This document shows, in pieces, positions 1-64,000 of a stretch of 64,000 bases of DNA (position 1 is the first letter of the stretch; each line of letters opens with the position of its first letter). The position numbers and the translations under genes are program-made. The notes below the pieces were generated by a model, which was not told where the DNA came from, ran no database searches, and saw nothing but the letters and a program-made list of their open reading frames with translations. Source of the DNA: Liolophura sinensis. Lineage: Eukaryota > Mollusca > Polyplacophora > Chitonida > Chitonidae. The stretch is from the NCBI RefSeq assembly GCF_032854445.1, contig NC_088295.1:53923249-53987248 (forward strand), in the 5' to 3' direction.

Positions 1-249
1 GCTGGTGGAAGACAAGACGAAGTGGTCTTCAATAAACCATAGACTGTGCAAACAGCTCCATAAACACTGTTGACCGCTTATTTTCACCAAGGCATCATGG
101 CAAATGAGAGCCAGGGAATAAAGAAGATAAATTTGAACAAACTTGAAGCAATAAATGTAACTACTCTAATCCTGGAATTGTGAAATAGCAAAAATGGCAA
201 GGTCATACTTCACACTAAACAGTTTGAGTATGTCTTTCACATGAGAAGA

Positions 250-612
250 CTGGCCCTGATAGCACAGCTGGCAGAGCATCCGCTTCAGCGGGGCGGTAGA
301 TCCAGGATCAATCCTTGATCGAGTCACACCTAAGACTTTAAAAGAGAAAGTTGTAACTTCCTCGCTTGGCGTTCAGCATGAAGGGGATAGTGCAACGACC
401 TGGTTGACCCGTATCAGTATAATGGCTTGAGCGGGGCCGCTTACTTGCCTTTGGTAAGTCGTTTCAGTGAAGCAGAACTAGATAAAAGAGCAGTGGAAAT
501 CCGTCCTGCAACAAGGAGGCACATTAAATGCATTCTAAGCATTCCTTCTTCGTCATATGACTGAAAAATCATTAAGTATGACGTTAAACCCCAAGCACGC
601 ACTCACTAACAT
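250..612 (+). mobile_element. SINE family 1, near full length
   Basis: tRNA-like head with A-box TAGCACAGCTGG (260-271) and B-box AGGATCAATCC (304-314). The tail GTCATATGACTGAAAAATC, then ACGTTAAACCCCAAGC and CACTCACTAAC, is the 3' consensus shared by copies at 1361, 8035 and 28261. Confidence 0.85.
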
Positions 613-1015
613 GAGGGGTGAGCACTGTATATATCTTATGTGACATCAGCTTTTGTAGGTTCAAGGTTTGCAGACAAAACCCCCTACCGCCCCCCACAAC
701 TTACTCTTCTGCTCCACCACCTGTTTGGTGACACCCTCATCGCCCACCACAAGGAAGGCCAATACAAACAGCTGTACACATGTCCTCACATCCTGGGGAT
801 CCTGTCAACAACAACAACATTGTACTAGTAGTCATCATTTTCAAATACAAACACAACTTTACATTTTCCAGTAGAAAATATTATTATTCAAAAATACAAT
901 CCTCCTGAAAAAAAAAATGCATTTTTTAGAGACAAACATAGATCATAAAATACAATTCTCAATTATTCAGTTCATAAGGAATCATAAATACTTTTAATGG
1001 GAACTCTTTGCATAC

Positions 1016-1309
1016 CTTAATATCTCTGCGATACATCAGTGCATACATATCGCTGAGAGAATTGGAGAACTGTAGTTGGAGAAAAACATCTCTAGCCGAG
1101 TCTGTGTTGAGCATCACCATGGCAGTCAGCAGTCTGAGAGCAGACTTGATCTGGGAGGACTTGTTTCTCATGGCTAACTGGTAATACACGGAACCTGTGT
1201 TACGTTCCAGAATATGCTGCACAATCACATTACCACACGACTGGTACTGTGCCAGGTCATCTGCTATTCTCGTCAGAATGTGTTCTAGACTGGTGAATAT
1301 CAACTGATA
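1016..1309 (-). CDS. URB1: URB1 coding exon 3
   Basis: 294 bp (98 codons), acceptor TTGCAG|TATCAG and donor AAG|GTATGC, phase 0 at both ends. Encodes YQLIFTSLEHILTRIADDL through to YALMYRRDIK, the beginning of the alpha-helical Npa1 region. No further URB1 exon is visible in 1-1015; that stretch is intron with a SINE at about 250-612. Confidence 0.87.
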
Positions 1310-4300
1310 CTGCAAGAAATCATGACAAGCAGCATGTTAGGGTCTACAATATGGCTATGAGTGAGTTAGTGAGTGAGTGAGTGCTTTGGGTATAAAGCTG
1401 TACTTAACAATTTTTCAGTCATATGACGACGAACAATATGGCTATGATTTAGAAATTAGGGCTTGTACATGACAAATATGTAATGAACTTCCTAACGTTC
1501 ATTTTATAGGTTCACATATGTATACATCACTATCTTCATACAGTTGCCAAGTATAATCCTCATTTCAAATGTCTTGCAAATGTGAAGCATCATTTGCTCA
1601 ACAAAAAAGAATGGAAAATCTGATTGGCATAAGCAAATTCTCTTCCTTTCACTGATTTGGAGACATATGTCAAATACAAAAGCCAAGAGAAGACAACTTT
1701 ATCATACTGCAGTACCATTATGCATGCAAGGTAGGCAGCATATGGCCATCAAGTAATTTTTTTTTCTCTTCGGGTTTGTTTACATACAAGCGTGTACATG
1801 CATTTATTTAAATTCATGTAATTAGCGATAATGAAATATCTGTAACACAAAACTTAAAACAAATTAATCTGAATTATTCTGCATTATTCTTCTTTGTTTA
1901 TTTATTTGTTTGATTTATTTTATTTGATTGGTGTTTTACGCCGTACTCAAGAATATTTCACTTATACGACGGCGGCCAGCAATATGGTGGGTGGAAACCA
2001 GCCACAGCCCGGAGGAAATCCACAACCATCCGCAGGTTGCTGGCAGACCTTCCCACTTACGGCCTGAGAGGAAGCCAGCATGAGCTGGACTTGAACTCAC
2101 AGCGACCGCATTGGTGAGAGGCTCCTGGGTTATTAACGCTGCGCTAGCGCCCTAACCAACTGAGCCACGGAGGCCCCTCTTCTTTGTTTATACTGATGGC
2201 AAAATAACATACTGGTAGTATATGCAGCTGCATACCTCAGATGGCTTTCTTCTTCCAGCATCCAGTACAGCCAGAATTTCAGATCCATCTTTGGATGAAC
2301 AGCAGAATTCCTTAACAATGTCATAGTCAGATTGTATAGGAAACTTCTCTGCACAGAATATAAACTCCTCCAAAGCTGTAAGTCAAATAAAAGTTCGATG
2401 AAGAAACATGAGTTACAGCACGTTGCAGATTACTTGCACTGATCATAGCCAATAGTTCATTTTCACAACGAATGCCATTTAGATATGATTTAGGCCGAAT
2501 TCAAATTATTGTACTGATTGGAAAAAAAACTTTAACTGTGCTCCCTTTCCCGCTTTGACTGTACGTATGCATATAACACAGACAATCAAAATGGGGATGC
2601 TCACCGTTCACTGTTTAACACTTTAATGAACAATTCTGACTTTAATGGCTTTAATATCTGAGGATCAGATGGCTGGAAAAGAGTGTGTATGTGGTCCTGA
2701 ATAGATGGACTAAACCACATCTCATTACATTTCAACAGGCGTGTTTCTTAATTATGAGTATTTTTACCACATCTCACCCATATGTCAATTATTTTTCACC
2801 CTCCCCCACTTAAGTCCAACCACAGCCCCCACCTGCACCTCATTTTCATCACTTCAACGCACAACTTCCCCATTAAAAGTGAGTAAGGTGTAAAGAAAAA
2901 GTTGCTTCTCAGATGCTCCCCGACTAGTCTGAGCACACTGACTAGTAAGTTGAGAAATATTTGGACACTCCATAATTATGGCTGCTCGATCTCTAACCAC
3001 ATATCCTACAGTTTACTCATGTGGTGAAGAACAAACTGCAAAATTCTGTCGGTTTTTCAGTTTAAAAATGACCAATTTGAGTAGACCAAGCCAATTTTTG
3101 ATCTAACAAAACAGTGATTCCCTAGGCTAGGGATTGTTGATTGAAAACATACATGCAGGTGGCAGAATCATTCGAATGCTTTCTATACTTAATATTTAAT
3201 AACTTAATATACATAACTTCAATGCCTGTGACAGAAGACCCAACTTTACATAACTGGACATAAAACATGGAAAAACAGTCCAATCTCTACCACTTATTTG
3301 CTTGCGACCAATCAGAGCGGAGATTTTATCGTCCTGCCTGGTTACAACAATGGAGGCAAGTTGAACTGACAGCAGCTAAATGAAACACCTATAAACTCAC
3401 AGGTTTCAGACTTTGGTTAACCAAGAGGAAGCATGTTTTCTTTGCCGATTCATGCGCCAATGTACAGCTTAGGCTATTGGGCTATTTTTCAGCGTCAAGT
3501 ATGAACCAGTCAAGTAAAGTTGGGTCTTCTGTCATACGCAATGAAGTTATGAACCTTGTTATACATATTAGGTATAAATAGTATTCCGAGGATTTTACCA
3601 CCTATGGTTGAGAAAAGTGTCAAGTAGGAAATCCTACACAGGTTCTAAGTGCGGATAGGAAAATAGCCAGCATTTTGGAAAGAGACTTCTGCTAGATGTT
3701 GTATTGTTAGCATACGTCTAATTAAATGAAAAGCTACACAGACAGTCCAAATGATAGTAGAGCGCATCGTTTTCTCCTGTGACGTTGCAGTGCGTGTGTA
3801 CTTCATATCTGTTTTATGAGCACATGTGCATCTATAATTGTGACATAATAAAGGAAAGAACAAATGAGTTCACAACTTTGCACCGTCCTGATACAGACGG
3901 GAAGGAGTTTTACCAGTTCCCCATTAGGCTGGTTGCTGACCCTCTTCTCACATGTTCATTGTCAAAAGCAGATTCTTCAATGAACTGACATCACTCTACA
4001 ATGCTGCAGCGACCTCAGCTTTACAACTCCCACATCAACTTTACAAATTCCGAGAGTGGGGAATTTTCAAGTTGAGGTTGCTCACATATAGAAGAATGAT
4101 GCCAATGAGCCAAGCTGGCAATTTAGGAGTCTTGCGAGTTCATGGAGGTTTAGGCAAGACAAGATGGAGGCTCTCACAAACTAACGTGACCAAAAAGCGT
4201 CATTTGCAGTATCTGCTGGACTGAATATCTGGCATTGTCAGGTCTGTCGTCTCAAATGCGTGATTAACTGGTACTGTAAAATCACGCTCTCTGGCCGCAT

Positions 4301-4971
4301 TAGTTTGCGCGAGTCTGTTTGTCTTAAAGTACATTTGTGACAATGCCTCGGTCAAAATTAAAAACCAATAGTCTGCATATACAGAAAAGTGCATTACCAT
4401 GTAACTAACAGTTCATTTCACTTTAGATTCACATTCTGTAGCCAAAAAATTGAGTTAAACTTTGTCAAATCTCCTCTTTTTCAGTGCACTGGCCTCCTGT
4501 CATAGTTGGGAAATCTACGACACAGAAGTGAGGGTCTCGTACCTAGCCTCGTGCAAATGTGCCGCCGTATTTGGTCCCACAGCAAAAAAATGTTTTAACC
4601 ACATTTTCACCATGAACATCTGAGGAGGGGATCATTGACTAACAATATGAGCAACCATATATTGATCAGCTGCCAGGGAATGCTGTCAGATCGAAGGGTA
4701 CAGCTAAGACAACCTGACATGGCCTGGAGCACGGCTGGAAGTTTTAAGTTACAACAACAACATCCACGTTTAGAAACCCACCAGTGAACGTTGTGTTTGG
4801 ATCCCGCAGCTTAAAAATGAACTCTACAACAGTGAAGGGTTCTTTCTCTGTGGCGACAACTCCTGACTTTTGCTGTGCTTTAATGTCGCTCTTCTTGCGC
4901 TTCTCAGCTGTTTCTGAGGCATTACTGACCCGCGACGCACGACGTTTACGATTGCCGACATCTGCCTCCAT
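1016..4971 (-). CDS. URB1: URB1 (nucleolar pre-ribosomal-associated protein 1), 5' part, three exons
   Basis: URB1/Npa1 is a large nucleolar protein needed for early assembly of pre-60S ribosomal particles. Three minus-strand exons join with matching phases: 4782-4971, 2236-2375 and 1016-1309. The N-terminus is basic (RKRRASR, KRKKS, likely nuclear/nucleolar targeting). It is followed by FKLRDPN, then LEEFIFCAEKFP across the first junction, then SALRLLTAMVMLNTDSARDV in exon 3. This order matches the N-terminus of animal URB1 as I recall it (FKAQLKDP, then LEAFVSAAKKLP, then LTLMTAMVTQGPEAARDV). ATG at 4971 is chosen as start; an in-frame ATG at 4989 overlaps an E-box and is less likely. The gene leaves the window on the left, so most of the protein is missing. 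It is divergent from CHMP1B. Identification is by remembered family similarity, not by search. Confidence 0.87.
1361..1432 (-). mobile_element. SINE family 1, 5'-truncated, with 15-bp target-site duplication
   Basis: 72-bp tail fragment flanked by perfect ACAATATGGCTATGA copies at 1346-1360 and 1433-1447. The direct repeats show that it inserted as a short fragment. Confidence 0.88.
1908..2177 (-). mobile_element. SINE family 2 (tRNA-headed), full length
   Basis: Reverse orientation: TGATTGGTGTTTTACGCCGT tail on the left, tRNA-like head ending CTGAGCCACGGAGGCCCC on the right. In URB1 intron 2. Confidence 0.9.
2236..2375 (-). CDS. URB1: URB1 coding exon 2
   Basis: 140 bp, acceptor TTACAG|CTTTGG and donor GAG|GTATGC. 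Encodes LEEFIFCAEKFPIQSDYD and continues to RRKPSE. Begins in phase 1 and ends in phase 0. A tRNA-headed SINE (about 1908-2177) sits roughly 60 bp downstream in the intron. Confidence 0.85.
3182..3585. mobile_element. MITE-like element with long imperfect terminal inverted repeats
   Basis: The left arm has CATAACTTCAATGCC and GACAGAAGACCCAACTTTAC (about 3212-3252). The right arm has its reverse complement GTAAAGTTGGGTCTTCTGTC and GCAATGAAGTTATG (about 3515-3552). Arms extend outward imperfectly to 80-90 bp. No coding capacity. Lies in URB1 intron 1. Exact ends and target duplication are not clear. Confidence 0.75.
4782..4971 (-). CDS. URB1: URB1 coding exon 1
   Basis: Encodes the start MEADVGNRKRRASRV and ends at donor CTG|GTGGGT after one base of a codon (phase 1). 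The lone G plus CT from exon 2 makes GCT (Ala), which keeps the frame. Residues just before the donor (EFIFKLRDPNTTFT) correspond to the conserved start of the URB1 folded region. Confidence 0.85.
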
Positions 4972-5174
4972 GTTTACAGTCGCTAACACGTGCTTCCGGT
5001 TATGAGTGTGACGTCATTCTTCATGACTTCCGCTGTTGGAATTAGGAAATCTGTCACAAGGGAAATACTCATCACCAATACACGGAGTAAAGCGTCACAG
5101 AGCGTTTGTGTCTCATATCTGAGTTTTTGATTTTTAGGTACCACACGGAGGATTCGCTGATATAAACGAAGAAA
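4972..5174. promoter_or_regulatory. Bidirectional promoter between URB1 and CHMP1B
   Basis: Only about 200 bp separate the two divergent start codons, so both 5' UTRs and core promoters must lie here or in the first introns. Visible consensus sites are an E-box CACGTG (4987-4992), an ETS-type CTTCCGG immediately after it (4993-4999), a perfect palindromic CRE TGACGTCA (5009-5016) and a second ETS-like ACTTCCGC near 5026. No TATA box is evident, as is usual for housekeeping pairs. Sites are assigned by consensus only. Confidence 0.65.
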
Positions 5175-5190
5175 ATGTCACAAATGGAAA
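5175..5190 (+). CDS. CHMP1B: CHMP1B exon 1 (16-nt coding part)
   Basis: Only five codons plus one base (M-S-Q-M-E, then A) before donor AAA|GTATCC. The leftover A joins AA of exon 2 to make Lys, giving the conserved MEKHLFNL. Too short to be found by ORF length. Confidence 0.93.
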
Positions 5191-8100
5191 GTATCCTTTT
5201 TCGACTATGGCTGGCTGGCTGGCTGGCTGGTTGTACATGTATGATGTGTTTTGATTTCTTGAACTGTTAAGTGTAAATCTACGACTACAATTTTATACCA
5301 GTTACACCGTTTACCATACACATTACTTATTTTGATATAATGTAATAACTGACTGATATTCGAATTGTAATCCATTTTTGATTGAGTTCGCACAGCTTAA
5401 TACAATGAAAGTAAATGAAAATTTGCATCAGCTATAATATAATGTTTAAGAACTAAACTGTAGAAATCATATTGAGAGGCCCAGGATAAAACCCAGGCCA
5501 GGTCGAATGAAAGTCAGAACGCCCTGTAGCCAGAATGCCCTCTACCTAAACGCCTTCTTTATATAATGCATATTCAAGCTAGCGTCATATGGGCTGTGAT
5601 TGTATGGTATGAATTCTGTATGTGCTCTATGTATATATATATATATTTTAGCAACCTATAAATGTTGCTAAATATTGCTATTGTAAAATGCACATTTTAA
5701 AATTATTTCTGGACTTTAAAGTTTGTAAACTGATTGCATGTAAATATGATTGTTGTTGAATAGAGAAATGGATTTGATATTTCTGACAAAGATTATACAT
5801 AGTTGATATTTGCTGATATTTGTCACATACCTGTACTTCCAAACATATCTAGGCTTACAGGGAGTGACATTTAGGTAAAGGGTGTTCAGATACAGGGTGT
5901 TTTTGCTAGTGGACATTTTGAACTGATCCTGTCAGGTCATACCAGTGACTTTAAAAATGGTACTTGTGGCTGCCACACTGAGAGGTTAGTGACTGGGTAG
6001 GGTGTCATGTCTGGTGTCGTCGGCATGTTACTTCAGTGACGGCAACACTTTGGTGGCATGGACTCGCCGTCAAGGAGACACAGTATATCTACACAGTAAC
6101 TACACGCACCTAATCACTCCTCCTCATCTTATCAGTGAAAAATTGTAATGTACAACGTAAAACCCCAAGGATTCACTCATTTTTTAAAATGTAGAGACTG
6201 CTAGGGATTTGTATAGTATTGGATGGTGACTGTGTCTGTTGTTGAACCGCTTCTCAAATGTTTACTTCGAAAAGCAGATTCTTCAGTCAATTGAAATCAC
6301 TGCCTCTAACATGTGAAAGCATCCAGTACTTCAAAACTTCTGACAGATATGACTGAGCCACCGGCTCTACTGGATTAGTAGGTCACCCATGTTTATACCA
6401 TGCTATGCTCCTTATAAAAAGTAAAGGTTGGAAATGCCGTCCTGCCTAACTCCACCTCAACAATGCTGAATGGACTCTAAATACATCATTCTGGCACCAA
6501 TTTTGACACATATCTCCTCTACCGATGCTGTCCAACACATTTTGCCATTCATACATGCAGTCAGTGTGTATTTTTCCCGTAAAAGACACATTTAGCACGG
6601 ACATAGGAATTAGACCACTTCTCTTGCAAATTGCTGCAATTGCTTCCTGTGATTATATGCCAATTTCTGTTTGTGATATACATATATGATCTGTAAGTCC
6701 TTTCCTTAACCTGATAGAACATCTATTCAACCTGAAATTTGCTGCCAAAGATTTAGAAAGAAATGCTAAGAAATGTGAGAAAAGTGAAAAAGAAGAAAAA
6801 GTCAAGTTAAAAAAGGTAAGTTTCAAACTTTATTGTAATTCAGAACTGAATTATTTCATGCTTGAATCATTCTCTTTTCAGAATGCTGTGTGTTACCCAG
6901 CATCTTCTATGATAAGCTGATTGATTCATGTATTGTTCACTTCTCAAATTTTGTCATTATTTTTGCCAGCTATACTTATTATGTTAAATTTCATGTACAA
7001 GTGTTTTTAGGGATTCATAATGTAGAATTATTTGATTGCATATGAAAATTACATATTACTTTGAATAAAACAGGCTATACAGAAAGGAAATATGGAGGGT
7101 GCCAAAATCCATGCAGAAAACTCAATACGACAAAAGAACCAAGCTTTGAATTTCCGGCGAATGAGTGCCCGGATAGACGCTGTTTCTCAGAGAGTGCAGA
7201 CAGCTGTGACAATGAAACAGGTGAGTTAATCATGTGCGTCCTGGCTCAACATTTCCTGACTACACAAGCTGGTTCTAAATGGTGTAAAACCAACTGAAAT
7301 CATTCTCTGCTATTATCAGGGAGTTCTTTGAACTACCTCTTTACTTTATAAGCACAGCTATACAGAAAAGGTAATGTAGTAAGAAAAATAGCACACTGCT
7401 TTGTCCGACTCGTTTTTAGCAAGTATTGTTCCCAGTTGTACAGATACCATCATACATATTATGCATGTGCAGTTTTATTCTCAAAACAGTAGTTCTGTTA
7501 CATTTACACACACAGCGATACCATGGTGTTTATGGCAACCTGTGGATGATCGTGGGTTTTCCCTGGGCTCTGCTCGGTTTTCTGTCACCGTAATTCTGGT
7601 CCCCATTGTTAAGTGAAATATCCTTGAGCGTGGCCTAAAACGCCGATCAGATAAATAAATAAATAAATGAATAACAAGTGTTTAGTCTTCAAGGATCAGT
7701 TTATGTGTTTTGGGATTGTTGTATCACTTTGCATTGGTTCTGTTGGAAGGTAACCTCCTCTATGGCTGGAGTGGTCAAATCTATGGAATCAGCAATGAAG
7801 AGTATGAATTTAGAGAAGGTAAGAATTCATTGTGAACTGCCAGTTTTTCCAGAACTCGATACAAATGGCAGGGATATTTTTTCACATAGTAAAAAAGATA
7901 AACTGATATACATCTATCCAACAATTGTTAAAAGTTTAGTTAGAACATTCATTTCAAAACCAAATGAAAAAACAGGGGAACTATTTGTATAGTGGTTGTG
8001 TGAAGTTTCTGATGTCTCTGAGTTTTCTCTCCGTGAGGTCGTCGTCATATGACTGAAAAATTGTTGAGTACGACGTTAAACCCCAAGCACTCACTCTCTC

Positions 8101-10746
8101 CCTGAGGTATGGATGTACTTACCTGCTCCCCTGATGGTGTGCCTGACTTGGGCCCATCTCTATAAGCATGATAACTTGATACTTTACTTTGCAGCACCAA
8201 GAAGGCAAACAATATGCAGTTTTCGAGTTACGCCATTATGATAACAGAATGACGTCTTGGTGCAAAAAGACGTCGCCACTTTACGGCACAGTAGGGCTAC
8301 TTGCCTATCTTTTAACATGGCAGTGATCGTGTTTAAATCAAAGTATAGACAGAACATCATGTTTTGTGCAATATTGGGGGAACGCTAATTCACCCCTGAA
8401 CACAATTCAGAAGATCAGTGTAATCCTTTCAATTACTTCTCTATATTCTATATACCACCCCAATGTTAAAATTACCAGATTGGCCCTACTGTGCCGTAAA
8501 GTGACGATGTCATATCATAAAGGGACGTCACTCTGTCGTCATAACGTCATATCTTGAAACATGCGTATTGTATAGTGTCATGACTGTTTCTCCTTGCACA
8601 TGTAGGTGTCTCAGTTAATGGACCGCTTTGAGACTCAGTTTGAGAACCTAGATGTGCAGTCTCAGGTGATGGAGAACACGATGAGTGCCTCGTCTACGCT
8701 GACAGCACCCCAGGGCCAAGTAGACAGTCTCATGCAGGAGGTGGCAGATGAGGCAGGGTAAGTCAACAAGCCTGTACCCCAGCAGTCAATGCTATTATCC
8801 ATATTTCAGGCATAGAAGTATAGAAAGATGTTGGTTCCATATCATTTGTCTAATCCAACAAATTTTAAGGCAGATTTTGACTGATGTTATTTGTTTTATT
8901 TCCTGCCTTTCTGATGTAGATAAGGTCATTTTGGAAAGAAATGGCCCGAAAAGAAATTTAAATAATTTTCTGAGGTTGAGTTAAGGACTGGACACAAGGT
9001 ACTGTATTAGTGGTTCCTACTAATGTACTAAAGCCTGTTGCGTTACATTTCACTTGATACAAACAAGTGCAATACTATTCAGCAGAATGTCATTAATGTT
9101 AAACCATAGGTGGGACTGTGCCAGGTGAGGCACTATTTCAGATGTAAAAACAAATATTACTGTGCAGTGATTTATTTACAAACAAAAGAAAGCAGGGTGA
9201 TTTTTAAGATAAATGCCAACCAAAATTTCAACTGAGAAATCTCACAAAACATGTCCTCAAAATGGGGATAATTCTGTTTATGTTTATAAAACATTTTCAT
9301 TGGTTGGTGGTTGGGCTTCTGATGCTCATCCGGTCTTTTTCCATATTTTTTTTCTCCATTGTGTTTTCTTCAATTTTTATCAAAACTGCTGAAGTTTCCA
9401 TGGTGCCGAGCTTAATACTGGGTGGGCTCTTTTCTAAACAAGTCGCACTAACTTGTTAAAGCTGAGTCACTTGACACACAAAATGTCTGAGTGACGGACT
9501 AAGATGGAAGTAATTGATTGTACAAAATTTGACATTCATGATGTTGATGTAGAGATGATAGCTGTAAGTTGGCTATGTGTTTGCAGGCTGGAGTTAAACA
9601 TGGATCTTCCATCAGCTCAGACAACCTCAATAGGAGCATCCACACAGTCATCTCAAGCTTCTCAGGAACAGGTAAGGAAAGCCCAAGGCTCTTGTGGGTG
9701 TCAAGGTGTCAGCTACGAATTCAGGAAGTTCTTACAGGGGACTTTGCGAGTGTTAAGATCAAAGTCAAAGATTAAGAAAAGGCCCTCCCTTATCATGTGG
9801 GTTGTTAAAAATGTTTGGCAGCTTTTATTAGCATATATTTACTGATCACCTGTCACGTATCTGTGTTCCAGATGTAAAAATGACACACCTTTCCTTTAGG
9901 AACTTCTTAAGTTCACATATGTTCAACTCCTCAGTTTCCTTCATTGTTCATCCACTCTAAATAACTTGTTTGAAACGTTTCTCAGACACCTATGCTATGA
10001 TAGATGTAATCAGAAAAAGTTGCAAAAACATTTCAATTCACATTGAACTATGACTTTTTTCAGCCATAAATGAGTTCAAACTCGAAAACTCTTTTTTTCT
10101 ACTCACTGACAGTCTGGAAGGACAACTAAAAACTCTTTTTTCCTACTCACTGACAGTCGGGCAGGATAACTACAGTTTTATCTGAAGGATGTGGTTTAGA
10201 GTGTCATCTGTCAAGGAAATTTTCCACCTGTCATTGTAGAACAAGATATTTTGAGCTGTTCTAATCCCATCAAGTTCATGCTGACACATTGGCTTCATGT
10301 CAGGGAAGAGTCAGTTGGGATTGATTTTTGTCATTCTACACATCTTTCTGTTGAAGAGGGTAGCACATATTAAAAAACGGCCATTTCTAAGCTTGTTCGT
10401 ATGGTGATACATAAAAGTTAAAGATGTTCACCTGCTTGTTTCTTCCTTTTATTATGCGGGATGCTTGTTGCATCTAAAGTTATCAGTTGTATATTGGTTG
10501 ATCAGTCTGGAATTAATCCAGAATAGCTCGCCACATGACGGCATGCGAAGTTAGGTGTTCTAATTTTATTTGTAGGTTTTTTTTTTGTTTCATCAAGAAT
10601 TCTCTCAGCTTCTAGGAGTTATCATAGTGATTGTAAATTGCAGAAGTGTGTAACAGTGTCAACTAATAAACTCAATCATTCATGTTTTCTTTTTTTTCTT
10701 CCAGGACGAGTTATCAAGCAGACTGGCCAAGTTGAGACAGTTGTAG
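5175..10746 (+). CDS. CHMP1B: CHMP1B, ESCRT-III subunit, complete in seven exons
   Basis: Charged multivesicular body protein 1B is a small ESCRT-III filament subunit. It acts in endosomal sorting, membrane scission and cytokinetic abscission, and recruits VPS4 and spastin through its C-terminus. Exons 5175-5190, 6718-6815, 7074-7220, 7750-7818, 8606-8757, 9587-9671 and 10705-10746 join with perfect phases to 609 bp, 202 aa plus stop (family length about 196-199). Visible: MSQMEKHLFNLKFAAKDLER at the N-terminus, the basic helix 1 hairpin, SMAGVVKSM, an acidic C-terminal half, a Ser/Thr/Gln-rich linker (about 162-189) and a terminal MIT-interacting motif DELSSRLAKLR. The split is as in CHMP1B rather than CHMP1A (SMAGVVKSM, NLEK). 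Start ATG follows a purine-rich context. Introns 1 and 4 hold repeats. Confidence 0.97.
5209..5230. repeat. (GGCT)n microsatellite
   Basis: Five and a half GGCT units, 19 bases into CHMP1B intron 1. Confidence 0.95.
5950..6180 (+). mobile_element. Diverged SINE with family 1-like tail
   Basis: Ends CAGTGAAAAATTGTAATG, then TACAACGTAAAACCCCAAG and TTCACTCATT, resembling the family 1 tail. The body (GGTGTCGTCGGCATG..CAGTGACGGCAAC) differs. In CHMP1B intron 1. Confidence 0.6.
6718..6815 (+). CDS. CHMP1B: CHMP1B exon 2
   Basis: Acceptor GATAG|AACATC, donor AAG|GTAAGT. Encodes HLFNLKFAAKDLERNAKKCE and then a Lys/Glu-rich stretch, the basic membrane-binding helix 1. Ends in phase 0. Confidence 0.95.
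7074..7220 (+). CDS. CHMP1B: CHMP1B exon 3
   Basis: Acceptor AACAG|GCTATA, donor CAG|GTGAGT, 49 codons in phase 0. Encodes AIQKGNMEGAKIHAENSIRQ and the SARIDAVSQRVQTAVTMKQ segment of the helical hairpin core. Confidence 0.96.
7528..7672 (+). mobile_element. SINE family 2, 5'-truncated
   Basis: GATCGTGGGTTTTCCCTGGG through AAGTGAAATATCCTTGAG and a (AAAT)n tail. In CHMP1B intron 3. Confidence 0.85.
7750..7818 (+). CDS. CHMP1B: CHMP1B exon 4
   Basis: Acceptor GGAAG|GTAACC, donor GAAG|GTAAG, 23 codons in phase 0. Encodes VTSSMAGVVKSMESAMKSM and NLEK, the segment most diagnostic for CHMP1B. Confidence 0.95.
8035..8098 (+). mobile_element. SINE family 1 tail fragment
   Basis: GTCGTCATATGACTGAAAAA, then GTACGACGTTAAACCCCAAG and CACTCACTC. 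In CHMP1B intron 4, just before the MITE. Confidence 0.85.
8210..8570. mobile_element. MITE-like element with about 90-bp terminal inverted repeats
   Basis: Left end CAATATGCAG and right end CTGCATATTG-like ATGCGTATTG are complementary. The inner arm blocks CACTTTACGGCACAGTAGGG (left) and CCCTACTGTGCCGTAAAGTG (right) are perfect inverted copies. Non-coding, 361 bp, inside CHMP1B intron 4. Flanks suggest a short TA-type target, not certain. Confidence 0.85.
8606..8757 (+). CDS. CHMP1B: CHMP1B exon 5
   Basis: Acceptor TGTAG|GTGTCT, donor GCAGG|GTAAGT. Encodes the acidic helices VSQLMDRFETQFENLDVQSQ through TMSASSTL and LMQEVADEA. Ends in phase 2. Confidence 0.96.
9587..9671 (+). CDS. CHMP1B: CHMP1B exon 6
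   Basis: Acceptor TTGCAG|GCTGGA, donor CAG|GTAAGG. Encodes the LELNMDLPSAQTTSIG linker and a Ser/Gln-rich stretch ending SQEQ. Confidence 0.95.
10085..10172. repeat. Short tandem duplication, 2 copies of about 50 bp
   Basis: CTACTCACTGACAGTC with a following GGA/GCA-GGA-AACTA occurs twice, each after a T-run. Lies in the last CHMP1B intron. Confidence 0.8.
10705..10746 (+). CDS. CHMP1B: CHMP1B exon 7, MIM1 motif and stop
   Basis: Acceptor CTTCCAG|GACGAG behind a long pyrimidine tract. Encodes DELSSRLAKLRQL then TAG. The spaced Leu/Arg pattern is the MIT-interacting motif 1 that binds VPS4 and spastin MIT domains. Confidence 0.96.
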   Translation, partial: DELSSRLAKLRQL

Positions 10747-10920
10747 GGTGATAGATATATTGCAGGAACCTAGACAGCCATTGTTCACAATTAGATATCT
10801 TATAGTAACAGAAATGACATCATATGACATGGTGTTGACATGAGCTATTTTTCTTTCAATTAGCAATGTTACATACAGGGAATAGTGTGTTGTTTTTTCA
10901 CTGGAAAACTTCAACTTCTT

Positions 10921-10926
10921 AATAAA
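10921..10926 (+). other. Polyadenylation signal of CHMP1B
   Basis: AATAAA 175 bases after the CHMP1B stop codon. Gives a short 3' UTR. Another AATAAA near 13009 could serve a longer form. Confidence 0.6.
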
Positions 10927-10946
10927 ACTGATTTTATTTTGATAAT

Positions 10947-13570
10947 GACTGGTAACTTGTGTTTGCCAGGGAAGAAAGTTTGTTATATTAAATTTAATCA
11001 GTTAGGGAGAATAGCCATCTGTTATTGAACAAAATAATTTGTTCCTCTTTCATAATAATAATATGTCCGGTACCAACTGTACATAACCTGTACAAGTGGA
11101 GGACATCAGAAGTTAAGTCAGCGTCATAGGCCGTTTTTCCACTTTAAGCCAGGGGTGTACTTTTCTAGGAACAATCTATTCCAAGAGGCCCTGGCAAAGT
11201 CTGTGGTAGAACATGGTTTGCATATAGGGAGGTCACTTTAAAGTTCACTAGTAACTTGCCAAAGGTCAGTGGATTACCACAGACACTCTGGTTTCTTGTA
11301 CTCATCAAAACAACGATCAAGAAATATATTCTTAAAATAAACAAAGTTCAGAAGCAGTGGTATAATTTCTCCAATGGATTGCAAAAATTTCGTTTCAAGG
11401 TCTGTCTATGTAACAAAGTGTATGGATTGTTGTGTGTACATGTAAGTTATCCCCAGCATTGAAAATATTACATTGCCATGATTTACACGTGTTCATACCA
11501 CTCTGTACATATAGTCAAACAGCCACCAGGTGGTGCTTGGATACTTTGACTTTGAACAACATTCATCTATATGTAGAGGTGCAGTTTCTATCCCAACTTC
11601 AGACAAAGAATTTGTTCATGGGGCCTTGATGACAGGATGTGGTTGTTAACACATGGTCTAACGTGGGAAAGTTCGTCACTACAAACACTGCTTTCCTCCA
11701 CCCTTCAATACTTCTGAAAGGTATCAAACAGCTACCAAATAAATCACATGAATATGTATATAGAATTTGGTAGGATTTGTCATTATACTTCTACACTATG
11801 TAGATGTGGAACTCTACAGGTGATTATAGATAGAGAGTGTGAACATTCTTTGTCAGGTCTTACATTTTTTTGGGGGTGAGGACTTTCTTGTCAGAACAAT
11901 ATGAACACTGGTTATATCATTTGGGAGTTCTCACAGCCAAATTACAAGTTTTTTGATCAAATTATTTTAAAAACCAACCTTGTTATTCATACCATATATT
12001 ATCAGTTCTTTTGTAAATTTTTTTTTTAGATCTGTACATACTGTTTAATGATAAGTTATATGTTTCATCTGTAATGCATATGTGGATGACAAGTACAAAA
12101 ACACTGTGTGTGTGCATTAAATTGCTACATAATGCACATACTGATGTTTTAGCTGCTTGAGTATTCTATTGACTATGATGGCGTGCATTGAAGTGTGGCG
12201 GATTCGTTTTATTTTATACTTGTAGCAGAAAGCGACCGCTTTCCAGGTTCAGTTCATTTCACCTGTCTATCTGCTTGTTTACTGGAAGACAAATCATCTT
12301 TTGTAAAGTTGATAAATTCTGTTTTATAATACTAAATTATAGGATCTATAGGGTCAAGCTGTATTATAGGCATCCTGCTCCCTTGGTTATGCTTACCTCT
12401 GAATACAAGTGCATTAATTCCAACCAAAACCACATGTTTTGGCATATAAGAGAAAGGTCATAAATGGAGAGTTTTTTTTTTTTTTTTTCAAATTTCTATG
12501 GTCATGAGTGCCACTATCTGAACTATACATTTTAGTCTTAAAAATCTTATAGATTTTGTTTTTAAACCACACCAGAAGTTCTACTTAACTGGATTTGTAG
12601 AGGGTTCAAGGCATCTCTGTTTTTGTGTATGCAGTAGTCAGTCATCACCTTTACTTCACTTACATTTACTACTTGTTTCTAGGTTATCCTTGTTATGTCA
12701 TATGACTCAGACAAACATAACCCACCTTGACCGGCAGTCTGATAGAGACAGTCAGAATCATTACTGATCGGCTCCTCTGTCAGATACAGTGTAAATAGGT
12801 TTAGGTGTAAAATACCACACCCTTGTGCACCTATGTCAGGTGTGAGAAAGATTTCTTTTCTACTATTTCCAATGTAAGCTTATCATCAAGGTTTCAGTAA
12901 TATTACACACAATGAATGTGTTCTTTACAGTATCATCATAGTAAATTGTACCATAAATAATGTTTAAGGCATATTTTTAATTGTTTTATGTCCACTTTGT
13001 ATTAATGTATAATAAACAGAGTACGTACATATGAAATGATTGTGTTTTTATAAAAATGAATTGATGTTTGTTTATTATCTTTTTTGCCCCAAATACACTC
13101 ATATATTACCTAATTTGGTGTGTTTAATGTTTTATGGCAAAGTGTCCTCACAAATCCATGATCTAACAAGTCATAGGGAAAATTTACATGCCCTTACCAT
13201 AAGCTAGTGCTTGCATACATAGCCTGGGGAAGTTAGGGCCTACCAATACAATGTATATTCCTGTGACATGTATGAGGCTATCTGTTCACCATGGTATGGT
13301 GTGCAGACAGCATCCTTACATAATCCTGATAACCTTATTACTGAGATACATGTACTATATAATTGCTGTTAGCCGTGGCAAGCCGCGGTATAAAATCGTT
13401 CTGTTGGGTCATCAATTTTTTTTAACATCCTACCTTTCAACTCTGGCCATTGACTTAATGAGTGGTCTCAGTTCAAGGCAACATCTTTTGGGTGTGGATT
13501 TGTGCTTGTGTTTATTTCACTTGGTTGAGAACAGTGACAACAGTCAAGCTGCAGCACATCAAGTCAACCT
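10947..13570. other. Intergenic, no gene seen
   Basis: AT-rich DNA between CHMP1B and the SINE cluster at 13.6-14.2 kb. Short ORFs only, no splice-linked coding pattern. Confidence 0.6.
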
Positions 13571-13575
13571 GCATG

Positions 13576-13697
13576 AGTCATGAGTTTCCCCCGGCTCTGC
13601 CCGCTTTCCGCCCACCATAATGCCGACCGCCGTCGTATAAGTGAAATATTCTTGAGTACGGCGTAAAACACCGATCAAATAAACAAATAAATAAATC
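13576..13697 (+). mobile_element. SINE family 2, 5'-truncated
   Basis: GAGTTTCCCCCGGCTCTGCC through GCCGTCGTATAAGTGAAATA and an A-rich tail. Confidence 0.88.
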
Positions 13698-13943
13698 ACA
13701 TCAAGTGGTTCTGTTACCAAAACTGATCTTCACTATTTTTCTGCATGGTCAACAAATGACTGCTTCCTACTTAATGTTTTAGAAGAAGCAAACAGAAAAC
13801 TTATTGTCTGACAAAGCCAGTAGAAAAAAAAAACTGACTGATTGTGAAAATCGGTTCTTGTTCAAAGCTGTGTATTGTCCACCAGTGATTTATGTGTATA
13901 GGTACCATTCTGATTTTATGTTGTAACCTTCATTACCTCTTGG

Positions 13944-14210
13944 CGGGGCCTCTGTGGCTCAGTCGGTTAGCGCGCTAGCGCAGCGTAATGACCCAGAAGC
14001 CTCTCACCAATGCGGTCGCTGTGAGTTCAAGTCCAGCTCATGCTGGCTTTCTCGCCGGCCGTACGTGGGAAGGTCTGTCAGCAACCTGAGGATGGTCGTG
14101 GGTTTCCCCCGGGCTGTGCCTGGTTTCCACCCACCATAATGCTGGCCGCCGTCGTATAAGTGAAATATTCTTGAGTACGACGTAAAACACCAATCAAAAA
14201 AAAAAAAAAT
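13944..14210 (+). mobile_element. SINE family 2, full-length reference copy
   Basis: Starts GGGGCCTCTGTGGCTCAGTC. The A-box TGGCTCAGTCGG matches the Pol III consensus, and GAGTTCAAGTCC is the B-box. Ends CACCAATC plus an A-run. Useful as the reference copy for the family in this window. Confidence 0.93.
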
Positions 14211-14594
14211 CATTATAGATATATAATATGTATCCATTCTGTATCCCAGGTATATCTTACCAGCTATATCTGCTGCACAAGAAATCTGAAGTTAAACAAA
14301 AAATAAAGCATTCCTATCACCAGTATGTCCATTCATAGTATCATACCTAGTGCTTGTCGTTTTGTACATGTAGTTCAGTGTACACTGTGGTGACATTCCC
14401 GTAACAGTCATTTTTCACTTGCATGGTTACACTGTAGATGAATTTAGTTGGTAAGCACATGTATAGTGTGGGCATATAAACTTGAATTCTGAACTACCAT
14501 CTAATATTATAGCAAAATATTCTGAGGTAGAGTATACACCAGAGGGTGGAACCTCAGTATGATCTCTCATCCAAACTGATCCGGTATCTTATAA

Positions 14595-14740
14595 CTCAGC
14601 AGGGTACTAACCCTGACCTGGGTGGTCTTCTCAGAGGTGACAAGACCAGAGCCCACACTTCAACCAGCCACAATCCTGGCCTGCATGGTCTTACAGGTGA
14701 CAAGACCAGAGTCAACACTTCATCCAGCCACGTACAGGTA
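14595..14740. repeat. Tandem duplication of about 63 bp
   Basis: GGTGACAAGACCAGAG..CACTTCA.CCAGCCAC is present twice, with a third partial start to the left. Between CHMP1B and ASCC3. Confidence 0.75.
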
Positions 14741-15492
14741 TCACAATTTAGACAGTTGATGTAATTTAGCTTCTTGATACAAACTTTGTTCACTATGATA
14801 CTCATGTTCACCTGTCATTCCTATCTCCTGACATCCAAATCCTGCCTTTAAGCATGGTTCCACTGCTCATGAATTTCAACAACCATGCAGACTGCTAAAC
14901 TGGCAAGTTATACAGAAAACAAACTCTTCATTTTATAGCCAGTTCCTTGTCTGGTAACTGTGTATTTACACAAATAATTGTGACAGGACATAAATCCACT
15001 AGCGTAGTTAATTTAATATTGGGTAGTAAATGTCAACACAATCATATGTACATAAAACAGATCATCAGATAGGAAGTGAAATAGGTTAGTCTTTTCAAAT
15101 AACTTTAGAATTATGTATAACCAATCTCAAACTTTCATGTACATGGTACAGTTTACAGATATGCTTCATGATAAGAGAGATGTACATCTACCTTTACAAC
15201 AAGCAGGCCTTATCTCAGTGCAGTTCAACACACTTTGCAAATAATTTTAATTTTACTGCAGGTTTAATCCTTTTTTTGTATGTGTACAAGCGTATAACAA
15301 GAGAGAAATTCACTTATACAACCTGGGTCATTGAGTCCTGGGTTATGGATAAAAATGGTCTTCAACTATTTCCTTCCAAAACTAACAATTTGAGCAATCA
15401 ATGTCCTCAAATAATTATACATGTGCTTCAAAATATGCCACAGTGTCAAGGTCACATAGAGGTCAACTGGTAAGGTTCAAGTTAGAAAGAGG

Positions 15493-15810
15493 TCAGAAGG
15501 TCACCTCACGACCAGAATGTTCCATGTCTGTGTTCACCTGAGTGGCAAGGTTAGCAGGTATGACCTCCAGACACACGTCATATTGCTGGTCCAGGCCAAG
15601 GTAGCAGTCACTCATCAGATACAACGTGTAGATAACCCGACCCACCACTTCCGGGCTGTAAAAGGCAAGCGACACAGACGTCTTGTTCCGCACGTAACCA
15701 ATTCGCTTCAAAGCAATCACTTCCTTTGTCTCTATTTCCCCGAGGACAAGGAACCAACCTTCATCTTTAGGCTTGGGGAATCGTGGTGTGTGGGCTTTGC
15801 TGTCTTTTTG
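15493..15810 (-). CDS. ASCC3: ASCC3 last coding exon
   Basis: Acceptor ATTGCAG|CAAAAA then 105 codons and a stop. Contains PRFPKPKDEGWFLVLGE, ALKRIGYVRN and MSDCYLGLDQQYD, typical of the ASCC3 C-terminus, ending GREVTF. Confidence 0.96.
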   Translation of the reverse strand, partial: QKDSKAHTPRFPKPKDEGWFLVLGEIETKEVIALKRIGYVRNKTSVSLAFYSPEVVGRVIYTLYLMSDCYLGLDQQYDVCLEVIPANLATQVNTDMEHSGREVTF

Positions 15811-18800
15811 CTGCAATATGCGTAATACAAAAATTATGACAGTTATTAGGTAAGTATTAACATGCATGTTACTCTGCACACACTGTAATGCATCACTTTT
15901 CTGAGTAATTTCTTAACCCTGGGCGACGGGAAAGGGTATATGGCCAGGTACGGCAGAGATACCTGCTCTACATGTGCTTCTCTTCAAATATATGTGGTCC
16001 ATACTTACTGATAGGCCATGAAAACAAAATGAGTATAAGAAGGAATGATGTCACACTGAGATTTTTCGGTGGCATCTCATTTAAAATGGCTATATGTATG
16101 CCACAAAAAAAAACAAAAAAACAAAAGAAAACACAACTTGCAATTCAAATCTCTTATTATTTAAAACACCATGAGTTATTTTATATCCTACAAGAATGCT
16201 GTTATGATTACCAGTCTATCATAGACAATAAACATAAGCCATGGTTGTGATCTTGCCTGCACTATCAAAGGTACCAGTCGTCCTGGATTGAATTCCGTAG
16301 AAAGAAAAAAATAATAATCTCTCAGGAGACCCACCCTGAGTTTGTTTATCCTCTGAAGATCCACTTTGAGCACGTATTCTTGGTCAGCGTGTACTGGTAT
16401 CCAATCACTGTCTGGTCGCACACCACCTACATCAGACAACAGACAACAAAGAAACAATTATTTCACATGGAAATTTTCTACACATATATACAACTGTAAA
16501 AAAAAGTTGTTCAATAAGAGGCTCTTCAAGCCTCTTTGTCAACTCTTTCATAACTGCTTATGTTTGTTTATCTCTATGTAATAAAGTTGACACTGAGTTA
16601 TTTGTTTATAGTTCCGGTGTGTGAGACTAAAGGGAGACAACTCTGGTATGGATTACCTCTGTAATCCTGGTTGACATGTTTGGTTTCCAGGCTTCCTCCT
16701 TCAGCCCACCAACCTTGCACTGACAAAGACATCTCTATCTGAGGCAGTCTACCAAGCACCTGGTAAATCTACAACAAAAGCAATTTGGTCAATGGATGGC
16801 CATTTTATCTAAAACTTCTGAAATTGTCCTAAATTCACCATCTTGTGATCCATTGGGCCCAGGCCATGCACAACAGCATAATTGCGCTCTTCTTTTACCA
16901 TAGCATTCTGAACGGTGCATTAGCTGTGGTTAATAGCTTTCCATACTCGCACCCTATGTTACTATTACTTCACGACGAGACAAATCTGAGTAGCAATCCG
17001 AGTGACACGACCCTGTACCCATCCTATAACCTTCTGTCAAAATGTTCAGCATTGATTCAATGTCAAGCTTGAGAAAACTTGATTTGTACACACCAGGATG
17101 GAAGTCTGAAGTGATATATGATTACAATGTGTCAGGTGAGCATGACATTTAGAATTTTGTGCCTAACAAATTTTGTCTGGTTTTTCAGGGAGAAAAACCT
17201 AAACCTGATATGCTAAATGCACATTCATTTATAGATGTGTCGGAACAAACACATGGTTATCTGCTGATAATTGAAACTTTGACTAGCTGCGTATCACATA
17301 TATTTAACAGTTTACTACATATCTACATGCTTTACATGTGCATATCAATCTGCACCTTATCATAGGCCGTTCCAGAAATCCCATATCTGCCAATTCTCCA
17401 CTCCCACATTTTACTGTGAACACATTAGCCTAGCCCTGTGTTTTATTCTCATTCACTGTTATCTTATGTGGTTACTTGCAACTGGGATGAATTTCCACTG
17501 ATTCACCGCCGTTCGAGTCCAAAAACACCTTGTTTACTTGCGCGGACTGCAAACTCCTTATAGCCAACACCCTCATAACCACATGGCAGTCCACTGACTT
17601 CAGCAAAGAAGTGAACATAACATTACATTGTAGTTGTGTTTACGGGTCTAAGTTATAACAGGAAGATGTCAGAGAACGATACTTAATATGTAGTGAGGGC
17701 TTATAGTTTTATGAAGTGGAAAATCATTCAATATCTAATTTCTGAAGGCAAACTTGGCACAGTCACTTGTGGCAGAGGTCGTATCTGTCACTGAAAGGTA
17801 ACCAAGAGCAGTTTGTGTGTGATAGCTACAGCCCTGACAAATGGTTCGAATCGGCCAATCAGGAAACATGATGTAAAACTATTTATTTGATGTTTCGGTG
17901 TTTTACGCCGTACTCAAGAATACTTCACTTATCTGATGGCGGCCAGAATTATGGTGGGTGGAAACCAGCCAGAGCCCGAAACCAGCCAGAACCCATGACC
18001 ATCCGCAGGTTGCTGCCACACCTTCCCATGTACGGCCCCAGAGGAAGCTAGCATGAGCTGGACTTGAACTCATAGTGACTGCAGTGGTGAGAGGCTCCCG
18101 GGCCTTTATGCTGCGCTAACCAACTGAGCCACTAAAACTCTGTTGAAATGACCACTTGGCACAATATCTTTCCTATATCTTGTACTCAGAAACGTCAATA
18201 GAATGGTAATGCTAACACTTCTTATAATGAAACAACCTCATGAAGTATGGTCAAGAGTATATAGAGGCAGTTACACAACTGAATATCTCAAAATCTTTTC
18301 ATGGACCTCTAAATTACTAAGAGTTTAAGACAAAATGACTGGTGTCAACAAACTGGGGGCAGATATCACTGCACAATGTCTGTATTGGAGACAGGAGGGT
18401 TTTTTTGTTGTTGTTGTTGTTTTTTTGTTTTTTGTGGTGCATTCATGTACACTGGGGCTTTGTACCTGGTCAATTTGTGTCCTGCTGAGGTTTTCCTCTA
18501 GCATGGCCTGTAGAACATCAAAGCGACCATCACATACGGCCATCAGCTCAGGTAGACTCTGTACAGACACACGCTCCTTACCCGCACCACCTGACCTACT
18601 CGCAGACCTGCAGACAAACAACCAATATAACCATCAACTGTGTCTTAATCATACAGGAAATAATAAAACAAGGAAATCACACCTACCTCTTACCTCATAA
18701 TCCTGCCCTTAAGATTACATTAAGTAATATACATGTACATGCAGGTTTATAGGGGGAAGAAAAACAGGTGAAAAAGACACCGTAACTCCTCTGTTCCAGT

Positions 18801-21800
18801 CTGAGTCATATACTGCAAACTTCCTACAGTGGTAAGTGTGGTGCACCCATCCCAGCCTCCCCTGCCCTAACTGTTTCTTTGGGGAATTAGTGGTGATAAG
18901 CAGAAAAGAACACCCATAAAATAATTTACATACCCTAATTTTTCTAATTTTTGGGACACCTGATCTGTTTTTTTTTTCAGCCAATATACATTGCAGCAGT
19001 AATATTTACTTTCTTTTTTTTTCACATGGTTAGCCCACAACATATTCATATACAAAACACTGGGAGAGAAATGTAACTTTTAGCTTTTAGCATTAGTAAT
19101 ATCTGTCCTAAAGTAAGAAGAATTAGGGTAGTCTTACATGACATGTTCATTGGAGATCACTTGAGGTAGTGTCAGCAGGGAGGAGTCATCAAGCCTGTGT
19201 CACAGTACCACTTGAGGAGTGAGGAGATCCCAGACACATGCCAGACTTACCTTAAACAATGGACATGGTATGTGAGGACATGAGGGAGTGTCAGCAGGGA
19301 GGAGTCATCAAGCCTGTGTCACAGTACCACTTGAGGAGTGAGGAGATCCCAGACACATGCCAGACTTACCTTAAACAATGGACATGGTATGTGAGGACAT
19401 GAGGGAGTGTCAGTAGGGAGGAGTCATCAAGCCTGTGTCACAGTACCACCAGAGTTGTGAGGAGATTCCAGGACACAAGCCAGACTTACCTTAAACAATG
19501 GACATGGTATGTGAGGACATGAGGGAGTGTCAGTAGGGAGGAGTCATGAAGCCTGTGTCACAGTACCACCAGAGGTGTGAGGAGATTCCAGGACACAAGC
19601 CAGACTTACCTTAAACAATGGACATGGTATGTGAGGACATGAGGTAGTGTCAGTAGGGAGGAGTCATGCAGCCGATGTCCCTGTACCACCAAAGGTGTGA
19701 GGAGATCCCAGACACGAGCCAGACTTACCTTAAACAATGGACATGGTATGTGAGGACATGAGGGAGTGTCAGTAGGGAGGAGTCATGAAGCGTGTGTCAC
19801 AGTACCACCAGAGGAGTCAGGAGATCCCAGGCACAAGCCAGACTTACGTTAAACAATGGACATGGTATGTGAGGACGTGAGGTAGTGTCAGTAGGGAGGA
19901 GTCATGAAGCCTGTGTCACAGTACCACCAGAGTTGTGAGGAGATCCCAGGACACAAGCCAGACTTACGTTAAACAATGGACATGGTATGTGAGGACGTGA
20001 GGTAGTGTCAGTAGGGAGGAGTCATGAAGCCTGTGTCACAGTACCACTTGAGGAGTGAGGAGATCCCAGAAACATGCCAGACTTACCGTAAACAATGGAC
20101 ATGGTATGTGAGGACATGAGGGAGTGTCAGCAGGGAGGAGTCATGGAGCCAGCGCCCTTGTACAACCATCTGTATCAGGTGTATAACTTGCAGTCCGGTA
20201 ACCAGCCATCCTTGGTCAGCAGAAACATCCAGCATGGCCTGTCCAAATTGATTACAGATATAATAATTGTGTGGTATCTGTGATTTATTACCCTGAAGGA
20301 TATATCCTCATATCATACATTGTCACTGATTCAACACATTCTGGCCAAATCTCTGCAATTTCCCTTCACCAATCTACCTAGTACATGCACACTAATATGC
20401 ACTCCTTAGTGAGGGGGGTTCTATGTACTATTAAAAAAAACAACACTTTATTTGTTTTTTTATCACAAAAATAAAAAGTGTCTTTTTGTTTCCTGTTTTA
20501 AGACTTCTGACCAAACCCATCTAGCTTGGCAGGAGCATTAGACAGTTTGGATATATATTAAAGCAACAATTCACTGACACCATGGTAACTCCTATAACAA
20601 TCTGGGGTTTGAGCATCCTTATTCCAGACAAGCATGTTTTAAAAAAAACATGCACTGTACTAAGAAATGTTTGGTTAAGACCACAGTTTTTACCAGGAAA
20701 TGACGGAGCAGGAAAAAGAACCTTGAGGGAAAACAGGTCAAGGTTAATGACAATATCAATGGTACCTGGCAGATCCTGATGGCTTGGTCCAGCACTGACT
20801 TGGTGTCAGTCTGGTAGTCTGTGGAGGGTAGGCTGATTTGACTGAAATGGGCCTGGAGCAGCAGGTGGGTCTTGGTGTTAGATGAGTCATACGAGTGAGG
20901 GTTAACCTTTAGAGGTAGCTGCTGAGCAAGTTCACTGCCAACACACAGATTGTAATCAGCAATTAACACACAGAACACCATCTCTCAGGATTTCCAAGAC
21001 ATTTCAAGACATAAAACACTACCAGCATATAACTTTGAAAACAGTTTGAATAGGCATTAATCTTGTTGATTGGATTGGTGTTTATCGCCGTACACAAGAA
21101 TTTTTCATTTATAACATAGCACAGTCCAGATGCTTGACCCGATTGACATGTAAGGTCAAGTACACATCACTGCCATTACTTCCGATGTAGCGTTCTCATG
21201 TGATGTGGCAAATCACTCTTTAAATCATGACACCCTCGTTTTCGCAAACAGGTCAGCAACATGGCCGTACAGCGTACAGCTATTTATATTATCATTATCA
21301 AATCCATCCACCTGTGATCCAAATTTGACCTTCAAACAAACACAAGTCTGTTGTGCATTAGCAAAGTAACAAATGTAGAATTTAATTTCTTTCATCCCAA
21401 ACAGGTGAATTGTTTGAACTGAAGGTTAATGTGTTTGGACAACATTCATGTATCAGCCAACAGGATGCAGAAAATCTCTCATTTTCGAAATTATTCCTTG
21501 TCTAAAGAAGAAAAAACTGTCTCAATTACAACTGTTGGAGTTGTCATGGTTGTGTTGCCTGTCATGTTCACGTAGGCCTAAATATGGTTCTCATTCCTGT
21601 GTGAAACCAAGAAGGGATTCACTTAATGTGTAAAGGAGGTGCCATCACCAAGCATAGGTCCTACCATGCATAGTTAGGATTTCTGACAAGCTTCTGACAG
21701 GAGAATTCTCACAGAATTGCACTCTCCCTAGCAGTTGAAACTTTTGAATTCAGCGTAACTGCCCTGAGAATGTCTCAACCAATGAAATGTCACCAAGCTA

Positions 21801-24259
21801 AGCAATGGAGGTAACCAGTACTGCACCCTATGTAACTAGAACAGGGGAGGTAACAGGGGTCCAGGTAATGGACTAAAAGATAGCATTGAGTTTTGCGGGT
21901 GCAAAAACCAAAACAGTCAGAAATAAGCGACAAGTTTTGTCAAGCAAATGATGAAGTTTCCTACATCTGAGGTCAGGATTTTCACACCCAAAAGGAGACA
22001 CCAGACATGAAAGGCATGTTATACCAAAATTTCTTGTAACATCAACAGTCTTGTACTCTCGACTGCTTTCTGCCACCCAGGCCCAAGATCCACATTAAAT
22101 ATTCATGCAGCCATTACATGTACCCGAATCATTGTAGACTGGTCATTTCTCTAAGGAAAACCTTGTCACCTTTTATTTGTGAATCACCCACCTGTTTATC
22201 TGATCTTCATTGTGCCTCACAGGAAGGTCTGCATACTCATGGGCACTCTGTTGAACAATGGTAGATTTGACTCATGAGAAGTTTACAGGAACAATGATTT
22301 AACTCTGGGCTAGAATCATCATAATAAAGAATAGACAGGTATATAAATTTCAATGTTAAAAAAAAAAAAACCTTGGTATAATACACATGTACAAATCTAT
22401 CAACACAAGTATAAAATTTAATGTCATCCATACATATAAACTATAAAATTACATTATTCAATTTTCTGGTTTCCTTGAAGCAGAAAGGTAAATTATTGAT
22501 CAGATATAAAAATCTCAAAAACAAAATGAAAACGAATTTAGAAATCAAGGTAATGTAGTTCACATTAAAGGAGCTAGTGAACATTTCCCTCTGTGTCCAA
22601 GTCATCTTGACGAGAGCCATATTCGAAGTGAAAACTACAAAGTTTTTCACATGAAAGAATGTAAGTGAAGGCTGCACCATTATCTTATCATCAGCTTTGG
22701 AGAAGTTCAAGAACGCAACCTAACATTACACTCCATGGCATTGCTAAATATTTTACTTTTACAGAGGAGGTATGGTTTTGTATCATGCAAGAAACTAGTC
22801 ATAACTCCCAGGAAATTAAAGCAAATATCAAGTATTTTTAGGACAGGCAAAGACTGTTTTTCCTTGTGTGGCTTCCCTCTGCACTGTTTTCATGTTATTC
22901 CAGGTCTGACATGCTTATGCAGGACTTTCACAAAACACCATATCTGACATATTTCCTTAGACAAACTTCCTTATATACAGTACATCATACCCTTGATATT
23001 CACTTGTAAGCCAACTGGTAAGATCCTAGAGATGTAACATAGAAAATATCAACTAAAGAATATGTTGGTGTTAAAAAAAATCTACCATACAAAAAAAATG
23101 TGCCATACTGTGTTTCTCAACACTTTCTCACCTCACACAGCAAGTTGGACTTGAAACGAAAAGATGAATGCTAGATGGTTTTCAATCTACCAATAATTAC
23201 TTTTCAACACTTGCACATAAAACACAAACAAAATAAACAGAAGTGAAAACGTGCACTACAGATCTTGAGGGTGGCCCTGTCGGCCAACCAAGCAACACTG
23301 CAGGCATGAAACAGGCAGCCATGCTCCGTAGCAAGACCTGTGAAGCATTGATTTTTATGCTTTATTGTTAATCTTCTTTATCCTACAATGAATTGCTGAA
23401 TGCCGTGGCATGATACCTGCCCTGTCAAACCTAACACTTCTAGACTACCAATGCTCAGGAACTTGTACACTTATCAACAAGTAAAACAATATTACTACAT
23501 GCACTGCTCAGTGGGTAGTGTAGGCCTCAGAAGATGAATAACTTCATATTTCTAAATTTGGTCAGAGTTAATCAATAAAATAAAAGGTCCTGCAGGTGGT
23601 ATTATGAAGATGTTTATATTCTCCTTTGTTAGGTCTTGTGATGACTTCACACAGTGACAACTTACAGACAAGATGTCCAGTACTTTTGGTACATCCTGGT
23701 CGCAGTTGCTTGTAGAACAAGCTCAGAGTCAGGTCATATCCTACAGGATGTGATACAGTGAGAACTTACAGACAGGATGTCCAGTACTTCTGGGAGGGTA
23801 CACTCTGGTCGCAGTTGCTCATGGAACATGCGCAGGGTGAGGTGATTCAGGTAGTAATAAGAGGAGATTCTGCCCAGGGTGGCTGGCTGTACCTCCAGAT
23901 TATCCTGCCAACAAGCACAACGAAATAAATCATGGACGCACCCACATAATTCGTACACCTACATGTAAAACCTTTTTCTGAAAGGTCGGATGATATTCTC
24001 TTTTAAAAAAATGTAAGTTTCATCAAGAAATTTATATGTTATGACCTTTATTTGCCTCTAGAAATGTACCTTTGTGCATAATGTCATATTTATCCGCTCA
24101 CGCTTACCTCCCCTATCTGCAGACAGTAAGAATCCGCTCATGCTTACCTCCCCTATCTGCAGACAGTAAGACTGTTGCAGTGTGATGAGGGCCTGTTCCA
24201 CCAGTGAGGACAGGAACTTGTTGATGCTGTCATAATCTGTACTGTCCAGGTTGTAGTAG
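15493..24259 (-). CDS. ASCC3: ASCC3 helicase, C-terminal nine exons (partial)
   Basis: ASCC3 is a large Ski2-like 3'-5' helicase with two helicase cassettes. It unwinds alkylated DNA with ALKBH3 and splits collided ribosomes in the ribosome quality control trigger complex. Exons 24148-24259, 23770-23904, 22192-22247, 20766-20934, 20087-20238, 18466-18607, 16657-16759, 16335-16426 and 15493-15810 splice with consistent phases into about 426 residues. These cover the C-terminal Sec63-type domain. Landmarks are YYNLDSTDYD, GRISSYYYLNHLTLRMF, DLPVRHNEDQINSELA, THLLLQAHFSQISLPSTDYQ, AMLDVSADQGWLVT, VHADQEYVLKVDLQR, PRFPKPKDEGWFLVLGE and YTLYLMSDCYLGLDQQYD. Helicase motifs lie in upstream exons not found in the window. 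The last-exon wording (KDEGWFLVLGE) separates it from the paralogue SNRNP200. Confidence 0.95.
16335..16426 (-). CDS. ASCC3: ASCC3 exon encoding GVRPDSDWIPVHADQEYVLK..
   Basis: 92 bp, acceptor GATGTAG|GTGGTG, donor CTCAGG|GTGGGT. Contains the conserved VHADQEYVLKVDLQR. Ends in phase 0. Confidence 0.92.
16657..16759 (-). CDS. ASCC3: ASCC3 exon encoding VLGRLPQIEMSLSVQGWW..
   Basis: 103 bp, acceptor TACCAG|GTGCTT, donor ACAGAG|GTAATC. 34 codons plus one base. Start of the terminal immunoglobulin-like part of the Sec63 domain. Confidence 0.88.
17886..18141 (-). mobile_element. SINE family 2, nearly complete
   Basis: TTTTACGCCGTACTCAAGAA at the left, CTAACCAACTGAGCCACTA at the right. In the ASCC3 intron between exons 18466 and 16759, with a small internal duplication of CCAGCCAGA.CCC. 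Confidence 0.9.
18466..18607 (-). CDS. ASCC3: ASCC3 exon encoding SASRSGGAGKE..RTQIDQ
   Basis: 142 bp, acceptor TCTGCAG|GTCTGC, donor GACCAG|GTACAA. Contains SLPELMAVCDG and QAMLEENLS. The leading base G completes the Arg codon CG+G from the exon at 20087. Confidence 0.9.
19140..20086 (-). repeat. 120-bp intronic tandem array copied from an ASCC3 exon end and its splice donor
   Basis: About eight 119-120 bp units end to end with the exon at 20087-20238. Read on the minus strand each unit equals the last 80 or so bases of that exon (CATGACTCCTCCCTACTGAC onward), a donor AAG|GTAAGT, and about 38 bases of intron. Donor-like sites stand near 19250, 19370, 19490, 19610, 19729, 19847 and 19967. 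The leftmost unit is partial. Confidence 0.92.
20087..20238 (-). CDS. ASCC3: ASCC3 exon encoding AMLDVSADQGWLVT..TYHVHCL
   Basis: 152 bp, acceptor GGACAG|GCCATG, donor TTTACG|GTAAGT. Its last 80 or so bases and the first part of the intron are the founder of the adjoining 120-bp tandem array. Confidence 0.93.
20766..20934 (-). CDS. ASCC3: ASCC3 exon encoding ELAQQLPLKVNPHSYD..IRICQ
   Basis: 169 bp, acceptor TTGGCAG|TGAACT, donor TGCCAG|GTACCA. Contains THLLLQAHFSQI and DTKSVLDQAIRICQ. Ends in phase 0. Confidence 0.94.
21071..21114 (-). mobile_element. SINE family 2 tail fragment
   Basis: GATTGGATTGGTGTTTATCG then CCGTACACAAGAATTTTTCA; 5' part absent. Confidence 0.7.
22192..22247 (-). CDS. 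ASCC3: ASCC3 exon encoding AHEYADLPVRHNEDQIN
   Basis: 56 bp. Acceptor CAACAG|AGTGCC, donor AACAG|GTGGGT. The final AG plus T of the next exon gives Ser, producing the conserved NSEL junction. Confidence 0.92.
23645..23758 (-). repeat. Decayed duplicate of an ASCC3 exon 3' half and donor
   Basis: About 100 bp similar to 23757-23860, offset 104 bp. CTTACAGACA, GATGTCCAGTACTT and CTGGTCGCAGTTGCT are shared. The TCT|GTAAGT donor is kept but the coding part has indels. Confidence 0.8.
23770..23904 (-). CDS. ASCC3: ASCC3 exon encoding DNLEVQP..LDILS
   Basis: 45 codons, phase 0 at both ends. Acceptor TTGGCAG|GATAAT, donor TCT|GTAAGT. Contains the conserved GRISSYYYLNH. A decayed copy of its 3' half plus donor lies 104 bp downstream in the intron (about 23650-23752). 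Confidence 0.94.
24100..24180 (-). repeat. 40-bp tandem duplication spanning an ASCC3 splice donor
   Basis: Two almost identical 40-bp copies (plus-strand CGCTTACCTCCCCTATCTGC in one, one base different in the other). Each holds the last 23 exon bases and a GTAAGC donor. The exon-proximal donor keeps the reading frame. Confidence 0.9.
24148..24259 (-). CDS. ASCC3: ASCC3 exon encoding YYNLDSTDYD..IGE
   Basis: Acceptor TTTTTTCAG|CTACTA, donor GGGGAG|GTAAGC. One base plus 37 codons. The donor region is duplicated: a second copy of the last 23 exon bases and the donor lies 40 bp further on (alternative end 24108). Using it would add 40 nt with no stop but shift the frame. Confidence 0.93.
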
Positions 24260-24589
24260 CTGAAAAAACAAAACAGAGACCATCACCTAGACATCATGCT
24301 AATTTTATATCCAGGGGCATGCCACATTCTTTGATGTGACTGTCACAGAGCAATTAAGCATGTTCAAATCTTGTCACTGTAACATCCTGAGGGTGGTGGG
24401 GTGGTGGGGGGGGGAGGGGTTCATAGTTATTTAAAGCTTGGCACACATGGGAGCTTAGACCATGACTCAACAAGTTGTACAGAGCTGGCACTAGGACTGA
24501 TTCACCTGCATACACATAACAACTGCAGTACAACTCCAATTAGGTCATGTTGTTATTTCTCAGTTCTCTTGTGTCATGCTTAAGTTACA

Positions 24590-26700
24590 TGTAATTAACT
24601 TTCACTGACATAGACATAAAGGTGAGGGCTTCATCCCAGTCTGAACCTCACATAGAGAGAGCTCATACTCCCTTCAGTAGCAATATAAATGCAAGTACCT
24701 TTCACTGACATGGACATACAAGGTGAGGGTTCAATCCCAGTCTGAACCTCACATAGGGAGAGCTCATATTCCCTCCAGTAGCAATATACATGTAATTACC
24801 TTTCACTGACACAGACATACAAGGTGAGGGTTCAATCCCAGTCTGAACCTCACATAGGGAGAGCTCATATTCCTTCCAGTATCAATATACATGTGATTAC
24901 CTTTCACTGACACAGACATACAAGGTGAGGGTTTAATCCCAGTCTGAACCTCAAATAGAGAGGGCTCATACTCCCTTCAGTAGCAATATACATGTAATTA
25001 CCTTTCACTAACACGGACATACAAGGTGAGGGTTCAATCCCAGTCTGAACCTCACATAGGGAGAGCTCATATTCCCTCCAGTAGCAATATACATGTAATT
25101 ACCTTTCACTATACAAGGGGAGGGTTCAATCCCAGTCTGAACCTCACACAGAGAGCGAGCTCATACTCTCTTCAGTAGCAATATACATGTAATTACCTTT
25201 CACTGACATAGACATACAAGGTGAGGGTTTAATCCCAGTCTGAACCTCACATAGAGAGAGCTCATACTCCCTCCAGTAGCAATATACATGTAATTACCTT
25301 TCACTGACACAGACATACAAGGTGAGGGTTCAATCCCAGTCTGAACCTCACATAGGGAGAGCTCATATTCCCTCCAGTAACAATATACATGTAATTACCT
25401 TTCACTGACATAGACATACAAGGGGAGGGTTCCATCCCAGTCTGAACCTCACATAGGGAGAGCTCATATTCCCTCCAGTAGCAATATACATGTAATTACC
25501 TTTCAATGACATAGACATACAAGGTGAGGGTTCAATCCCAGTCTGAACCTCACATAGAGAGAGCTCATACTCCCTTCAGTAGCAATATACATGTAATTAC
25601 CTTTCACTAACATGGACATACAAGGGGAGGGTTCAATCCCAGTCTGAACCTCACATAGGGAGATCTCATACTCCCTCCAGTAGCAATATACATGTAATTA
25701 CCTTTCACTGACACAGACATACAAGGTGAGGGTTCAATCCCAGTCTGAACCTCACATAGGGAGAGCTCATATTCCCTCCAGTAACAATATACATGTAATT
25801 ACCTTTCACTGACACAGACATACAAGGTGAGGGTTTAATCCCAATCTGAACCTCACACAGAGAGAGCTCATATTCCCTCCAGTAACAATATACATGTAAT
25901 TACCTTTCACTGACATAGACATACAAGGTTAGGGTTCAATCCCAGTCTCAACCTCACACAGAAAGAGCTCATATTCCCTCCAGTAGCAATATACATGTAA
26001 TTACCTTTCACTGACATAGACATACAAGGGGAGGGTTCAATCCCAGTCTGAACCTCACATAGGGAGAGCTCATATTCCCTCCAGTAGCAATATACATGTA
26101 ATTACCTTTCACTGACATAGACATACAAGGGGAGGGTTCAATCCCAGTCTGAACCTCACATAGGGAGAGCTCATATTCCCTCCAGTAACAATATACATGT
26201 AATTACCTTTCACTGACACAGACATACAAGGGGAGGGTTCAATCCCAGTCTGAACCTCACATAGGGAGAGCTCACACTCTCTTCAGTAGCAATATACATG
26301 TAATTACCTTTCACTGACACAGACATACAAGGGGAGGGTTCAATCCCAGTCTGAACCTCACATAGGGAGAGCTCATATTCCCTCCAGTAGCAATATACAT
26401 GTAATTACCTTTCACTGACATAGACATACAAGGGGAGGGTTCAATCCCAGTCTGAACCTCACATAGAGAGAGCTCATACTCCCTCCAGTAACAATATACA
26501 TGTAATTACCTTTCACTGACATAGACATACAAGGTGAGGGTTTAATCCCAGTCTGAACCTCACACAGAAAGAGCTCATACTCTCTTCAGTAGCAATATAC
26601 ATGTAATTACCTTTCACTGACACAGACATACAAGGTGAGGGTTCAGTCCCAGTCTGAACCTCACATAGGGAGATCTCATACTCCCTCCAGTAGCGATGTA
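24590..26700. repeat. 101-bp minisatellite, about 21 copies
   Basis: Unit runs from AATATACATGTAATTACC to CCTCCAGTAGC. Variation between units is only a few per cent, for example GACACAGAC against GACATAGAC. Each unit carries GGGTTCAATCCC, close to a Pol III B-box, with no clear A-box. It lies about 330 bp beyond the leftmost-read ASCC3 exon. ORFs across it are artefacts. Confidence 0.93.
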
Positions 26701-26704
26701 AGCA

Positions 26705-29700
26705 GCTAGTGTGGTGAGAACCTTTAAGCACAATCCAGACCCTGATCCACACTTCAATCTATATTCCGATGACCATGAGACATTAACACAAATGCTTTTA
26801 CCAATTTGAAGTAGCATAACAAACAAAATAGAAGGATTATTTGCAAAATGTTGATGTTCTTAACATCTAGTTTAAGTCCTAGGTTTTGATTTCATTTCCC
26901 ATACCACATGTTACCAGCACAAGACGCTAATTATGATGGCCCATCCCCGTGGCCACTGTAAACAATAACAAGTTTAAGAATTATAAAGGTTACTTTCAAA
27001 GCTTATAAGCCAAATCTAAAAATAAGATTAGCACAGCGGTACAACTTCAGATTGTACCAGTGAGCTCAACTGTAGGAAACACAGAAATGCAAAAACTTCA
27101 AGTGTAAATTTTGAAATTTACGGTTTTGACATGCACACAGAGCATCAAAGATAAGAACATCCTCTTGTGTCATTGTGCTTTACATGTATTCAAAACCTGA
27201 GGCTAATACATTCAGTACTTTTTGAGATATGTATCACACTGCAGATTTATCCTTAACACTGGTTATAATGCACAATACAATAAGTTTAATTGAGGGCAAT
27301 TACTAATTACTAATTACTGCACACAGCGCATCAATGATGGAAAATCACCCTAATGTTATCATGCTTTACACGCACGTAAAAATCTCAGCTCAATACATGC
27401 AGTATAGTTTACTATACCACCCCTAACATTTAACATTGCTATCCATGTTAATATAATATGCTCAGATATTTACATCTACATGTAGCTGTGTTTTTAATAT
27501 TTCCCTTATTAAATCACCATTACCGATGTATGTGTTTAACTGAAAAACTGTAATTGTAAGTAACTAACGTAAATAGTCCAGAGGCCCAAATTAACATTTA
27601 ATCGAAAATTATTTATGTCAAAAAATGTTTATCGACATCAATGAGTGTCTTATACCCATATTACTAAATACTTGTCGATATTGTTAATTCATTTATCAGT
27701 GTTTTATTTATCGATATCTATAAATTATTTAGTGATATTGTTAATAGATTTATTGACATCAATAAATCAGTGATATAGATAAATAACGTTTCCTGTTGGT
27801 TTTATGCCTTTCATGGAAATGACAGCTCCCTGTATGTTCCTACAAAAGAAAGGCTGTAATAAAATGCCTGTATTCACAATGACTGACAACTAGCAGGGTC
27901 AGCTATCAAGGAAGTAAGGCAGCAGAATCAGGGCTGTCTCAATGATAGAATGATTTACAGAAATGATTCTTGGTAAATTCTTGAGTAAATTCTAACTTGG
28001 CCCCTCATAAAACTGACACTTCAGGAAATCTGAACAAACGCTCGAATTTCAAAAGGCTTTATTTCGGCTACCAAAAATGTCTATCAGCATTATTATGTAG
28101 CCATGTCTATATGGACTCCTGAACACAGTTTTATCCTCAGTCAGTAATGTCTAGGCAAACCGAAAACTCAAGACTGTTCAAAGGCTCTCCATGACACGAT
28201 AATATACTGTTTAATGTAAAAGCTGGTATGCTTGTATCAACTATGCTGTGCTTTTAATACAGTGAGTGAGTGCTTGGGGTTTAACGTCATACTTAACAAT
28301 TTTTCAGTCATATGATGATAAAGGAATCCTTAGAATGTATGTAGTGTTCCTCCTTGCTGCAGGGCGGATTTCCACAGTTCTTCTAGTGGTACTTCACTGA
28401 GACGAATTACCGAAGGCAAGTAAGCAGACCCGCCAGAGCCATTATACTGATATGGGTCAAGCAGTCCTTACACTATCCCCTTAATGCTGAAAGCCAAGCT
28501 AGGAAGTTAAAAAATTTCTGGTTTCTAAGTTCTTGGGTGTAATCAGACCTGGGATTGATCCTGGATCTACAGCCCCAATTCTTTAATAGAATAAATTGCT
28601 ATAAAATATCATTACCAAGTTCAAGAACTGTATTGGTGTTTAAGTACTGTATTTGACAAATAATTGTTATAAAAATACTACTTGTTTTTCAAATAGAATA
28701 TCAAACTACCTTCCACACAAACTTCAAAAAAACCTTCTAATGGGAATAAAACTAATAGAAAACTAGTAACTTTAGGTTAAATACACTTATCTGTCAGTGA
28801 CAAAAACCTGACCTAATCTCACACTTATGCCAAATAATTAGCAAATCTTTGTAAACATTGATTTGTCAAAATTACTAACATTAAACACTTCTCATTCACT
28901 TCTTCCTAAACACTTCACAGTTCCTACAAAAAACATTGCCGCATGTTTGTGTACATTCTAATACTTTCCTGTCCTCACGGGCACATAATGGGACTTAGAC
29001 TGAGGGAGGGGATACCTGCACATAAGACCCAGTCATGGTGAACAAATCAGGCACATTCACTCACTGTCACCTGATGTTTACACACTCACCAGTTTTTTTT
29101 TCTCTTGTAGAAATGTACAAGAATTAATACAGGAAAATACTAAAAAAGACTGATCAGAAGAATGTCCAAAATAGTTATGGTGTAAGCCTAGGGTTTTCTT
29201 CTCCAATGTCAAACTAAACTCCACTTGTGTACAGTTATGTAATGTGCAGAACGTGTAATTTCATGTAAACCTGTCACGTGTCACCCGTGTGGAGCCTCAT
29301 GTTGGCCACAATACATCTAATGTCAGGTGACCTACTTTTACCAAATCAAAACACACATTAAAAAAAGTACAAGACATAGCAGTTCAACGAAGAAAGTTTT
29401 TGCAAGACAACTTAAAAACGAATCTATGCACTGAAATAAGCTGAGTGACTGCTGCCATACCCTGAGGTCAGAAAAACCACAATGCAGACAGGGAAGTCTG
29501 CAAACAGCCCACGACATTTAAGGTTACATATATACTGACACCCTGAATCCTACCCAGTAGACAGAAAGAGTATGAATAACAAACACTACCTGTGTTAGTG
29601 TGTCCTACAGCATCATACCTAGTGAGACAGTGCCTGACAAGTTTAGGAGAGATCTGCCTGTCTAACTTAGTTCTACCAGGAAAGGCACAGATCTACATGT

Positions 29701-29765
29701 GTATTTTTGGAGGAGGATCAGTTGGGAACTACATAAACCAGTCAAACTGAGGAAAATGGCAGTCA
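26705..29765. other. Gene-poor stretch
   Basis: No ASCC3 or receptor exon recognised on either strand. Holds one SINE (28261), a degenerate direct repeat (27130-27220 against 27320-27410, CACACAG.GCATCAA..) and an AT-rich tract with repeated TATCGAT/TTATTGACATC blocks at 27600-27790. Confidence 0.55.
28261..28575 (-). mobile_element. SINE family 1, nearly complete, reverse
   Basis: Begins GTGAGTGAGTGCTTGGGGTT and ends at GGGATTGATCCTGGATCTAC, which is the B-box region read in reverse. The outermost tRNA head is missing. Confidence 0.85.
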
Positions 29766-29769
29766 GATC

Positions 29770-29985
29770 AATTTGAGAACTGGATCAGCAGACATCTGCC
29801 CTTCACAGAGACATTTGAGAACTGGATCAACAGACAAATGCCTTTCTCAAAGAAACATCTGAGACCTGGATCAGCACACAACTGCCTTTCACAAGGACAC
29901 ACCTGAGAATTGGTTCAACAGCTATCTGCCTTTCTCAAGGAAACATCTGAGAACTTGAACAGCCTTTCACAAAGAGACATTTCAG
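29770..29985. repeat. Degenerate 43-bp tandem repeat, about 5 copies
   Basis: Repeating pattern GAGAACTGGATCA..CAGAC..TGCC..TTCAC with many substitutions. Older than the neighbouring arrays. Confidence 0.75.
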
Positions 29986-30507
29986 AAAATGACCAACTGG
30001 GATTAACTTTTCTGACAGGATGAACTTGAGAGCAGTATCAGCTACAGCTCCCTGTAATGTCTTGTTGCCTTGATCTGTTTAGCCTGGTTAGTACAAATGT
30101 AAACAAGATAAGCAGAACACCTGTACCTTTTCACTGAATGACAACCACAAGAGTCATGTCCTGTCATAAGTACAGGTTATCCCAGGTCTCACTGTTCCTG
30201 TGTTTGGTGATGCTAATGAGTAAGTACAATTCCCATACAAAAAATTTAACTTTATATTGTGTGATTTTATTAACAAAACATGTTTCCTCATGAGCGGTAT
30301 AACCTTCAACATGGAAAGCAATATTTGTCTCCATCAACAATAATTTTTGCTTTACTTTTCAAACATTAGATTACATGGTACTTTTCTGTAAACATCATTT
30401 CATATGAAAAAGGTTTTTACAAAACGTGATGTGTTAATTCCCGAAGGACTACATAAAATACTCCAGTTATGTTGAAAGAGCAGTCCACTGTATATAGAGA
30501 GCACATG

Positions 30508-31495
30508 GTTGAATCCACAGGACTCACCATGGTCTTTACCACATAACCCTGCATAATTATAAGACATGCGTTTGAATGCACAGGACTGACCATGGTTTTT
30601 ACCAGATTAACCCTACATAACTACAAGACATGCATCTCAATGCACAGGACTGACTATGGTCTTTACCAGATTAACCCTGCATAACTACAAGACATGCACT
30701 TGAATCCACAGGACTGACCATGGTTTTTACCAGATTAACCCTACATAACTACAAGACATGCATCTCAATGCACAGGACTGACCATGGTTTTTACCAGATT
30801 AACCCTACATAACTACAAGACATGCATCTCAATGCACAGGACTGACCATGGTCTTTACCAGATTAACCCTGCATAACTACAAGACATGCACCTGAATGCA
30901 CAGGACTGACTATGGTCTTTACCAGATTAACCCTACATAACTACAAGACATGCATCTCAATGCACAGGACTGACCATGGTCTTTACCAGATTAACCCTAC
31001 ATAACTACAAGACATGCATCTCAATGCACAGGACTGACTATGGTCTTTACCAGATTAACCCTGCATAACTACAAGACATGCACTTGAATCCACAGGACTG
31101 ACCATGGTCTTTACCAGATTAACCCCACATAACTACAAGACATGCATCTCACTGCACAGGACTATGGTCTTTACCAGACTAACCCTGCACAACTACAACA
31201 CTTGGACTTGAATCCACAGGACTGACCATGGTCTTTACCATGTCAAACCTACATAACTACAAGACATGCATCTCAATGCACAGGACTGACCATGGTCATT
31301 ACCAGATTAACCCTGCATAACTACACGACATGCATTTGAATGCACAGGACTGACCATGGTATTTACCAGATTAACCCTGCATAACTACAAGACAAGCACT
31401 TGAATGCACAGGACTGACCATGGTCTTTACCAGAATAACCCTGCATTATAAACTACAAGACATGCACTTGAATCCACAGGACTGACAATGTTTTT
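30508..31495. repeat. 64-bp minisatellite, about 15 copies
   Basis: Unit AAGACATGCATCTCAATGCA, CAGGACTGACCATGGTCTTT, ACCAGATTAACCCTGCATAACTAC (written in parts). Ends about 65 bp before the receptor's SUEL exon. Confidence 0.92.
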
Positions 31496-31560
31496 ACACC
31501 ACGAATACAATCAGTCTTTAGTATAATCATTTTACATAATCTGGTATCGGTAATTCACAG

Positions 31561-31761
31561 GTACGATGAGACGGGTCCATACAGAAAGCACCTGCATCAA
31601 TAACGCCACCCCTTTATCAGAAGTCACCATGAACTGTACTCACCCTGGCAGGATTGAGGTGTTGTCCTTACTGTATGCACACTTTCAGAATCAGACCCAG
31701 CCCCAGACTTGTCCAGGGTCTGTGCAGGGGGCAAAGTGTTCACAGATAATGGAAAGAGGAA
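31561..31761 (+). CDS. Receptor exon A: N-terminal half of SUEL lectin domain
   Basis: Acceptor ATTCACAG|GTACGA. Encodes ESTCINNATPL, EVTMNCTHPGRIEVLSLLYA and CPGSVQGAKCS, the first half of the SUEL fold. Reading is open to 31811, but the rest of the domain (from 31795) is in the +1 frame. The exon end is therefore uncertain: a GT at 31762 gives the right phase but leaves an intron of only 31 bp. Confidence 0.7.
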
Positions 31762-34700
31762 GTCTCCTCAAGACTAACACTGTTTTTTTCAGTCTGTTCA
31801 TCTATCCATAATTCTTGCTCTCCAGTCATTAAGCGTGTAGCTGAGGTTGAGAAACACTGCTCAACATACAACTACTTCCTGGCAAATTACACATGTGTTG
31901 AAGGTAAGTGATATTAATCCACAAAATTTTAAACTATGACAATTCACCGGTTGATAATTAGGCATAAAGTGAAGAGGTAACATTTATACACACGGTGCTT
32001 TAATAACCTGCTTTCTTCACACATCAGGTAAATTAAAAAAGGACGTGATAAAAACCCTGTCACAAAACACTGTCACAAGACAGTGCTAGAACTCTCCACC
32101 ATTTGCGTGTACTGTACACAACGATCATCGCCATGCTCATATGGAGCAGAATTTAATATACTGATAGAAATATGGAAGCATTAAATTGTAAATCAGGGGA
32201 CATACATGCAGTTATACATGGAGATCAGAGATGTGGACCGATACCAGGCTAAGTGACACAGTGAAATACTTAGATCTCACTCAGACTTCACCTTGGGCAA
32301 TACGTGTCCCAAGAGTGGAAGGATGTGGGATTTAATTTAGTCCGTGGACTAGACCCAAAACTTCACATATTGGTACCACCCACGCTGGCCAAATCCCCTT
32401 GCTATATTTATGATGCTACATGTCTTTCGTACATGTTTTTATATGATAGCCCTTGCAGATCTGCAGCTTTGTATGGGTTAGGCTCCCTTTAATAAACATA
32501 CTAGTACTTACTGTTCAATGCGCTCACTCATATATTGCCAACAGTCATACAATAACGGGGCTATTTTGAACCCCAGAAACAGAGTGTTTACTGTTAGCAA
32601 TACTTCCTTAACTAATTCAAGTTATTCATCTCAAACATAATGATAGATTTTTGATGAAAGTTCACATTTTAGCCCTCTCTGGGTTGAGAGAGGGGTGAAC
32701 TATAGGTTCGAGTCAGCAATTTTCTTTGCTCTCAAACTTTTTGTTTTGTAACACTTTAGGGCATTTTATCGTCCTTGTGTTAACAATTAACTGTTGATTT
32801 CAAGTTTAAAAATCACTGGGGAATTCAAAATGGTACACAGTACGGGTTTATCCATGTCCCCAAACACTAAAGGACACTGCAAGACTTTAGATTTTTTCAG
32901 AGAGATAATCATGCTCTCTTTTATCTGTCAGTGGGTGCCATGGATGTTTAACTAACAACTTGTCCCTTTATTGGGTGTCTTAACTGCACATTGGCTTTGC
33001 ATATTGAAAAACAAAGTAAAGTGATTCATCCAACTCAGTGAAATATGATTGTTTTTGGACATTTTAACCTTGATGCTACTTGTAAATCTGTCAAGTCCAA
33101 CACTTTTTGATTTAGCACTACTTCTGGAAGAATAAATGAATGATTATGGCTTAATGGCACTATTTCTAGAGGAAGACTCTTCTTTGTGTACAATCTAGAG
33201 CTTCTAATGCACAACTGTAGCATCAAGGTCCGTCTTGTGTAGGGCAAAGATTCTTTGGGCAAGTTTTTCAATTGCTGTTCCAAGTATGCTGCCATCTGCA
33301 CCAAGCTAAGCCAACTGGATAGGAGGATCTTTCTTTTTCGTCCATAAGAGAACAACTGCATCTGCATGATAATTCTGGGATAGTGTGTGACAATTTCGTC
33401 TCTAAAGAGCCAAAATCTTGAGATCTATCAAACAACCTTCTGGGTGGAACACTCTGGAAGTAGTTGTTGTATCCCTAGAAAATCTTTCTACAAGTGATAG
33501 CTGCAGGTTAATCATAAGCACCTTTGGATAATGCAGTCAAGTGTCTGTCAAGTCTTTTGAAAATGCTACTGAACTACACGTAGCAGTCATGTAACATTTT
33601 TCTAACTTGTCCATGTTCAAGTCCTGTTGCCAGATGTCCTCCACCCGTATTAGAACGTTCCACAAACCTAATCTCGCGATATCAAGGATTCAGAGTCATC
33701 ATCAAAACAATGAATGATGCCTGGCTGCTTCATTTGCAGAGCAGTGTATTCATCAACCATTGATATATCCATTAAGAAATGATTTGCTTCGAGGTCGATT
33801 CAGTCAATGTAGGCATTATTAAGTAGTCCAAAACTATGCAAAAATATACTTTCATTTATTTCTTTAGATTTTTGTGAAAAGGGTTAAAGGCACTCAAACA
33901 TTTGACTTCTCAGGTGGGCTTTATGGACCATGCTATCAGAGGTTAGGAACTCTGATGTCGTAGGAAGTTTATCCAATTCTAATCACGACACTGAATGTTG
34001 GAATAACTCCTTTTACCAAAGACTGAAAGATTACTAAAATATTGTGCCCAAAAAGTACTTCCTTCTGGTGAACATCAGGAAAAAAGGTGATGTGACTCCA
34101 GAAATCCTAGATACTGTCAGTATGTCTCATAAAGCATACCACAGTTTTTAAATATTTGAATGCCTTTCAACACTCTCACAAAAATCTGAAAAAATAAATG
34201 AAAGTATTTTTACATATAGTTTACATTTCTTTTACTTTAATGTAGTAGTTTAGCAGTCTAACACATTATATGATGTCACTGTTCACAATATCATAAGAAA
34301 ACACCACTAAAATCTCCAGTGTTTTCAAGGCAATATACCAGGTTGTAAAAATTTGAAGAAAAAAAGCATTTTCTCTGACAAACACTTCATAATAGAGTGT
34401 TTTTCTTTTTCTTGTCTTTAACATCAAAGTAGACATTTACACTCTGCAAAAAGTGTTATTTAATAATCTGGTCCTTAATGTTAATGTTTGGCTGTATCTT
34501 TAATTACTAGCGTTCATGACTGAAAGGCCTGATAATCTGATCAAAGGTTTGCTCTGACATTGTAGATCACAGGTATGGAAATAACACGAATGCTTACCTA
34601 CATCGTAGCTCAGCTGATCTGCCTTAACTCACTGTAATAATGGGTGTAAATAAGATGGGCATATAAACCATTGGCAAACTGCTATCAACCCAGCTGAAAA

Positions 34701-37700
34701 CCTTGAAAATCTTACATGTAAATGTACAGGTCAACTGATTATTCATCTCATACTGTGATGTACTTAATTTTTGCGCGGAACTAATTTTCGCGGATTTAGC
34801 GATGAACAGTTTACCGAAAAATTAATTCCAACATAAAAATTTTCTATTACAATAAATATAATGTATAATGGTAGTAGCATTACTGCACTCAGACACTTTG
34901 AGACAAAGAAATGCAATCAGGTACAGTCACAGCACTTTTATTCGTGAAATAAGCACAGAATTTTTTTCTCGATGACAGACATAGCAAACTGGATATTTAA
35001 CATTTCTACATGTAAAAAAAGCGACTGAAATCCTATAAACAACATACAATCCAGCTTTAGCAAATCTGGACTGGATCATCCCTCGTCTTTTACTGATCTC
35101 CAACCACCTGGCGTGAAAGGGCTTAATAATGGAAGTTCAGGTGTCCACTACAGTTGATTGCCCACTGGAGCCCCATTATGAAAGAACATATTATAGGGAA
35201 GATGAAGGCTACGTTTCAGCGAAATCAGCACAATAGTTATGGGAGGGGATGCATGGACAAAATCTGAATACATGGAAAGCACAATTATGCCATGTCCTAA
35301 ATGAGGGTAATCATAAAAATAACAATAATTATGAAAATAATACCCCAATTGCGACTAAACTTCAGCATGCAACAAGTTCAGATTATAGACAAGATGTATG
35401 GTAAGTTTCATCAAAGTGGGCGCAGTAGTTTGGGAGGAGGTGTATCCTCACCCAACCTCAAAGAGGGAGGTAGAAATAATTGGTAGAAATAAGGTTCCCT
35501 GCAGCGGTGATGTCAATAATGAGAACTGTAAAAAGGATTCCAGCACAGCACATTGTAAACAAAAAACCATGAACAGGTGCTCATGTGGTTTTCATTTTTT
35601 ATTTTATTTATTTTTGTTGTGAAAAGAGCCATTGTACATAAAGTTATACATGTGGATCAGATAAAGTGGACAGTTACCACTGGCTAATTGACACAATTAA
35701 ATAGGCACTTATTGGTTGGAGCTGAGCTTGGGAAATTTGAGGGCTGGAGGAGTGCATCAATCTGCCAGTGTATACCCAAGATCAGAAGGTTACAGGGGTT
35801 GGGTACCTACTGTAGACAATAGGTAACTGCTTACCTTTGATGTTCATTGTACAAAACAGTTTGGCAAATACAAATTATATCAAAGTGAAAATATGGGATT
35901 GTATTATCAATTAGGTATCCCTCCCCTCCGCAAGCTATGGAAAGGCAGAATTTCATGGTCATACAGGACAAAAACATATATTCTACAGTAACGCAAACAT
36001 GAGGGTTAAGCAATGTTTAAAGAGTATTAAAAACAAGAAACAATATATAATTACTTATTTTACAACAGGAGTGAAAATACCTAAATAGCCATAGCTATTT
36101 TGTTTTAAGTTGGTTGGTAACTTTTTAAATTAACTTTTAATCTGGAATTTTTACTAGGCCACAGGATGTGCTCATCTACCTACATGTAAGAGACAAATAA
36201 GCATCCGTGCGACGTCAGTGGAAATGTAGGTGCATTCAAGTTATGGAAATATCTCACTTCTGGTTGGCTAAGATTGATAACAAGGCAGTGCTTTAGATTT
36301 TCTCAATGTGCACGATTGTGATTACTTTAAACTGCAATATAGACTTTAAACTGCAATATAGACTCCATGTGAGGTACTTAATACGTACATACATTTGGTC
36401 TCCTCGTGTTGTCTTTTCTTTTACCTCAGCTACATGTATATTTTGTTTATAACAGAGATAATGGACCTATGTGGTGATGAGGCTTGGAATTTAACATCAC
36501 CCACACACCTGGGTGACTTCTCTTCAGTGTCTGTAGACCGCATCAAGAACTGTGCATGTATGGTGCAAGGGGGATCACATCAGCTAATAGCTGTGGATGT
36601 GGCAATGCCTCAAACTACCAAAAACAACTGTCCCAGTGCTTCTGTCAAGGTGGTCTGGAGTTCGAGTGATGGTGGTACAAACAGGTCACAGATAATCATA
36701 AAAGAATCAGAAGCATTCACAAATCAATACCTGGTGAACAATTCGGACATCACTTGGATCTACTACACCAGAAACTGCACCAGGATAACACAACGTGTGT
36801 GGTTTAAACTACAGCCAGGTAGGTCCATGTATACTTAATATACATATTTGATAACTAGCAGACCATGATATATACAGTATAACCATGAGTCTGCCAACAG
36901 AATATGTCACTGTCAATCATTCCAAAGGTAAATCTTTATCCACATTTCATCAAGTTCCACCTTTCTGCTGATTTCAAGTTTTCAAAATGGCTGCCGTCTT
37001 TTGTCTGTTAGGACGCTGGATACTTGGTTATCCTAGTTCCCGGGCCTCATAAATGCCCAGTCAAGGGGCCCAGGAACGCAGAAGGTGTATATGATGGGCA
37101 GCCACTTCTGTGAGGTTTAAGTGAGCACAGAAGCTGAAATTTAATATTTTTTTTATTTATTTATTTATTTTATTGGTGTTTTACCCTGTACTCAAGAATA
37201 TTTCACTTATACAACAGCGGCCAGTCGGTGGAAGGAAATCAGGCAGAGCCTAGGGGAAACCCACAACGATCGGTAGGTTGCTAGCAGACCTTCCCACGCA
37301 CAGCCGGAGAGGAAGCCAGCATGAGCTGGACTTGAACTCACACCAACCACATTGTACATTATATTGCACTGTGTTGGCGTGCAACCCCCTTGACCATGAA
37401 GGCCCATCTGAAATTTAATAAATATGAATGGATATTTACCTTTGGGATGATTAACAGCTCAAGATTTTAACACTCAATCTGGTGGTCTAAGACCCTATGC
37501 ATTGTAAACGAAGTAAGCGGACATCCTGGGGAGGTCAACTGTTTTCAGAAACTTTACAATCATCCTATGGAGGTGAATGGGAGAAGCCAAGACTATTCAA
37601 AACCAGTTCAAGTACAAAAAAGTGAACACAGTCATCCAGGGCTAAATGGTGAAGCCAAAACTTCATAAAGCATTTTTTTCGTAAGAACATGATGTCTTCA

Positions 37701-40700
37701 AAAATGCTTCTCACCACTGCACAATGAGGTGATGGTTATGTTATAAAGAAAAGAAACTATTTAACAATAAGACTAAATGGTGAGAAGAAATACTGTATTT
37801 AGAAAGAACAATAATATGCAATGTACTAAGAACATAAAAACAGTCGCAGGATATGCTGTGTTTACAAGGCCACAGGGGCAAAGGTCAGACCTTCAAAAAT
37901 ATGCTAAGGTCATGAAAAACATTAACAAAATTTAAACATGTGATTAAGTTTGTCACAAAATATAACCTCAATGGCCCCAATAGCTATGGAAATATAGAAT
38001 TTGATAACTCAATAAATAGTGTTCTTGTCATTGCCTAATCAAGTGTGGTACAGGATGGGTAAACATTGCTAAATGTATTACAAAAATTGAGTGTTTACAA
38101 AAGTATAGACTGAGAAACAGATGGAGAGAAGACTAAGCAGATTCACAGATGGATGCCAAACAACAGGATAATACCCCAAGCCCAAGTTTGGGCGAGGAGT
38201 ATAAAACACACTGAGTGTTATTCAAACATGTGAACTGTGCGTTTGTAGAATGTTATGGTTTCTCTTTCTGACAGTCAACAGATCTCAAGCAACAATTTAC
38301 TGTGGAAAATCTATACCTAACAGCACTCACATAACACCAACGCTGGTGACCCAATCTTCAAATACAACTCCCGAACGGACCATTCCCTCCAATGTCACCA
38401 GCCAAACAACCATGACAAGCATAACAGAACCAAGTGAGAATGCCACCACTGTCAACGACACCAGCTCCATGACCAATTCTACAACATGGCCACCTGTTAC
38501 AACAGAGAACCAAACTGAAATGTCACCAACTCCTTCACCAATGAGCAGCACTGCAGTCACCGCAAACTCAACTTCAAATTCTTCAGCTGTGAACGACCCC
38601 ACTTTCAACACAGACAGTTCATCACAAGGTATTTTATTTATTTATTTATTTGATTGGTGTTTTATGCTGTACTCAAGAATATTTCACTTATACAACAGCA
38701 GCCAATATTAAGGTGGGAGCATCACAAGGTATTTATACTTCATTCTCATACCCATTACTTATGATGTCTACATATAAACAGATAAGTATTAATTTGTTTA
38801 ACATAACATAGTACAATATTTTCTTTTAAGATCATGCAGCCATTTTTATTCACTACAATGTGATCATACAGATTGCACAACAGAATCATCTGAAGTTTGT
38901 TTTAATGCCAAAAACTGTTTCAACTCAACTGAAAATGACTTACAAAATACATTTGTCTTACTGAAATATTCATTCCCTTGCAGTTGAAGTAATCGTAGGC
39001 TCAGTGATTGGTGCATTTTTTGCTGTTGTCATAGCAGTGGTGCTTGTCATCGTTCTCTACAGGTAAACTCCTCTCTACAGTGCTTACATGTCTGCTCGAC
39101 ACAAATGTCACCGGCTTTGGTTGACCAATCACAATACAATGTTGTTGGGCAAATCCATATTACAGGTCAGGCCAGGCTGGATACTTCAACACAGAACTCT
39201 ACTTCAATGTCAACTAACCATTTCCATATCCACAAAAACTAAATATCTAAATCTAGCTGACACTATGATCCTAGCCTTTCATCTCATCAATGTCTTAAAT
39301 ACCACAAACTGTATTACAATGTACATACTAGGATCTGAGTTTTAATAGAATTTCATGACATATATCACAAACTCAGGAATTTATTGACATAACTCTGGCT
39401 GGCCCAGTCTGGTTGAATGCAACCTGCACTTGAACCTATAAGGTTGTGTGTTTAAAAACCAACTCCCACCAGTTTATCATGGACTTAATGTCAACAAAGA
39501 CTTTCGCCTAACAATCAGAACATGTGTCTGGTGCTATCTTTAACACTAAGTAGAAATATACCTTTTGCATAATTTCAGGTGTCTTATTTATAGCTCTGAT
39601 TTGTTCTTAAACAGACGGCACAAAAGCAGAAAATACACAAAATCCCATCATCCACTAAGCAATGGGGCAAACACAGCCAGATATGAGAATACCTCTGCGG
39701 ATCTCCCACTTGTGGCCATGGGTCCGTCTCCACACACAACAGGCTATGACCACATAGCAGCAGTTGGCACTGTCCAGGGTGATGACAACAGTGGCATGTA
39801 CAACAATACTGGAAATGTCTACAACCATACCCTGGACGAGGAAGAGTATGACCATATACAGACTGTTGCCACAGTCCACCCATCCAGAGCAATTCACCGC
39901 AAGCAACCAGATGACACCTATAACAACTTGTATGAAGGCCATAACAGCACTGTCCAGCTTAACGGTTTGTCAGAAAGTACCACTGACATGAACGACCATA
40001 ATTCTGCTGCCAATGACATTTATTCACAAATACAAGACAAGCCTCAGTCAGAACAACCTGGAAGTGACACCATACTTCATAAAAGCCATGAAGAAACAAA
40101 AGAAGAGTTTGTGGAGAATGACTTGTACCAAAGTGTAGATGAATGTGAAACAGACCAAAGCCCCACCCAACATGCCCGGGGAGGACAGGGGCTACACTCC
40201 TATCATGTTTTGGAAAAGGACTTTGGTTCGAGGGTTCCAGAAAATCCCCCTCATTCAGCTGACAAGGATGTCTATAAAGATGAGACACCTTCCTCAACTC
40301 CTCATAAAAGCCATGACCTAACAAACGAGGAAACAGAGTTTGTGGAGAATGATTTGTATCAAAGTGTAGACCAATGTGACACAGACAAAAGCATCACCCA
40401 ACATGCCCGGGGAAGAATGGGGCTACGCTCCTATCATGTTTTGGAAAAGGACTTTGGTTCGAGGGTTCCAGAAAATCCCCCTCATTCAGCTGACAAGGAT
40501 GTCTATAAAGATGAGACACCTTCCTCAACTCCACATAAAAGCCATGACCTAACAAACGAGGAAACAGAGTTTGTGGAGAATGATTTGTATCAAAGTGTAG
40601 ACCAATGTGACACAGACAAAAGCATCACCCAACATGCCCGGGGAAGAATGGGGCTACGCTCCTATCATGTTTTGGAAAAGGACTTTGGTTCGAGGGTTCC

Positions 40701-41766
40701 AGAAAATCCCCCTCATTCAGCTGACAAGGATGTCTATAAAGATGAGACACCTTCCTCAACTCCACATAAAAGCCATGACCTAACAAACGAGGAAACAGAG
40801 TTTGTGGAGAATGATTTGTATCAAAGTGTAGACCAACGTGACACAGACAAAAGCCCCACCCAACATGCCCAGGGAGGACAGGGGCTACGCTCCTATCATG
40901 TTTTGGAAAAGGACTTTGGTTCGAGGGTTCCAGAAAATCCCCCTCATTCAGCTGACAAGGATGTCTATAAAGATGAGACACCTTCCTCAACTCCACATAA
41001 AAGCCATGACCTAACAAACGAGGAAACAGAGTTTGTGGAGAATGATTTGTATCAAAGTGTAGACCAATGTGACACAGACAAAAGCATCACCCAACATGCC
41101 CGGGGAAGAATGGGGCTACGCTCCTATCATGTTTTGGAAAAGGACTTTGGTTCGAGGGTTCCAGAAAATCCCCCTCATTCAGCTGACAAGGATGTCTATA
41201 AAGATGAGACACCTTCCTCAACTCCTCATAAAAGCCATGACCTAACAAACGAGGAAACAGAGTTTGTGGAGAATGATTTGTATCAAAGTGTAGACCAATG
41301 TGACACAGACAAAAGCATCACCCAACATGCCCGGGGAAGACTGGGGCTACGCTCCTATCATGCTTTGGAAAAGGACTTTGGTTCGAGGGTTCCAGAAAAT
41401 CCCCCTCATTCAGCTGACAAGGATGTCTATAAAGATGAGACACCTTCCTCAACTCCTCATAAAAGCCATGACCTAACAAACGAGGAAACAGAGTTTGTGG
41501 AGAATGATTTGTATCAAAGTGTAGACCAATGTGACACAGACAAAAGCATCACCCAACATGCCCGGGGAAGACTGAGGCTACGCTCCTATCATGTTTTGGA
41601 AAAGGACTTTGGTTCGAGGGTTCCAGAAAATCCCCCTCATTCAGCTGACAAGGATGTCTATAAAGATGAGACACCTTCCTCAACTCCTCATAAAAGCCAT
41701 GACCTAACAAACGAGGAAACAGAGTTTGTGGAGAATGATTTGTACCAAAGTGCTGATCAACTCTAA
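31561..41766 (+). CDS. Lectin-type transmembrane receptor with repeat-expanded tyrosine tail (5' end missing)
   Basis: Predicted single-pass surface receptor; I do not recognise a named orthologue. Exons are 31561-31761 (donor uncertain), 31793-31903, 36456-36818, 38275-38628, 38984-39062 and 39615-41766. All internal extracellular junctions are phase 1, as in shuffled extracellular modules. Order: SUEL-type galactose-binding lectin domain, 120-residue CUB-like module, Thr/Ser-rich stalk with about ten N-glycosylation sequons, a 21-residue membrane helix, RRHKSRK stop-transfer, then a 716-residue tail. The tail has nine tyrosines in a unique region and seven 77-residue repeats with three tyrosines each. 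The first visible exon starts in mid-codon, so a signal-peptide exon must lie further left, but I could not place it. The tail suggests SH2-dependent signalling; ligand unknown. Confidence 0.82.
31793..31903 (+). CDS. Receptor exon B: C-terminal half of SUEL lectin domain
   Basis: Follows a branch-point-like GACTAAC and T-rich tract ending CAG at 31792; donor GAAG|GTAAGT. Encodes CSSIHNSCSPVIKRV and HCSTYNYFLANYTCVE. The spacing of 13 residues between the SC and HC cysteines and the C-TYNYF-YTC ending match the SUEL/latrophilin lectin pattern. Ends in phase 1. Confidence 0.75.
33035..33860 (-). pseudogene. Possible decayed coding fragment, unidentified
   Basis: Open for 110 codons on the minus strand (33035-33367, including KNLPKESLPYTRRTLM and LPLEIVPLSHNHSF). 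Coding-like sequence continues upstream in shifted frames with stops (for example VFHPEGCLIDLKILAL then stop). Lies in the long receptor intron, antisense to it. No family recognised; a decayed retrocopy or transposon gene is a guess. Confidence 0.3.
36456..36818 (+). CDS. Receptor exon C: CUB-like extracellular module
   Basis: Acceptor TAACAG|AGATAA, donor GCCAG|GTAGGT, phase 1 to phase 1. Encodes LCGDEAWNLTSPTHL at its start and ends RITQRVWFKLQPG. It has five cysteines and several N-glycosylation sequons. Length (120 aa) and the CG...SP start resemble a degenerate CUB domain; this is inference. Confidence 0.78.
37145..37407 (-). mobile_element. SINE family 2, diverged full-length
   Basis: T-rich left end, GGTGTTTTACCCTGTACTCA, and a right end TGACCATGAAGGCCC where the tRNA head has decayed. 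In the receptor intron after exon C. Confidence 0.88.
38275..38628 (+). CDS. Receptor exon D: mucin-like Thr/Ser-rich stalk
   Basis: Acceptor CTGACAG|TCAACA, donor CACAAG|GTATTT. About 117 residues, mostly Thr, Ser, Asn and Pro, with about ten N-X-S/T sequons (for example NST, NTT, NVT, NAT, NDT). Predicted heavily O- and N-glycosylated. The donor lies inside a target-site duplication of a SINE fragment that starts six bases past it. Confidence 0.82.
38635..38719 (-). mobile_element. SINE family 2 fragment inserted at a splice donor
   Basis: 85-bp tail fragment flanked by perfect CATCACAAGGTATTT copies at 38620-38634 and 38720-38734. The duplicated target contains the exon D donor, so a second donor now lies at 38729. 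Confidence 0.9.
38984..39062 (+). CDS. Receptor exon E: transmembrane helix
   Basis: Acceptor CCTTGCAG|TTGAAG, donor TACAG|GTAAAC. Encodes VEVIVGSVIGAFFAVV and IAVVLVIVLYR, an uninterrupted hydrophobic helix with glycines near its start. Ends in phase 2. Confidence 0.88.
39615..41766 (+). CDS. Receptor exon F: cytoplasmic tail with 7 x 77-aa tyrosine repeats, and stop
   Basis: Acceptor TTAAACAG|ACGGCA completes an Arg codon; the single exon runs 717 codons to TAA at 41764. The unique part has tyrosines in ARYENT, GYDHIAA, GMYNNT, EEYDHIQ, DTYNNLYEG and NDIYSQI. YENT, YNNT and YNNL fit a pYxN Grb2-type pattern. Repeats then carry NDLYQSVD, RSYHVLEKDF and KDVYKDE. Total tail tyrosines are 31. 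An eighth partial repeat ends LYQSADQL. Antisense ORFs over this exon are by-products of the repeat. Confidence 0.9.
40105..41763 (+). repeat. 231-bp coding tandem repeat (7 copies plus partial eighth)
   Basis: Period is exactly 231 bp (77 codons); for example the same CAGAG lies at 40334 and 40565. Copies are nearly identical in DNA, including third positions, apart from the first. Variants: SPTQHA with GGQG in copies 1 and 4, SITQHA with GRMG in 2, 3 and 5, GRLG in 6 with YHAL instead of YHVL, GRLR in 7. Confidence 0.95.
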
Positions 41767-43248
41767 ATTAACATCTGTCAGCAAAGCCATATGTGTATAA
41801 ACTATAAGCCAACATACAGCCACTTTGTTTGACTCCAGGCAATCACACAACAGGCTCTTCTCAAAGGGAGAGAAGTATCTTCTCACAGAAATTGTCACTG
41901 TGATATAGTGCTTGTGCTCACAAATATCTCACAAAATTACACAATGCATTTGCAAAAATGACTGTCAATGTGTACACAGTTGTAGTTCAAGTTCATAATT
42001 GGTCTCTCTTTCATTAGATGTTTGGGCTTTTCTATAATTCATTTGTCCCAAATGTAAACCACTGAGAGAAGTTTGTTATTGTTGTTCAATGCCATAGGAC
42101 CTATTTAATAACAGTGAGCATAAGGCAGATTTGTTTATGCATGTTATATGGTGATATACAGGAAAATGTTGGGAAAGTTTCCATTCCCAAAAGCTGGGAA
42201 AGCCTGTATTTCAGTTGTGTTGAAACTATGCTTAGATTTAATATTACATTAATCAGCATTATCATATATTCAGAAAGTGTAATCCCTATTGACGATAATA
42301 CTGTCAGCATTATCATAGTTTTGAAGTGTTAGCTAGGCTTAAGAATTGCATCTTTTCTGCAACCATCATGTTGCATTTGAAGAGTGACATCCTAGCTTAA
42401 TTCTTCATACACAAAATATCTCACATGTTGCTCAGGGCATTAATATTTGGATTATTAAATATTTATGCTTTCAATTGATACAACAGCATATTGAATGTAT
42501 GTAACTTCACGAATATTCCAAAATCAGAATTACAAAGCTGATGTGCCATGTGTCATCTTATATATCACACTGTCTAACAGTCAACTTCATCCTGTGCCAA
42601 AGCAAATGTTGCCCTTTACATTAGGTTTAATTATTTTCAGCATGATATTTACATACATGCATTATCCATCAGGGGAGAAAACTCTTGTGCTTCATGACAC
42701 ACAAGTTAAGCCCCACGATTATCTCCCATAATTAAATTTCAGTACAGTAGGATCCGCTTTATTGCACTGGGTAAATGCAAGAAAATATTATGCAATTAAC
42801 TGATCTGTTTCTTTAACTGAATTTATCATCAAATGTATAGAGTTGTATCCCTTGGTTTTTTTTTTTATTTTGTTCAGATTTTTTCTATGTGGGTGGGTAT
42901 GCGTGTGAGGTTTTTCATTGTATTCCTAACCTGCTCAAAGAGCTATCATGATAGACAAATTGTGTACCACTTGTCAAGATCAATTATACTTGCTTGCTTC
43001 AATCATTTTCAGTGCACTTTATTTATTTACATGTTCCTAATATTTTTTTTATACATTTTTATATATTACCTACACCATTGCTCCTCTGAAAAAGAAATAT
43101 TATATCTTTCTATAATTGTTCTTTACATTTTTTAATTAGACATCCATCTTACGTTTCACTATGATTAATTAAGTTGCGTATTATTTGGAAAAGCTTTTAT
43201 TCTGAAATATGCCTCGGATTCATTACACAGGGCTAATAAATATTGCTT

Positions 43249-43254
43249 AATAAA
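43249..43254 (+). other. Possible polyadenylation signal of the receptor gene
   Basis: AATAAA about 1.5 kb after the receptor stop codon, with another at 43235. Assignment is by position only. Confidence 0.3.
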
Positions 43255-43299
43255 ATGTTGGTTTTGACTTCCATACACAACCAGATCCATATATATTTA

Positions 43300-43445
43300 T
43301 TTTTTTGACGGTTGTTTAAAGCCATTCTCAACAATTTTTCACACATACAATATGGTAGGCTGTTTTATGGGTGGAAGAAACTCGGGAGCCCAGAGTAAAC
43401 CACTGACCTTCAGCAAGCTACTGGCCAACTTTCTCACTGTCATAT
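43300..43445 (-). mobile_element. Diverged relative of SINE family 2
   Basis: Shares the layout: CAACAATTTTTCACACATAC, ATGGGTGGAAGAAACTCGGG, then GACCTTCAGCAAGCTACTGG. Similarity is by order and spacing of short blocks. Confidence 0.55.
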
Positions 43446-44965
43446 TGATCAACCTGATTTGTAACCAAATATGTCAACCCAAGAAAGGCCTGTCAGTTTC
43501 TTGCCTTAATCTCTGTATACCTCATAAATTCTGAATGTGTAGTCTTCTGTCAAAGACAACCAAATAAAATCTGCTTTCTGCCATCAAGAGAGCTCTCAGA
43601 ATCAGGTAAAATGAGTACTTTGGTCTTGGGTGAAATTTTAGGTCCTATACAGTAATCACACTGTCAATGTCTCACAGACTTCTCTAAAATCAGCACAAAT
43701 CTTACTAGAACAACTCACACCTCCTGTTTATACAACAGGAAAACTTTGATTTTAGTTTCAGTTATTTTATTTACATGCATTTGATACACCTGCATTTACA
43801 TGCATTTTGATTACTGACAACTTCATAACTAGCACTGGTTCACGATTTGGATACTGATTTCATTCATTCGCCCTGAAAACATTCCTGGTGTCTTATTAAC
43901 ATCTTTGAAAACTGATAACCGCCTCTCTTTGGATAAATCCATTTTAACTTTGGAACTTTCTGTGTTTTCTTCAAGTTCTTTAGTGTCATGTGTTGAACGA
44001 TGTCTTGGGAATTAAACATCCACTTTGGCTGACAACTGGCAAATTAATGTCTGTTTTGATGCCTAGATCCTAACAGTTTGTGCATCTGTATACACATTTT
44101 CACCTGAAGAAACTTCTTGTGTACACACTCAGCTTTCATGAAAGTGAAATGACTGGTAACAGCCGTGGCTTGAATTCTGTCGATACTCAGATGCTGGTAG
44201 AGCTATGTATATCAGCTCCTGTCGCCATGGAGCCCTGCACTACCAGAGCCTGTCCTCAATATATTGATTTCCCCAGCACATGTCTGTAACCTGCTGCCAC
44301 TGACGGAGGGACTGAGTCTAGGTAGAAAGATTTGGGTCTTCTTTAACCTACATACATGCATGTACATGGTCATCTTATCAACTGCCACAGTCTCTGTGTT
44401 GGTAAGTATTACAAATATTGAGTGCCGGATTTATGCCTAAGCTAAACAACCTACATACAGCTTATCTCACAATCTGCATGTTAGGACATCGTAAAATTTC
44501 TGGATTTCTGGTTTTCTTTGCTTTTAATATTCTATTCGGCTTTTCATGTGTGCTGTAAAGTGGCAATTTTATATTTGTAGTTTTACGTTATGGCTTTGTA
44601 TGTACTTCATTTAAGTCACATTTTAAGCCTAAATTTTCAGTTTTAACAATGGTCCTCAATCCAAGCTGGTACAACTTAGGGCCTCTTCAAGTCTAAAGCC
44701 ATCTGTGATTGTATCTCACTACAATCAAGATGTAGCATCCTCGTCTCAATTATACCTTGGATGGCGTTACAGTCTGCTACAAGGCTTTATACCTTGCTGT
44801 TACAAAACCTTACACCTTGATGTTACAGTCTGCTACAAGGCTTGAGCTTTTGAGATCTGGAGCATTAGGCAATGTAGGGTAGATTCCATACATACGACTT
44901 TTAATCATTTCATGCATCACAGCAAGGATCTAGGCATGTTTGCATAAAATCTGAATTAGTTCATG

Positions 44966-45224
44966 TATTTATTTATTTATTTATTTGATTGGTGTTTTAC
45001 GTTGTACTCAAGAGTATTTCACTTATACGACGACGGCCAGCATTATGGTGGGAGGGAACATGACAGAGCCCGTAGGAAACCCACGACTATCCGCAGGTTG
45101 TTGACACTTACGGCCGGACAGGAAGCCAGCATGACCTAGACTTGAACTCACAGCGACCGCATTGGTGAGAGGCTCCTGGGTCATTACGCTGCGCTAGCAC
45201 GCTAACCAACTGAGCCACAGAGGA
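44966..45224 (-). mobile_element. SINE family 2, nearly full-length
   Basis: (TTTA)n, TTGATTGGTGTTTTACGTTG at the left and CTAACCAACTGAGCCACAGA at the right. Small deletion in the middle. Confidence 0.9.
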
Positions 45225-46723
45225 TCCAAGTACATGTATGTACATTTCACTGATAATGTGTGGTGAAATGATACTGAATTGCCCAGGCCCTTATGTTACA
45301 GATATTAAAGTATATACTGTGAGCAATACATGTATCTCTCATCCTGTATAATGCACTGTTACAAGTTACAAGCATCATGATATATGCTGTCCTGTGGTTA
45401 CATCAATTAAGGCATCCCATAAATATTACAACAGTGACAGGCTGCTACTGTGCTTATCATTTTGCCAGGTGATCATCATTCTTTTACCTCTTCACACAAC
45501 AATAAGCGTGTTGTATTACGTTTGCTAACTGAAAGGTTAAACTTAAATTCAAAAGAAGTACAATATAAAATAGTTTCAAGATGAACATCATAAGAAGGTT
45601 GAAAAATTACAGATTAATATAGATTAATCTTGGCTTTTCTATAATGAGCAATACAATTTATGGGATTCTACAAAAGGGCATAGGATACATTTTACAGTTT
45701 TATAGAGAGTAATAATTTTACATGTCATTGCAAGAGAGCGTCATGTCAATAAAGAGTGATAATTGCCAAAGACTACCTTTATTTGATAACTAATTCACTT
45801 TAAAGCCACTCAGTTAAACACCTTACACTTTATCAGCAACAACTTGGAAATTTATTCACTTGATATGATTATTTCATCTTAATGACTATTTTACTGAATG
45901 ATGAAGATCAGGTTTATCAGTGGGAAGAATGTGCTCAGCTCCTTGCCAGATCAACCAAACCAGAAAGATTTATATTCAAGTAAAAATACAACTCACTGGT
46001 CAGGGAATATCTTACACGGCTCACACAGCTGTGGCTGCTTAATTTACACCTTAGGGCCCAACTGTAATTCTTGTCCATGGAAATTCTCTCGAGACTTTTT
46101 AAAAAAACATTCCTTAATACTAAGTCTGTTAACATATGCACAGTTTAGAGTTGTGTAGGTCTACATGAGTAGATGAATTTATACAAGTGAAGTGCATGTA
46201 CACTTTATACATATACAGTTCATATACTAGCTGTGACAACAGCATTCTATCTACATAATCAAACAACAACATGTTTACTGACTGATAAAGTTTTACTATT
46301 ATCTCACACCCCTAAATGCTTTACTGACTACATGTACAATGCTAATACACCTTCTTTTGATATACCAGTCTTATTTCTGCATATTTTTAACGCAAAGCAA
46401 AAATTGTTCTCTGTAAGCCTAAGTGCTACTGGTTGGCTAGCTCTTCTTAGCTGCTTCTGTATCATATGCTGATTGATTGATTGGTATTTTTGGAGTATCC
46501 TGAGGGAAGAAAACAACATTTTGCCTAGCAACATGGAAACATGCGGCTGGCAAGCATACACGTAGTTGTGCTGGACAGGCAACACTGCAGAACTTCACAA
46601 AGCTCACCATTTCCATCAGTATATGATACTATACTCAAAATGGCATACAAGCTTGTCTCACCTCTCCTTTAACGCTCGTTCGTTTTTAACTGGGTATTTC
46701 TATAATGAAACTATTTAATGATC

Positions 46724-47110
46724 ACTATGAATGAATGAATGATTATGGTTTAACGGCAAATTGGCTTTATCTCAGCCATATCATGGCGAGAACATGTCTG
46801 TACAAGGAGACAATGAATGGCAGTTAAAAGAACCAAATCTCGATAAAACTGGAAAACCACAAGATGTTTCAGAACAGATAATCCAGAAATGTGTATACAA
46901 AATGTACAATATATATATGGGAAGAATCATATTTTGTAATATAGGCCAATGGCCTTTAAATATTTAATGACAGCTTTGCCACCAATGCTGTCAAATAAAT
47001 TGAATATAGTGTTGACCATGTAGAACTTTTCCCGAACATGGGCAAAGTCCACACAGTCAACCAGGATATATCTGATGCCATATTGAACATCATACACAAC
47101 AAACTTGAAA
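46724..47110. mobile_element. Possible dispersed repeat starting (GAAT)n GATTATGG
   Basis: ATGAATGAATGAATGATTAT followed by GGTTTAACGGCAA and CAGCCATATCATGGCGAGAA has the look of an invertebrate SINE end. A partial match GAATGATTATGGCTTAATGGC occurs at about 33142. Limits are uncertain. Confidence 0.4.
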
Positions 47111-49732
47111 TCTAATGATCAGACTGATGTATGCTGTAAAGCAAATTCTGTGCAAATAAACTTTTGATAGGAACTGTTATCCCATCTTGTTGTTCACAGA
47201 CAATTCCTCATGAATTCCTATGGTTTCTACATTTTATTGATCATTATTTAAGCCTTTCCTATCTGTTTTACATCTTTCACCCTTCACAGATTTACAGTCA
47301 ACGTTTTGAAATTTGCTATTCAGCATGTAAGTGGATTTCAGTGTGTAGTATATTAAAACAAAAAATCTAAACCACCCTAAATGCTCTACAAATTCCACCA
47401 CAAGCATAATGAATGTTTTGGCATATTACAGGCATGTTACCTGATCTAGACAGGTTATTATATAATTTCTGTTCATACATGCCCCTACCTGAACAATGCA
47501 TTTTAAATTAGTCTTTAAAATCAAATAAATTTTGTTTTTAAACTGCATCAAGAGTTCTATTTTACCAGTTGAATTTGTTGATGATTTAGGGTAAACTTAT
47601 CAGTAAATCACCTTCTATGCATGATCAATACAGTTCACAGTCGCCCTTTTCAGTGGTGGTTTTAGAAGTTTGGACATTTACAGAGGAAATATCCACATTT
47701 CAGCCTGAATTTGATGACACATAGACATTCATGATCTTAGAAACAATTTTTCTGCACCTGTCAAGACCACGTCCCCCGCCCCTCTCAAAATATGGTCAGT
47801 AAAATGAGCAGAATGGCAACATATAGCTTCAGTTGTCAACCATTGAAATTGTAAATATATAACTATGCTCCTTCTCTATATTTTATACTTTACCAGTATA
47901 CGCACGCACATGTAACTAATATGCTTTGACAAATAGGCTCCTACATAACTGTTACAGTGTAATTCCCAGAGAAGCTGAAGAGAAACTGTAGATATAAGCT
48001 CAAACTAATCATTTACATTAACCACAGCACTCAGTCTATCATTTTTGCACGTACGCATGTAGAACTGCCTATTTTGAAGTATGATACAGTCTACTGTGAT
48101 TTGGGATACATAGAAATAACCAGTTAAAAATAAAAGAAAAATGGGAATGTTCTTAAATCAGCTGAAAATGTGCAGCGCCTGTGCAAAACATCTAAAAATA
48201 TTATCTTCTCAAAACAAAATGGATATGAGTGAAAAAATTATACATCAAATGCGTCACGGGAAAAGATCCAGACAATTTTATACCTACAGACCTAATGTTT
48301 CACATACAGAATACAAATGTATACTTAATAGCAGTGGTGACGCCAAGCATCTGACACCTTCCACCAAAGGGGGAAAATGTTTCACTGAAGGAATGTCTCC
48401 ATTCAGTGAAGACAAGGGAGCCTATGTCATGAGGGAACATTAGCCTGTTGAAGTTGCTTCACCGCTTGCCAATTACACTCATGCTTTTCCCATCAGTGTA
48501 AGAAAAGACTGTTTTTTTCCCGTGAAAACACATACATGTTCCCTGTTTTTGGCTCCAGATGGTATATCTCAGAGAAACAGATTAAATTCTTGGTTGCCCC
48601 TTTCTCCTCTTTCCTCGCTACTTGAAGGCTATAAACTTTACAAACAACAAAATGAATGATGAATTTGGCACAGAGCCAAGTACACAAAACATGATCAATG
48701 AGGGTAACCATGAAATAACAGCTTTGTAGAGACATCCAGCATCTCCTGCACAGCAAACTGCTGACACATGGATAATCGCTGTTATCTGATTTACTTCTGC
48801 TGACTGGACAATATAATCTAATGAAACACAACTTCAACTAAGATATGCGTAATTCTTCAAGGAGACACTGATTTTGTTTACACGTTCAAAAATAAAACGC
48901 ACCAGTGTTTGTGTGGAACAGTTGAACTTAACCCTGAAATGTGTGTGGGTATATGTGTTTGGCGGGAGGGGGGGTGGGGACGGTGCTTTTCACAAGGTAA
49001 ATCTCAGCAAAATATACACGCATTCTTTTCTCCTACATTAGGCACTTAGCCATGTATGCTTAATTGTATTCCCTAAAGTTGTTTTAATGAAAAAAAAGCA
49101 CTTTTACAAGCATATAAAAGCTTTAAAATTATAATCTGATATCAACATTCAAGTTCTCAGATATGTAAATCAAAAAAAATAAAATAAATATAAAATCCAC
49201 AATGAACTCTTTAATTAGCCCTATAAGATGGTTGAATCAATCAGAACCAGGCAAAATGTTCCAATTTAAGAAACCTGAACAGTATGTAACAGTACGTGAC
49301 ATTCCATAAAATCAGGGTAACGCAGCAGCTACGGGTTGTAATTCAATACCACAGAATATATAAAATTAACACAATTTGCAACACAGGAAAAAAGCCAAAG
49401 GAAAGTCTGGAAGGAGATGTAGACTGCAGTATTAGGATTAAGAATCTCTCCACAACAGGGTACAATTCTTCCCAAAAATTGGAGCAAGACAATTTAAGTT
49501 ATATATTACCAAAGATGTTGGTCAGCTTGTTATGGTGCTTGGAAGCAAGAAGAAATATAATGAGTTTGAGTTTTGCTAGTAATTTTTTTTTAATTACATA
49601 ATCCCAGAAACATGTTGTGGAGCCAGATGGACAGTCGATACTGACAGTTTCTGACTTCATTTGGTGTGTATGTCTTCGGTATGACAAAAAGTGAGTAAAG
49701 GATATCAAGCTTGTACGTGTAGCTTGTTTAGA

Positions 49733-49835
49733 CAATGCTGCATTTCACCTTAGCTTTATTCATTTGACACAATTTGCTTGAGACGATGCTGCATTTCACC
49801 TTAGCTTTATTCATTTGACACAATTCTCTTGATTC
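49733..49835. repeat. Tandem duplication of about 53 bp
   Basis: GCTGCATTTCACCTTAGCTT followed by TATTCATTTGACACAATT occurs twice in succession, almost identical. Confidence 0.88.
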
Positions 49836-50478
49836 TAATTGATTCCTCTACCTTATACATCTGAGTGGAGTTTTTTGTAAAGTTTTATTAATTTGTTATC
49901 CGATATCGTTGGCATCAAAAGTATCATTTTAAGGCCTTTTATGTTTTTCTGAAACTGCATTTTTACATCCTAAACATAGGCTACCAAGACTATTTGCATA
50001 ATGCACTTATAAATGGCCTGGATGAGCCTGGCAGGTCAGAGCAGAGGACAATTTGACATGTAAAGCACTATACCCATACAATCACTGGCTGCAACAGAAC
50101 CCGGTAAAACTACTGTTAAGGTACCCAGCATCTTAGTGAGCAGAATTGGCCCAGTACCAGAAGAAATATGGCACTCAGCTGGGAATCCCTGGCAGATATA
50201 AACAACAGCAGCATACTGCCCTAGCTGCCACAACACACAGCTGTCTCAGAACACTACTACGAATTACTACTGTGTGATGTAGCAGCAGGTTCAGGGCGCC
50301 ATAGTAAGCCAAGGTTATTCACCAGTACAGAAGCAACTCTAGATTCTGGTACATTATACTACTGGCTGGAGAACTGTCTATAACTCCTATACACATTTCT
50401 CCTGGCACCTGTGCTACCGAGCAGTTACACATCTAAAAGGTAAGCTCTATCCCTAGAACGCTAAATCTCCTCTTACAG

Positions 50479-51333
50479 ATATATGATGACCAGGTGTGTA
50501 CTGATAAGGTGTATCGTGACTGCTTGTGTGGCGACCGGAAGCATAGTAACCAGGTAGGCCTGTTTGGTGATCGGGTGTATGGTAGACAGGTGGACATGTA
50601 TGGTGATCAGGTGTATAGTAGACGGTTGGACATGTATGGTGATCAGGTGTATGGCAGCCTGGTGAATGTGATTGATGATCAGGTGTAAGGTGACCAGGTG
50701 AACCTGTACAATGATCAGGTGTATGGTGACCAGGTAAACCTATATGATGATAGGTGTATGGTGACCAGGTGAACCTGTACGATTATCAGGTGTATGGTGA
50801 CCAGGTGAACCTATATGATGATCAGGTGTATGGTGACCAGGTGAACCTGTACGATGATCAGGTGTATGTTGACCAGGTTCGTACGATAATCAGGTGTATG
50901 GTGACCAGGTGAACCTGTACAATGATCAGGTGTATGGTGACAAAGTGAACCTGTATGGTGATCAGGTGTATGCTGACCAGGTGAACCTGTATGGTGATCA
51001 GGTGTATGGTGATCAGGTGAACCTGTATGGTGATCAGGTGTATGGTGATCAGGTGTATGGTGATCAGGTGTATGTTGACCAGGTGGCCCTATATGATGAT
51101 TAGATGTATGGTGACTAGGCGAACCTGTACGATGATCAGGTTTATGTTGACCAGGTGCACCTGTATGATGATCAGGTGCATAGTGACCAGGTGCACCTAT
51201 ATGATGATCAGGTGAATGATGACCAGGTGGCCCTGTATGGTGATCAGGTGAATGGTGACCAGGTGGCCCTGTATGGTGATCAGGTGAATGGTGACCAGGT
51301 GGACCTGTGCTATGATCAGGTGAATGGTGGCCA
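50479..51333. repeat. 36-bp minisatellite (15+21 half-units)
   Basis: Unit GTGTATGGTGACCAG plus GTGAACCTGTATGATGATCAG. Reads V-Y-G-D-Q / V-N-L-Y-D-D-Q on the plus strand but is broken by a TAA near 50686 and by 1-bp and larger indels (near 50750 and 50878). Not a conserved coding gene as it stands. Confidence 0.9.
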
Positions 51334-51433
51334 TGGTCTGTGTTTATATTTTGAATGGTTCGTTTTGATCATGAACTTAATCCATGTGAATTTATTATTG
51401 GTAGTATACACCCTCACTTTATTGTTATTTCAG

Positions 51434-51505
51434 ATACCACTGTGGCAACACTACACTTTCTTTGAATCCACAACTGGCTGAGACTGGAGAAAAGATAATT
51501 TGCAG
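51434..51505 (+). CDS. Possible isolated exon between two satellites
   Basis: 72 bp bounded by a good acceptor (TTATTGTTATTTCAG) and donor TTTGCAG|GTAAAT. Open in one frame as YHCGNTTLSLNPQLAETGEK then IICR, with phase 1 start and phase 2 end. No partner exons could be linked. May be chance. Confidence 0.2.
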
Positions 51506-51639
51506 GTAAATTACACTTTTTGTTTATCATATAGCTGCCACTCAGTTTTTACCTGCCTACAAGTCTGCCTGTCGGTCTGTACGGTCGATATGTAACTCTC
51601 GACCCTTTGTTTAACATGAACCATGTGTGTGTCACTGGC

Positions 51640-52515
51640 CCTGAGTAGACCATGACAATGACCTTGTGTGGGATGACAATGACCTCGTGTGGGATGACAA
51701 TGGCCTCCTGTGGGATGACAATGACCTCATGTGGGATGACAATGAACGGGTTTGTTATGACAAAAACCTCGTGTAGGATGACAAAGACCTCGTGTGGGAT
51801 GACAATGACCTCGTGTGGGATGACTGTGTGTGTCACTGGCCCTGAGCAGACCATGACAATGACCTTGTGTCGGATGACAATGACCTCGTGTGGGATGACA
51901 AAGACCTCGTGTGGGATGACAATGACCTCGTGTGGGATGACTGTGTGTGTCACTGGCCCTGAGTAGACCATGACAATGACCTTGTGTGGGATGACAATGA
52001 CCTCGTGTGGGATGACAAAGACCTCGTGTGGGATGACAACGACCTCGTGTGGGATGACTGTGTGTGTCACTGGCCCTGAGTAGACCATGACAATGACCTT
52101 GTGTGGGATGACAATGACCTCGTGTGGGATGACAAAGACCTCGTGTGGGATGACAATGACCTCGTGTGGGATGACAAAGACCTCATGTGGGATGACAAAG
52201 ACCTCGTGTGGGATGACAATGACCTCATGTGGGATGACTGTGTGTGTCACTGGCCCTGAGTAGACCATGACAATGACCTTGTGTGGGATGACAATGACCT
52301 CGTGTGGGATGACAAAGACCTCATGTGGGATGACAATGACCTCGTGTGGGATGACAAAGACCTCGTGTGGGATGACAAAGACCTCGTGTGGGATGACAAT
52401 GACCTCGTGTGGGATGACTGTGTGTGTCACTGGCCCTGAGTAGACCATGACAATGACCTTGTGTGGGATGACAATGACCTCGTGTGGGATGACAATGATC
52501 TTTTGTGGGATGTCA
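51640..52515. repeat. 21-bp satellite with higher-order units
   Basis: Basic unit GATGACAATGACCTCGTGTGG (AAT or AAG variants), grouped into higher-order blocks. Each block is closed by a CTGTGTGTGTCACTGGCCCTG segment that recurs about six times. As 21 is a multiple of 3, the minus strand stays open for 299 codons; this is a consequence of the period. Confidence 0.93.
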
Positions 52516-54225
52516 ATTTATGACCTTAGATTCATTAGATAACATCAGAACTTATAAAGAACCCAAACAATTTCCATTTCACAAATCAGAAGCACCATGC
52601 AACTAAACATGTAAAATGTTTACTAGTTTAATCTCCATTACAAAAAAAAAATCTCCACATATTTTTTCTTACCCTTAACACTCTTTAAAACTGCATTCTG
52701 AAGGATCTTGCATGAGAAAACCTGTTTCTGTGAGCCTTATTTCATATGGCCTATTCAATCAGCAAAGCCATGTTTTGGCTTTCAAGACCTCCTATGTTGC
52801 TAACAGCCTCATTTATCAACGTACTAATATTGCAGGGTGACTGCAGGAATGTAGTCAATCACTTTGAAGATAAATTGCCAGGAAGTAAGAAAATTGCGTT
52901 GCCAGCTAGTTTATGTGCACATGAACTCAAATTAGACGTCTAAAGTTAGACCAAGAAGCGCTCACAAACTTCGAGTTGGCCGAGCACTGGTACAACTCAG
53001 TATGTGTACTACGTACCTGTAACTAGCTCATTGATGTAAACAAAACACTGCCATACGCAAAGCCATTTCAGGTAGCCCAAATGCTTGAAATTCTCTTGGA
53101 ATGCTGGAAGATTGTGTGGAATTTAGTTTCCGACTTTCTGTCGGTCACACATGTGGCAGGTGAGCTTGATAAGTATAGTGAGGATATTTGAGACCTGTGT
53201 GAACCTTGGCAGCGGAACTGGAAAGGGAAAACATGGCGGCTAGTGAGCAGCTGTAAGCAATGATGAGTTTCAGCTAGCACTACATCCCAGAAAAACAACA
53301 GTAAAGATACTGCACACCAGGTTAGACTGGCTAGATTACCACAGCATGATAAACACCACCATATGATGTCGGTACATGCCAGTTTCATAAGATAAAACCA
53401 TTGCTGTCAGCAATGCTAAAAGGCCTTCACATGGCAAGAAGTGATCCATGTAAACAGGCTTCACAGTTATAACTGTACCATATATTGATACTTATTCACA
53501 TGCATGTATATAAGTATGTTACTGAGAGTTCTAGTTGTCAAGCAGATGACCCAGCATGCAATAATAGATGCATGAAAAATATATGTACCAATACATCACA
53601 CCACATTTAAACTGTTTTTATTAACTAACAGTAAAAGGTAAGCCGCAAGTGTACACTTAGCACCACAATGGCTTAAATGGAAATAATTTTGTTTAAATTT
53701 TTTTCTGACCAAAAAATCTTTATCTTCTAATTTTTCATGGTACCATTTTTTTTTCTAAAGCAAACATTATACACATAGTGATACATGCAAGTGAAATGAA
53801 AAATACATGTACTCGGACAAAGGCAAAATGTAAACAAAAGTAAATATTTCCTGTATTGCAAAATATAGCTTAACTGACTCCTTGAATCAGATAGTGTGGG
53901 AAAAACTCTTAGTCATGATTTGTATGAAGAAATATACCTGAACAAACCATTCACACAAAGGCTCAAAAAAAAAGCACATACATGTACCTGAAAAAAAAAA
54001 TGTCACAGCTCAGTAATACAAGTACATATATACAAGACAAAAGTTTTGCCATTTTTTATTGTGCAGGTTATAAATTGTTTGTACATTATGTATCACCATC
54101 AGATAATTTTCACAAAACTCACAACTGTACATTAAATTGCATTATGAAATGGATTTTGCACTTGTTACCATACAGGTCTGTAAGACACAGCCATTCCCAC
54201 AGTTACTGGACATGTAATTAGATCT

Positions 54226-54362
54226 TGGATATATTATTTGATTTTTGCCTGAGGAATTTTTCACTTGTACAATGGCAGTCAGTTTTCAGTGTGGAAAAAA
54301 ACCAGAGTAAACCGCCAACATTTAACTTACGGAAAAACTTTCCCACGTGTGACATTCGAACT
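54226..54362 (-). mobile_element. Diverged relative of SINE family 2
   Basis: GAGGAATTTTTCACTTGTAC, then CAGAGTAAACCGCCAACATT and CTTTCCCACGTGTGACATTC follow the same block order as the copy at 43300. Confidence 0.5.
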
Positions 54363-54554
54363 TGCTTGCTGTATTAAAACAATAATGGAAAGATATCATT
54401 TATTACAACACGGCGGTAAATTTTATGTCGGACATTAGCATACTGTATCGGCCAAAATCGCTATCATCTCTCCATAATTTGTTGTGTTGTGTTTGACCTG
54501 TAGTAAAACAGTTCCCACAGGTGCTGTGCCTGGGTGGGGCTCCTGTAGGGTTTT

Positions 54555-54715
54555 TTTGCACTGAGTTTGACATGTATTACATGTACTATTCTACGTTTGA
54601 CCTGCATTACATGTACTATTCTACGTTTGACCTGCATTACATGTACTATTCTACGTTTGACCTGCATTACATGTACTATTCTACGTTTGACCTGTATTAC
54701 ATGTACTATTCTGTG
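54555..54715. repeat. 30-bp tandem repeat, about 5 copies
   Basis: Unit TTTGACCTGCATTAC plus ATGTACTATTCTACG repeated almost perfectly. Confidence 0.92.
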
Positions 54716-55661
54716 CTATTCTTGAACTTTTTTTTCTATAACAGCAAAATTTTGAATATCATTTATGCACAATAAAAGGTGTCAGGCAAATAAATTACAC
54801 TGCTAATTAAATTCTGTTATGTAATAAATTTGCTATGCAACAGATATTAAAAGTGTCACTCAATTGTGACAAAAAGAAGAGAATTACACCTGAGCTTCCA
54901 TCTTCCTGTCATTATATACCTGGTTGCAGCTATGTCAAAACCAGAAATAAAGTTAATAGGACTGTATTGATTCAATTAACTGTGAATGGACAAAATGGCC
55001 AAGACAAGGGGTGATCCAAATGGTTGATGATGGATGGGTCTAGCCTGAAGCAATGATGGCTGTGTAATATGTTTAGCTTGTTACCCTCAGGTTCTTGCTG
55101 CTCATTTCCCTCCGCGCGGTACATTCACTCCTTCTCAGGGGGTACAGAACAGGGGTGAGAAGACCACACCACTTGTGAACACACCTTCCTGATCCCTACC
55201 AGCCCGGAGCAACGACTCCATCAGACCCTGACACTAGCATGACAGAACTAACAACTTAATCACCATTCGTCTCCATAACCACCCTGGCATGGACGAGTTT
55301 ATCAGCCCACAGCGGCACAAACATCTATCTATCAATTTCTGCTGGATAATTAGGAATCTAATATGGGACTTTTAACACAACTAAATCTGAGTCTGAGAGT
55401 CTTATCAGTTAAAGTAAATATAAAATGGTTGGATCAGAGATGAAAGTAGAGAACAGTTTAAAATCTGAAAACAACCAAATTATTACCAAAATTTAGCAAA
55501 CTTTCAATAATTTCCTGGGAAATTGGACTTTTAATTCATAGAAATAAAATCCTGAATTCCAAAGAAATGAGAGTAGTGTTAAAAATCTGGAAATTGCCAA
55601 ATTATCTTCAACCTTTTAACCTTTTGTAACTTCCAAAGAAATTAGACTTGTTTTCTAGGAA

Positions 55662-55664
55662 ATA

Positions 55665-55709
<45 letters not shown>
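55662..55709. repeat. (TA)n microsatellite
   Basis: Alternating TA over 48 bases with one interrupting C. Confidence 0.96.
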
Positions 55710-55714
<5 letters not shown>

Positions 55715-56559
55715 CATCTAGGTTATTATAACAATCTGAAATCAATTGTCAAAATTCTTGAGTCTTCATTTCTTTCCTCATACAGAACCTATGTTAAAAA
55801 ACAATATAACCTTGTCAATATGAAGCTGCAAATTAGTCCTTAGCCCCCTAGGGCAAAGTCACTTATACCCATCTGATCAATTCGATCAACTATTTATAAA
55901 ACTGATTGATTGGGAGACATATGACAACTTCATCAGTTCCCACAGAACCAGTGGTAGACCATTCACCGGCGGGCAGTTTGATCACGAAAATAGCTCCGTG
56001 CAGACTGGGCAAAGATTATAGTGACACATACACCCACTACATACACAACTACTTAAATGTCTGAATGAGACAGGACACAGCACATGTACTGATTAAGGAA
56101 CATGAACTTATCGACATAGGTAGTCCGCACAGCAGAGTTAAAGTCTAGATGTACATTATATGTACCCTGCAGGAGAGCATTCACTTAAGCTCAGCGGCAA
56201 TACCGACTGTTGTAGTTGTTGTACATGTATATCAAAGAATCCAGAGGGCTAAAACTCCAACAGGAAACTATGTATATAAGCATACGCTATTTTGCAAATG
56301 GGTTTCAAGAAAAATAATCCTGTCCATATATAATACCAATCACACATTAAAAAATAATCTTGTGTGCAGATGGAAACATTATACTTTGGGCGAAGCCCTG
56401 AAGTTGTCCAACCCAAGAAATATGGTCTTGTCAACAAAATCAAATTAAACAGGTGTACAAATTGCATTGAAAATTGCTCTTTCATATACATGAAAGGTGT
56501 AAAGGTGGACAATTTAGGTAAAGTCTCACTTCAAACGTTTTGATAGGATTTTATTCATA

Positions 56560-56587
56560 TTATTATTATTATTATTATTATTATTAT
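56560..56587. repeat. (ATT)n microsatellite
   Basis: About nine ATT units. Confidence 0.95.
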
Positions 56588-59500
56588 GTATTTTACTTAC
56601 GACTAATCAAGGTTTTGCACAACTAAAAAAACTGAATGCTCACTTTTGTTAATATATACACTATCATTTACTTTAAGAATGCTTTTTCAACTCTGTATGT
56701 TGCCTCAATTAAGTACATATCCTGCCCAGATCAGAAAAATAAGTAGGTCAAGCACACATTCATCAAATCTCGACAATTAAACATGCTTATTACAACTTCA
56801 ATGACAGATCTATTACCTAGACAATAAAATTATAGACTACAATGGACTCTTAATCAATGTAAATTTGAAAGGCCTTAATTAACACCCCAAACTGAATTTC
56901 ATTAGCCCTTCGCAAAAATACAAAGCGTAATAAAGCTTCTGTTACATGTAAACTTGTCATCCAGGAATTCTACACATGCTATATCAGACACAATTCCAAT
57001 CTTCATTATTTTAATTACTAAAATATTCCCACCAACTATATCATTTCATACATGTTTAAATGCAATGGAGTTAATTGTTATGAGTTCCTATATGAACATG
57101 TATGTATAAAAAATGAAGATGTTTGAATTCCCACTTGCAATCATCAAATCAGTCATTCGTTAAATCAATGGGTAATTTACTCTATGACTGCGTGATATTT
57201 TTTTCACCATTTGTTGCTCAAACACAAAGCAACTCACAAACAAGTAAGTCTTTAATTATAATCCAAAAACCATTTGGAGCAGTTTTGCAATGGCAAATGA
57301 ATAACTTTATTAAATCGAAATTGAAATTTCTTGTCCAATCCAGACAGAATCAATTCTCTGTCAACTGTGCCACATATCAATGCATGGGTTTCAAGTATGG
57401 ACACAGATGAACAGGCAGCTTGCCCTCGTCTCCATGGTAACGCAGCTCTGCATAGGGTTCTGACAGCTATAGCGTACTTTTTTGCTTGAGAAGTACAAAC
57501 GTTTACCCAAACGCTTTAAATACAGCTTTTTAAAACCGTGAACATGGTTTTAAATGTTGGAATCAATTGATTGACAAGTGCCATGGTAACGACAGACTGC
57601 CCTAAGTCTTCCAGCTTACATGTATGGGTTAACTATAAATACCATTACATGTTTGTACCCTGAGGGGCATCAAATGTTTCAGAAAAATTTTACGTAGGTA
57701 CTCGTGTAAAGGTAGACTTTCACAACAACATTACCTTTGCCACTGACTTACCTGCCTCCAGTTCTATGAAATAAAGCATTAGTATTCACAATTAAAGTTT
57801 AATTATGCAAAATACTGATAAGAAATAATGCAAAAATAAATCCCTGGAGATACATGTACATATCATTGACAGATTACATCTAATCACTTTAAAAGCACGC
57901 AACACCTTCTATACAAAACTTTCTCACTGACTACCTGTCTCAAGTTCAATGAAATGAAGCAATAATATGTAACCACTTGTTGTCTTTCACAATTAAAGTT
58001 TTAATACCATATACCTAAATCGCATTAAAATCATTCAAATAATGTTCTTCAAGGTTCAATGCTGTACTATACCATCATCATTCCCTGGAGATAGTCAAAC
58101 TAGGTCAGATGGGAATGAGGCTGCGTGAATTTTCCCACACTAGTCAACCCAGTCTGCAGATGCTTTATCCTCCTCAAATCATACACGGAGCTGTGTAGGC
58201 TTTTAATTGGGTGAGGATTGAAATAAAGTCAGAACCAGAATTAGCTATGTACTAAGTATCGAGAGCGCAGGCGGTCTGTGTTTATTGTGTCAGACATCAG
58301 CCAGTGAGCATGTAAATGCATGTACACAGGAAACTAACTGCATGGTGCAGCCGGATCTGACTAAGCTGTACCCATACAGGATACAAACACTACCAGTTAC
58401 TACAGTATTGTTCAAGTCACTATGGTGTCCATCCCTGAAACAACATAATATATCTGTGTAAGTATCTTTATATCCCTTTTGAAATACTAATCATTTTTAT
58501 GAGTTTTTCTCATCTTGCAAAAGAGAAGACACTTCCAAACTACAAATAAATTTTCTTTTCATTTAACTGTAAATATCACTGAATTTACACGTCATTTTGG
58601 AATGAAAAACTTCAAGTGTCAACAGATGGGCAGCCATGGAGAAGTAGTGAAAATGTTTTCTGAAGAAAATTAGTAAAGATTTAATCAACCATAAATTAAA
58701 TCAGATTGACAAAACACAAGTTTATGGTGTCATTGTTGGAATATAAAATAATAAATCACAGGGTGTGTGTTGACCATTCAGTAGAAAAGGTTTGGTCACA
58801 AGGGCACTTGCTTTTACCCTGATAAATTTTTAAAAGAACTTACAGAATCTTCATTTGTCTACATACAAATTTTAAAATGGGTAAAATTATAAAAAAAATA
58901 GTGAAATAAATTTCTGGCGGAAAAGTCTTTGTCTTGCCATGAAATCCTGGGAGAGTTTCACTTGCAGTTAGACACTACAGGGCAAACAAGTACACATATA
59001 TTATAAGCTGTGTTGAGGAGACATATGAATTGCAAATTGTCACTGCAATCAAGTTATTAAATGCTAAACAGCTAGTTAACTGAATAATATAGATATTCAG
59101 GCTTTAAATGCCCTACATTAAATCTAGCTGTCATGTCCGAAGATCTGACTGCTGCTGACTTGTCTTGACAGCCACTTCTAGGTTTGCCAGGAAACTAAGG
59201 AAAGTCATCTCTATTCAGCTGTTCATCGGTTCTAATTTCGAACCGATTTCATACATCTCTCACAGAGGTATTGCTATAGGGGCTGATGGACCACGGTCAA
59301 CTTTTCACTGGAATCGAGTCAACCGAAATGATTGGCCACAGGTCAGAAATTATTCTGACTAACCTCCTGGCCTTGACCTTTCACCTCAGAGGTGCCACAA
59401 TGAGGTCAACACGTCTGCCCAAAGCCCAACCCCAAGAGCTACGCTGATCTTAAGAAAGGTTTCTAAAAATAGCAGGATTAATAATAAATGACTAAATAAA

Positions 59501-61124
59501 AGCCTATTCTTATTAGCCTATTCTTAAGTCCATTAAAATGACATGTTTCAGGCTATAGAATCCACCAATCATAATCTAGCCGCCATTTTGAACACATTTA
59601 GGTCCACAAGAGCTTATGATCCAAAAATGGACTTAAAAACTGTGAAAAATAGTTCAAAGATCATATACACTGACAAGAATATATTTCTGATCAGGTTTGG
59701 GATTAAATCCAGATCATAACTTTCACTGAATTCCATTCAATAGTTAAGGAGATATAATGATTATCAGAAAAATATGAAGTCTTAACTTAGAGAGTATGTC
59801 AAAGGACAGCCATGCTATTAAACATCATTTAATCTGCAAATGGGGTAATTAACTGGCAGTTAATCCATGTACAGGTTTTATTGAATACGATACATTGGGC
59901 ACAGTCAATATTTTTGGTATTACAATGTTATAAACTGCTAATATATGACCGCCGACCTAAGAAACTAGGCTAAACATGTCTCCAATGAGTTTTAATGAAC
60001 AGCTCAAACTACAGTGAACATGCTGTAATGGATGTGTTTGTCAGTCTGTTATGGCCTTAGTTATGATACTGTTAACTGTTTCTTATCTACCCTAATTCCT
60101 GAAACTTTTCCCATATGAAAGAGCAACTTTCTGTGCAATTTAAGCACATTTTTAATTTCATTTTGGAGACAAAACTAGATTGTCTGTAGTTGGTTAGATT
60201 GGCCAGCTTCAGGACCTCACAAAAAGTATAATTTGATCAGTGAACACAGAATAATGCCTTCATAACCTGCTTGAATCCACATCTTGTAAACATGCAAAAA
60301 GGTTGAAGAATTACAGCAGCTACATTTACTGAAATGCTGCACTAGGAGCAGTTGTTGGAAGTACCTCATCCATGTTTGTTACATGGCTGTTGGAACTCCT
60401 GTAGCAGGGGGAAGTATGTGTGTAACTAACTATACAGTGATCTGAGTTATTGAGGAAATAGCAATTACAGAGATCCATTCTGCAGGGGCTGCTCTTAAAC
60501 AGGGCGTATATCCACAACATCTTATGCAGTGTTCAATCTACTAGCTCCTCAACGGGTTTAAACATCAAGCACAAATGAAAACCTCATGGTCTGGGCATGT
60601 AATGATCATAAATCTAGTCCTTTCTACAAAACAGCAAGTTTGGTCGCCACGGCACACACGGCCAGAGTTGATCACAAACACAACAATGGCAAACCACTGG
60701 CAAAAAGGTGTGGCACTAATTATTTGCACTCACAAATACATATATGCATTCAACTTTTATTTACTTATATGTAAGTGCAAGCACCCAAGTCATCAAGCAG
60801 CAGCCTGCTTAAGGCTTATACCATGGATAACACACCCCAAATTCAAGATAGAACCATTCCAAATATGTAAACCCGGTAAATTTTTGCCCACAAGTTTCAT
60901 TAAATATTTATCCTTTAAGCCTAGAAACCTGGCTAGCTTTTCTCTTGACAGCTCTATGCAATTGTACGCTTGGGTGGTCACAGCTTCATACTGTCACAAA
61001 CACTGAAGGCATCTCATACAATTATAATTTTATATTCTTTCTACATTCAGAATATTCCAAGGAAGCAAGGCCAATGCTTTGTATTTGCATGCCGGTGAAA
61101 TGAGTATAACTTTTACATCAATTT

Positions 61125-61235
61125 ATTTATGTTTCTCATGTGCAATTAATGACTGAGAAACTTTCCCACATTTGGCCCAGAGATTATCACACGACCTTAG
61201 CAAGTAACCGGCAAACTTTCCCATGCACAGCATCT
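61125..61235 (-). mobile_element. Possible fragment of the same diverged SINE
   Basis: ACGACCTTAGCAAGTAACCG and CAAACTTTCCCATGCACAG resemble the cognate blocks at 43400 and 54340. Confidence 0.4.
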
Positions 61236-64000
61236 GTAAGTTCAAAATGACAAAGCGCCCAGAATAAAACTTCATTTAACATCATTTGAATGGCCACTGG
61301 ATAGATGTAGACTGCTTCATTCTGCACCAAAACCCTGAGAACAATGATGGCCGGATCATTCTCAAGCATTCCCTTTCTCAGACTTAGGCTGAACCATCAC
61401 CTTGTGTGTCCTTATAGCGACTGAAAGACAAGCACCTTAATAACTTAGCCATGACCTGCCCCTGTTACACCAAACGTAGTCATCTTTTCACCCATATAAA
61501 GTTAATATTAAAATCTTCCCATCATTCTTGACACTAACCAGAGTAATTTTGCTGAATGACTTCATCAAAGTGATTCATACAGTTTTGTCACAGTTACACA
61601 ATAACCATGCATTCATATAGAAACCCAAGACATGCACTGTTACCTAACCAGGACACGCCCTTCAAACATCGACACAAAACCAATCAGACAAGAGCGTTAT
61701 ATACCCTGCAGGGTGTGTTCTGGACAACTGAATCCATCAGTGGGGATGATGCCTGGAGGAGTAATTAGGTAAAGTAGCCAGGACATGAATGATGACATCA
61801 CCAGATCTACTAGCTGGCCAGCTCATCAACATAGTCAGTTCCTTAAAATATATCCTAGAAATATTAACTGAGCATGTGATCAAGTTTCCAAATTATGTTA
61901 AAATTTAAGAATCCATTACCAAATTTCAACTACTTTTTGTCAAGTTTCCACACTTATTATAATTATGTTTAAATTTAGTGTAGAATCTCTTACCAAATTT
62001 CAATTACCTGCTTTAAAGAAATATTAATGTTAACCCTTTAATCAGTCTGTTGTTTTTGGTTGTTATCTTATGCTTTGTTACCTGTTGTTCATTCGACTGG
62101 AACATGGAATTATCTGTGGCAACTCATGGAGCGATATAAACCATTTCCACGCTTCATTCCAGATAGTGAAATATGACATAAGTAAACATCAGCAAACATC
62201 CAATTTTCAAGACAAGCGTCAAGAGCCTGCTTTGATGTCACTATTAAACAGTTTGAAGATCAGAAACCCCACAGAGGAAAGCTCTTGCTTACCTAGAAAG
62301 GTGGACAAGGTTCACCTGTTCCAAGTCCTATTCTTGTCATCTGTTCACCTATTCTACTTTATTGGCACTATTTGAATTTCCATTGCCACAATTCCAACTA
62401 TATACACACTATTCCAATTTCCATCATCACTATATTGCCATGCATCCCTTTTAATGTGTATTGTGACCTGTTGTAATTTGTTCTTATAACTAAAAGACAT
62501 CTCAAAGTCATTAAAGGAGAGCACCACTATATTGTGGGGGTATTTCAGTGCAACACTACTACTTTTTGACGACGAACTGAACTGAACTAGAACTCCAAGG
62601 ACAGAAGTTCATTTGCAGGAACATCTGGCATATCACAACTCGTTAATAATCACATTTTCATCTCTGAAAATGGTACGTCACAATTCAGAGTATCAGCTGC
62701 AGATGCTATCTGTTTGTCCTTGATGTTGAGTATCAAAGCGTTGATGTATGAAAAGGTTAATAAACTAAACAAGAAAGAAGGGTTCTCTAAGTACTCTGAG
62801 AAATTGCCAAATAGGCCACTAGGTTCAGGAACACTAAGAAGAAACCAGGCATACAACGCAAAAGCACTCTCTGGCAAGCATTCATCAGTTCCTCCTTCTG
62901 GCACCAAACTAGCATGTTTGTTTACTATTACGCAGCTTAGAATTCCGCACAGAAACATAATCTTTGGTACGTGAGTGGGGAACATTCTTGTTTATCAGCT
63001 GTAATGATGAACTTCTGGCTTGCGTGTGTAACAAACCTTACATGTATGTATTAACTCATGTTAATATTTCCACAACCATGCTACTTGATACAGAAATGTG
63101 CTGGACAATTTGCTCATTTCATCCATTATCAATGAAGATGTGAAAAGGCAGAATTCATTCATTTGCAGCATGTCACGTACATGAAGACAGTGTTTTTCTC
63201 TGCTCTTTCCCACCATGTACCCAGAAGTTGTTAACAGTAATTCTTACTGAGCCACTTGAGGCATTTATTTCCAACAACAAGATACAACGTAATTACACCA
63301 GAAGGAAACATGAAGGCAGTTTTATCACCTACGCAAAGAGTAGAACAAACAGCTACTGATCATTTGTAACATCCGTATCTTCACTGTTGGGCCACCCAAG
63401 CTGTAAGTTAAACCCCAAATGGCAGTGTGTTCTGATAACTAACACAACAGAGATGAAAACAGGAAGTAAATCATTCCACCGACCCAGAAAACATTTCCTC
63501 ATGTCCAAAATCCAACACGCTGGTGGCATATTAAATTAACACTAATTGTGTGTGCAGATAAATGAAATGGTTGAAGGGCTTGTGCAACAATTTCAAGAAT
63601 TTTCCACTACGTAAGTTACAACATTACAACAGTATAAAAATTCTGAAACTACCTGATTAATAGCACCCTACAATGACACTGATCCACCTAAGCCAATGTC
63701 ATGACAGTAAAGCGAATATTTCCTAAATCTCTATTTTTCCTAAATATTTATTTAGTGGAAGACAAAAAAAAAAAGAAAAAAAAAGAATGAAGTAAGCATC
63801 AGCTGGAAAAGCATGGAAAACTATATACAAAACCACCTGGTCCTGAGCATTATGAACTCTACAAATCCAGATTTGTGTCAGGGGCCTAATGGTCCAGCAT
63901 GTATCTATCACAAATATGAACACATGTGTGCTCAAATATAAACAAAAATCAAAAAAGGAAAGATCTGAGATCTTAATTTATTGCAATACTATTTTCCATA

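Follow-up and report, generated by a model that had tools for sequence, protein, structure and literature searches.

The window considered here, a stretch of 64,000 nucleotides from the chiton Liolophura sinensis, carries on its minus strand an exon of ASCC3 whose 3' end and splice donor lie inside a tandem array (Table 1; in splice motifs, a slash marks the junction). The gene assignment of the initial annotation has been confirmed, as the exon alone matches ASCC3 (8alz_B) with an E-value of 1.3e-16, and a peptide joined by hand from this and the neighbouring exons does so with an E-value of 1e-87. TRF gives the array a period of 119 with 93% matches, and behind the real donor at 20086 the motif GTAAGT is present in all seven further complete copies, at successive downstream spacings of 119, 120, 119, 119, 120, 120, and 119 bases. 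Each complete copy consists of the last 62 nucleotides of the exon, the donor, and about 57 nucleotides of intron, so that the unit is, as had been proposed, part exon and part intron. The proposal that the exon ends at GTAAGT and is followed by about seven repeats 119–120 bp apart was also borne out, with donors at all seven places. The location of the exon within the repeat needs a correction, since the last ~64 exon bases are inside the array, but the whole exon is not.

Table 1. Positions of the ASCC3 exons, the boundary-spanning array with its copies, and two further boundary duplications in the window.
Feature	Positions	Strand	Details and evidence
ASCC3 coding exon	20087..20238	minus	152 nt, phase 2 at its end; its final ~64 nt form the exon part of the first copy; match to PDB chain 8alz_B, spliced model
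Real donor GTAAGT	20081..20086	minus	TTTACG/GTAAGT, i.e., ACG at the junction; open frame stops here, in-frame UAA after
Boundary-spanning tandem array	19162..20150	minus	119-120 bp x 8.3; TRF score 1643
Copy 2, exon part	19968..20029	minus	donor 19967, AAC/GTAAGT, weaker
Copy 3, exon part	19848..19909	minus	donor 19847, AAC/GTAAGT, weaker
Copy 4, exon part	19729..19790	minus	donor 19728, AAG/GTAAGT; preceding AG lost
Copy 5, exon part	19610..19671	minus	donor 19609, AAG/GTAAGT; preceding AG lost
Copy 6, exon part	19490..19551	minus	donor 19489, AAG/GTAAGT
Copy 7, exon part	19370..19431	minus	donor 19369, AAG/GTAAGT
Copy 8, exon part	19251..19312	minus	donor 19250, AAG/GTAAGT
Ninth copy, truncated, without donor	19162..19193	minus	sequence and TRF
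Candidate frameshifting (poison) exon within the array, 71 nt	19610..19680	minus	prediction; acceptor 75th percentile, donor 98th
Next ASCC3 exon	18466..18607	minus	acceptor is the top-scoring AG of the intron, 96th percentile
Second ASCC3 boundary duplication	24092..24171	minus	40 bp x 2; donor GAG/GTAAGC together with the final 24 nt of its exon (exon end at 24148)
Diverged duplicate of an exon's 3' end and donor (exon end at 23770)	23651..23737	minus	alignment; score 63 against a control maximum of 28

The reading frame discriminates sharply between the donors of this array. Joining 20086 to the acceptor at 18607 yields an open ASCC3-like frame, and reading through instead meets a UAA in frame inside the first donor, the open frame ending at 20086. 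When the second donor is joined onward, the translated product continues with R and then stops directly; for the donors beyond the second, it follows from their sequence that all of them would read UAA at once unless a new acceptor were used. Without an extra acceptor, the first donor alone is thus predicted to be compatible with coding, and selection should disfavour the use of the later ones because of this immediate stop. The copies are most likely removed within a single intron of 1,479 bases.

Strength points less clearly to the first donor. Splice sites were scored with a PWM derived from 53 donors and 51 acceptors; myosin boundaries set by rule supplied 21 sites of each type. On this scale the real donor (ACG/GTAAGT) falls at the 49th percentile, five copies (AAG) at the 98th, and two copies (AAC) at the 32nd, with predicted U1 pairing of -9.3, -10.6, and -5.7 kcal/mol, respectively. 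The ladder of donors described behind the real one is present, its members being candidate competitors in the cell and five of the seven stronger than the real site by both measures; the consensus strength attributed to all the copies holds for these five and fails for the two with AAC. The advantage of these five in U1 pairing means that strength gives no evident reason why the first donor should be used exclusively. Among the acceptors, 18607 scores 12.3, a value matched by 0.13% of the 6,329 AGs in the region, and two other AGs fall within the range of real acceptors, namely 19680 inside the array (10.0, 75th percentile) and 19102 beyond it (8.3, 53rd percentile).

Two ways in which the cell might make use of these sites have been considered. 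In five of the seven copies AAG is joined to GTAAGT, an arrangement that would allow TTTAAG/GTAAGT to act as a recursive splice site in a stepwise removal of the intron, and in which the real junction (ACG) is unable to serve. However, AAG/GTAAGT scored as an acceptor reaches only the 16th percentile, and recursive splicing through the copies is extremely improbable. Alternatively, a poison exon, or the decoy donors themselves, might reduce ASCC3 output via nonsense-mediated decay. The 71-nt segment 19680–19610 combines the good acceptor at 19680 with the strong donor at 19609, and its inclusion would destroy the frame and yield stop codons; however, it is a single copy among seven, created by base changes in that copy, and such a control of ASCC3 is judged highly improbable.

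The same design has been found elsewhere in ASCC3 (coordinates above 64000 lie in the continuation beyond the window). A spliced model of the gene, built with the human protein as query, covers 104 kb and contains 31 junctions; 29 entered the analysis, and the other two were excluded for an apparently missing exon. To gauge what chance would give, a 45-nt segment around each of the 29 donors was aligned with the intron that follows it, over up to 3 kb. Four donors score 63–85, namely 20086 (85), 24147, 23769 (63), and 102620, against at most 23 for reversed introns and at most 28 for other introns over the 29 introns; three further donors, searched over 1.5 kb, have no copies, giving a total of 4 in 32. 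The largest case, at 101471–102692, contains the real donor 102620 and 13 copies of it (CAG/GTATGA, 14 donors in total) at a spacing of 80–102 bp, shorter and longer units being mixed. On the acceptor side, 83246 scored 37 against a control of at most 27 (one of 29 acceptors above control) and was left out of the verified count.

Other features have been observed in the ASCC3 introns of the window. An intronic minisatellite of 101 bp x 21 at 24586–26694 has a donor-like AAAG/GTAATT in its unit, and no exon was recognised there. Gene-like frames occur on the plus strand at 36362–41763, inside an ASCC3 intron of 57.9 kb. One of them (39550–41763, plus strand, 738 codons) contains 7.1 copies of a 231-bp coding repeat (77 residues) with many tyrosine motifs. 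A Pfam scan of three frames in this interval gave nothing above the cut-off.

The variation among the copies bears on another explanation, according to which they are 63-nt cassette exons adding in-frame repeats of 21 residues (RLHDSSLLTLPHVLTYHVHCL) to ASCC3. Six of the seven copies are 63 nt long and open, the seventh (19728) being without the GGCT start used as the search criterion; an AG is kept before five of the seven; and the one copy tested (20030–19968), when kept as an exon, preserves the downstream frame. Five of the six changes in the exon parts are synonymous and one is nonsynonymous. Moreover, divergence in the array at 19162–20150 is lower in the exon parts (0.038) than in the intron parts (0.096), with P of about 0.01 in a test that takes sites as independent and was picked after seeing the data, and this low variation hints at coding use. 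On the other hand, the AGs that precede the copies are weak acceptors (4.4–5.0, 18th–22nd percentile) and are absent before two of the seven. In addition, the array at 102620 has the same contrast (0.037 vs 0.094, from 13 of 14 copies) even though some of its copies have indels in their exon parts; its changes are 1 synonymous and 2 nonsynonymous (10 of 14 copies, four with shifted exon parts having been dropped). Conservation as proof of coding use was rejected on the grounds of this second array. The contrast would rather reflect turnover of the copies, with the real exon under constraint, or an uneven distribution of mutations, and the use of the copies as cassette exons is very unlikely. 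The part of the real exon covered by the repeat (20087–20124) reads LPHVLTYHVHCLR, compared with LPNIENHHLHLFK in human ASCC3, and is less similar than the remainder of the exon; it looks as if this coding end had been changed by turnover of the array.

The units might also represent an error of the assembly, by collapse or by expansion. The published Liolophura assembly, first named L. japonica and later corrected to L. sinensis (PMC12441733), has a modest coverage of 14X HiFi, according to the accessible part of its description (PMC11068029). However, the mean HiFi read of 8.3 kb given there compares with an array of 1 kb, and the copies are distinct, differing from each other at 1 to 14 positions, so that an artefact is scarcely credible. 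A DNA search of this one assembly with the whole array returned a single location, the search being of a kind that skips very common words. Separately, a contig of 108,685 bases (C99) holds seven of eight COX1 matches at a spacing of about 15.5 kb and is apparently a concatenated mitochondrial genome. A lancelet origin of the DNA, suggested by the mirage-like arrays, was rejected, the mitochondrial gene order pointing to Liolophura; a search for the GFP family returned nothing, but nothing in its control genomes either, and has no weight here.

Boundary arrays are not confined to ASCC3. True tandem copies are present at one donor among the myosin loci (best 30 of 81 matches; L030, 66 bp x 8.1) and at another among the kinesin loci (best 30 of 132; L061, 73 bp x at least 21.6, the array running to the end of the sequence examined). 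One kinesin locus has an array on the acceptor side (L048, 773–1529, 64 bp x 11.8), with GTTGTACAG/GAAGCCATG in its unit. In the myosin and kinesin loci, boundaries were placed by rule close to where the domain matches end, some of them wrongly, and the search extended 1.5 kb past each match. Over ASCC3, myosins, and kinesins, tandem copies of the boundary were verified for 6 of 92 donors and 1 of 89 acceptors, this last figure leaving out two acceptors above control (83246 and L036). In L036 (score 53) the array is beside the exon and not across it. The L038 donor (34 vs a control of 29), which an array adjoins, was likewise not counted, and the kinesin donor of L072 (score 85) was dropped, since the donor had been misplaced and the exon probably ends earlier, at TMQG/GTAAGTC. 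The view that a minisatellite carrying a gene boundary is exceptional was therefore overstated, as this sample includes five or more further cases at donors and one at an acceptor, and others have been published from lancelets.

These cases have to be set against the abundance of arrays in the genome. Of the 180,000 bases that flank the 60 myosin and kinesin loci, 29,076 (16.2%) are in arrays, which span three donors by rule (L030, L061, L072; two without L072) and one acceptor (L048). In the ASCC3 region arrays cover 11,084 of 104,000 bases, in that of SNRNP200 they cover 4.7%, and minisatellites make up 5–16% of the sampled genic sequence. Targeting of arrays to the ASCC3 donors was considered and rejected, because TRF arrays (period of 10 or more) hold 3 of the 32 donors where circular shifts predict 3.9 (P 0.68; two of the three hand-added donors are 2–4 bases off). 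For the acceptors the figures are 0 of 30 against 3.6 expected. The difference between donors and acceptors in boundary arrays is suggestive only, and the boundary arrays seem to be those that are tolerated in a genome rich in minisatellites. In SNRNP200, none of the five Sec63 exons examined has an array within 60 bases. A 72-bp array in this region carries a donor-like motif at which no exon was recognised, so that such a motif within a repeat does not suffice as evidence of a boundary array.

The closest known systems are the lancelet "mirages", tandem repeats across exon–intron boundaries in Adh3, TnC, the globins BflGb6 and BflGb9, and PGBD5. In the accessible parts of the reports, both donor and acceptor sides are known, the mirages are said not to disturb regular splicing, and the texts report or cite work on splicing, on copy-number polymorphism, and on somatic instability (PMC3087553; PMC3902484). 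Boundary-spanning minisatellites had also been suggested, in the portions of the lancelet mirage literature available, to be possibly general in cephalochordates. As far as these portions describe the mirages, the chiton array resembles them in its tandem units of minisatellite size, in the authentic exon–intron boundary, and in the splice signals carried by the copies. In the single haplotype compared, the real ASCC3 unit differs at 5 and 4 positions from the last two units and at 12–14 from the middle ones, which may correspond to the pattern of turnover between edge and middle described for the lancelet globin arrays. Unlike the lancelet examples in those texts, the chiton cases are in a mollusc and in other genes, and they reach 14 donors in a single ASCC3 array and 21 or more units in a kinesin.

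It is very likely, then, that the array at 19162–20150 is a donor-side mirage, in which a segment of about 119 bp straddling the exon end and the donor of ASCC3 was duplicated in tandem and later expanded, probably by slippage or unequal exchange. Splicing would pair the first donor (20086) with the acceptor at 18607, and the other seven donors would be discarded with the intron. The array itself would have no function, and may persist because donor copies located downstream of the real donor stay intronic. The same design at three other ASCC3 donors, one myosin, and one kinesin supports the mirage reading, and the regular splicing reported for the lancelet arrays favours it by analogy.

Links between boundary repeats and changes in gene structure have been described in other organisms, and are given here as far as the accessible text of each report goes. 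For example, human genes in segmental duplications contain internal tandem repeats at exon–intron boundaries (PMC2812944), and, as in the chiton, such minisatellites are able to alter gene structure; however, the human repeats lengthen exons or link to new introns in recent paralogues, whereas the chiton copies appear to stay intronic. Another example is intron gain by tandem duplication, as in the RdRp of potato (PMC4974935) and in the model set out in PMC3087553. The duplicated splice signals of the chiton are likewise raw material for new introns or exons, although the chiton array shows no new intron or exon. In earthworms, metallothionein genes have intronic minisatellites, and one clone has duplicated fourth exons that are absent from the transcript; the available part of that report describes no boundary-spanning array in these genes (PMC12783039). 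A literature search over titles and the openings of abstracts, with most subscription journals outside its coverage, returned no mirage from a mollusc.

What matters here is the presence of mirage-type arrays in another phylum and their recurrence within one genome, together with a clean test of donor choice. Several boundary arrays in a mollusc imply that these structures are not special to lancelets, and a minisatellite-rich genome may generate them regularly. A chiton array can present as many as 14 nearly identical donors, only one of which is compatible with coding, and these arrays uncouple position from strength, as in the array at 19162–20150, where five decoy donors are stronger than the real site. 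The contributions of order of transcription, exon context, and strength to the choice of a 5' splice site could thus be tested in native genes. The arrays also offer raw material for the model of intron gain proposed from the lancelet globins. Finally, it is conceivable, although unlikely, that chiton boundary minisatellites are a standing source of splicing variation, in which donor arrays are tolerated by a rule that the first donor wins, arrays at acceptors or in coding exons are purged, and an occasional copy becomes a poison exon, a recursive site, or an in-frame repeat exon. If this were true, ASCC3 and other genes of these chitons would vary in protein or in dose among individuals according to the number of repeats.
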